Virus record (IMG/VR): IMGVR_UViG_3300023257_000083
Span: 1 to 30,373 of that record
Source of the DNA: a virus
Length of the DNA: 30,373 nucleotides
Strand: one strand, 5' to 3'
Position numbers and translations under genes: made by a program. Of the stretch, positions 1 through 30,373 are shown in pieces (position 1 is the stretch's first letter; every line of letters starts with the position of its first letter). The notes under the pieces were generated by a model that made no database searches, was not told the origin of the DNA, and saw only the letters and a list, made by a program, of their open reading frames with translations.

Positions 1-61
1 ATGTTTTTTTATGAAATGCAGTATATTCTTTTTCTTCTTTACATAATCTACATATTTTCAT
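1..61 (-). CDS. Start of an HNH-type endonuclease-like gene (cut by window edge)
   Basis: Only the first 20 residues are in the window. They read MKICRLCKEEKEYTAFHKKT. A CxxC knuckle followed by a 'KEY-x-x-F' stretch is the usual beginning of phage HNH and related homing endonucleases and of short zinc-finger proteins that resemble them. A late-promoter-like box lies 18 bases upstream on the same strand (79-90). The rest of the gene lies to the left of the window, so the catalytic domain cannot be checked. It could equally be a small zinc-finger protein with no nuclease. Confidence 0.45.
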   Translation of the reverse strand, partial: MKICRLCKEEKEYTAFHKKT

Positions 62-78
62 AATTTGTTTTTTATCTT

Positions 79-90
79 TATATATTAAAA
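79..90 (-). promoter_or_regulatory. Late-promoter-like box
   Basis: The minus strand reads TTTTAATATATA, the core shared by about a dozen intergenic sites in the window. It lies 18 bases before the ATG at 61. Confidence 0.5.
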
Positions 91-110
91 TATGAATGGT
101 GAGAAAATAA

Positions 111-150
111 AAAACCCATCTCAATTCTTTGAAATGGGTTATTTTTATTT
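111..150 (-). terminator. Intrinsic terminator after the tail tube gene
   Basis: Arms AACCCAT (113-119) and ATGGGTT (134-140) form a hairpin. On the minus strand the stem is followed by a T-rich run (TTTTTTATTTT). It lies just past the stop codon of the tail tube gene. A T-rich tract also follows on the plus strand, so it may work both ways. Confidence 0.75.
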
Positions 151-163
151 TCTTAAATATCTA

Positions 164-721
164 TTAGTAATACATATCTTCCCACCAATCCGCTACAAAA
201 TTTGCAGTTACATCAATAATTTCTTGTGCTGTCCAATCAAGATCTTCCCAACCAGTAAATTCTTGAATTTGTACATTGTGATAAGTTACTCTTCTAATAA
301 TGTGACCTTCTTTATCATGATGATGAATAACAATAGTTGAAATAATATTTTTCTTATAATGAACTGAACCATCAGCATTATTCCAAACAAGATCATACCA
401 ATCTTTCATCATTCTCCAAGTAAATGCTTGATATTTGTCATTTTGATTTATATTAAATTTGATTGAAAATTCAGTTGAAGTAGAAGGTGGAAATTTTAAG
501 AATTTTCTTGTTGAATATTTAAAATTTTGTTCTAATGATTCAATTTTTGGATATGTTGGAAATTTAGTTGTCACAGTATTTTCTAAAAGTAAAGTTTGAT
601 GACCAGGATGCAAAGCTGCAATTGCAGTAGGTAATATAATTACTGCTTCAAATAAGTTTTTATAAACTGGATCCCAGATCTGATTATGCGATTGAATATT
701 TGTAAAATGTGGTAATGGCAT
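164..721 (-). CDS. Tail tube protein (T4 gp19-like)
   Basis: Predicted 185-residue virion protein that would stack as hexamers to form the inner tube of a contractile tail. Support is the length, close to T4 gp19 (163 residues), an early 'DPVYKNLFE' stretch where gp19-type proteins have an N-x-F strand, and an acidic, aromatic end (FVADWWEDMYY) matching the gp19 end (LALDYWE). It lies in the same region as a terminase half, as gp17-gp18-gp19 do in T4, though no sheath gene separates them here. Two late-promoter-like boxes lie upstream (776-786, 848-859) and a terminator follows. The call is by motif and context only; another tube-fold protein is possible. Confidence 0.65.
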   Translation of the reverse strand: MPLPHFTNIQSHNQIWDPVYKNLFEAVIILPTAIAALHPGHQTLLLENTVTTKFPTYPKIESLEQNFKYSTRKFLKFPPSTSTEFSIKFNINQNDKYQAFTWRMMKDWYDLVWNNADGSVHYKKNIISTIVIHHHDKEGHIIRRVTYHNVQIQEFTGWEDLDWTAQEIIDVTANFVADWWEDMYY

Positions 722-775
722 ATGTTTTTAATTATTTTTTGTCAAATCATTTTTCACAATGATTTTATATATATT

Positions 776-786
776 CTATATATTAA
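776..786 (-). promoter_or_regulatory. Late-promoter-like box before the tail tube gene
   Basis: Minus strand TTAATATATAG, 55 bases before the tail tube ATG. Confidence 0.55.
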
Positions 787-847
787 TTTTAAAAATCATT
801 TTTTTCATATTAATATATTTTCTCTATATTCTATATTGTTATTAACA

Positions 848-859
848 TATATATTAAAA
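848..859 (-). promoter_or_regulatory. Second late-promoter-like box before the tail tube gene
   Basis: Minus strand TTTTAATATATA in the gene-free, very AT-rich 722-895 gap. Nothing else was recognised in that gap. Confidence 0.4.
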
Positions 860-895
860 TTATTTCTTGTAAATTAATTTATTTTTTAAATATAA

Positions 896-1924
896 TCATG
901 AATTATTGGAAATAATCTTATCTATTATGAATAATTTAATTTTTTCATATTCATTGTCCCATTGTTCTTCCCAAATATGATATAATTTTATTCCTTTTTT
1001 TAATGCTTTTCTTGATTTAGAAAAATGATACCCAGGAAGTTTATATTTTTCAGAATGCCAATAAGTACCATTAAATTCAAATCCTAAATTAATATCTGGT
1101 AACAAAATATCTATTTCTTTCCCATCTAATATCTTTCTGTCAGAGGTAATAATTTTTCCATTATAATTTTCTTTAATAAAATCAAACATTTTAATTTCTT
1201 TACCAGATTTATGAGAATTTATAGGATTACAATTAACACACATTTCAACATTGTATTTTAATCTACAATAAAATGTTTTTTCACATATTTCATATATTTT
1301 ATTACATTTATCACATTTTATATAAAAAATTGTACCATCTCTCATTAAAAAATTAAATTGATGTTTATTAAATAATTGAAATTTTTTAATTGAAATTTTT
1401 AATTTTATCTGTTCATTTTGTGCAGGTCTTTTAACTCCATATCTTTTTAAATTAGTTGTTTCTTGTTTTTTTAATTGTTCTTTATTTTGTAAATGATAAT
1501 CAACTCCATAATGTTTCTGAGTTGTTTTTATAGATTTTTCTTTTATTTCTTCTAATTGAAAAATATTATCAACTCCATATTTTTTTTTAATTGTTTTCTT
1601 TAATTTATTGTAAATTTCTTTACTTTGTAATGGATACTCAACTCCATATTTTTTTAGATTAGTTTTTTTATTTTTAATTGAAGAACATTTTCTACAAGTA
1701 TAAAAATTATATTTGTTGTAATTTTTATAATATTTTTGAATTGATAAATTTGTTTCTTGTCCACAAATAGCACAAATAGCAGTTATTCTTTCTTTTGAAT
1801 TATGATTAATATCTTCAATTTTTATTAAATATTTTTTATTAAATTCTTCAAATTCATATTTATCAATATATTGATTTTTGTTTCTGTGTGTAATATTTAT
1901 TTTTACCTCTTTTTCTTTCATCAT
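896..1924 (-). CDS. EDxHD/Vsr-like homing endonuclease with YGV repeats
   Basis: A 342-residue free-standing homing endonuclease that would cut a specific DNA site to spread itself or a linked intein. Order of parts: a Cys4 zinc knuckle (C51, C54, C77, C80); four repeats of about 22 residues around 'KKYGV-x4-Q-x2-E' (YGV at 93, 116, 139, 162), a DNA-binding repeat common in phage homing proteins; a second knuckle (C204, C207, C229, C232); then a Vsr-like nuclease core with GKEIDILLP (268-276), GFEFNGTYWH (281-290), H300 and YHIWEEQW (315-322). Its C-terminal core fits the EDxHD family (I-Bth0305I), first described beside fractured, split-intein genes. It is divergent to the terminase C-half with intein C-part, 71 bases away. 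A late-type promoter box lies at 1932-1943. The frame is intact. Confidence 0.85.
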   Translation of the reverse strand: MMKEKEVKINITHRNKNQYIDKYEFEEFNKKYLIKIEDINHNSKERITAICAICGQETNLSIQKYYKNYNKYNFYTCRKCSSIKNKKTNLKKYGVEYPLQSKEIYNKLKKTIKKKYGVDNIFQLEEIKEKSIKTTQKHYGVDYHLQNKEQLKKQETTNLKRYGVKRPAQNEQIKLKISIKKFQLFNKHQFNFLMRDGTIFYIKCDKCNKIYEICEKTFYCRLKYNVEMCVNCNPINSHKSGKEIKMFDFIKENYNGKIITSDRKILDGKEIDILLPDINLGFEFNGTYWHSEKYKLPGYHFSKSRKALKKGIKLYHIWEEQWDNEYEKIKLFIIDKIISNNS

Positions 1925-1931
1925 TATAATC

Positions 1932-1943
1932 TATATATTAAAA
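1932..1943 (-). promoter_or_regulatory. Late-promoter-like box before the homing endonuclease
   Basis: Minus strand TTTTAATATATA followed by GATTATAATG, 8 bases before the ATG at 1924. Confidence 0.5.
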
Positions 1944-1962
1944 TTGTAATTGATGATGAATT

Positions 1963-1975
1963 TTTTAATATATAA
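1963..1975 (+). promoter_or_regulatory. Late-promoter-like box before the terminase C-half
   Basis: TTTTAATATATAA, 20 bases before the ATG at 1996. The C-part of the intein and terminase therefore has its own promoter, as a separately made fragment would need. Confidence 0.6.
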
Positions 1976-1995
1976 AAAAAAACAATAAATTATAA

Positions 1996-2433
1996 ATGAC
2001 TAAATATTTGAAGAATATAATCATTTTTCTTATTCAATTAATAGAAAAATATGAATTCAGAAATATAGATAAAAATGAAATAGATTTATTAAAGAAAATT
2101 GTTGATATTATTCCATTAAAAAATAAATCAGTTAAATCAGATTATGGATTTACTCCAACAAGTGAAATTATTAGAACTATTCCACTACAAAGATATGAAC
2201 TTGAATTAGAAAATGGAAATAAGTTAGAATGTGCTGATACACATATAGTTTATTGTAAAAATCATATTGAAAAATTTGTTGTTGATTTGACTAAAAATGA
2301 TTATGTCTTAACAAATACCGGAGAAAATAAAGTGAAACATATTAAAAAATTAAGAGGTAAATTATCTATGTTTGATTTAACAATTGATGGTCCAGAACCA
2401 TCATATTATGGTAATAATATACTGAATCACAAC
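1996..2433 (+). other. Intein C-part, 146 residues
   Basis: Visible splicing blocks: block B ELENGNKLECADTHIVY with H83; a turn NDYVLTNTGENKV (101-113); block F SMFDLTIDGPEPSYYGNNIL (124-143); block G LNHN followed by Thr147, with the penultimate His145 and terminal Asn146 needed for Asn cyclisation. The usual block B Thr is Ala here, a change seen in other phage inteins. Block A is absent and lies in the other half. About 45 residues of helical, Lys/Ile-rich sequence precede the first Hint strand and may help the parts associate. No endonuclease domain is present. Confidence 0.88.
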
Positions 2434-4278
2434 ACAGTTTCTGCATCAATTGTATTATTACATTTTGTATTATTTAATAATGAAAAAAATTGTATGATTG
2501 TGGCCAACAAAGGGAAAACAGTAAAAGAAATTATTAGAAAAATAAAAGAAATTTATAAAACATTACCATTTTTCTTAAAAAAGGGAGTAATAAATTGGAA
2601 TGAAAAATCATTAGCTTTAGAAAATGGGAGTAGAATTCAAAGTGAAAATAGAGTAAAAGAACCATCAATTGGATTTACAATTGATTTACTCTACCTCGAT
2701 GAATTTGCAAAAGTACCAAATAACATTATTGAATCATATTATGGTGCTGTTATCCCAACTGTTTCATCAGTAAAAAATTCTAAAATTATAATTACTTCTA
2801 CACCATTAGGTTATAATTTATTTCATAAATTATTAACAGATGCAGAAAGAACTGAGGATGATCCAGAAAAGAATATGTATGAGGCAATGCGAGTTTATTG
2901 GCATCAAGTAGCGGGTAGAAGAGATGTGAGAATATTTCCATTAGCATATAAAATGAAAGAATATAAAATAACTCAGGAAGAATTAATTGAATTTTTACAT
3001 ATTCAAAGATTTAATATTTATAATGAAGAATTTAATAATAAAAATTGGATATGTGTAAAACATGATTTAGATAATGATAAAACATATATACATAGAATTA
3101 GAGGAATGAGAATAAACATAAATGATAAAATGGTTCCTTTAAATGATTTATGTATCATAACAAATTGGCAAGAAGAAGAAACTAAATTAATTGGTGGAGA
3201 AAATATGTTTAATCAGGAATATGATCTTCAATTTATTACTAGTGATAAATTATTATTTACAAGTGAACAAATGGAGAAATTTAAGAAAGATTCAATAGAT
3301 TTTAAACATATAGATTTTAAAGAATTAAATAAACGGTTAATTCTTCCATATAACAATTTAAAATGGTTAACTGGTAAGAATGATATATTTGATCCAACAA
3401 AGATAAAAGATTATCACATTTTTGCGGCAATTGATTTGGGGGAAGGTTTGGCACAAGATTATTCTGTCTTAAATATTTTTAGATTATTACCAAAACCTCC
3501 AGATTTAATAGAAAAAACTCATGATGAATTATCTACTATTTATGAATTCTTTTATTTAGAACAAATAGGTATGTTTAGAGTTAATAATTGGAGTATTAAT
3601 GAATTTGCAGAATTATGTTATACTGTATTATTTGAATTATTTGATTCTGAAAAAGTAAAAGTAGTTCTTGAATATAATACATATGGTGCGACTTTATTAT
3701 CTGAATTAATTCATATATTTAATGATGATAATAATTTTTCAAATGCTATATTTTTAAGATATAAACATAAGAAAGATGATAAATATGCAAAAGTTGGAAT
3801 GAAAATAACTGGTGGAGAACAAGAAGCAAGTAAAAAATTATTAGTTAAAGCATTACAAGGTGCTGTTAAAAAACAAATGATAAAATTAAGAGAAAATGTA
3901 AATATTACTGAAATTTCAAAATTTAGTAAAACTGAAACTCCAAGTGGAAATTTCACATATAAATGCTCGGGGGGGCACGATGACTGTGCGATGACACTAG
4001 TTGGATTATCTTCAATATTTAATCATGTTCAGTATAAAAATATGATTGATGATTTATTTGAAAAATTAGAATTACCTATTAAACAATTAATTGAAAAATA
4101 TGTTTTTAATAAAAAAGGAGATGATAAAGTTGATTATTCAACTACTTTAAATAATAGGGAAAAAATATATAATTTTAAAGATAAAAAAGAATTAGGAAGA
4201 TATAGTAAAATTAAAAATAAAAGATTTACTCCTTATAAACCTAATCCTTGGGACAACAACTATAAATTTAAAAGGTAA
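1996..4278 (+). CDS. Split intein C-part fused to terminase large subunit C-half
   Basis: A 760-residue precursor of the DNA-packaging motor (T4 gp17 family). Residues 1-146 are the C-part of a split intein; residues 147-760 are the C-extein. The extein starts with the Thr that completes the Walker A motif, whose SRQTGK lies at the end of the N-extein at 26409-26924. It then carries Walker B LLYLDEF (231-237, D235/E236), ITSTP (266-270), and the RNase H-like nuclease acids D480 (AAIDLGEG), E559 (VVLEYN) and D662 (GGHDDC). Compared with T4 gp17 there is an added stretch of about 70 residues near 315-390 between the ATPase and nuclease. After trans-splicing, terminase would be 116 + 614 = 730 residues, a normal size. 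The start is the only ATG that keeps the whole intein C-part and is preceded by a late-type promoter. Confidence 0.9.
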   Translation: MTKYLKNIIIFLIQLIEKYEFRNIDKNEIDLLKKIVDIIPLKNKSVKSDYGFTPTSEIIRTIPLQRYELELENGNKLECADTHIVYCKNHIEKFVVDLTKNDYVLTNTGENKVKHIKKLRGKLSMFDLTIDGPEPSYYGNNILNHNTVSASIVLLHFVLFNNEKNCMIVANKGKTVKEIIRKIKEIYKTLPFFLKKGVINWNEKSLALENGSRIQSENRVKEPSIGFTIDLLYLDEFAKVPNNIIESYYGAVIPTVSSVKNSKIIITSTPLGYNLFHKLLTDAERTEDDPEKNMYEAMRVYWHQVAGRRDVRIFPLAYKMKEYKITQEELIEFLHIQRFNIYNEEFNNKNWICVKHDLDNDKTYIHRIRGMRININDKMVPLNDLCIITNWQEEETKLIGGENMFNQEYDLQFITSDKLLFTSEQMEKFKKDSIDFKHIDFKELNKRLILPYNNLKWLTGKNDIFDPTKIKDYHIFAAIDLGEGLAQDYSVLNIFRLLPKPPDLIEKTHDELSTIYEFFYLEQIGMFRVNNWSINEFAELCYTVLFELFDSEKVKVVLEYNTYGATLLSELIHIFNDDNNFSNAIFLRYKHKKDDKYAKVGMKITGGEQEASKKLLVKALQGAVKKQMIKLRENVNITEISKFSKTETPSGNFTYKCSGGHDDCAMTLVGLSSIFNHVQYKNMIDDLFEKLELPIKQLIEKYVFNKKGDDKVDYSTTLNNREKIYNFKDKKELGRYSKIKNKRFTPYKPNPWDNNYKFKR

Positions 4279-4280
4279 TT

Positions 4281-4309
4281 TTTACCCTTATTAATTAAAC
4301 AAGGGTAAA
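4281..4309. terminator. Hairpin after the terminase C-half
   Basis: Perfect 9-bp arms TTTACCCTT (4281-4289) and AAGGGTAAA (4301-4309) straight after the stop codon. No U-tract follows, so it may be a weak terminator or an mRNA-end-protecting hairpin. Confidence 0.5.
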
Positions 4310-4334
4310 TCACAAAATATAAAATAAAAAATAT

Positions 4335-4409
4335 ATGAAAAAATATATAAAAACATTTGAAGAATTAAATTCAAATAAAGATGAAAATAATGATGTGTTT
4401 TACGCTTAA
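4335..4409 (+). pseudogene. Orphan leader peptide, 24 residues
   Basis: Begins MKKYIKTFEELNSNKD, matching the capsid-targeting-like leader found on many proteins here, but stops after 24 residues. The end coincides with TGTGTTTTACGCT, a 13-base sequence repeated at 4523-4535 at the edge of an IS605-like relic. It is probably the first part of a gene whose body was lost when that element came or went. Confidence 0.45.
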
Positions 4410-4466
4410 CTATATAAAATTTGTGGACAAATGAAGCACAATATAAAACAACAAGTATTCCATGTT

Positions 4467-4535
4467 ATGAACTACATATTAAAAACTAATCTATGACAAC
4501 TTCTCCAAGCTAAAGACTTTTGTGTGTTTTACGCT
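4467..4535 (-). mobile_element. IS605-like end relic (copy A)
   Basis: Minus strand shows AAACACACAAAAGTCTTTAG and, after an 18-base interruption, GATTAG...TATGTAGTTCAT. These are the two sides of the hairpin that is intact at 10490-10514 and 16272-16297. The loop CTTTAG and the flank GTAGTTCAT are shared by all three. The short frame running into it ends THKSL, like the tnpB tail of copies B and C. No transposase remains. Apart from the orphan leader, the 4310-4549 gap shows nothing else. Confidence 0.5.
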
Positions 4536-4549
4536 CAGTTGTGCAAGAA

Positions 4550-5023
4550 TTAACTTAAACTAATCATATAATTTTTCCAAGTCATTCCATCATATTCAAC
4601 AGCATCTTGACTTTGTATATTTAATTTTAATCCTTTATTCTCACATTTTTTAATAATTTTCTTAATTAGTGGTTCAGATAATTCATTTGGTGAACTCATA
4701 ACTGTAATACCATCTTCAATACTACTTACAACTTGTTCTAACCAATTATTCATATCAGATATATCTTCTCTATTCATCTTGCCAGAAATCGCAACAGCAC
4801 CAAGTATAATAAGTAAATTATTTCCTTCAATATATCTTATTAAAAGATTACCATTATCTGTTTTTTCAGTTTTAAAATCTCCATTATCAGTCATTTGAGA
4901 TGCTATTTCTTCACCTTGTTTAATCATATCTATTAGATTTTCATCATAATGTAAGGCAACTGCATCAAAATATTCCTGAACATTAGATTCAACAGCTTCA
5001 AAAAGTTTAAAATTTGTTATCAT
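4550..5023 (-). CDS. Unknown protein with capsid-targeting-like leader
   Basis: Unrecognised protein of 157 residues from the start chosen here. An earlier ATG at 5047 would add eight residues but lies only five bases from the promoter box (5054-5064), too close for a normal transcript. Starting at 5023 gives MITNFKLFEAVE, which matches the leader shared by many genes in the window. The body is acidic and of mixed alpha/beta character, with no known motif seen. It stands alone on this strand, with a late-type promoter. Confidence 0.7.
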   Translation of the reverse strand: MITNFKLFEAVESNVQEYFDAVALHYDENLIDMIKQGEEIASQMTDNGDFKTEKTDNGNLLIRYIEGNNLLIILGAVAISGKMNREDISDMNNWLEQVVSSIEDGITVMSSPNELSEPLIKKIIKKCENKGLKLNIQSQDAVEYDGMTWKNYMISLS

Positions 5024-5052
5024 ATTTATTTTATTGTAGTTTTCCATATAAT

Positions 5053-5160
5053 CTATATATTAATATTTTTTAATATTTTTTTTAATTTTAATTCTCTTGA
5101 AGTATAACCAATATTCATAATTAAATATTTTTCTTTTCTGTTTAATATAATATTTGCCAT
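5053..5160 (-). pseudogene. Small remnant ending in the KLKKIL tail
   Basis: A 35-codon frame ends ELKLKKILKNINI, the basic tail shared by about ten small proteins here. A second overlapping frame reads LLEKNGKYYI, which also looks protein-like. The pair suggests one small gene broken by a frameshift. The rest of the 5024-5263 gap holds only promoters. Confidence 0.3.
5054..5064 (-). promoter_or_regulatory. Late-promoter-like box; decides the downstream start
   Basis: Minus strand ATTAATATATA, 30 bases before the ATG at 5023. Confidence 0.5.
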
Positions 5161-5217
5161 TTTTTTCTAATAATACATGATTTTTTTAATTTTAATTTAA
5201 TATTTCTTTCTTATACT

Positions 5218-5230
5218 TTTTAATATATAG
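5218..5230 (+). promoter_or_regulatory. Late-promoter-like box before the Nudix gene
   Basis: TTTTAATATATAG, 33 bases before the ATG at 5264. It probably drives the Nudix, ParB-like and PcfJ-like genes as one unit. Confidence 0.6.
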
Positions 5231-5263
5231 AATTATAATTGCAAAGTTTAAAATTATAAAATT

Positions 5264-5749
5264 ATGAAGAAATATAATCAATTTTTAATTGAATCTAAAA
5301 AAGAAAGAATTAGTGCTGGTATTTTATTATATAATAAGAATAAAGAAATATTTTTATTAAAAGCTGGTGGACCATTGTTTGAAGGAAGAAATAGGCCATG
5401 GGGATTCCCAAAAGGAAGAGTTGATGAAGGAGAAACTAATTTACAAACTGCAATAAGAGAATTAAAAGAAGAATCAGGAATTATAATTGATGAAAATAGA
5501 GATTTTATTGATTTAGGAAAAAATAGTGAAATCGTTGGGAATTTAATAAAATCAATTGTTGTTTTTGCTACTGAATTTAATGAAGAATTTAAATTTGAAC
5601 CAGAAATTATAAAATTTGAATATCAAGGAAAAGAATATAATATTCCGGAAATGGAAGAATATAAATGGGGTTCAATTGATGATGCAAGAAATGAAATAAG
5701 ACCAAGACAGATTGTGTTTTTGGATAAAATAGAAAAAATATTTAAATAG
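5264..5749 (+). CDS. Nudix hydrolase with capsid-targeting-like leader
   Basis: A 161-residue Nudix enzyme. The Nudix box is complete at residues 51-73 (G-x5-E-x7-REL-x-EE-x-GI), so it should bind a divalent metal and hydrolyse a nucleoside diphosphate linked to another group. The substrate cannot be read from the sequence: ADP-ribose, NADH, capped RNA and dinucleotides are all possible. Residues 1-10, MKKYNQFLIE, match the T4 internal-protein leader MKTYQEFIAE at M, K, Y, F and E and end in the LxE prohead-protease consensus. The enzyme may thus enter the host with the DNA. The stop is TAG and the next gene's ATG follows at once in the same frame, so read-through would fuse the two. Confidence 0.9.
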   Translation: MKKYNQFLIESKKERISAGILLYNKNKEIFLLKAGGPLFEGRNRPWGFPKGRVDEGETNLQTAIRELKEESGIIIDENRDFIDLGKNSEIVGNLIKSIVVFATEFNEEFKFEPEIIKFEYQGKEYNIPEMEEYKWGSIDDARNEIRPRQIVFLDKIEKIFK

Positions 5750-6208
5750 ATGATTACAAAGTTTAAAATATACGAAAATCGAAAAGTTGAATGGGCAACA
5801 GATGATTTTAATAAAAAATTAGGAGAGGAATTTCAATTTTGGGAAATGGAAGAATATATAATTACTTATCATGATCCTGATGATTATGATAATGATTTTT
5901 ATGACAGATGTAAATTATATGAAAAATTTGTATTAGAAGAAATTGATATTAGTGATTTAAACTTAGATGAATGGGAATTTAATGAAGTTAAATTTGATGA
6001 CAGTAATGAATTATATCAAAAAAATAAAATTTACCCACCAATAGTTGTTGGTGAAACTTCACCTGATGTAATATTACACGAACAATATAAATATACCATT
6101 CTTGATGGGTTACATCGAGCTAATGTATTAGATAAACAAGGAATTAAAAAAATAAAAGCATATGTTGGAAAAATTGATAATAGTGATAATTATTTTGACG
6201 ATGAATAA
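5750..6208 (+). CDS. ParB/sulfiredoxin-fold protein with leader
   Basis: A 152-residue protein. The last third contains YPPIVVGE (95-102) and YTILDGLHRANVLDKQGIKK (115-134), the DG-x-HR signature of the ParB/Srx fold, which binds nucleotide and in some relatives cuts DNA or phosphorylates. The middle is strongly acidic. It begins MITKFKIYENR, a leader of the capsid-targeting type (IxE). It abuts the Nudix stop codon with no spacing and is six bases from the next gene, so it is probably co-translated. Whether it is a nuclease, a CTPase or a kinase-like enzyme is open. Confidence 0.7.
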   Translation: MITKFKIYENRKVEWATDDFNKKLGEEFQFWEMEEYIITYHDPDDYDNDFYDRCKLYEKFVLEEIDISDLNLDEWEFNEVKFDDSNELYQKNKIYPPIVVGETSPDVILHEQYKYTILDGLHRANVLDKQGIKKIKAYVGKIDNSDNYFDDE

Positions 6209-6214
6209 AATTAT

Positions 6215-8104
6215 ATGGATAAAATAGAAAAAAGACAATTTTACTTAGATTATTTAGAATCTCTAAATGAAGATAAAGACCAAAGTAAAAACAGAGAGAA
6301 AAAATTAAAAAAACAAAGAGAAAAAATTAAAAAATTTCTTAATGTTGATTATGTAATTAATTATATTTTTAGAAATGTAATATCTGATGATTCTACAAAA
6401 GGATTAAAATATACCATTTGGGTTGCAAATGCATTTAAAGAAAAATTTAAAAATGAATTATTAAAAAATAAAACAAAATTAACAAAATTAATAAAAACTT
6501 ATAATTCAGATTCTTTTAATTTTGATGAAAAATTTATAAATGATTTTTTTCTTAATTTTGAAACAAAAAGAAATGATAAGAAATTTAAAGGACATCATAT
6601 TCGAAAAATTAAAGATATTTTTTTTGATGTTTGTAATTATAGTGGGAATGTTGAATTCGATTTAAAATTAACAAATATAGTTGATTGGTTAAAATCTCCT
6701 CTAAGAGAAGATGAAGAAACAAAATTATCTGATTATACATTTGATGAAGCATTTAGAGTTGCTGAAGAATGGCATAATAATTTAGAAGCATCTGGTATAA
6801 TTAAAGATGAAACCGGGAGAATAATTAAAACTTATGATGATGGTTGGTATTGGATTGATCTTGAAACAACTGAAGATAAAGCAGAAGCAGAAGCAATGGG
6901 ACATTGTGGAATAACATCAATGGGAACTACTTTGTGGAGTTTAAGAAAGAAAAAATCTCCTCATGTTACAATGGCATTACAAATTGATATGGCACAAATT
7001 GATGTTGATAATTATCACAAACATCCACATACAGATTATGATAGTGAAATTGTGATAACTCAAATAAAAGGGAGAAATAATGATAAACCTATCAAAAAAT
7101 ATCATCCATATATTGTTGATATACTATTAGATATTAATGTTATTGAATTTGACTTAGAATATCAAACAGGAGATGATTTTCAAGTTGATGATTTAAATGA
7201 TGAAGAATATAAAAAAATACTAACAGATAAACCACAATTAATTCAATCAAATGATGATATAGAAAGATTTATAAATTTATGGAAAGAAAATCCGAATATT
7301 GAATTGAATTCATTGGGGGAAGAAGTAATTTTAGTAATACTTTTTTCTACAGAATTACAAAATGATATAAAAACATATCATAAAATCGTGAAATCTTTAC
7401 ACTATTCATTATCTGGAGATAATTGGGATAATTTTACTGTTGAGAATGAAAAAATTACATTTACTTTAAAATATCTTTATGGGAAACAAAAACAAAATTT
7501 AGATACATTATTTGTAAGAATACCATTTAAATTTCCAGAATATAAAAAGAATTTTGATTCTGAAAAGAATGATGATTTTGAAGAATCATTAAATAAAATA
7601 TTTCATGATTATGACCATATATTATATGGAAAACCATATGATGAAACCTTTTTCAAACTTAATTATGTTTTTTATTTTTTGCAGAATTATTTTAGAATAT
7701 CTCTTTTTAATAAAAATGGAGATATGGTAGAAAAATATTTATCAATGTATAAAACAATTAATATAGATGATTTAACAATTAAATATATGAAAATATTTCA
7801 AAAGAAAATGATGGAAGAATCAAAAAGATTAATAAATTATTTAAAATCTATTGAAATAAATCTGAATGGGGAAAAATTTGAAATAGATTTTTATAAATTC
7901 ATATCATATTTTTCTGATTATGATATTCTTAATAATATTCAACAAGGCCCAATGGGAGATAAATATTTACCATCAATGTGGGATATTTGGAATACTGAAT
8001 TTGAAAATGGCCCTAATATTGGAATCTATCATGTAAAATATGATATTATTCAAGATTTTACGGAGTTCATAATAAAAAATATAGATGAAGAATCAAACAA
8101 ATAA
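6215..8104 (+). CDS. Large PcfJ-like protein
   Basis: A 629-residue protein of unknown function. The central part contains MGHCG (228-232), SLRKKKSPHVTM (242-253) and QIKGRNNDKP (283-292). This Cys...LR...PHVT...Q-x-KG-x-N-x-KP pattern is that of PcfJ-like domains, found in plasmids and large phages, whose activity is not established. The first 45 residues are a Lys-rich likely coiled coil (KKLKKQREKIKKFL), and residues 300-629 are mixed helical sequence with no motif recognised. It is the last gene of the Nudix-ParB unit, with six bases between genes. Confidence 0.6.
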   Translation: MDKIEKRQFYLDYLESLNEDKDQSKNREKKLKKQREKIKKFLNVDYVINYIFRNVISDDSTKGLKYTIWVANAFKEKFKNELLKNKTKLTKLIKTYNSDSFNFDEKFINDFFLNFETKRNDKKFKGHHIRKIKDIFFDVCNYSGNVEFDLKLTNIVDWLKSPLREDEETKLSDYTFDEAFRVAEEWHNNLEASGIIKDETGRIIKTYDDGWYWIDLETTEDKAEAEAMGHCGITSMGTTLWSLRKKKSPHVTMALQIDMAQIDVDNYHKHPHTDYDSEIVITQIKGRNNDKPIKKYHPYIVDILLDINVIEFDLEYQTGDDFQVDDLNDEEYKKILTDKPQLIQSNDDIERFINLWKENPNIELNSLGEEVILVILFSTELQNDIKTYHKIVKSLHYSLSGDNWDNFTVENEKITFTLKYLYGKQKQNLDTLFVRIPFKFPEYKKNFDSEKNDDFEESLNKIFHDYDHILYGKPYDETFFKLNYVFYFLQNYFRISLFNKNGDMVEKYLSMYKTINIDDLTIKYMKIFQKKMMEESKRLINYLKSIEINLNGEKFEIDFYKFISYFSDYDILNNIQQGPMGDKYLPSMWDIWNTEFENGPNIGIYHVKYDIIQDFTEFIIKNIDEESNK

Positions 8105-8118
8105 TATAAACTCATATA

Positions 8119-8190
8119 TATGAACAAAAACTAAAAGAAGAATTTGAAAAATTGACAGAAATATGGCAAGTACCAGATAAAATAAATTAA
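8119..8190 (+). pseudogene. Tail-end fragment of a lost small gene
   Basis: An open stretch of 23 codons with no start (YEQKLKEEFEKLTEIWQVPD...) just before the next ATG. It looks like the helical end of a deleted gene. Confidence 0.25.
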
Positions 8191-8191
8191 T

Positions 8192-8383
8192 ATGAAAACT
8201 GTAAAATTAAGAGATACAATCAAAAGAGTTACTGATAAAGAAGCAACTAATATGGTTAATAAATTAAGTTGGAAATTTATTACAAAAAGTGAATGGAAAG
8301 AAACTGCAAGAAAAACTACTAAAAAAGTTAAAGAAACTACTGATGAAACTAAATCAGATAAAAAAAGATCTAAAAAGAAATGA
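8192..8383 (+). CDS. Small basic protein with Lys-rich tail
   Basis: A 63-residue protein. The first half (TVKLRDTIKRVTDKEATNMV, then SWKFITKSEWKE) forms a compact domain with Trp residues, of a type I associate with small conserved proteins of large phages, function unknown. The tail is Lys/Thr-rich and likely disordered (KKRSKKK), suited to nucleic acid or capsid binding. The next start codon overlaps its stop (ATGA), so the two are translationally coupled. Confidence 0.6.
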   Translation: MKTVKLRDTIKRVTDKEATNMVNKLSWKFITKSEWKETARKTTKKVKETTDETKSDKKRSKKK

Positions 8384-8556
8384 ACACAAAATATGAAGTA
8401 AAAAAAGGAAATAATGAATCTTTTACTATGACTTATGATGAAGTTATTGAAAAATTCACATTTAATGAAAATTTTTCAATAATGTTTAAAAGATTAGCAT
8501 TAAATGAAAGCATGTATCATTATGATTCAAAAATAGACTTTAAAAGGATTCAATAA
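8380..8556 (+). CDS. Small unknown protein, 58 residues
   Basis: Starts in an ATGA overlap with the preceding stop codon. It reads MNTKYEVKKGNNESFTMTYD, then an acidic/aromatic helix (EVIEKFTFNENFSIMFKRLA). It may be a shortened form of a longer protein because it ends abruptly after KIDFKRIQ. No motif was recognised. Confidence 0.5.
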   Translation: MNTKYEVKKGNNESFTMTYDEVIEKFTFNENFSIMFKRLALNESMYHYDSKIDFKRIQ

Positions 8557-8568
8557 TTTTATTAAAAT

Positions 8569-8829
8569 TTATTGATTTTGATTTATTTTTTCTAATTTTT
8601 CTATAAAAGCATCATGTTCTTGTGAACCATCTGCGCCAGCTTGTAATAAAGAAGAAATCATAGAATATAATTCTTCTGTATAAGCCCAGGTTGTATCTTG
8701 TTTCCACATATTTAATTTTTCTGAATAAAATTCTATTATCTCATCAAATATTTCAATATATTGTTCTTTTCTTTTCATTGCATCATCTTTCCAATTTTCA
8801 TTTAGTTCTTCAAATCTTTTTATCTTCAT
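8569..8829 (-). CDS. Small helical protein with capsid-targeting-like leader
   Basis: An 86-residue protein starting MKIKRFEELNENWKDD, where LNE fits the (L/I)xE cleavage consensus. The rest is predominantly helical and acidic (EQYIEIFDEIIEFYSEKLNM, later EHDAFIEKLEKI). Function unknown. It is convergent to the small genes at 8192-8556 and has its own late-type promoter box at 8850-8859. Confidence 0.65.
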   Translation of the reverse strand: MKIKRFEELNENWKDDAMKRKEQYIEIFDEIIEFYSEKLNMWKQDTTWAYTEELYSMISSLLQAGADGSQEHDAFIEKLEKINQNQ

Positions 8830-8849
8830 AATAATAATTTATTTTTTAT

Positions 8850-8859
8850 TATATATTAA
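8850..8859 (-). promoter_or_regulatory. Late-promoter-like box
   Basis: Minus strand TTAATATATA, 21 bases before the ATG at 8829. Confidence 0.55.
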
Positions 8860-8882
8860 TTTATTAATTCATTTTTTATTTG

Positions 8883-8890
8883 TATCTTTG
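8883..8890 (+). promoter_or_regulatory. Bacteroidota-type -7 box
   Basis: TATCTTTG fits the TAnnTTTG -7 element of Bacteroidota sigma factor. It lies four bases before the ATG of a short open frame (8895). Confidence 0.5.
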
Positions 8891-8894
8891 CTAT

Positions 8895-8972
8895 ATGAAA
8901 ACATTAGTAATACATCCAACAGATTATACAACTATTATAAATTTTAATCGAAATAACTTATTTAAAAGATAA
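8895..8972 (+). pseudogene. Truncated gene, 25 residues, behind a host-type promoter
   Basis: Reads MKTLVIHPTDYTTIINFNRN and stops. The first 13 residues resemble the start of a longer phage protein family (M-x-TLVIHP-x-D-x-TT), so this is probably what is left after an internal deletion. The promoter and start are intact. A functional short peptide cannot be ruled out. Confidence 0.4.
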
Positions 8973-8977
8973 AAATT

Positions 8978-9346
8978 ATGAAAAAAATAAGAATTAGTAA
9001 TAGAAGTTTTGAAAGAACTGCAAAAAGATTTTTAAAAGTAGCAAACAAAAGAATTGATACTTTTTATGATGATTATTCTGTCAAAGAAAAATTTGATCAT
9101 TCTACAAAATATCATATCAACATTATGGTTCAAAATCTTATTAAAAAATATAAACAAAGACCATTTAAAAATTATTCTGCATTTGTTCACAAAATTACTG
9201 TTTTCACTTTAGTAGATACTTTCATCAGTGATATAAAAGTATCTTATACTTTTGAAGATGATTTATTAAAATTCAAACTTTTTACCAAAAAAAGAAATAC
9301 AATGAGATATAGAAGAAAATCTCAATTCACATTAAAAATAAAATAA
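8978..9346 (+). CDS. Unknown basic protein, 122 residues
   Basis: Rich in Lys, Arg, Phe and Tyr with no motif recognised. Its first seven codons (MKKIRIS) are nearly identical in DNA to those of the gene at 10056, so the starts may be related by duplication or recombination. It heads a run of three close genes (2-base gap, then 4-base overlap). A DNA- or RNA-binding role would fit the charge but is not shown. Confidence 0.55.
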   Translation: MKKIRISNRSFERTAKRFLKVANKRIDTFYDDYSVKEKFDHSTKYHINIMVQNLIKKYKQRPFKNYSAFVHKITVFTLVDTFISDIKVSYTFEDDLLKFKLFTKKRNTMRYRRKSQFTLKIK

Positions 9347-9348
9347 AT

Positions 9349-10059
9349 ATGAAACTATTTGTACCAGAAATTGGTGATATATTAACATTAACCAATGACT
9401 GGGAATTTAATTTACATCACGAATATAGAAATCATAATTTAATTAAATTATATAACATAAATTATACTGGTGATTCAAATAATTATTCTATTGTATCCCT
9501 TCCTGCAGATACAAAACTTAAAGTAGATAAAATTAATATTAGGACACGTTCTGGATTATATAGTTTCTTAACATTTAGAATTCAAAATAGTACAAAAACT
9601 ACAAAGAAAATACAATTTTGGGCAAAATTAAAAGATGTAAATAGAATGGATATTGAAAATTTTGGTGTCTCCGCATTTCTTAAATTTGCTATAAAATGGG
9701 ATATGCAAAATATAACTGAAAAACATAATTGTTTATATCAAGAATCAATATTAAATAATAGACAACAAACAGCCTTTGGTAAAGTAGATGAAAAAAATAC
9801 ATTTGAAATAAATGTTATTCATTTTAAAGTTAATAAAAGAGAATCATATTATGGTAATAAAATAAATAATTATGTATCAGAAATTAAATATGAATTAAAA
9901 TGTGTATTAAATAATGAAATAATTGGTGAATGGTCTACATTAACAACAATGAAAAAGAAAGCTAAAGAATATATTAATAAAAATGTGAGTTTATTTGTTG
10001 ATTATAATCAAAAAAAAGCATTAAGAGTTGTAAAACTTAAAAAAACATTAGAATTATGA
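9349..10059 (+). CDS. Unknown conserved-looking protein with KLKKTL tail
   Basis: A 236-residue protein. The start KLFVPEIGDILTLTNDWEFN, with 'LPADTKLKVDKINIR' (52-66) and 'FWAKLKDVN' (about 90-98), is beta-rich and of a type seen in several large phages, function unknown. The C-terminus RVVKLKKTLEL carries the basic tail shared by about ten proteins in the window. The following gene's ATG overlaps the stop codon (ATGA), so they are coupled. Confidence 0.6.
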   Translation: MKLFVPEIGDILTLTNDWEFNLHHEYRNHNLIKLYNINYTGDSNNYSIVSLPADTKLKVDKINIRTRSGLYSFLTFRIQNSTKTTKKIQFWAKLKDVNRMDIENFGVSAFLKFAIKWDMQNITEKHNCLYQESILNNRQQTAFGKVDEKNTFEINVIHFKVNKRESYYGNKINNYVSEIKYELKCVLNNEIIGEWSTLTTMKKKAKEYINKNVSLFVDYNQKKALRVVKLKKTLEL

Positions 10060-10418
10060 AAAAAATAAGAATTAGTAGAAATAATATATGGATTATGAAT
10101 TTAAAAATAATAAATAAATATTTAATATTTACCACAGAAAACTTCTATGTTCATGGGAAAAAGGACAATTATATGTATTATGTTAAAAAATCTAAAAAAA
10201 ATAATTTATGGTATTCATCTACATTAGTTGAAGATAAAGTAGATTGCGAACTTTTTGGAGAAATGTGTGAAAATTATAACATTAAAATTAATGGAAAAAA
10301 CTATCGAAAAAATGAATTAAATCGATGTATTACAAATATTAAAATTAATAAATTTTTAGAAACAGAATCTAAAACAATTATACGAAAAGAAAAATTTAAA
10401 AAAATACTTCACAATTAA
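10056..10418 (+). CDS. Unknown protein with KFKKIL tail
   Basis: A 120-residue protein coupled to the preceding gene. It begins MKKIRISRN, as at 8978, and ends RKEKFKKILHN, the shared tail. The middle is Lys/Asn/Tyr-rich and beta-like. Function unknown. Confidence 0.5.
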   Translation: MKKIRISRNNIWIMNLKIINKYLIFTTENFYVHGKKDNYMYYVKKSKKNNLWYSSTLVEDKVDCELFGEMCENYNIKINGKNYRKNELNRCITNIKINKFLETESKTIIRKEKFKKILHN

Positions 10419-10477
10419 TATATTATATATCAATATATTCCTTCCAGAAATATTCTTCACTCCTATTTAAATAATTC

Positions 10478-10613
10478 TGTGAATGAACTACACATTAGCT
10501 AAAGACTAATGTGTTTCGGGTTTCATAGAGTGTGCTTTATCACTAAAGTCTGATTTACTCTCCACCTTTGTAATGGTAAGTCCCTTACCATATATTTTTA
10601 AACCTTCTTTTAA
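10478..10613 (-). mobile_element. IS605-like end with possible guide-RNA scaffold (copy B)
   Basis: Best preserved of the relics. On the minus strand a tnpB C-terminal reading frame (10506-10613) runs into a perfect hairpin, arms ACACATTAG (10490-10498) and CTAATGTGT (10506-10514), followed by GTAGTTCAT. A second hairpin, TGGTAAG/CTTACCA, lies at 10573-10590. Overlap of the tnpB end with structured RNA and an end hairpin is how the omega (reRNA) guide scaffold of TnpB is arranged. The rest of the 10419-10665 gap is this relic. Confidence 0.55.
10506..10613 (-). pseudogene. TnpB C-terminal remnant, 35 codons
   Basis: No start; reads LKEGLKIYGKGLTITKVESK, then a stretch ending SMKPETH and a TAG stop inside the end hairpin. 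The placement and 'KPETH' ending fit a TnpB C-terminus. The catalytic RuvC part is gone. Confidence 0.45.
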
Positions 10614-10617
10614 TTAT

Positions 10618-10668
10618 CATTTTTGACTTTGAGTTTACTTATATATAAAAATAAAAAAGTCAAAAATG
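10618..10668. promoter_or_regulatory. 13-bp inverted repeat over the start of a ribbon-helix-helix-like gene
   Basis: Perfect arms CATTTTTGACTTT (10618-10630) and AAAGTCAAAAATG (10656-10668) with 25 bases between. The second arm includes the ATG of the next gene. It could be a self-binding operator for that protein, or an RNA hairpin hiding the start codon. Confidence 0.6.
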
Positions 10669-10830
10669 GTAAAAAGAGAAAAAACAACAAGATTCAAACA
10701 TTATTTTACTTTAAAAGAAAAATTAAATGATAATTTTCTAAAACATATTGATGATAATTTTTTAAATAAACAAAAACTTATTGAGAATTTGATTATACAA
10801 TATTTAAATAAAAATAATAAACCTGAATGA
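10666..10830 (+). CDS. Ribbon-helix-helix-like small protein
   Basis: A 54-residue basic protein. A short beta-like start (RFKHYFTLKEKLNDNF) is followed by two helices (FLKHIDDNFLNKQKLIENLI), which fits an Arc/CopG-type DNA-binding fold. The start codon lies inside a 13-bp inverted repeat, the expected place for an autoregulatory operator. The stop overlaps the glycosyltransferase start (ATGA), so the pair is an operon. The fold is inferred from pattern only. Confidence 0.5.
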   Translation: MVKREKTTRFKHYFTLKEKLNDNFLKHIDDNFLNKQKLIENLIIQYLNKNNKPE

Positions 10831-12053
10831 TTAGAATATTAGTGTTAAATTCTGATGTAGATGGTGTTGGATATTTTCGTATCTTAAATCCACATCTTTG
10901 TTTAGATGACCCAAATATTAAAATAGATATTAGATTATTATCTGATGGAACACTTCCATTATTAAATCCAAATTTTATTAAACATTATAATATAATAGTT
11001 TTTAATAAAATGATTCCTTTCAAGGAACCCGATAAAGAGAAAATGTTTTATGATATGATTAAAGAATTCAATATTAAATTAGTGTACGATCTTGATGATT
11101 ATTGGATATTAAATAATTCACATATCAATTATAAAAATTGGATAAAAAATAAATCAGGTGAAAAAATTGAAAAAGTTTTAAAAAATGCAGATGTTGTAAC
11201 AACCACTACATCAATATTTGCAGAAAGAATAAGAGAATTAAATTCTAATGTAATTGTAATTCCAAATGCTATTAATATAACAGAACAACAATGGTGTCGA
11301 AAAAAAATACCATCTGATAAAATAAGATTTATTTGGGGTGGTGGAATTAGTCATCAAGTTGATTTAAAATTAATTAAAGAAGATTTCAAAAAATTTGATA
11401 AAAACTTTTTATCAAAAGCACAAATGATTATGTGTGGTTATGACCTAAGAATAAAAATGCAAGATGGAAAAATTAATAAAGATGAACATAATCATTCTCA
11501 ATGGGGTAAATTTGAAAGTATTTTTAATAATAATGGTAAATATATTAGTACAATGAAATATAGAGAATATTTAAGTAAAACAGACAACTTTGATCATGAT
11601 GATACATATGGATTTAATAAAGAATATTTAGATGAATTTTATCAACGAAGACATACAAAACCGATATTGCTATATGGCACTATGTACAATGAAGCAGATA
11701 TTTCAATTGCACCATTAAAAAATAATCATCAATTTAATCTTTATAAATCACAATTAAAATTAATTGAATCGGGAGCACATGGTATTCCTATCATTGAAAG
11801 TAAATATGGATCATATGAAATTGATGATATTGAGAAAAAAGGATTAGGTCTTTATGTAAATGAGGGAAAAGATTCTTGGGTAGAAAAGATGAATTTTTAT
11901 GTAAAAAATCCATCTGCAATTAAAGAACATGGTCAAGCAAATCATGAATATTTTCTGAAAAATTTTGAGATGAAAGTGGTAAATCAAATTAGAATAGATT
12001 TATATAATGAAATTTATAATCAAGATAGAAATGAAGTTAAAATCTTGTTGTAG
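10827..12053 (+). CDS. Glycosyltransferase, GT-B fold (GT4-like)
   Basis: A 408-residue enzyme predicted to move a sugar from a nucleotide-sugar donor onto an acceptor, perhaps phage DNA, a virion protein or a host surface glycan. Seen: VYDLDDYW (86-93), VIPNAIN (144-150), a GGG loop (171-173) at the start of the second Rossmann domain, then ADISIAPL (290-297) and KLIESGAHGIPII (311-323), the E-x7-type donor-binding segment of retaining GT-B enzymes. It is translationally coupled to the ribbon-helix-helix-like gene. The stop is TAG, rare in this window. Confidence 0.85.
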   Translation: MIRILVLNSDVDGVGYFRILNPHLCLDDPNIKIDIRLLSDGTLPLLNPNFIKHYNIIVFNKMIPFKEPDKEKMFYDMIKEFNIKLVYDLDDYWILNNSHINYKNWIKNKSGEKIEKVLKNADVVTTTTSIFAERIRELNSNVIVIPNAINITEQQWCRKKIPSDKIRFIWGGGISHQVDLKLIKEDFKKFDKNFLSKAQMIMCGYDLRIKMQDGKINKDEHNHSQWGKFESIFNNNGKYISTMKYREYLSKTDNFDHDDTYGFNKEYLDEFYQRRHTKPILLYGTMYNEADISIAPLKNNHQFNLYKSQLKLIESGAHGIPIIESKYGSYEIDDIEKKGLGLYVNEGKDSWVEKMNFYVKNPSAIKEHGQANHEYFLKNFEMKVVNQIRIDLYNEIYNQDRNEVKILL

Positions 12054-12079
12054 GTAAAATCATAAAAAGTAAAAAATAT

Positions 12080-12180
12080 TAAAATATTTAAGTCTGTTTT
12101 TTCTCCTCCAAAATAATCTACAGGAATATAATGTTGGAGATCATCAAATTCTATACATAGAGATAATCTGCAAGAATATA
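12080..12180 (-). pseudogene. Homing endonuclease remnant (PDDEXK type)
   Basis: A minus-strand frame without a start reads LSLCIEFDDLQHYIPVDYFG then GEK. The LCIEFDG-x-QHY-x-P-x-x-FGGE signature belongs to PD-(D/E)XK phage homing endonucleases; here the usual Gly after FD is Asp. Neither the N-terminus nor the C-terminus is present. Confidence 0.6.
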
Positions 12181-12504
12181 TAAAATATTTTTACAAGCAA
12201 ATTAAATTATAACTTATTTTTTCTTTCTTCAATAAATCCCAATCTAACTCCATAAAATGCACCGACGGCTATGTCTTAAATGCCCTAATAAGAGAAGGAG
12301 CAGAACCATCAAAACCAAAGTCTGGAAAAAATAGATTAGGTCTTAAAAAGAAAATTTCATTCACATGTAAACACATTATTTTTAAATGTATTATTAAATA
12401 GATTAATGAATTTAATAATTTGAAAGAAATTGAAGAAAGTATTAAAATCAAGAAAAATAATATGTAATATAATAAACAAATATAATATACTATAAAAATA
12501 AATA
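12181..12504. other. Gene-free stretch with an unusual, less AT-rich patch
   Basis: No convincing gene. Bases 12255-12335 are much less AT-rich than the surroundings and hold a startless plus-strand frame (TDGYVLNALIREGAEPSKPK...). It may be a fragment of foreign DNA. Not identified. Confidence 0.3.
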
Positions 12505-12515
12505 TTAATATATAA
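12505..12515 (+). promoter_or_regulatory. Late-promoter-like box
   Basis: TTAATATATAA, seven bases before the ATG at 12523. Confidence 0.5.
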
Positions 12516-12522
12516 TTAATAT

Positions 12523-12849
12523 ATGAAAGATTATAATAATTTTATTAAAGAATATTGGGGAACTGGAGAAAATAAAGATTTTAATGGAGAATATATTCAA
12601 TCTGAAAAAGATGGGTATAAATATATTGGGTATAATGAATTAGATGTTGAAGAAATTTTTGATGATTGCATTGAAATCCCAAAAAACTCAATAAAAGAAT
12701 ATATTTCTTTAAATACAATAAAAAATATGTTTCCTATTTTTAATGAATTAGATTTCGATAAAGATTGGAGTATTAAAATTTATAAATATCAAAACTATAT
12801 TTTTATATATAAATCTGGGTATTATTATACTTTCATAAAAAAAAATTGA
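12523..12849 (+). CDS. Unknown protein with capsid-targeting-like leader
   Basis: A 108-residue protein beginning MKDYNNFIKEYWGTG, with IKE matching the (L/I)xE consensus. The rest is acidic and Tyr-rich, likely a small alpha/beta domain (KDGYKYIGYNELDVEEIFDD). No motif recognised. The next gene starts four bases past its stop on the same strand. Confidence 0.6.
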   Translation: MKDYNNFIKEYWGTGENKDFNGEYIQSEKDGYKYIGYNELDVEEIFDDCIEIPKNSIKEYISLNTIKNMFPIFNELDFDKDWSIKIYKYQNYIFIYKSGYYYTFIKKN

Positions 12850-12853
12850 TTAA

Positions 12854-13579
12854 ATGAAATATTTAAATGAAAATAAATTAATGAAAATTGTAAATTTTAA
12901 AGATTTAGATGGTTCTTGGTCTGTAAAAGATGCATTAAATAGAGATAAAGATAAAAAGAAAAAGAAAACTGGAAAGAAAAAATTAGATTTTGAACTTGGT
13001 GATAAAGTTATAGATTTGTTGGCTAAATATAATTTATATTCAAGTGTTGTTGGTTCAGGAGATTATTGTACCAAATGGAAAATTTTATTACCAGGAGAAG
13101 AAAATTTTAAAGAATATCGAGTTATGTTAGGTGAAAAAAAGAATTTTGAAGATTGGGTTGAATATAATTATGGTAGTGAAAATGATTTATCAGATGAAGA
13201 ATTAAAAGATGAATATTCTAAAGATTATGGAGATGACACAAGACTTGAATGGTCAGTTTTTCTCCCACTTGGAACATCAAGTTTAGAACAAAGTGCTTTA
13301 GTAGATTCTTCAAATTATCTTAAATTGTTAAGTGAATCATATCCAGATATGTTTAAAAATCAGTTAGAATATACTAATGCATTAAGTGATAATCCAGATG
13401 GATTTAAAAAATTTATAAATAATAAGGGGATAAAAATCACTAATAAGAATGTTGAAATAGTAAATAGTATTTGTACAAGATTATATAAAGATTCAAAAGT
13501 ATTTGGATGTTTCAGAGAATGTATTGGAAAACAAAAAACAAAACAACTTATTCAAGATTGGTTAAAATTAATTAAATAA
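12854..13579 (+). CDS. Unknown 241-residue protein, leader-like start
   Basis: Begins MKYLNENKLMKIVNF, a shorter variant of the leader (LNE at 4-6). A Lys-rich linker (KDKKKKKTGKKK, about 32-43) precedes a mixed domain with GSGDYCTKW (67-75) and acidic stretches. Near the C-terminus is a Cys pair (FGCFRECIGKQ). No family recognised. It lies four bases after the previous gene and converges with a minus-strand gene three bases away. Confidence 0.55.
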   Translation: MKYLNENKLMKIVNFKDLDGSWSVKDALNRDKDKKKKKTGKKKLDFELGDKVIDLLAKYNLYSSVVGSGDYCTKWKILLPGEENFKEYRVMLGEKKNFEDWVEYNYGSENDLSDEELKDEYSKDYGDDTRLEWSVFLPLGTSSLEQSALVDSSNYLKLLSESYPDMFKNQLEYTNALSDNPDGFKKFINNKGIKITNKNVEIVNSICTRLYKDSKVFGCFRECIGKQKTKQLIQDWLKLIK

Positions 13580-13582
13580 TAA

Positions 13583-13930
13583 TTATCTATTTTCATAATC
13601 ATAAATATTAATCACAAATGATACAGAATTTTCAGTTGTCTCAATTTCTACTTCATCAAAATCAGTATTATCAAAGAAATGATTTTTTAATTCATCAATA
13701 TCAATATTGTCAATTGGATTATTTGATACAAATTCAATCCAAACACTAGTATCAATAATTCCTGCATTTTCTGATTGAGAATCTAATATATAATCATCAT
13801 ATTCAAAATGAATAGGTTTATAATTTTCTAATTTTGATTGTATTTCGGAGATTTCATTATTTTTCATATTTTTATCATAATCAAGTTCTCTATTTTCATT
13901 GAATGTTTTCCAATTTTTTATATTTTTCAT
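13583..13930 (-). CDS. Small acidic protein with leader
   Basis: A 115-residue protein starting MKNIKNWKTFNENRE, a leader of the same pattern with FNE in place of (L/I)xE. The rest is strongly acidic (DNIDIDELKNHFFDNTDFDE), suited to mimic DNA or bind a basic partner, but this is speculation. It lies 14 bases after the gene at 13945-15174 and probably shares its transcript. Confidence 0.6.
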   Translation of the reverse strand: MKNIKNWKTFNENRELDYDKNMKNNEISEIQSKLENYKPIHFEYDDYILDSQSENAGIIDTSVWIEFVSNNPIDNIDIDELKNHFFDNTDFDEVEIETTENSVSFVINIYDYENR

Positions 13931-13944
13931 TATTTATTTTATTT

Positions 13945-15174
13945 TTATTCTTTTGCTTTTTTCTTTAATGTTTTCATATCTTTTTTATACCATTTATTAA
14001 CATTATATTTAGGTGATTTTGTAGATTTTTTTGTTTTTAGTCCCATTGGAGGACTAATCGCAAATTTATCATTTAAGAATGTTTTTAATTGATTCTCAAC
14101 ATAATGATGAGGTACTGGGTTATCATTTGATTCTTGTTCCATTTTATTTGCTAATTCAATTGCGAATATTCTTAAAACATCTTTTCTAACTATTTTCAAC
14201 AAATCATCTTCCATAACGAATAAATTATAATACCAATCTTTTGGCATCAAATATTTAATTTCTCCTTCAGTAATTGCAATTGTAGTGTTGATAAATTTTG
14301 TTAAAAATTTACTATATTTTGTTTCTGGATTTTTTACTAATGGTATAACTACTTTATTAAAAGCTCTTGATGTTCCTAATACATTTGTAACAATCCATGC
14401 AGGAAAAAATAAAAATGCTAAAGCTATTGGTACTGCTCTATGTAACATTTTATATCCACCTTTCATTAATTCTCTTTTTTTCTTATATGCAAGTGCATCT
14501 TCAAAAATACCTTTTAAAACTCCAAATGTAAATACTTTATCTTTTTTTCTATAATATGTTGATAATAATCCTTTTCTACCCAACATTTTTTCATATTCTT
14601 TCTCAATTTTTTCAGGATCTTTCTCAATAATATTTGTTGCTTTTAAAAAATCAATAGGAATATCTGATCCTTCAACTTCAAATAGTTGATCATATTCATC
14701 AATATAATTATTTTCATCAAAATTTAAATCTATATATTCATCATCAATATCATATGGATCATTTTTATATTCGTATTCATCTATTTTACTTTCTAATGAA
14801 TCTTGTATGGAATAAATATTCCGTTCACCAAAATCTTCAATAGTTATTTTTGAAAATGAAAATAAATTATCACAAATTTTCCAAAAAGAATTATTGATAT
14901 TTTCATGTGAAATTTGCATATTATTATATAATTTATTTTCATAATCACCAACTAAATTATAAATATCTACAGCAAATACCTTATTTTCTTCTTGTAAATC
15001 AATAAAAAAATTATTTAATTCTTTTTTAAATTCAGGATTAATAGAAATTTTAGTATCATGATAATAATATTCTTCATGTATTTTTAATATTTTATTAAAA
15101 TATATAAAAATACCTAAGAATAAATCAACATTCATATTTTCATTTAAAAATTCTGTATATTTTTTTAATTTCAT
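13945..15174 (-). CDS. Unknown protein with leader and one membrane segment
   Basis: A 409-residue protein. The leader MKLKKYTEFLNEN ends in LNE. Residues 125-170 are very acidic. One hydrophobic segment (248-267, VPIALAFLFFPAWIVTNVLG) follows, then a Ser/Arg-containing loop (TSRAFNK) and a basic C-terminus (KKSTKSP to KKKAKE). This layout is familiar to me from unknown proteins of large Bacteroidota phages. A membrane segment in a potentially ejected protein would suit a role at the host inner membrane during entry, which is inference. A late-type promoter lies just upstream. Confidence 0.65.
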   Translation of the reverse strand: MKLKKYTEFLNENMNVDLFLGIFIYFNKILKIHEEYYYHDTKISINPEFKKELNNFFIDLQEENKVFAVDIYNLVGDYENKLYNNMQISHENINNSFWKICDNLFSFSKITIEDFGERNIYSIQDSLESKIDEYEYKNDPYDIDDEYIDLNFDENNYIDEYDQLFEVEGSDIPIDFLKATNIIEKDPEKIEKEYEKMLGRKGLLSTYYRKKDKVFTFGVLKGIFEDALAYKKKRELMKGGYKMLHRAVPIALAFLFFPAWIVTNVLGTSRAFNKVVIPLVKNPETKYSKFLTKFINTTIAITEGEIKYLMPKDWYYNLFVMEDDLLKIVRKDVLRIFAIELANKMEQESNDNPVPHHYVENQLKTFLNDKFAISPPMGLKTKKSTKSPKYNVNKWYKKDMKTLKKKAKE

Positions 15175-15179
15175 AATAT

Positions 15180-15189
15180 TATATATTAA
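15180..15189 (-). promoter_or_regulatory. Late-promoter-like box
   Basis: Minus strand TTAATATATA, six bases before the ATG at 15174. Confidence 0.5.
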
Positions 15190-15294
15190 TTTTTAATTTC
15201 TAAAAAAATTAAACAAAACTTATAAAAAGTCATATATAATCATATATAAAATATAAATAAAGATATTGAAAAATGTTTATTATTAGTTAATAAA

Positions 15295-15324
15295 ATGAAA
15301 TATAATAGATTTGAAATTTATTGA
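15295..15324 (+). pseudogene. Orphan leader fragment
   Basis: Reads MKYNRFEIY then TGA; the next bases, in a shifted frame, give E-T-N-K, so a one-base change would restore a leader of the IxE type. It lies 57 bases before, and in frame with, the next gene, but a second stop separates them. Confidence 0.3.
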
Positions 15325-15351
15325 AACAAATAAAAAAAAAAATATAAAACA

Positions 15352-16263
15352 ATGAAACAAGAAACAAAAGACAATTTAAAAGAAATAAAAGATTTTTTAG
15401 ATAAAAATAAAGTAGAATACAATACAGAATTAAATAATTTTTGTTTATGGCATGACCATCCAGAGGGGAAAAGATCATATGAAATAGAATATATTGATTC
15501 ATTAAATTATCCTATTGCATACCCAAAATATAAAATTGAAGGAGTAAATAAAAATTATTACTATGATAAATCGTTTGAAGCTGAACAAAATAATTCTTTT
15601 AAACTTTGGATTAAAGATTTTGAATGGGATAATCCAAATAAGAAAGATGTTTTAAAATCATATATTTTACACGCTGCTCACAAAACGCCCAATAAATTTT
15701 ATGCAAGAGATTGTGAAGTTAGAGTAGTTGAAAGTAAAGAAGCCAGGGCATTTGAAAAAGAAAATTGTTTCTATGGTAAAAGAGGAGCAAGTTTAAATTT
15801 AGGATTATATCTTAAAAAAGATAAAAATGATGTTTCAGCTGGTACATTAATTATGTTATATACATTTGGTAAAAACTTCTTTGGTAAAAAAGACAATATC
15901 ATTGAAATTATCCGTGTAGGGACTAAGAAATTTTCACATGTTAATGGTGGATCTTCTAAACTTTTAAAACATTTTATTACAAATTATAAAAATATTACTA
16001 TCGGGAAAAATGATATTAAAGTAGAACACATTAAATTTTATTCAGATTATGATCATAATTTAGGTGATAGTATGAATATGTTAGGATTTGAATTTATAGG
16101 TTATACAAAAGGAGGTTTTATGAATTATTGGGTTAAAACTGGTGAAATAAAAAATAGACAACCAATGAAACATAAATGGGTTATGGAACAAATGGCTCAA
16201 GGTGAAGTTTATGCTATTCCTAATGCTGGAGTAAAAACTTATATTTTAAATTTAGTTGATTAA
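15352..16263 (+). CDS. Homing-associated (Hef-like) GNAT-type protein
   Basis: A 303-residue protein. Conserved stretches include ARDCEVRVVE (118-127), FYGKRGASLNLGLYL (140-154), LYTFGKNFFG (169-178), IIRVGTKKFSHVNGGSSKLL (186-205), FYSDYDHNLGDSMNMLGFEF (228-247) and IPNAGVKTYI. The 'GG-S-SKLL...SDYDHN-x-G-x-SM-x-x-LGF' pattern resembles a domain found with homing endonucleases of T-even and other large phages (Hef-like), and has a GNAT-like look. No nuclease motif is obvious. A dead homing endonuclease and an IS605-like end follow it, so it is probably part of a mobile-element cluster. A free-standing acetyltransferase is the alternative. Confidence 0.5.
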   Translation: MKQETKDNLKEIKDFLDKNKVEYNTELNNFCLWHDHPEGKRSYEIEYIDSLNYPIAYPKYKIEGVNKNYYYDKSFEAEQNNSFKLWIKDFEWDNPNKKDVLKSYILHAAHKTPNKFYARDCEVRVVESKEARAFEKENCFYGKRGASLNLGLYLKKDKNDVSAGTLIMLYTFGKNFFGKKDNIIEIIRVGTKKFSHVNGGSSKLLKHFITNYKNITIGKNDIKVEHIKFYSDYDHNLGDSMNMLGFEFIGYTKGGFMNYWVKTGEIKNRQPMKHKWVMEQMAQGEVYAIPNAGVKTYILNLVD

Positions 16264-16300
16264 AATGAACTACACACTAATCTAAAGATTTGTGTGTTTC
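16264..16300 (-). mobile_element. IS605-like end relic (copy C)
   Basis: Hairpin with 12-base arms, ACACACTAATCT (16272-16283) and AGATTTGTGTGT (16286-16297), one T-T mismatch. The flank TGAACTAC and inner AAAGA match copies A and B. A minus-strand frame runs into it ending ETHKSLD, like the tnpB ends of the other copies. Confidence 0.5.
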
Positions 16301-16416
16301 TATGCCACAAGCACATGTAACCATTCACTTTGAGTGACACTTATAGTCAAATTTATTATTATGAATCTTCTGTGTTTTTCTATGAATTCTTCTGTTGTTA
16401 ATCTTTTACTCCTCAT
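16277..16416 (-). pseudogene. Homing endonuclease remnant, frameshifted
   Basis: Starts MRSKRLTTEEFIEK (ATG at 16416), then continues after a one-base shift as QKIHNNKFDYKCHSK. Joined, this is the 'LTTEEFIEKA-x-KIH-x-NK-x-DYS' start of a common phage homing endonuclease family. The nuclease part is missing; an IS605-like end lies directly against the truncation. The remaining 16417-16497 holds only AT-rich leader. Confidence 0.6.
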
Positions 16417-16497
16417 ATTATAATTTAATTTTTAATTTCTAATTTTTTATAAACAAAACTTATAAAAACTCTTATATATTATGAAAAAATAAAATAT

Positions 16498-17691
16498 ATG
16501 AATAAATTAGATAGTCAATTAAAAGAATTATATGAAAAAATTCTACAAAAAGATAGTTTTAAAACTGATAGAACTGGTGTAGGCACCAAAAGTATATTTG
16601 GTCATCAAATGAGATTTGATTTAAGAGATGGATTCCCTTTAACTACATTAAGAAAAATTCATCTTAAATCAATGATACATGAAATGTTATGGTTTTTATC
16701 TTCATATGATGAAGAATATAAAAAATTTGGTAATACCAATATTCGTTATTTGTTAGATAATGGTGTAAGTTTTTGGACTGAATGGCCTTATGAAGCTTAT
16801 AAAGCAAAAATGTTGAAAAATTTTCAAGAAAATCCTAAAAGAAAAAAATTAAATATATTATCTCAAAAAGAATTTGAAAAAAAAATTATGAAAAATGATA
16901 ATTTTGCACTTCTTTATGGGGATTTAGGACCAGTCTATGGAAAACAATGGATTGATTGGGGAGGTTATGAAGAATTAGTTGAACAAACTAATGAATATAG
17001 AAATACTAAAGGTGAACAAGTTATTGTTGATAAACTTGGATATAAAAAAGTATATTTAAAAGGAATAAATCAAATAAATAAAATTATAGATATTTTAATT
17101 CATAATCCGAATTCTCGAAGAATGTTAATTAATGCTTGGAATGTAACAGATTTAGATGAAATGTTATTAGAACCTTGTCATTTATTATCTCAATTTTATA
17201 CTGAGGTCTTATCATTAGAAGAAAGAATAAAACATTGTCAAACTAATATTGATAAAGATGATATTCAAAAATATATTAATAAATTTAATATGGGGAATTG
17301 GGAAAAAATTAAAAATAATCCATTAAAACAAATTAAAATATTAAATCATTTTAATATTCCCGAAAGATATATAGATTTACAAGTATATATGAGATCAAAT
17401 GATATTGGATTAGGAAATCCATATAATGTGGCTTCTTATTCATTATTACTAACAATGATAGGACAAATAGTTAATATGATTCCAAGAGATTTTATTTTAA
17501 CTACTGGAGATACTCACATTTATTCAAATCATATTTCTCAAATTGAAGAATTAATAAAAAGAGAACCAAAAGATTTACCTACATTAAAAATTAATAGAGA
17601 TGTGCAGAATATTTATAATTTCAGATATGATGATTTTGATTTAATTGATTATAATCCACATCCTAATATAAAAATGAATGTTGCAGTATAA
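16498..17691 (+). CDS. thyA: Thymidylate synthase with phage-type insertions
   Basis: Converts dUMP to dTMP using methylene-tetrahydrofolate, feeding phage DNA synthesis. Seen: DRTGVGT (24-30), NSRRML (205-210) phosphate-binding arginines, the catalytic Cys227 in LLEPCHLLSQFY (223-234), QVYMRSNDIGLGNPYNVASY (295-314) and TGDTHIYSNH (336-345). At 397 residues it is well over the 264 of E. coli ThyA. The excess lies in two insertions, roughly 100-135 and 160-190, and one of about 55 residues (235-290) between the active-site strand and the dimer/folate half. All catalytic residues are present, so it should be active. It stands as a single gene. Confidence 0.95.
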   Translation: MNKLDSQLKELYEKILQKDSFKTDRTGVGTKSIFGHQMRFDLRDGFPLTTLRKIHLKSMIHEMLWFLSSYDEEYKKFGNTNIRYLLDNGVSFWTEWPYEAYKAKMLKNFQENPKRKKLNILSQKEFEKKIMKNDNFALLYGDLGPVYGKQWIDWGGYEELVEQTNEYRNTKGEQVIVDKLGYKKVYLKGINQINKIIDILIHNPNSRRMLINAWNVTDLDEMLLEPCHLLSQFYTEVLSLEERIKHCQTNIDKDDIQKYINKFNMGNWEKIKNNPLKQIKILNHFNIPERYIDLQVYMRSNDIGLGNPYNVASYSLLLTMIGQIVNMIPRDFILTTGDTHIYSNHISQIEELIKREPKDLPTLKINRDVQNIYNFRYDDFDLIDYNPHPNIKMNVAV

Positions 17692-17741
17692 TTTATAAGA
17701 AGCAAAAAAATTAAAAATTTAAAAAAAATATAAGAAAAAAT

Positions 17742-18023
17742 ATGAAAATAAAATATAAGAAAATGGAAAAAACAATGAAAAATAGATTAATTGTATTATT
17801 TATAATACTATTTATAATAGCAGTCTTTCCTATTGGGATAGAATTATTAATTTTTGGAAAAGTAATAATATGGATTATTGGTCTTTTTATGACTATTATT
17901 GGATTAACTATTATTCTTTTTCTAACATTAATTTCTATATCAATCTATAATTGGATAACTTTTGAAGAAATATCTGAAGATTTTTTTAATAAGATTAAAA
18001 AATTTTGCAATCCAGATGAATAA
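17742..18023 (+). CDS. Small two-pass membrane protein
   Basis: A 93-residue protein with two strongly hydrophobic segments (about 15-38 and 41-68), a basic N-terminus (MKIKYKKMEKTMKNR) and a charged C-terminal tail (EEISEDFFNKIKKF). The basic start predicts both ends in the cytoplasm. Size and shape fit a holin or other small inner-membrane phage protein, but there is no endolysin beside it and the role is not established. It lies 15 bases before the next gene. Confidence 0.55.
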   Translation: MKIKYKKMEKTMKNRLIVLFIILFIIAVFPIGIELLIFGKVIIWIIGLFMTIIGLTIILFLTLISISIYNWITFEEISEDFFNKIKKFCNPDE

Positions 18024-18038
18024 AATATTATAAACCAA

Positions 18039-18806
18039 ATGAATAGTAGAGAAATAAAATTAAAATCTATTTTATTACCTAAATGGAAATTTAAAATTTA
18101 TTTATTAGTTGTTAAAATAAAGAAATATTTAAATAAAGAAAAGAAAACTTATCAAAATAAATGGTTTTATTTTTCTCCAAATTGGTCAGGATTTTCATTA
18201 TCATATAGACAAGCAACTTATGATGAAAAAGCATATATTCAAATCTATTTTATTTGGGGAAAATTGTTTATTTATCCATTTCAAAAATTAACCCCATATA
18301 TTAAAGAAGAATATGATGATAAAGGTCCTAAACAATGGGGGATTAATTTTTTTGAAAAAACTATTATGTTTTATATTGGTTATAAATACAAAATTTATAA
18401 TTTACCTTGGAATTTAGATTGGATTAGAACAAGCTTTTTAAAAAAAGATAATACTTGGGAACATGAAAAAAGAAAAGAAAAAAGAAAAAATTTTTGGAAT
18501 GATAAATTATGGGAAAATATATTATGGGAAGAAGTTTATGATTATACATATGTATTAAAAAATGGACAAGTACAAAAAAGAAAAGCAACAATTAAAGTAG
18601 TAGAACGAGAATGGAGAATGATATGGTTGAGATGGACTAAAAAATTTAATTATGTATCAAAAAAAATTGATATTGATTTTAATGAAGAAATTGGGGAAAA
18701 AACAGGATCTTGGAAAGGTGGTATTATTGGTTGTAGTTATGAAATTAAAGAAAAAGAAACACCAAAACAAACATTAAGAAGAATGGAAAGAGAAAGAAAA
18801 TTTTAA
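18039..18806 (+). CDS. Conserved-looking phage protein with SWKGG motif
   Basis: A 255-residue protein, Trp- and Lys-rich. Noted stretches are FSLSYRQATYDEKAYIQIYF (62-81), LPWNLDW near 122-128, a Lys-rich linker (EKRKEKRKNFW), GSWKGGIIGCSYEI (about 223-236), and ETPKQTLRRMERERKF at the end. This arrangement is one I recognise as a widespread unknown family of tailed phages; no function is known to me. It sits between the membrane protein and small tail-bearing genes, likely in one operon. Confidence 0.55.
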   Translation: MNSREIKLKSILLPKWKFKIYLLVVKIKKYLNKEKKTYQNKWFYFSPNWSGFSLSYRQATYDEKAYIQIYFIWGKLFIYPFQKLTPYIKEEYDDKGPKQWGINFFEKTIMFYIGYKYKIYNLPWNLDWIRTSFLKKDNTWEHEKRKEKRKNFWNDKLWENILWEEVYDYTYVLKNGQVQKRKATIKVVEREWRMIWLRWTKKFNYVSKKIDIDFNEEIGEKTGSWKGGIIGCSYEIKEKETPKQTLRRMERERKF

Positions 18807-18814
18807 TTATAAAA

Positions 18815-19198
18815 ATGTCATATAAAGAAGATTTAGAAGAATATAAAAAGTATTTAATATTATATAAAAAATTTGATATTTTAGATACAAAAATAGATAA
18901 TTTAAAAAATAAATATTTATCTGAAATTAAAGAATATATTTTATCACAGACAGATAATGAATTTATTAAAAAAAATGAATATGAAAAAAGATTTAAATTT
19001 ATCATAAATGAAAGAATAATAAATATAGTTATTCATAAATGGTATCACTATTATCATGAGTGGTATGGTGATGTTGATTTAGAATATGATGAACATTTAG
19101 AACATTTAGATGAAGCTGAATTAGATAAAATAATAAAAGTGCATAACTTCTTATTAAAAAATAGAAAGAAAAAATTAGAAAAAATTTTAAATATATGA
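18815..19198 (+). CDS. Unknown helical protein with KLEKIL tail
   Basis: A 127-residue protein, highly charged and probably helical (SYKEDLEEYKKYLILYKKFD). A His/Tyr-rich stretch (HKWYHYYHEWYGDVDLEYDE) lies near 75-94. It ends NRKKKLEKILNI, the shared basic tail. Its start is eight bases after the previous stop. Function unknown. Confidence 0.55.
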   Translation: MSYKEDLEEYKKYLILYKKFDILDTKIDNLKNKYLSEIKEYILSQTDNEFIKKNEYEKRFKFIINERIINIVIHKWYHYYHEWYGDVDLEYDEHLEHLDEAELDKIIKVHNFLLKNRKKKLEKILNI

Positions 19199-19220
19199 AC
19201 AAAAGGAATGAAAAAAAAAT

Positions 19221-19448
19221 ATGAAAAAAGAATATAACGTATATTTTAAATTTGATGAAGATAAAGAAATTAAATTTGCATCAATTGATAATAAATTTGG
19301 ATTAATTATAAATAAAGGAGATGGAAATGACATTCCATATATTGAATTTATAACCGGGAATAAAAAATTTAAATTAATAGTTGCATCTGATTATCAATTG
19401 AAAAATGAATTAAGATATCAAAAATTAAAGAAAATATTAGATAAATAA
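19221..19448 (+). CDS. Small unknown protein with KLKKIL tail
   Basis: A 75-residue beta-rich protein (NVYFKFDEDKEIKFASIDNK) ending LRYQKLKKILDK. The tail follows a compact domain of about 60 residues, as in the SH3-like paralogs at 23.7-25.3 kb, though the body differs. Function unknown. Confidence 0.55.
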   Translation: MKKEYNVYFKFDEDKEIKFASIDNKFGLIINKGDGNDIPYIEFITGNKKFKLIVASDYQLKNELRYQKLKKILDK

Positions 19449-19496
19449 ATTTTGGATAAAACCAATTAAATATATAAAATAAATAAATATAAATAA

Positions 19497-19826
19497 ATGG
19501 ATGAAATGAATACAGATATATCAGAAATTGTTCATATTGCTATAGAAATGATGCAAAAAACTTTTGATGGGACAAAAGTAGAATTAAATTGTTCTAAAAT
19601 GAGACTTCAACCAAATCAATATTATCCAGGTGATAAATTAGGTGTTGATATTAAAATTGAAGGAATTAAATTTTTCTTAGGATATTCAGAAATTGAAGAT
19701 ATGATAGTATATGGAATTCATATTGCAGAACAATTAGTTTATAATGTTTTAGAACCATCTTGGAAAAATTATATTAAGAATCAAAAAAGAAAATCGAAAT
19801 TAAATAAAATATTAATAAATGAATAA
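19497..19826 (+). CDS. Small unknown protein with KLNKIL tail
   Basis: A 109-residue alpha/beta protein (DISEIVHIAIEMMQKTFDGT then NQYYPGDKLGVDIKIEGIKF) ending KNQKRKSKLNKILINE. A variant promoter box (TTAAATATATAA) precedes it near 19466. No family recognised. Confidence 0.55.
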   Translation: MDEMNTDISEIVHIAIEMMQKTFDGTKVELNCSKMRLQPNQYYPGDKLGVDIKIEGIKFFLGYSEIEDMIVYGIHIAEQLVYNVLEPSWKNYIKNQKRKSKLNKILINE

Positions 19827-19942
19827 AATAATAATACCAAAAGTGTATAAACATGATATCACTTATCCCAGAAGGGATAGGTATCAATAATAAAGAATAT
19901 TGTAAATGTGAAAATTGTGTAAAATTAAGAAAGACGAGATAA
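19819..19942 (+). pseudogene. Broken small gene with Cys knuckle
   Basis: Two overlapping short frames: MNKIIIPKVYKHDITYP... from 19819, and ISLIPEGIGINNKEYCKCEN... ending 19942. Joined by a frameshift they would give one protein of about 40 residues with a C-x-C-x2-C knuckle. The DNA between contains TTATCCC/GGGATAG, a small hairpin. The remaining bases to 20012 show nothing clear. Confidence 0.3.
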
Positions 19943-20012
19943 AATTTACAATAAACTTCATCATAAAATAAAAAGATGGTGTAATATGCATTAATAAAAA
20001 TAATTATGAATT

Positions 20013-20306
20013 ATGAAAAATTTTAGAAAATATAATGAATCAATAAATTCTATAATGGATATTAATTATGGTTTAATAGTTGTTAATAAAAATGAAGATG
20101 AAAGATATAATGGTGATAATTTAATATTATATCATTTTTGTGGATATAAAGAGAAACCTACACAAAAAGATATTGATATATTAAGAGAAGAATTGAAAGT
20201 AGATGGTGAAATGAAAATTGATAATATTCATGAATTATCAATTATTAATGCACCAGAATATGTAATTAATCATTTTAAATCTGATTATTTAAAAAATAAT
20301 AATTAA
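20013..20306 (+). CDS. Small protein with capsid-targeting-like leader
   Basis: A 97-residue protein. It begins MKNFRKYNESINS, a leader of the shared type (YNE instead of (L/I)xE). The body is a mixed domain (DNLILYHFCGYKEKPTQKDI, then helical). No motif recognised. It lies three bases before the glycosyltransferase gene, so they are probably co-transcribed. Confidence 0.6.
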   Translation: MKNFRKYNESINSIMDINYGLIVVNKNEDERYNGDNLILYHFCGYKEKPTQKDIDILREELKVDGEMKIDNIHELSIINAPEYVINHFKSDYLKNNN

Positions 20307-20309
20307 TAT

Positions 20310-20933
20310 ATGAAAATTAGTGTAATAATGGCTTCTTGGTTAGGTGCAAAAAGACCTCACTTAGATAAAAAATTTGTTAGAGCTGTTAATTCTTTTCTCA
20401 AACAAACACATGAAGATAAAGAATTAATAATTGTTTCTGATGGTTGTCAAATAACAAATAAACTTTATGAGGAACATTATAAAATGAATCCCATAGTCAC
20501 TTTATTTAAAAGTCAAAAATTACCACTTTATTCTGGTGGTGTTCGAGATATAGGATTAAAATTAGCAAAAGGTGATATTATTACTTATCTTGATTCTGAT
20601 GATGTTATTGGAAAAAATCATTTAAAAATTATTCATGAACAAATTGATGATAATGATTGGGTTTTTTATAATGATTTTTTAGTCTTAGATAAAAATTTTA
20701 AAAAATTCCAGAAACGTTATGTAGATCCACGTTGGGCTAAAATTGGGACTTCCAGCATATCACATAAAAATTTTGAACTTGGGACTAAATTTAAAGGAAA
20801 ACTCTCATGGCCAACGGGTTATGGTCACGATTTCCTATTCATGATGAAATTAGCATCAATGGGAACTAAATTCAAAAAATTAAAAAAGGAACCACAATAT
20901 TTTGTTTGTCATTATCAAGGATTTGATGGATAA
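20310..20933 (+). CDS. Glycosyltransferase family 2 (GT-A fold)
   Basis: A 207-residue sugar transferase. Seen: SVIMASW (4-10), LIIVSDG (39-45), GGVRDIGLKLAKGDIITYLD (76-95) with the metal-binding DSDD at 95-98, and a C-terminal acceptor part (SWPTGYGHDFLFMMKLAS). It is short for GT2, mainly the catalytic domain. Together with the GT-B enzyme at 10827 it suggests that the phage glycosylates something, possibly its DNA, virion or host surface; the target is not visible. Its end overlaps a dead homing endonuclease on the other strand. Confidence 0.85.
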   Translation: MKISVIMASWLGAKRPHLDKKFVRAVNSFLKQTHEDKELIIVSDGCQITNKLYEEHYKMNPIVTLFKSQKLPLYSGGVRDIGLKLAKGDIITYLDSDDVIGKNHLKIIHEQIDDNDWVFYNDFLVLDKNFKKFQKRYVDPRWAKIGTSSISHKNFELGTKFKGKLSWPTGYGHDFLFMMKLASMGTKFKKLKKEPQYFVCHYQGFDG

Positions 20934-21030
20934 TTATCTAAAATTTTTAATTTTTCTGAGATTTTATCAATTTCATCATATTTAATTCTTATTAATCTAA
21001 TATTATTATCAAGACAATATTTTGTCCTTT
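20915..21030 (-). pseudogene. Homing endonuclease C-terminal remnant
   Basis: A minus-strand frame without start reads TKYCLDNNIRLIRIKYDEID then KISEKLKIL. K-x-YC-x-x-N-x-I-x-LIRI-x-Y is the C-terminal signature of PD-(D/E)XK phage homing endonucleases. Upstream on the same strand a second frame (VIAILNSYDYEEDSYFLMIK) is out of register. No other gene was seen in 21031-21220. Confidence 0.6.
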
Positions 21031-21220
21031 ATCATTAAAAAGTAAGAATCTTCTTCATAGTCGTAACTGTTTAGAATAGCAATTACAATTTGATAATTAT
21101 CTACAATATGTTTTTCAATATTGTATTCTAATAATATCTTCTATATCATCGTGTGAGCAATTCTCATACTCGAGCAAACATACAAAAAAGTTTCCATAAT
21201 ACAAATCTTTTCAATGTTTT

Positions 21221-21233
21221 TTTTAATATATAG
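21221..21233 (+). promoter_or_regulatory. Late-promoter-like box
   Basis: TTTTAATATATAG, five bases before a 30-codon frame and 115 before the gene at 21349. Confidence 0.5.
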
Positions 21234-21237
21234 TATA

Positions 21238-21330
21238 ATGAAATATTTATATAGTTATGAATCTCGGTTATATAGTAGTAATGTGAAAAAAGGTAAAGAA
21301 TATGGAAGACAATTAATTTTCCATATATAA
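21238..21330 (+). CDS. Short leader-like peptide, 30 residues
   Basis: Reads MKYLYSYESRLYSSNVKKGK then EYGRQLIFHI. The start resembles the shared leader and the rest is a short basic stretch, with no folded body. It could be a shortened gene or a small peptide. It lies at a late-type promoter and is followed at 18 bases by the next leader-bearing gene. Confidence 0.4.
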   Translation: MKYLYSYESRLYSSNVKKGKEYGRQLIFHI

Positions 21331-21348
21331 TTAAAATATAATTAATTT

Positions 21349-21744
21349 ATGAAAAATATAAAAAGTTTTAAATTATTTGAATTAAAAAAAAATTATTCTT
21401 TATTATGGGATAAAGAAATATTTAAGAAAATATTAAATAGTTATTTAATAGCAGCATTATGGACTGAAGAATTAGATAATTTTGATATTTCAGATATAGA
21501 TGAAGATTCAATAAAAAATGCAAAAAAAGATATTGAAAATTTTTTAAAAAAATCAATAGATTTAGACATTAAATTAACTCCTGAACAAATTGGTTATAAT
21601 TTTTGGTTAACAAGAAATCATCATGGTGTGGGTTTTTGGAATCGAGATTTAGGAGATATTGGAAATGATTTAACTAAAATAGCTCAAGAATTTGATATAT
21701 TATATACTTATAAAGATAATAATGGAAAAATAATAATTGAATAA
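21349..21744 (+). CDS. Leader plus FWLTRN-family protein
   Basis: A 131-residue protein. It begins MKNIKSFKLFELKK (LFE leader). The body holds YLIAALWTEELDNFDISDID (about 32-51) and GYNFWLTRNHHGVGFWNRDL (84-103). The 'DFWLTRN-x-HG-x-GFWDR-x-LG' block is a very conserved motif of small proteins spread through tailed phages, with no established function known to me. The His, Arg and Trp residues would suit a ligand or metal site. Its stop overlaps the next start (TAATG). Confidence 0.65.
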   Translation: MKNIKSFKLFELKKNYSLLWDKEIFKKILNSYLIAALWTEELDNFDISDIDEDSIKNAKKDIENFLKKSIDLDIKLTPEQIGYNFWLTRNHHGVGFWNRDLGDIGNDLTKIAQEFDILYTYKDNNGKIIIE

Positions 21745-22193
21745 TGATACGATATTTTGCATATGGAAGTAATATGTCCGAAAATAGAATGATTAAAAGA
21801 GGGTTAAAACCTTCTGGTAAACAAATAGGGGTTTTATATGATTATACATTCAAAATCAATAAACGTTCCTATAAGAATCCAGAAATAGGGTTTGCAAATA
21901 TAGTTTCAGAAAAATATTCATTTGTTGAGGGAATTCTCTATGAAGTTAAAGATGAAGAAATTAATATATTAGATAAATTTGAGGGCGCACCAAAACATTA
22001 TTCAAGACAAATTATGAAAGTAAGATTAGATAATGGTTCTGATGTTGATGCAATAGTTTATGTTGCAACTCCAAAATGGACTACTGAAAATGAATTAAAA
22101 ACTACTGAAGAGTATAAAAATTTTATATTAGAAGGAAAAGAATGGTTATCTGATGGTTATTATCAAAAACTAAATGAAAATATTCAAATATAA
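21744..22193 (+). CDS. Gamma-glutamylcyclotransferase-like protein
   Basis: A 149-residue GGCT/AIG2-like enzyme. Motif YFAYGSNM (4-11) forms the substrate loop, and E80 in LDKFEGAPKHYSR (76-88) fits the catalytic acid. Relatives release 5-oxoproline from gamma-glutamyl amines or peptides. In phages the substrate is unknown; reversal of a gamma-glutamyl modification on DNA or protein is one idea. It starts one base inside the previous stop codon, so the two are co-translated. Confidence 0.85.
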   Translation: MIRYFAYGSNMSENRMIKRGLKPSGKQIGVLYDYTFKINKRSYKNPEIGFANIVSEKYSFVEGILYEVKDEEINILDKFEGAPKHYSRQIMKVRLDNGSDVDAIVYVATPKWTTENELKTTEEYKNFILEGKEWLSDGYYQKLNENIQI

Positions 22194-22214
22194 TAAAAAA
22201 ATAAATATAATTAA

Positions 22215-22531
22215 ATGAAACATTTAAAAAAATTCAAAAAAATTTATGAAAATAATTCACTATTAGAATATGATATTTTAAATCAAGGGTCAATAGATAT
22301 AAATTATTGTCATATAATGAAAAAAGTAATATAATTATAGCAATTCAAATTGATACAAAAAATAAATGGGGAGAAATATTTCATATTGGAACTAATGAAA
22401 ATAATATCCCTTGTATTGGATTAGAAGCAAATAAAAATACAACAAATATTAAAAAAGATACAAGAATAGGGGAATTTTCAATAACAGAAATACAATTTCC
22501 AGAATATGCAGGGGGTTATTTTTTCATATAA
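22215..22531 (+). pseudogene. Leader-bearing gene broken by a frameshift
   Basis: The first frame (ATG 22215) reads MKHLKKFKKIYENNSLLEYD and on to a stop at 22334. The second frame, open from about 22300 to 22531, reads SYNEKSNIIIAIQIDTKNKW to EYAGGYFFI and has no ATG at its start. One base change near 22300-22310 would join them to a protein of about 105 residues with an IYE-type leader. Mutation, sequencing error or recoding are all possible. Confidence 0.6.
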
Positions 22532-22558
22532 TTGGTCAAAATATTCTGTGTATATTTG
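22532..22558 (+). promoter_or_regulatory. Bacteroidota-type promoter
   Basis: TTG at 22532-22534 and TATATTTG at 22551-22558, fitting the -33 TTG and -7 TAnnTTTG boxes of Bacteroidota. It points toward the thioredoxin gene. Confidence 0.5.
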
Positions 22559-22609
22559 TATGGTGAAAAATATAAAATAAATTAAAAAGACCTGTTCAAT
22601 CGAAACAAA

Positions 22610-22628
22610 TGTTCATTGTCAATGAACA
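22610..22628. promoter_or_regulatory. Palindromic operator candidate before thioredoxin
   Basis: TGTTCATTG-T-CAATGAACA, perfect 9-bp arms. A half-site TGTTCAAT lies at 22593-22600. It lies between the host-type promoter and the thioredoxin start, where a repressor or activator would bind. Confidence 0.55.
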
Positions 22629-22701
22629 CAAAAAAATAAACACAAAAAAATTAAACTTTCATAAATAAAACATCTAAACTAAAACAAAAATATAAATAAT
22701 T

Positions 22702-23055
22702 ATGATAGAACATTTAACAAAAGAAACTTTTAAAGAAAAAATATTTGATTTTGAGACAGAAAAAGAATGGAAATTTAAAGGTATAATGCCTTGTGTAATA
22801 GACTTTTATGCTGAATGGTGTAACCCTTGTAAAGTTATTGCTCCAATATTAGAAGAATTAGAAAAAGAATATGGTAGTAAACTTAACATATATAAAGTGA
22901 ATACAGAAGATGAGCAAGAATTAGCTACAGCATTTGGTATTAGAAGTATTCCATCAATATTATTTATTCCACAAATCGGGGATCCCCAAATGGTACAAGG
23001 AGCTTTACCAAAAGAATCATTTAAAAAAGTTTTTGAAGATATTTTAAAAATTTAA
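22702..23055 (+). CDS. trxA: Thioredoxin
   Basis: A 117-residue thioredoxin, which reduces disulfides, for example in ribonucleotide reductase. Active site WCNPC (39-43), where Asn replaces the usual Gly; cis-proline P84 in GIRSIPSILFIP (79-90). The stretch NIYKVNTEDEQELATAFGIR (62-81) and the ending QGALPKESFKKVFEDIL are very close in style to thioredoxins of Bacteroidota, pointing to the host lineage. It has a host-type promoter and a palindrome upstream. The CNPC change may alter the redox potential. Confidence 0.93.
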   Translation: MIEHLTKETFKEKIFDFETEKEWKFKGIMPCVIDFYAEWCNPCKVIAPILEELEKEYGSKLNIYKVNTEDEQELATAFGIRSIPSILFIPQIGDPQMVQGALPKESFKKVFEDILKI

Positions 23056-23721
23056 TGCAGTAGTTCAATTTTCCCTTTCATAATATTTTTAAAAGATGTT
23101 TTATTTCCAGTAATATGATCTTTCACAATCCCGGATTTAAGATTATATGTTCTTCTGTTTTTATTATTCTTTATTTGTTTATTTCTAATTGAAGAATAAT
23201 TTGAAGAATTTTTCTTTTTTTCTTTATTCTTTATCCTTTTCTTTAATTCTGCAAGAGCATCTTTTTTATTTTTATGTTGATTTCTTCCATCTATTCTAAC
23301 TTCAATACCAGATGGATTATGTCTCACAACTACACAAGAATTTGTGACATTTTTATGTTGTCCCCCTTTTCCAGTGCCTCTTGTATAAAATACATCAATT
23401 TCACTTAAATCTAATTCTATATTAATATCTTGTTTTTCATTAAGAATTGCTACTGACACTGTAGAAGTATGCACACGACCTTTGGATTCTGTTGGGGGAA
23501 CTCGTTGAAATCTATGAGCTCCTATTTCATTTGAGAAGAATTGTTTAATATTATTACCGCTAAAGACAGAAATCAACGATTCCATCTCTCTCAGTTAAGG
23601 AAAGAATTTTAAAACCATTATTTTTAATAGTTTTTAAATAAATGTTTTTCATTTCTTGGACAAGAAGTTTAGCATCTTCACCACCTTCTTGGTCTCTAAT
23701 TTCGATTACTATCTTTTCCAT
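23052..23721 (-). CDS. RF1-type release factor lacking domain 1, +1 frameshift needed
   Basis: Frame 0 runs from the ATG at 23721 to TAG at 23562-23560 (53 codons): MEKIVIEIRDQEGGEDAKLL... DGIVDFCL. The +1 frame continues exactly at the next conserved residues, SGNNIKQFFSNEIGAHRFQR, and ends at 23052, giving 222 residues. The joined protein has the RF domain-2 start (EIR-x-x-EGGEDA), the RF1-type PxT loop PPT (75-77) in RVPPTESKGRVHTST, and the catalytic GGQ (119-121) in RGTGKGGQHKN, then a basic tail. Domain 1 (about 100 residues of normal RF1) is missing. The PxT motif predicts UAA/UAG reading. It converges with thioredoxin, overlapping by four bases. It could free stalled ribosomes or boost termination at UAG/UAA. 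Confidence 0.85.
23559..23565 (-). promoter_or_regulatory. Putative programmed +1 frameshift site CTT TAG C
   Basis: Minus strand CTT TAG C. Skipping T gives CTT AGC, Leu-Ser, the residues expected at this place in the RF alignment. Bacterial prfB uses CTT TGA C in the same way. No Shine-Dalgarno-like stimulator is seen just upstream, in keeping with the likely host. Confidence 0.6.
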
Positions 23722-23752
23722 TTTAATTGTTTATTTTTTTATATTAATTAAT

Positions 23753-24010
23753 TTATATATTTAATATTCTTTTTAGTTTTATTTCTCTTTCAACTTGATT
23801 TGTAACATTATCAAAAAATTTTGAAAATATACTATTTATATCAAATATCTGTTTAATATTATCATCATCAATTAAATAATATTTAATACGTGAAATACTT
23901 GAATATGTGTGAACAATTTTATATATCTTATCAATTGTTAACATCTTAACATACAAATTAAAATTCTTGTGTTCTAACAATCTATTACTACATTTAAAAT
24001 ATTTAATCAT
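23753..24010 (-). CDS. SH3-like array member 1
   Basis: An 85-residue small protein. Shares with its neighbours the core 'L-T-x-[GD]KIYK' (LTIDKIYKIVHTYSSI, 24-39), a DDN turn (49-51), a phenylalanine-rich middle and the tail VEREIKLKRILNI. The pattern is that of a small SH3-like beta barrel plus a basic C-terminal helix. No function is known. It is the last of a minus-strand tandem array that ends here. Confidence 0.6.
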   Translation of the reverse strand: MIKYFKCSNRLLEHKNFNLYVKMLTIDKIYKIVHTYSSISRIKYYLIDDDNIKQIFDINSIFSKFFDNVTNQVEREIKLKRILNI

Positions 24011-24024
24011 TATTCTAATATTTT

Positions 24025-24309
24025 TTATTTTAATATTCTTTTTATTTTTTTTTCTTTATTCTTGTTAATACAATCATTATCTTGATAAATAAAACTACAA
24101 TTAATTGTGTCTTTTATTGTTTTTAAATAGAAAAAAGGATAATTAAATTTAACATAATATAACAAATCTCCCCAAGAATTTTTACCATATCCAATTATTT
24201 TCATACATATAGAATTATTTTTAACATATTTAAAATGTAGTAATTCTGGCATAAAACCTGATTTTATTTTTATATATTCTCCAATTTTATATTTTTTCAT
24301 CTTTTTCAT
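24025..24309 (-). CDS. Array member 2, different body with the same tail
   Basis: A 94-residue protein starting MKKMKKYKIGEYIKIKSGFM, also beta-like but not clearly a paralog of the others. It ends NKEKKIKRILK, the shared tail. Its start lies inside the end of the neighbouring gene (23-base overlap), implying coupled translation. Confidence 0.5.
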   Translation of the reverse strand: MKKMKKYKIGEYIKIKSGFMPELLHFKYVKNNSICMKIIGYGKNSWGDLLYYVKFNYPFFYLKTIKDTINCSFIYQDNDCINKNKEKKIKRILK

Positions 24310-24526
24310 CTAATATTCTTTTTAGTTTTATTTCTCTTTCAGCATCTATAAAAAATTTACCAAAATTGGAATTTTGTGTAAAATATTTTTCAATATTATT
24401 ATCATCTTTTATATACCAATAAATTGAAACTTTTTTAATTATTTTATATATTTTCCCAATAGTTAAATTTTCATAATACATTTTTGTTGCATCGGAATAA
24501 TTATTAATACATTTTAGATATTTCAT
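24287..24526 (-). CDS. SH3-like array member 3
   Basis: A 79-residue paralog: MKYLKCINNYSDATKMYYEN, then LTIGKIYKIIKK (21-32), DDNN turn and AEREIKLKRILDEKDEKI. The tail is lengthened by a few residues that overlap the next gene's start. Function unknown. Confidence 0.6.
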   Translation of the reverse strand: MKYLKCINNYSDATKMYYENLTIGKIYKIIKKVSIYWYIKDDNNIEKYFTQNSNFGKFFIDAEREIKLKRILDEKDEKI

Positions 24527-24539
24527 TTAATCATATATT

Positions 24540-24785
24540 TTATTTTAATATTTTTATTAAAATATTTTTTCTACAAAATTTGGTAGTTACATCAATTGTT
24601 AAATTTTCATCAAAAATAGATTTTTCCCAAAAAATAATTCTAAAATTACTATCATCTAATAAATACCATTTATTTTTCTTAATTTTAATAGCTTTATATA
24701 TTTTTCCCAAAGTCAAATTAGTCAAATTATGTGACGGAGTGTGTGGATTAGAAATATATTTTAAATATTTGACATCTTTATTCAT
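24540..24785 (-). CDS. SH3-like array member 4
   Basis: An 81-residue paralog with the core LTLGKIYKAIKIKKNKWYLL (24-43), a DDSN turn, then FCRKNILIKILK, a degraded form of the shared tail. It lies 14 bases from the next member. Function unknown. Confidence 0.6.
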   Translation of the reverse strand: MNKDVKYLKYISNPHTPSHNLTNLTLGKIYKAIKIKKNKWYLLDDSNFRIIFWEKSIFDENLTIDVTTKFCRKNILIKILK

Positions 24786-24791
24786 ATATCT

Positions 24792-25031
24792 TTATTTAAT
24801 ATTTAATATTTTTTTAAGTTTTTTTTCTCTTTCAACTTGTATATTTATGAAAAGTCCATCAATATTAGAATTTTCTTGAAAATGTTTTTTAATATTATAA
24901 TCATTATATATCATCCACCAATTGTCATCATTAAAGTCATATATTTTATATGCTTTATATATTTTTCCAACAGTTATTTGATTATAGTTAGGATAAACAC
25001 ATTTTAAATATTTGATATCTTTATTTTTCAT
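24792..25031 (-). CDS. SH3-like array member 5
   Basis: A 79-residue paralog, MKNKDIKYLKCVYPNYNQIT then VGKIYKAYKIYDFNDDNWWM (21-40), ending VEREKKLKKILNIK. It overlaps the stop of the dead member upstream. It is the clearest version of the family consensus. Confidence 0.6.
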   Translation of the reverse strand: MKNKDIKYLKCVYPNYNQITVGKIYKAYKIYDFNDDNWWMIYNDYNIKKHFQENSNIDGLFINIQVEREKKLKKILNIK

Positions 25032-25268
25032 CTAATATTTTTCTAAATTTTTTTTCTCTTTCAACTTGTTTTGTTACATTTATGAAAAAACTATCAAATT
25101 TGTATTTTTTTATAAATTCATAATAAATATTATTATCATCACTTAAATTCAACATTGTTCTTCAAAACATTGTAATATTTTATATATTTTCCCTTCAGTT
25201 AATTTAGGTCTATACAATTTTTCAGAATACTCCCTTATATCAGGTTTAAATTTATAATATCTTACCAT
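25021..25268 (-). pseudogene. Dead SH3-like array member
   Basis: Starts MVRYYKFKPDIREYSEKLYR with PKLTEGKIYKILQCFEEQC and a stop; resumes in a second frame as LNLSDDNNIYYEFIKKYKFD; ends in a third as VTKQVEREKKFRKILDEK. Two frameshifts thus break a clear paralog, showing that the array is gaining and losing copies. Confidence 0.7.
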
Positions 25269-25269
25269 A

Positions 25270-25473
25270 TCAATTTATTATTTTATTATCTATAATTTTA
25301 AAAATTTTTTTCTTAAAGAATTTTTTTCTTTTAATTTTAAATTTACTCATTGAGTTCCATTTTTCTTTTAATACCTTTAATTTTACTAATTGTTGAGTCA
25401 TTTCATTTTTCAGCACAGAATAAAGTGTGTAAGATGTTATATAAAAATTTTTAAATTTAGTTTTTTTAACCAT
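25270..25473 (-). CDS. Small basic protein
   Basis: A 67-residue, strongly Lys-rich protein (NSMSKFKIKRKKFFKKKIFK near the end), one base before the dead array member. Nothing recognised. Might bind nucleic acid. Confidence 0.4.
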   Translation of the reverse strand: MVKKTKFKNFYITSYTLYSVLKNEMTQQLVKLKVLKEKWNSMSKFKIKRKKFFKKKIFKIIDNKIIN

Positions 25474-25534
25474 TTTTGAATAATAATTGGTTTAAGAATG
25501 GATTGTTGTATTCATTATTTTTATAAATTCTTCT

Positions 25535-25741
25535 TTATTCATTCTTCTTTATTTTTTCATTAATAAATTTAAAAATTTTCTTAATAAATTTTTTAAATAT
25601 ATTTTTTCTATTGGGTTCTTTATATAATTCCCAATTAGCATCTTTAAATGAAAAATACCAATAATCCCAATTAGTATCTATAAAATAATTTTTCCATTTA
25701 GTAGATTTAAGCCATAATACATAATCAGAAAAAGTTGTCAT
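25535..25741 (-). CDS. Small Trp-rich protein
   Basis: A 68-residue protein with many Trp/Tyr residues in the first half (TFSDYVLWLKSTKWKNYFID, DTNWDYWYFSFKD) and a Lys-rich amphipathic end (FKKFIKKIFKFINEKIKK). Nothing recognised. It could be a further diverged array relative. Confidence 0.45.
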   Translation of the reverse strand: MTTFSDYVLWLKSTKWKNYFIDTNWDYWYFSFKDANWELYKEPNRKNIFKKFIKKIFKFINEKIKKNE

Positions 25742-25762
25742 AATTTCTTCAATTAAATATAA

Positions 25763-26149
25763 CCCAAATTTCCCTTTATCTGCATTTTTATAAAAATAAA
25801 TATAATTAAAATCAATATTATTTATTCATATAGAATTTCACAATATTTACTTGAATATGGGTTTAATGAAAATAAAAAATCTAAAAAAATATATTATGAT
25901 AAATATTTTAAAAATTTATGGGAAAATTTAACATTTGAAAAATTTTTAAAATTAACAAATAAAAAATATATTAAATCAGAGTTATTAAAAATAGTTCATA
26001 CATATATAGATAATGATTTGAAAAATTTATTAGAAAAAGATTATTACTCTGAATTTGAATTTGTATTTACAACGGAATGTAAAAAATATTATATTTTAAG
26101 TCCAGAATTTCTTTCTTTATTTAATAATATATTAAAAGATTACTCATAA
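25763..26149 (+). pseudogene. Startless open frame
   Basis: 128 codons are open with no ATG, GTG or TTG at a sensible place. The later part reads like real protein: SYRISQYLLEYGFNENKKSK, then YDKYFKNLWENLTFEKFLKL, ending SPEFLSLFNNILKDYS. Likely a gene that lost its start, tail to tail with a dead endonuclease. Confidence 0.45.
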
Positions 26150-26364
26150 GAGTTTTTCATCATCACTGTCCCATATAATCAAAATTTCATACCCTTCTGA
26201 TTTTGCTATTCTTATCTTTCTTTATCTTTATCCCATATATTTTTATATTCTTGACTTGTTATATTATGATGTTTTAAATACCTACCATAAATTCTACTGA
26301 CTTTTTCCCCACATACTTTACAAATAATATAATTAATCCCTTCTATTTGTGTTTTATTTTCCAT
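26144..26364 (-). pseudogene. Homing endonuclease remnant beside the terminase N-half
   Basis: Start MENKTQIEGINYIICKVCGE, then KVSRIYGRYLKHHNITSQEY and a stop at 26212; a second frame to 26144 reads AKSEGYEILIIWDSDDEKLL. The first piece is the Cys-x2-Cys, 'GR-x-LK-x-HN-[IL]-TS-x-EYK' start, and the second the 'EGYE-[IV]-L-x-IW-[ED]-S' end, of one phage homing endonuclease family. The central nuclease is deleted. It lies 45 bases downstream of the intein N-part on the same strand, where a free-standing endonuclease is expected in a fractured intein gene. Confidence 0.75.
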
Positions 26365-26408
26365 ATGTTTTTATAATAAAATAATGGCTTTTTGCCAAAA
26401 TGGAAAGG

Positions 26409-26924
26409 TTAAGATAATTTCATATATAATCTATATAAAAATATTTTTGATTTTTCTAATATAGATAATCGTCTTTCTTGTCTTATTATATCATAGTATA
26501 ACTCATAAAATGGTATAGAATATGTGTCTTTTGTCTCTTCATTTAATACTAATACCCTGGTACTGAACGAGTTGCATTTACCCGTTTGCCTGCTTGCCAT
26601 TAATATAGAAAATCTATTTTTTGTATAAAGATCAATAATATCTTTTTGATAATCTCTTAATTTCATATGTCCTATTGTACCGTCTTCCCTTTTGATTTGA
26701 CAATACGACTGTGCAAAATAATGAACACTCATTTTACATTTAGCATATTCTGTTATTTCTTTATTAGTCATAGCGAATGTTAAATCAGTTTTTCTTACTC
26801 CTTTAATATTATTGAACCATAATTTTTCATGATTTTTTAATTTTTCACCCATATTTGCTCTATGTTCAATCTCTTTTACTCGTTTTGTTGTTAAAATTAA
26901 ATTTTCTTGTTTTTTATTAGCCAT
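26409..26924 (-). CDS. Terminase large subunit N-half fused to split intein N-part
   Basis: A 171-residue precursor. Residues 1-116 are terminase N-extein: a helical region, then MKLRDYQKDIIDLY (87-100), the Q motif-like adenine-binding segment, and FSILMASRQTGK (105-116), all of Walker A but its last Thr. Cys117 begins the intein N-part, which ends with the protein. The missing Thr is the first C-extein residue at 2434-2436. The extein halves join without gap or overlap to give SRQTGKT, matching T4 gp17 SRQLGKT. The half lies about 22 kb from, and on the opposite strand to, its partner. Neither half alone can bind ATP. Confidence 0.9.
   Translation of the reverse strand: MANKKQENLILTTKRVKEIEHRANMGEKLKNHEKLWFNNIKGVRKTDLTFAMTNKEITEYAKCKMSVHYFAQSYCQIKREDGTIGHMKLRDYQKDIIDLYTKNRFSILMASRQTGKCNSFSTRVLVLNEETKDTYSIPFYELYYDIIRQERRLSILEKSKIFLYRLYMKLS
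26412..26576 (-). other. Intein N-part, 55 residues
   Basis: Block A: CNSFSTRVLVLNEE with Cys1, followed by SIPFYELYYDI and a Lys/Arg-rich helix (RRLSILEKSKIFLYRLYMKL). Block B is absent and lies in the C-part, so the break is early, as in the atypically split AceL-TerL intein, rather than at the usual endonuclease position. Unusual, GC-richer codons surround the junction. Confidence 0.87.
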
Positions 26925-27050
26925 TCTTATTTATTATTTTTATTATTTTTACATATGTAAACAAATATCATTTAAAATCTTATATTTATATGAATATGAA
27001 TATGCTCCACCACAATTTAATCTAAAATCTGTTTTATTTTTATATTTTGT

Positions 27051-27122
27051 TGCTTCTTTTTGACATTTTTCTTTAGTCCAATAATTTTTTGGTTTATTTA
27101 TTTCAATCATATGAGAACAAAT
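27051..27122 (+). repeat. 72-bp direct repeat, copy 1
   Basis: Perfect match to 27637-27708. It encodes the repeat junction of the endonuclease (ICSHMIEINKPKNYWTKEKC). Confidence 0.85.
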
Positions 27123-27636
27123 TTCATCTTTCCAATTATTTCTTAATGCACTTGAGTATGCAGAAGAATTCCCATTAATAAAATCTATTTTATATTTATA
27201 TTTTAAAGCTTCATTTTGACATTTTTCTTTAGTCTCCACCAATACCCCCTGTTTTTGCTTTATTTAATATAACGAATTCATTATTTTTAAAATAATTTAC
27301 AAAATATTTTTCTTTGTTAATTGCATCATTAATTGATATATAATCTATTAATTGTTTAAAAACAGGAATTATTTTTGTTTTTTTCATAAATTTAAAAACT
27401 GTGCTTCTTTTGTCTATTAAATGTTCTTGTTTTCTTTTATAAAAATTAAAAGTTAACCCAACATATACATATTTTATATATTTATATTCAAATATAACTG
27501 AATATATACATCTCATTTTTCTATTTCCAAGAATTTTCATATGAGAACAAATATCATTTAACCATTTTTTATTATATGATATAATATATGCTGAAGAAGA
27601 CTTTTTATGAAAATCTTGTTTGTGTTCATATTTTAA

Positions 27637-27708
27637 TGCTTCTTTTTGACATTTTTCTTTAGTCCAATAATTTTTTGGTTTATTTATTTCAATCATATGA
27701 GAACAAAT
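27637..27708 (+). repeat. 72-bp direct repeat, copy 2
   Basis: Perfect match to 27051-27122, 586 bases away. Recombination between the two would delete the GIY-YIG core. Confidence 0.85.
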
Positions 27709-27829
27709 ATCATTTAAAATTTTATTTTTTCCAGATATCTTATAAACATATGCAGATTTAAATTTAAAATCTTTTCTTGTATTATATTTTAATGCTTCTT
27801 GATGACATTTTTCTTTAGTCCATTTTTTA

Positions 27830-28501
27830 TTAGCCATTTTTATTCATTAATTTTTTTATTTTATTTATAAATGAAATATTCATTAAATAATATTCATCAC
27901 ATTTAAATGATATTTCTGATGTCTTTACTGGAATTCCTTTATTTTTATATTCTAATACATTAGTCAAAAAATATTTTAATACATCATCATCTAATTCAGT
28001 AAAAATACTTTTTTTTGGTAAAAATAAATTTGACCCCCTTTTAGTGTAGTCCCTAGGATTATATTCTATATTTTTATATGTAAAATCAAATACCCCTTGA
28101 TAAAATATTTTATCAACATTTTCATATAAATCATAAATTTTATTTGAATAAACATATTCATATTTTCCTATGGGTAAAAAAATATAATTTTCTGCATAAA
28201 TTCCAATTTTTTCCCAATAATTTTCATCTTGAGTAGTAAAAACCCCATTTCTAACTTTCCATCCAAATAATTTTAAAAACAAATCATTTAATTTATTATG
28301 GATATTTATCGGAGTATTTGATGGTTTTCTATCTTTTATTGTTTTTTCTCTGACCATTTGTTTATCAAATGGTTCATCATTTGATGCACGATATATTATA
28401 TCACCTTTCCAATTTTCAAAAAAATATTTACAATTTTCAAATATTAATTTTAATTGACCATCAGTTATATTTTCATTAAGATAATTATTATATTTTTTCA
28501 T
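27830..28501 (-). CDS. ADP-ribosyltransferase-like protein 1 with leader
   Basis: A 223-residue protein. The leader MKKYNNYLNEN (LNE) is followed by a body with IIYRAS (R38, 35-40), DRKPSNTP (58-65), LFGWKVRNGVFTT (78-90), YIFLPIGKYEYVYSNKIYDL (106-125) and ISFKCDEYYL (197-206). The order Arg strand, [ST]-T-[ST]-like strand and a late acidic strand fits an ART fold as in T4 Alt, but the usual ExE is not clear (CDEYY instead). If right, it would modify host proteins or RNA after ejection. It is adjacent to, and 14 bases overlapping with, a paralog. Confidence 0.45.
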   Translation of the reverse strand: MKKYNNYLNENITDGQLKLIFENCKYFFENWKGDIIYRASNDEPFDKQMVREKTIKDRKPSNTPINIHNKLNDLFLKLFGWKVRNGVFTTQDENYWEKIGIYAENYIFLPIGKYEYVYSNKIYDLYENVDKIFYQGVFDFTYKNIEYNPRDYTKRGSNLFLPKKSIFTELDDDVLKYFLTNVLEYKNKGIPVKTSEISFKCDEYYLMNISFINKIKKLMNKNG

Positions 28502-29216
28502 TAATTTTTTTATATTTTTTCATTAATTTTTTTATATCATATTCAAAATTTCTATTTATTAAATAATATTCATCACAATTAAATGATATTTCATTTTCAT
28601 CAATTGGATAATCTTCATCTTTAAATTCTAATTGATTTTTAAAAAAATCAACTAAAAAAGGTAAATCATTTTCATATTTTTTAAGAAATGAAGAACCATA
28701 CATATTTGATATATGATGAATAATTTTTGGAAATACTTCTTTTTCAGTTTTATTTATTTTTTCATACATTTCTTTATTAATCAAATATTTAATATCATCT
28801 AAAATAAAATCTGTAGTTAAATCAAAAATTTTATTAGAATATACATATTCAAATTTTCCAATAGGTAAAAAAATATATGCATAATCAGTTTTATTGTTAA
28901 ACCCACTATAAAGTTCAGGATTAGTATCAAATGTTGTAAATACTCCATTTCTTACTTTCCAACCAAATAATTTTTCAAATATTTTATTTAAAATATTATG
29001 ATATTTTATATTAGTTGACATAGGAATTCTGTTTTTTCTACGTCTTATTTTTCTAAAATTAATATTTATATCAGATTGAAATCCTCTATATATTATATTA
29101 CTTTCCCAATTATCAAAAAAATATTTACAATTATTTTGAATTTCTTCTAATTTCTTATTAGGAAATTCAAATTTATCATATTCATTTATAATTTTAAAAT
29201 TATTATATTTTTTCAT
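28488..29216 (-). CDS. ADP-ribosyltransferase-like protein 2 with leader
   Basis: A 242-residue paralog of the preceding gene. The leader is MKKYNNFKIINE (INE). Matching blocks: IIYRGF (R44, 41-46), LFGWKVRNGVFTT (83-95), YIFLPIGKFEYVYSNKIFDL (114-133) and EISFNCDEYYLIN near 216-228. Between them the sequences are strongly diverged, so this is an old duplication. Its C-terminus is extended by a 22-bp tandem duplication (28491-28534). The ART assignment is tentative, as for its partner. Confidence 0.45.
   Translation of the reverse strand: MKKYNNFKIINEYDKFEFPNKKLEEIQNNCKYFFDNWESNIIYRGFQSDININFRKIRRRKNRIPMSTNIKYHNILNKIFEKLFGWKVRNGVFTTFDTNPELYSGFNNKTDYAYIFLPIGKFEYVYSNKIFDLTTDFILDDIKYLINKEMYEKINKTEKEVFPKIIHHISNMYGSSFLKKYENDLPFLVDFFKNQLEFKDEDYPIDENEISFNCDEYYLINRNFEYDIKKLMKKYKKINEKI
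28491..28534 (+). repeat. 22-bp tandem duplication at a gene junction
   Basis: TATTTTTTCATTAATTTTTT plus TA, present twice in perfect tandem. It spans the end of one ART-like gene and the start of the other and makes them overlap. Confidence 0.8.
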
Positions 29217-29242
29217 TATTTAATTTTTTTTTTATAAATTTT

Positions 29243-29623
29243 TTATTCAAATATAAAAGTTATATTATAACCTTTAATTGTAAAATATAATTCTAAAATA
29301 TCTCTTACTTCACCTTCAAATATTTTCAATTCTAAATCATATCCAAGAAGATTTAATTCTGGAATAAATGCATTTATTTGTTGACTTATTTTACCTTTAA
29401 TAATATCATTTGATATTTTTGTAGACCATAAATAATATTCAAGATTTGCACCAACATTATATCCTTCTTGACCATATATCTCTTTTTGATTAGTGAACAA
29501 TAGCATTTCTAATTTTTGAACAATAACTTCTAAAATATCATTCTCGATTATTTTTTTTGATTTAAATTTCTGATGACCATCCCATCTTATTACAAAATCT
29601 TGAAAATCTTCATTTCTTTTCAT
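29243..29623 (-). CDS. Baseplate wedge protein (T4 gp25-like)
   Basis: A 126-residue protein of the GPW/gp25 family, which links the baseplate to the tail sheath. Seen: a helix with LEMLLFTNQKE (38-48), then GQEGYNVGANLEYYLW (51-66), matching the gp25 'F-x-P-x-FG-x-x-L' turn, then ISNDIIKGKISQQINAFIPE (70-89) and a final two-strand hairpin (GYDLELKIFEGEV, ILELYFTIKGYNI). Its length matches T4 gp25 (132). It lies near the tail-related left edge in a circular map sense only; its immediate neighbours are the ART-like genes. Confidence 0.7.
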   Translation of the reverse strand: MKRNEDFQDFVIRWDGHQKFKSKKIIENDILEVIVQKLEMLLFTNQKEIYGQEGYNVGANLEYYLWSTKISNDIIKGKISQQINAFIPELNLLGYDLELKIFEGEVRDILELYFTIKGYNITFIFE

Positions 29624-29666
29624 AATTTTTATTTCTTTTGTTTATATTTGATTTATATATAAAAAT

Positions 29667-29969
29667 ATGAATGATGAAAATAAAAATCAATCTAATGATA
29701 TTAATATAAGTGTTAGTTTAATAGATTATATCGGAAAACTTGAAGATGGTGTTGGAGTAATATTATCTTTATTGTTTGAAAATGATACTTATGAAATAAT
29801 TTATTGGTTTAATCCAAAAAATGATTATAGAATTATAATTGAAGAAAAATTTTATAAAAAATATAAAATTAAAGATATTTATGAATATGAGTACTTGATT
29901 GATTTATTATTTCATATTGATACAAATATCCTTCCTGATAGAAATGAAATTTTTAAAAAATTTCTATAA
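29667..29969 (+). CDS. Unknown small acidic protein
   Basis: A 100-residue protein, divergent from the gp25-like gene. Reads SVSLIDYIGKLEDGVGVILS (16-35) then aromatic strands (YEIIYWFNPKNDYRIIIEEK). No family recognised. The last codons lie in the first unit of the 11-bp tandem repeat. A variant promoter (TTATATATAAAA) precedes it near 29651. Confidence 0.5.
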   Translation: MNDENKNQSNDINISVSLIDYIGKLEDGVGVILSLLFENDTYEIIYWFNPKNDYRIIIEEKFYKKYKIKDIYEYEYLIDLLFHIDTNILPDRNEIFKKFL

Positions 29970-30007
29970 AATTTCTATAAAATTTCTATAAAATTTCTAT
30001 AAAATTT
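29960..30007 (+). repeat. 11-bp tandem repeat, four units
   Basis: ATTTCTATAAA repeated four times without change, plus ATTT. The spacing is about one turn of DNA, so a protein could bind the same face each time. It runs directly into a late-promoter-like box (30005-30016). Confidence 0.85.
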
Positions 30008-30016
30008 AATATATAG
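30005..30016 (+). promoter_or_regulatory. Late-promoter-like box after the 11-bp repeats
   Basis: TTTAATATATAG, 17 bases before the short frame at 30033. Confidence 0.5.
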
Positions 30017-30032
30017 TTTATATAGTTTATAT

Positions 30033-30083
30033 ATGAAATTAAAAATATTTGAAAAATATCAAGAAATTTTGTTTATTAAATAA
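30033..30083 (+). pseudogene. Orphan leader peptide, 16 residues
   Basis: MKLKIFEKYQEILFIK, of the shared leader type (IFE), with promoter but no body. Confidence 0.35.
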
Positions 30084-30090
30084 TTTTTTG

Positions 30091-30098
30091 TATATTTG
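30091..30098 (+). promoter_or_regulatory. Bacteroidota-type -7 box
   Basis: TATATTTG fits TAnnTTTG and is followed at four bases by ATG. Confidence 0.45.
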
Positions 30099-30102
30099 CA
30101 AT

Positions 30103-30153
30103 ATGAAAAGACAAAGGTTATTAGTTTTACTTGATTTTGATAATTTTTTATAA
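30103..30153 (+). pseudogene. Mini-frame behind a host-type promoter
   Basis: Reads MKRQRLLVLLDFDNFL then stops. As at 8895, a host-type promoter drives a stub, followed by a terminator. It could be a truncated gene or a very short transcript unit. Confidence 0.3.
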
Positions 30154-30183
30154 ATAATAATTTTTTATGACATTTTAGTTTAA

Positions 30184-30215
30184 AATCCCTTAATTACAAG
30201 TTAAGGGATTTTTTT
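30184..30215 (+). terminator. Intrinsic terminator
   Basis: Perfect arms AATCCCTTAA (30184-30193) and TTAAGGGATT (30201-30210), then TTTTT. A classic rho-independent terminator. Confidence 0.9.
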
Positions 30216-30259
30216 ATTTTTATTAAAAATTATTGAACTTTATGATTTTTATATGACCC

Positions 30260-30304
30260 GTCAAAGAAAACACAGAAGTCTTTAGATTCTGTGATGAATT
30301 TGAC
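30260..30304 (+). mobile_element. Possible fourth IS605-like end (copy D)
   Basis: Nested stems GTCAAA/TTTGAC and CACAGAA/TTCTGTG around a loop with GTCTTTAGA. The loop AGTCTTTAG is shared with copy B, and the stem bases have changed on both sides to keep pairing. A frame running in ends RKHRSL before a TAG, as in the other copies. Opposite orientation to A-C. Confidence 0.35.
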
Positions 30305-30335
30305 TTCCACAAATGGAAAAAAGTCATTAATTTAC

Positions 30336-30347
30336 TTTAATATATAA
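30336..30347 (+). promoter_or_regulatory. Late-promoter-like box at the right edge
   Basis: TTTAATATATAA, 22 bases before an ATG at 30370. A gene probably starts at the edge and continues outside. Confidence 0.5.
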
Positions 30348-30373
30348 ATTTAGTTTAGTTCTTTGACGTATGA

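What the first reader, a model, noticed from the sequence alone, without database searches (positions are those of the whole stretch)
896..1975. Live EDxHD endonuclease next to the intein C-part
The gene 71 bases from the C-half encodes a Vsr-like EDxHD endonuclease. That family was described as the free-standing endonuclease linked with fractured split-intein genes (Dassa et al. 2009). Here the two genes are divergent, each with its own late-type promoter. It may be the homing partner that maintains the split intein and could target the uninterrupted terminase P-loop codons.
Basis: partly seen in the sequence, partly recalled or inferred. Interest (0 to 1): 0.75.

Follow-up and report, generated by a model that had tools for sequence, protein, structure and literature searches.

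The report
Homing nuclease beside split terminase gene
A virus gene for a self-spreading DNA-cutting enzyme really does sit beside one half of a split, protein-spliced DNA-packaging gene, but the split piece's own partner enzyme looks like a different one, now a broken remnant next to the other half, and the two halves have been carried far apart in this genome.

Summary
Window 896-1924 (-) encodes an intact 342-aa protein (here ED1) whose C-terminal domain has the EDxHD/Vsr nuclease fold. It starts 71 bp from the divergent C-half of a split terminase (TerL). Both genes have their own promoter-like TTAATATATA box. The adjacency recurs: ED1-type genes lie just 5' of the intein C-part in 17 of 76 split-TerL lineages and beside none of 21 uninterrupted ones. 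The reading of ED1 as the intein's homing partner aimed at the P-loop is not supported. ED1 belongs to a very common free-standing family, differs between near-identical inteins, and lies in both orientations. The nuclease that co-varies with this intein is a second EDxHD/Vsr family (ED2). All 80 ED2 loci fetched touch a TerL intein half. In the window, ED2 survives only as an internally deleted remnant behind the N-half (26153-26364). The N- and C-halves are at least 8 kb apart (24 kb within the contig) and on opposite strands; in other fractured TerL loci the gap is 0.1-4.6 kb. A second dispersed clade includes the 735-kb phage LR756501. Best reading: ED1 is an independent homing endonuclease that colonised the C-half border of a fractured gene that was also being physically dispersed.

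The parts
896..1924 (-). ED1: intact 342-aa EDxHD/Vsr-fold endonuclease gene (phrog_3339, DUF7487)
899..1213 (-). ED1 catalytic domain, residues ~238-342 (D272, E283, H290 invariant)
1367..1675 (-). four YGV repeats (residues ~84-186), presumed DNA-binding modules (DUF7487)
1685..1774 (-). Cys-pair motif C51/C54...C77/C80, possible zinc-binding fold
   Evidence: invariant cysteines; zinc binding inferred
1932..1941 (-). TTAATATATA promoter-like box of ED1, 17 nt upstream of its ATG
1965..1974 (+). TTAATATATA promoter-like box of the C-half gene, 31 nt upstream of its ATG
1996..2433 (+). IntC: C-part of the split intein (146 aa, ends HN before T+1)
2434..4278 (+). TerC: C-terminal extein of terminase large subunit
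26577..26924 (-). TerN: N-terminal extein of terminase, ends in Walker A ...SRQTGK
26412..26576 (-). IntN: N-part of the split intein (55 aa, starts Cys)
   Evidence: 81% to L007 IntN
26153..26364 (-). ED2 remnant: N-terminal finger joined to the last ~22 residues of the second EDxHD/Vsr nuclease, frameshifted, catalytic core deleted
   Evidence: tblastn E=1.6e-17 and 1.2e-5 to L007 ED2
27229..27837 (-). GIY-YIG-like homing endonuclease gene upstream of the N-half (a truncated copy of its modules at 26949-27242)
   Evidence: (below cut-off, E=0.007)

Best explanation
ED1 is a free-standing homing endonuclease. Its N-terminal Cys motif and four YGV repeats would bind DNA, and its C-terminal EDxHD/Vsr domain would cut it. 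It spreads on its own by cutting alleles that lack it, probably near the 5' border of the intein C-part, and being copied in by repair. The border of a fractured terL is a protected seat, because losing flanking sequence would harm an essential gene whose halves are rejoined by protein trans-splicing. The intein's own mobility partner in this family is ED2, which sits behind IntN. In the window's lineage ED2 was deleted to a remnant, ED1 settled divergently beside the C-half, the C-half carried its own promoter box, and a rearrangement moved the halves far apart. Shown: fold, recurrent position, ED2 remnant, separation of halves, promoter-like boxes. Inferred: cleavage, target site, splicing, order of events.
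For: Fold and family. Position: 17/76 split lineages have ED1 within 600 nt 5' of IntC, 3 have it 5' of TerN, 1 has it 3' of TerC; 0/21 continuous. In the seven lineages with both nucleases, ED1 was never found on the IntN side of ED2. Independent re-colonisation: TerL-adjacent ED1s fall in several tree clades; 11 co-directional, 6 divergent; L021 versus L029 differ by 0.09 in IntC but 1.07 in ED1. ED2 as partner: all 80 ED2 loci touch a TerL intein half; ED2 co-varies with the intein given TerL; a VSR nuclease of this type lies between the N- and C-intein of split polB in phage Aes517. ED2 remnant in the window. Dispersal derived at least twice in the TerL tree. Own promoter box 5' of IntC in the window, LR756501, L330, L021-25, L098 and L193, and in no locus with an intact co-directional nuclease upstream.
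Against: No cleavage data and no target site was identified. The IntC-side preference could partly reflect the geometry of the gap. Over 16 lineages ED1 does co-vary with the intein (partial r=0.51, p=6e-4); this vanishes only after removing two distant lineages. Lineages in the census are not phylogenetically independent. The location of the N-half rests on the window contig alone.
Confidence: 0.55

Rival explanations
1. One reading: ED1 is the homing partner of the split intein. It cuts uninterrupted terL at the P-loop codons and so spreads the split intein.
For: ED1 linked to split rather than continuous TerL; EDxHD fold; sporadic intein presence among near-identical TerLs and a DNA-identity dip at the insertion site in intein+/intein- pairs, suggestive of co-conversion; all-lineage covariation with IntC.
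Against: ED2, not ED1, fills the gap in most lineages and tracks the intein. ED1 is exchanged between near-identical inteins and occurs in both orientations. With halves dispersed, one cut could not carry both intein parts.
Confidence: 0.12
2. Permissive-site model: the fracture gap is simply one of few tolerated insertion sites beside an essential gene, and the very common ED1 genes land there without site specificity.
For: Unrelated non-nuclease genes also occupy gaps (L020, L012, L017, L029); ED1 family is ubiquitous; phage HEG islands beside essential genes are described (PMC10448857).
Against: 17:3:1 bias to the 5' side of IntC, IntC side in all seven loci with both nucleases, and none beside 21 continuous terL genes.
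Confidence: 0.2
3. ED1 acts mainly in competition during co-infection: it cuts rival phage terL or intein alleles so that the resident packaging locus is inherited preferentially, with or without homing.
For: Co-localisation of HEGs with essential genes and exchange boundaries (PMC10448857); ED1 under purifying selection.
Against: Not tested; no rival allele or cleavage data.
Confidence: 0.13

Closest known systems
Fractured genes with split inteins (Dassa et al. 2009, doi 10.1093/nar/gkp095; cited through PMC10448857 and PMC6892783)
   Same: Essential phage gene broken by a split intein, with a nuclease gene between the halves in relatives.
   Different: In the window the halves are far apart and on opposite strands; the partner nuclease is a remnant; another nuclease sits divergently at the C-half.
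EDxHD homing endonuclease I-Bth0305I (3R3P) and Vsr endonuclease (1CW0)
   Same: Catalytic fold (Z 12.9 and 12.1), D/E/H core residues.
   Different: DNA-binding part is four YGV repeats (DUF7487); not in an intron; target unknown.
Split PolB intein with 'VSR endonuclease' in Aeromonas phages Aes517/Aes123 (intein studied in PMC11923092)
   Same: Nuclease of the ED2 type between N- and C-intein.
   Different: Other host gene, halves adjacent.
Known TerL split inteins (GOS TerL, discussed in PMC10189870; AceL-TerL, from memory)
   Same: Split intein in a phage terminase large subunit gene.
   Different: Not compared residue by residue here; the window's parts are 55 + 146 aa.
Dispersed split DnaE of cyanobacteria (from memory)
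   Same: Halves of one protein encoded far apart and joined by trans-splicing.
   Different: Chromosomal gene without a nuclease remnant; here phage and intermediates are visible.

Membership tests
EDxHD homing endonucleases (I-Bth0305I type) | EDxHD/Vsr catalytic fold | tested here: met
EDxHD homing endonucleases (I-Bth0305I type) | conserved catalytic residues in order | tested here: inconclusive
   D272, E283, H290, K303 invariant; mapping to the named E-D-x-H-D positions not checked because Taylor 2011 is not in the library
EDxHD homing endonucleases (I-Bth0305I type) | site-specific cleavage and homing | not testable with these tools
   needs protein and crosses
DUF7487 / phrog_3339 free-standing phage homing endonucleases | profile match over YGV repeats and nuclease | tested here: met
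Nuclease partner of fractured genes (Dassa 2009 family) | lies between the intein halves of the fractured gene | tested here: not met
   window ED1 lies outside any N-C gap; halves separated. Met for ED2 in relatives
Nuclease partner of fractured genes (Dassa 2009 family) | sequence family of Dassa 2009 | not tested
   paper not held; gp41-1 fractured loci carry a GIY-YIG-like gene instead (read from sequence)
Split intein (TerL) | Cys1, terminal HN and +1 nucleophile, two separate genes | tested here: met
   C1, HN and T+1 read from sequence
Split intein (TerL) | trans-splicing activity | not testable with these tools
   needs expression

The most novel reading that the evidence does not exclude
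The locus is a snapshot of a selfishly fractured essential gene turning into a stably dispersed, trans-spliced gene: two different EDxHD families mark the two borders (ED2 at the N-half, ED1 at the C-half), and nuclease-linked recombination at these borders, followed by capture of a separate promoter for the C-half, carried the halves apart independently in at least two phage clades.
Probability: 0.3. Interest if true: 0.65.

Novelty: new variant of a known kind. Interest (0 to 1): 0.5.

Why it matters
Fractured genes are thought to arise from a split intein plus a nuclease in between. This family offers a graded series: uninterrupted terL, continuous intein, fractured with ED2, fractured with ED1 or both, nuclease-free, and dispersed. 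It lets one test how a selfish break becomes permanent, whether nucleases drive the physical separation, and which of two EDxHD families moves the intein. It also adds natural TerL split inteins whose halves are expressed from separate sites.

Tried and rejected
Dassa 2009 and Taylor 2011 could not be read. gp41-1 fractured loci were scanned to see whether they carry ED1 or ED2: neither. Rfam found nothing in the window or L005. A scan for contigs overlapping the right end of the window found none. Misassembly as the cause of the separation: rejected for the C side (three other assemblies, 5.0 kb upstream of IntC without TerN), not excluded for the N side. ED1-intein co-evolution: absent with 8 lineages, present with 16, lost on removing two far lineages. 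Co-conversion signal at the insertion site: suggestive only. ED1 insertion point by comparison of sisters L016/L032: too diverged to place to the base.

Full report
What is there. The window is an IMG/VR virus fragment of 30,373 bp with 21% G+C. Gene 896-1924 (-) encodes a 342-aa protein, ED1. It matches phrog_3339 'homing endonuclease' (E=6e-49) and Pfam DUF7487 over its YGV repeats. A profile of 50 homologues matches the I-Bth0305I chain 3R3P (E=1.8e-5). The AlphaFold model (pLDDT 92) superposes from residue 238 onward on I-Bth0305I (Z 12.9, rmsd 2.5, 97 residues) and on Vsr (Z 12.1, rmsd 2.5, 104 residues). D272, E283, N285, G286, W289, H290, Y299, H300 and K303 are invariant. dN/dS against the nearest homologue, L008, is 0.29/0.68. 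The frame is intact, so 'live' is plausible but untested.

The split terminase. Gene 1996-4278 (+) is IntC (146 aa, ending HN) plus the C-terminal terminase. Gene 26409-26924 (-) is the N-terminal terminase up to ...SRQTGK plus IntN (55 aa, starting Cys). The break lies in the Walker A motif. Both halves are closest to L007 and L008.

The halves are not together. In 64 split clusters where both halves are on one locus, the IntC start follows TerN on the same strand after 124-4642 nt; a few at the low end are cultured-phage terL genes with an apparently continuous intein. In the window the halves are on opposite strands, about 24 kb apart inside the contig. Three other assemblies support the C side: contig L005 shows 5.0 kb upstream of IntC without an N-half. 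Going round the outside, the distance is at least 8.4 kb. The genes normally upstream of TerN (29652+, 29246-) kept their order relative to the N-half. The N-half location rests on this contig alone.

Two nuclease families. The gap between IntN and IntC in relatives holds ED1-type genes, a second type ED2 (a ROS/MucR-like finger and a DUF559/Vsr-like C-terminus), or both. The ED2 model also matches Vsr (Z 11.5) and I-Bth0305I (Z 10.5). All 80 ED2 loci fetched touch a TerL intein half. ED2 also lies in the TerL gap of the 462-kb phage LR756500 and, annotated as a VSR endonuclease, between the N- and C-intein of split polB in Aeromonas phage Aes517. In Caulobacter phage Cr30 it lies upstream of an uninterrupted terL. 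In the window, directly behind IntN, a remnant of ED2 remains: its N-terminus (52% to L007, E=1.6e-17) is joined to its last 22 residues (55%, E=1e-5) with the catalytic core gone. So the window's ancestor had the usual ED2 behind its N-half.

Is ED1 the partner? For: 7 of 15 split clusters but 0 of 14 continuous clusters from the TerN scan have ED1 within 3 kb (p=0.006). In a wider census of 104 clusters, 17 of 76 split lineages have ED1 within 600 nt 5' of IntC, 3 have it 5' of TerN, 1 has it 3' of TerC, and none of 21 continuous ones do. When ED1 and ED2 share a gap (seven lineages), ED1 is on the IntC side. Against: ED1 is a very common family (875 places in 316 phage records). TerL-adjacent ED1s fall in several clades. 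Orientation is mixed (11 co-directional, 6 divergent). Near-identical inteins carry unrelated ED1s (L021/L029). ED2 distances follow intein distances beyond TerL (partial r=0.27, p=2e-4, n=52), while ED1 gives r=-0.14 (n=8), 0.51 (n=16) and 0.10 (n=12 without two far lineages plus two fragmentary ones). The window ED1 itself is sister to the ED1 in the gap of L008 (starred), so this particular pair may be inherited with the locus.

Mobility of the intein. Split, continuous-intein and empty terL alleles are interspersed among close relatives (L035 and L047 carry continuous inteins). DNA identity dips at the insertion site in intein-plus/intein-minus pairs. This fits homing of the intein, but the signal is weak.

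Dispersal seen elsewhere. In the 735-kb phage record LR756501 the halves are 12.4 kb apart on one strand, with ordinary genes between and no ED1 or ED2 beside either half. Contig L174 has the same spacer with intact ED2 beside the N-half and an ED1 12 nt before IntC. L302 (11 kb apart) keeps an ED1 tail fused to the gene before IntC. L330 shares the C-half context. This clade is separate from the window's in the TerL tree, so dispersal arose at least twice.

Promoters. TTAATATATA occurs 13 times, always intergenic, mostly 15-65 nt before a start, against 2.35 in shuffles. It precedes IntC in the window, LR756501, L330, L021-25, L098 and L193, that is, where IntC is dispersed, divergent from its neighbour or next to a broken nuclease. 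In co-directional loci the nuclease stop abuts the IntC start.

Verdict. The partner claim is not supported by co-inheritance, while the linkage claim is. Most likely ED1 is an independent homing endonuclease seated at the C-half border; ED2 was the intein's partner. The separation of the halves is the more notable feature.

Noticed in passing
26153-26364 (-) and 26409-26924 (-): Remnant of a second EDxHD/Vsr nuclease (ED2) directly behind the N-half of the split terminase.
   Followed up: yes
window 1996 versus 26412; L056/L064 (LR756501), L174/L227, L302: Halves of a fractured terminase gene physically dispersed, in two clades, one including a 735-kb phage record.
   Followed up: yes
27229-27837 and 26949-27242 (-): GIY-YIG-like gene and a truncated copy of its repeated modules upstream of the N-half; its start (MANKK) and upstream bases resemble those of the N-half gene.
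   Followed up: partly
15352-16263 (+): Resembles the C-terminal domain of the long ED1-type homing endonucleases (hits near L017 11086 and L050 5756), here as a separate gene without the nuclease.
   Followed up: no
whole window, e.g. 1941 (-), 1965 (+), 5063 (-), 12505 (+), 15189 (-): TTAATATATA box, 13 copies, all intergenic, likely a phage promoter element.
   Followed up: partly
L302 8995-9993: A radical-SAM-like gene whose 3' end is replaced by the C-terminal tail of an ED1-type nuclease, just before IntC.
   Followed up: partly
L035 10337-11368, L047 365-1399: Continuous inteins (ORFs with LAGLIDADG-like motifs) at the same Walker A site as the split intein.
   Followed up: partly
23052-23585 (-): Stand-alone release-factor-like domain with a GGQ motif.
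   Followed up: no
23753-25031 (-) and 27830-29216 (-): Tandem arrays of small paralogous genes of unknown function.
   Followed up: no
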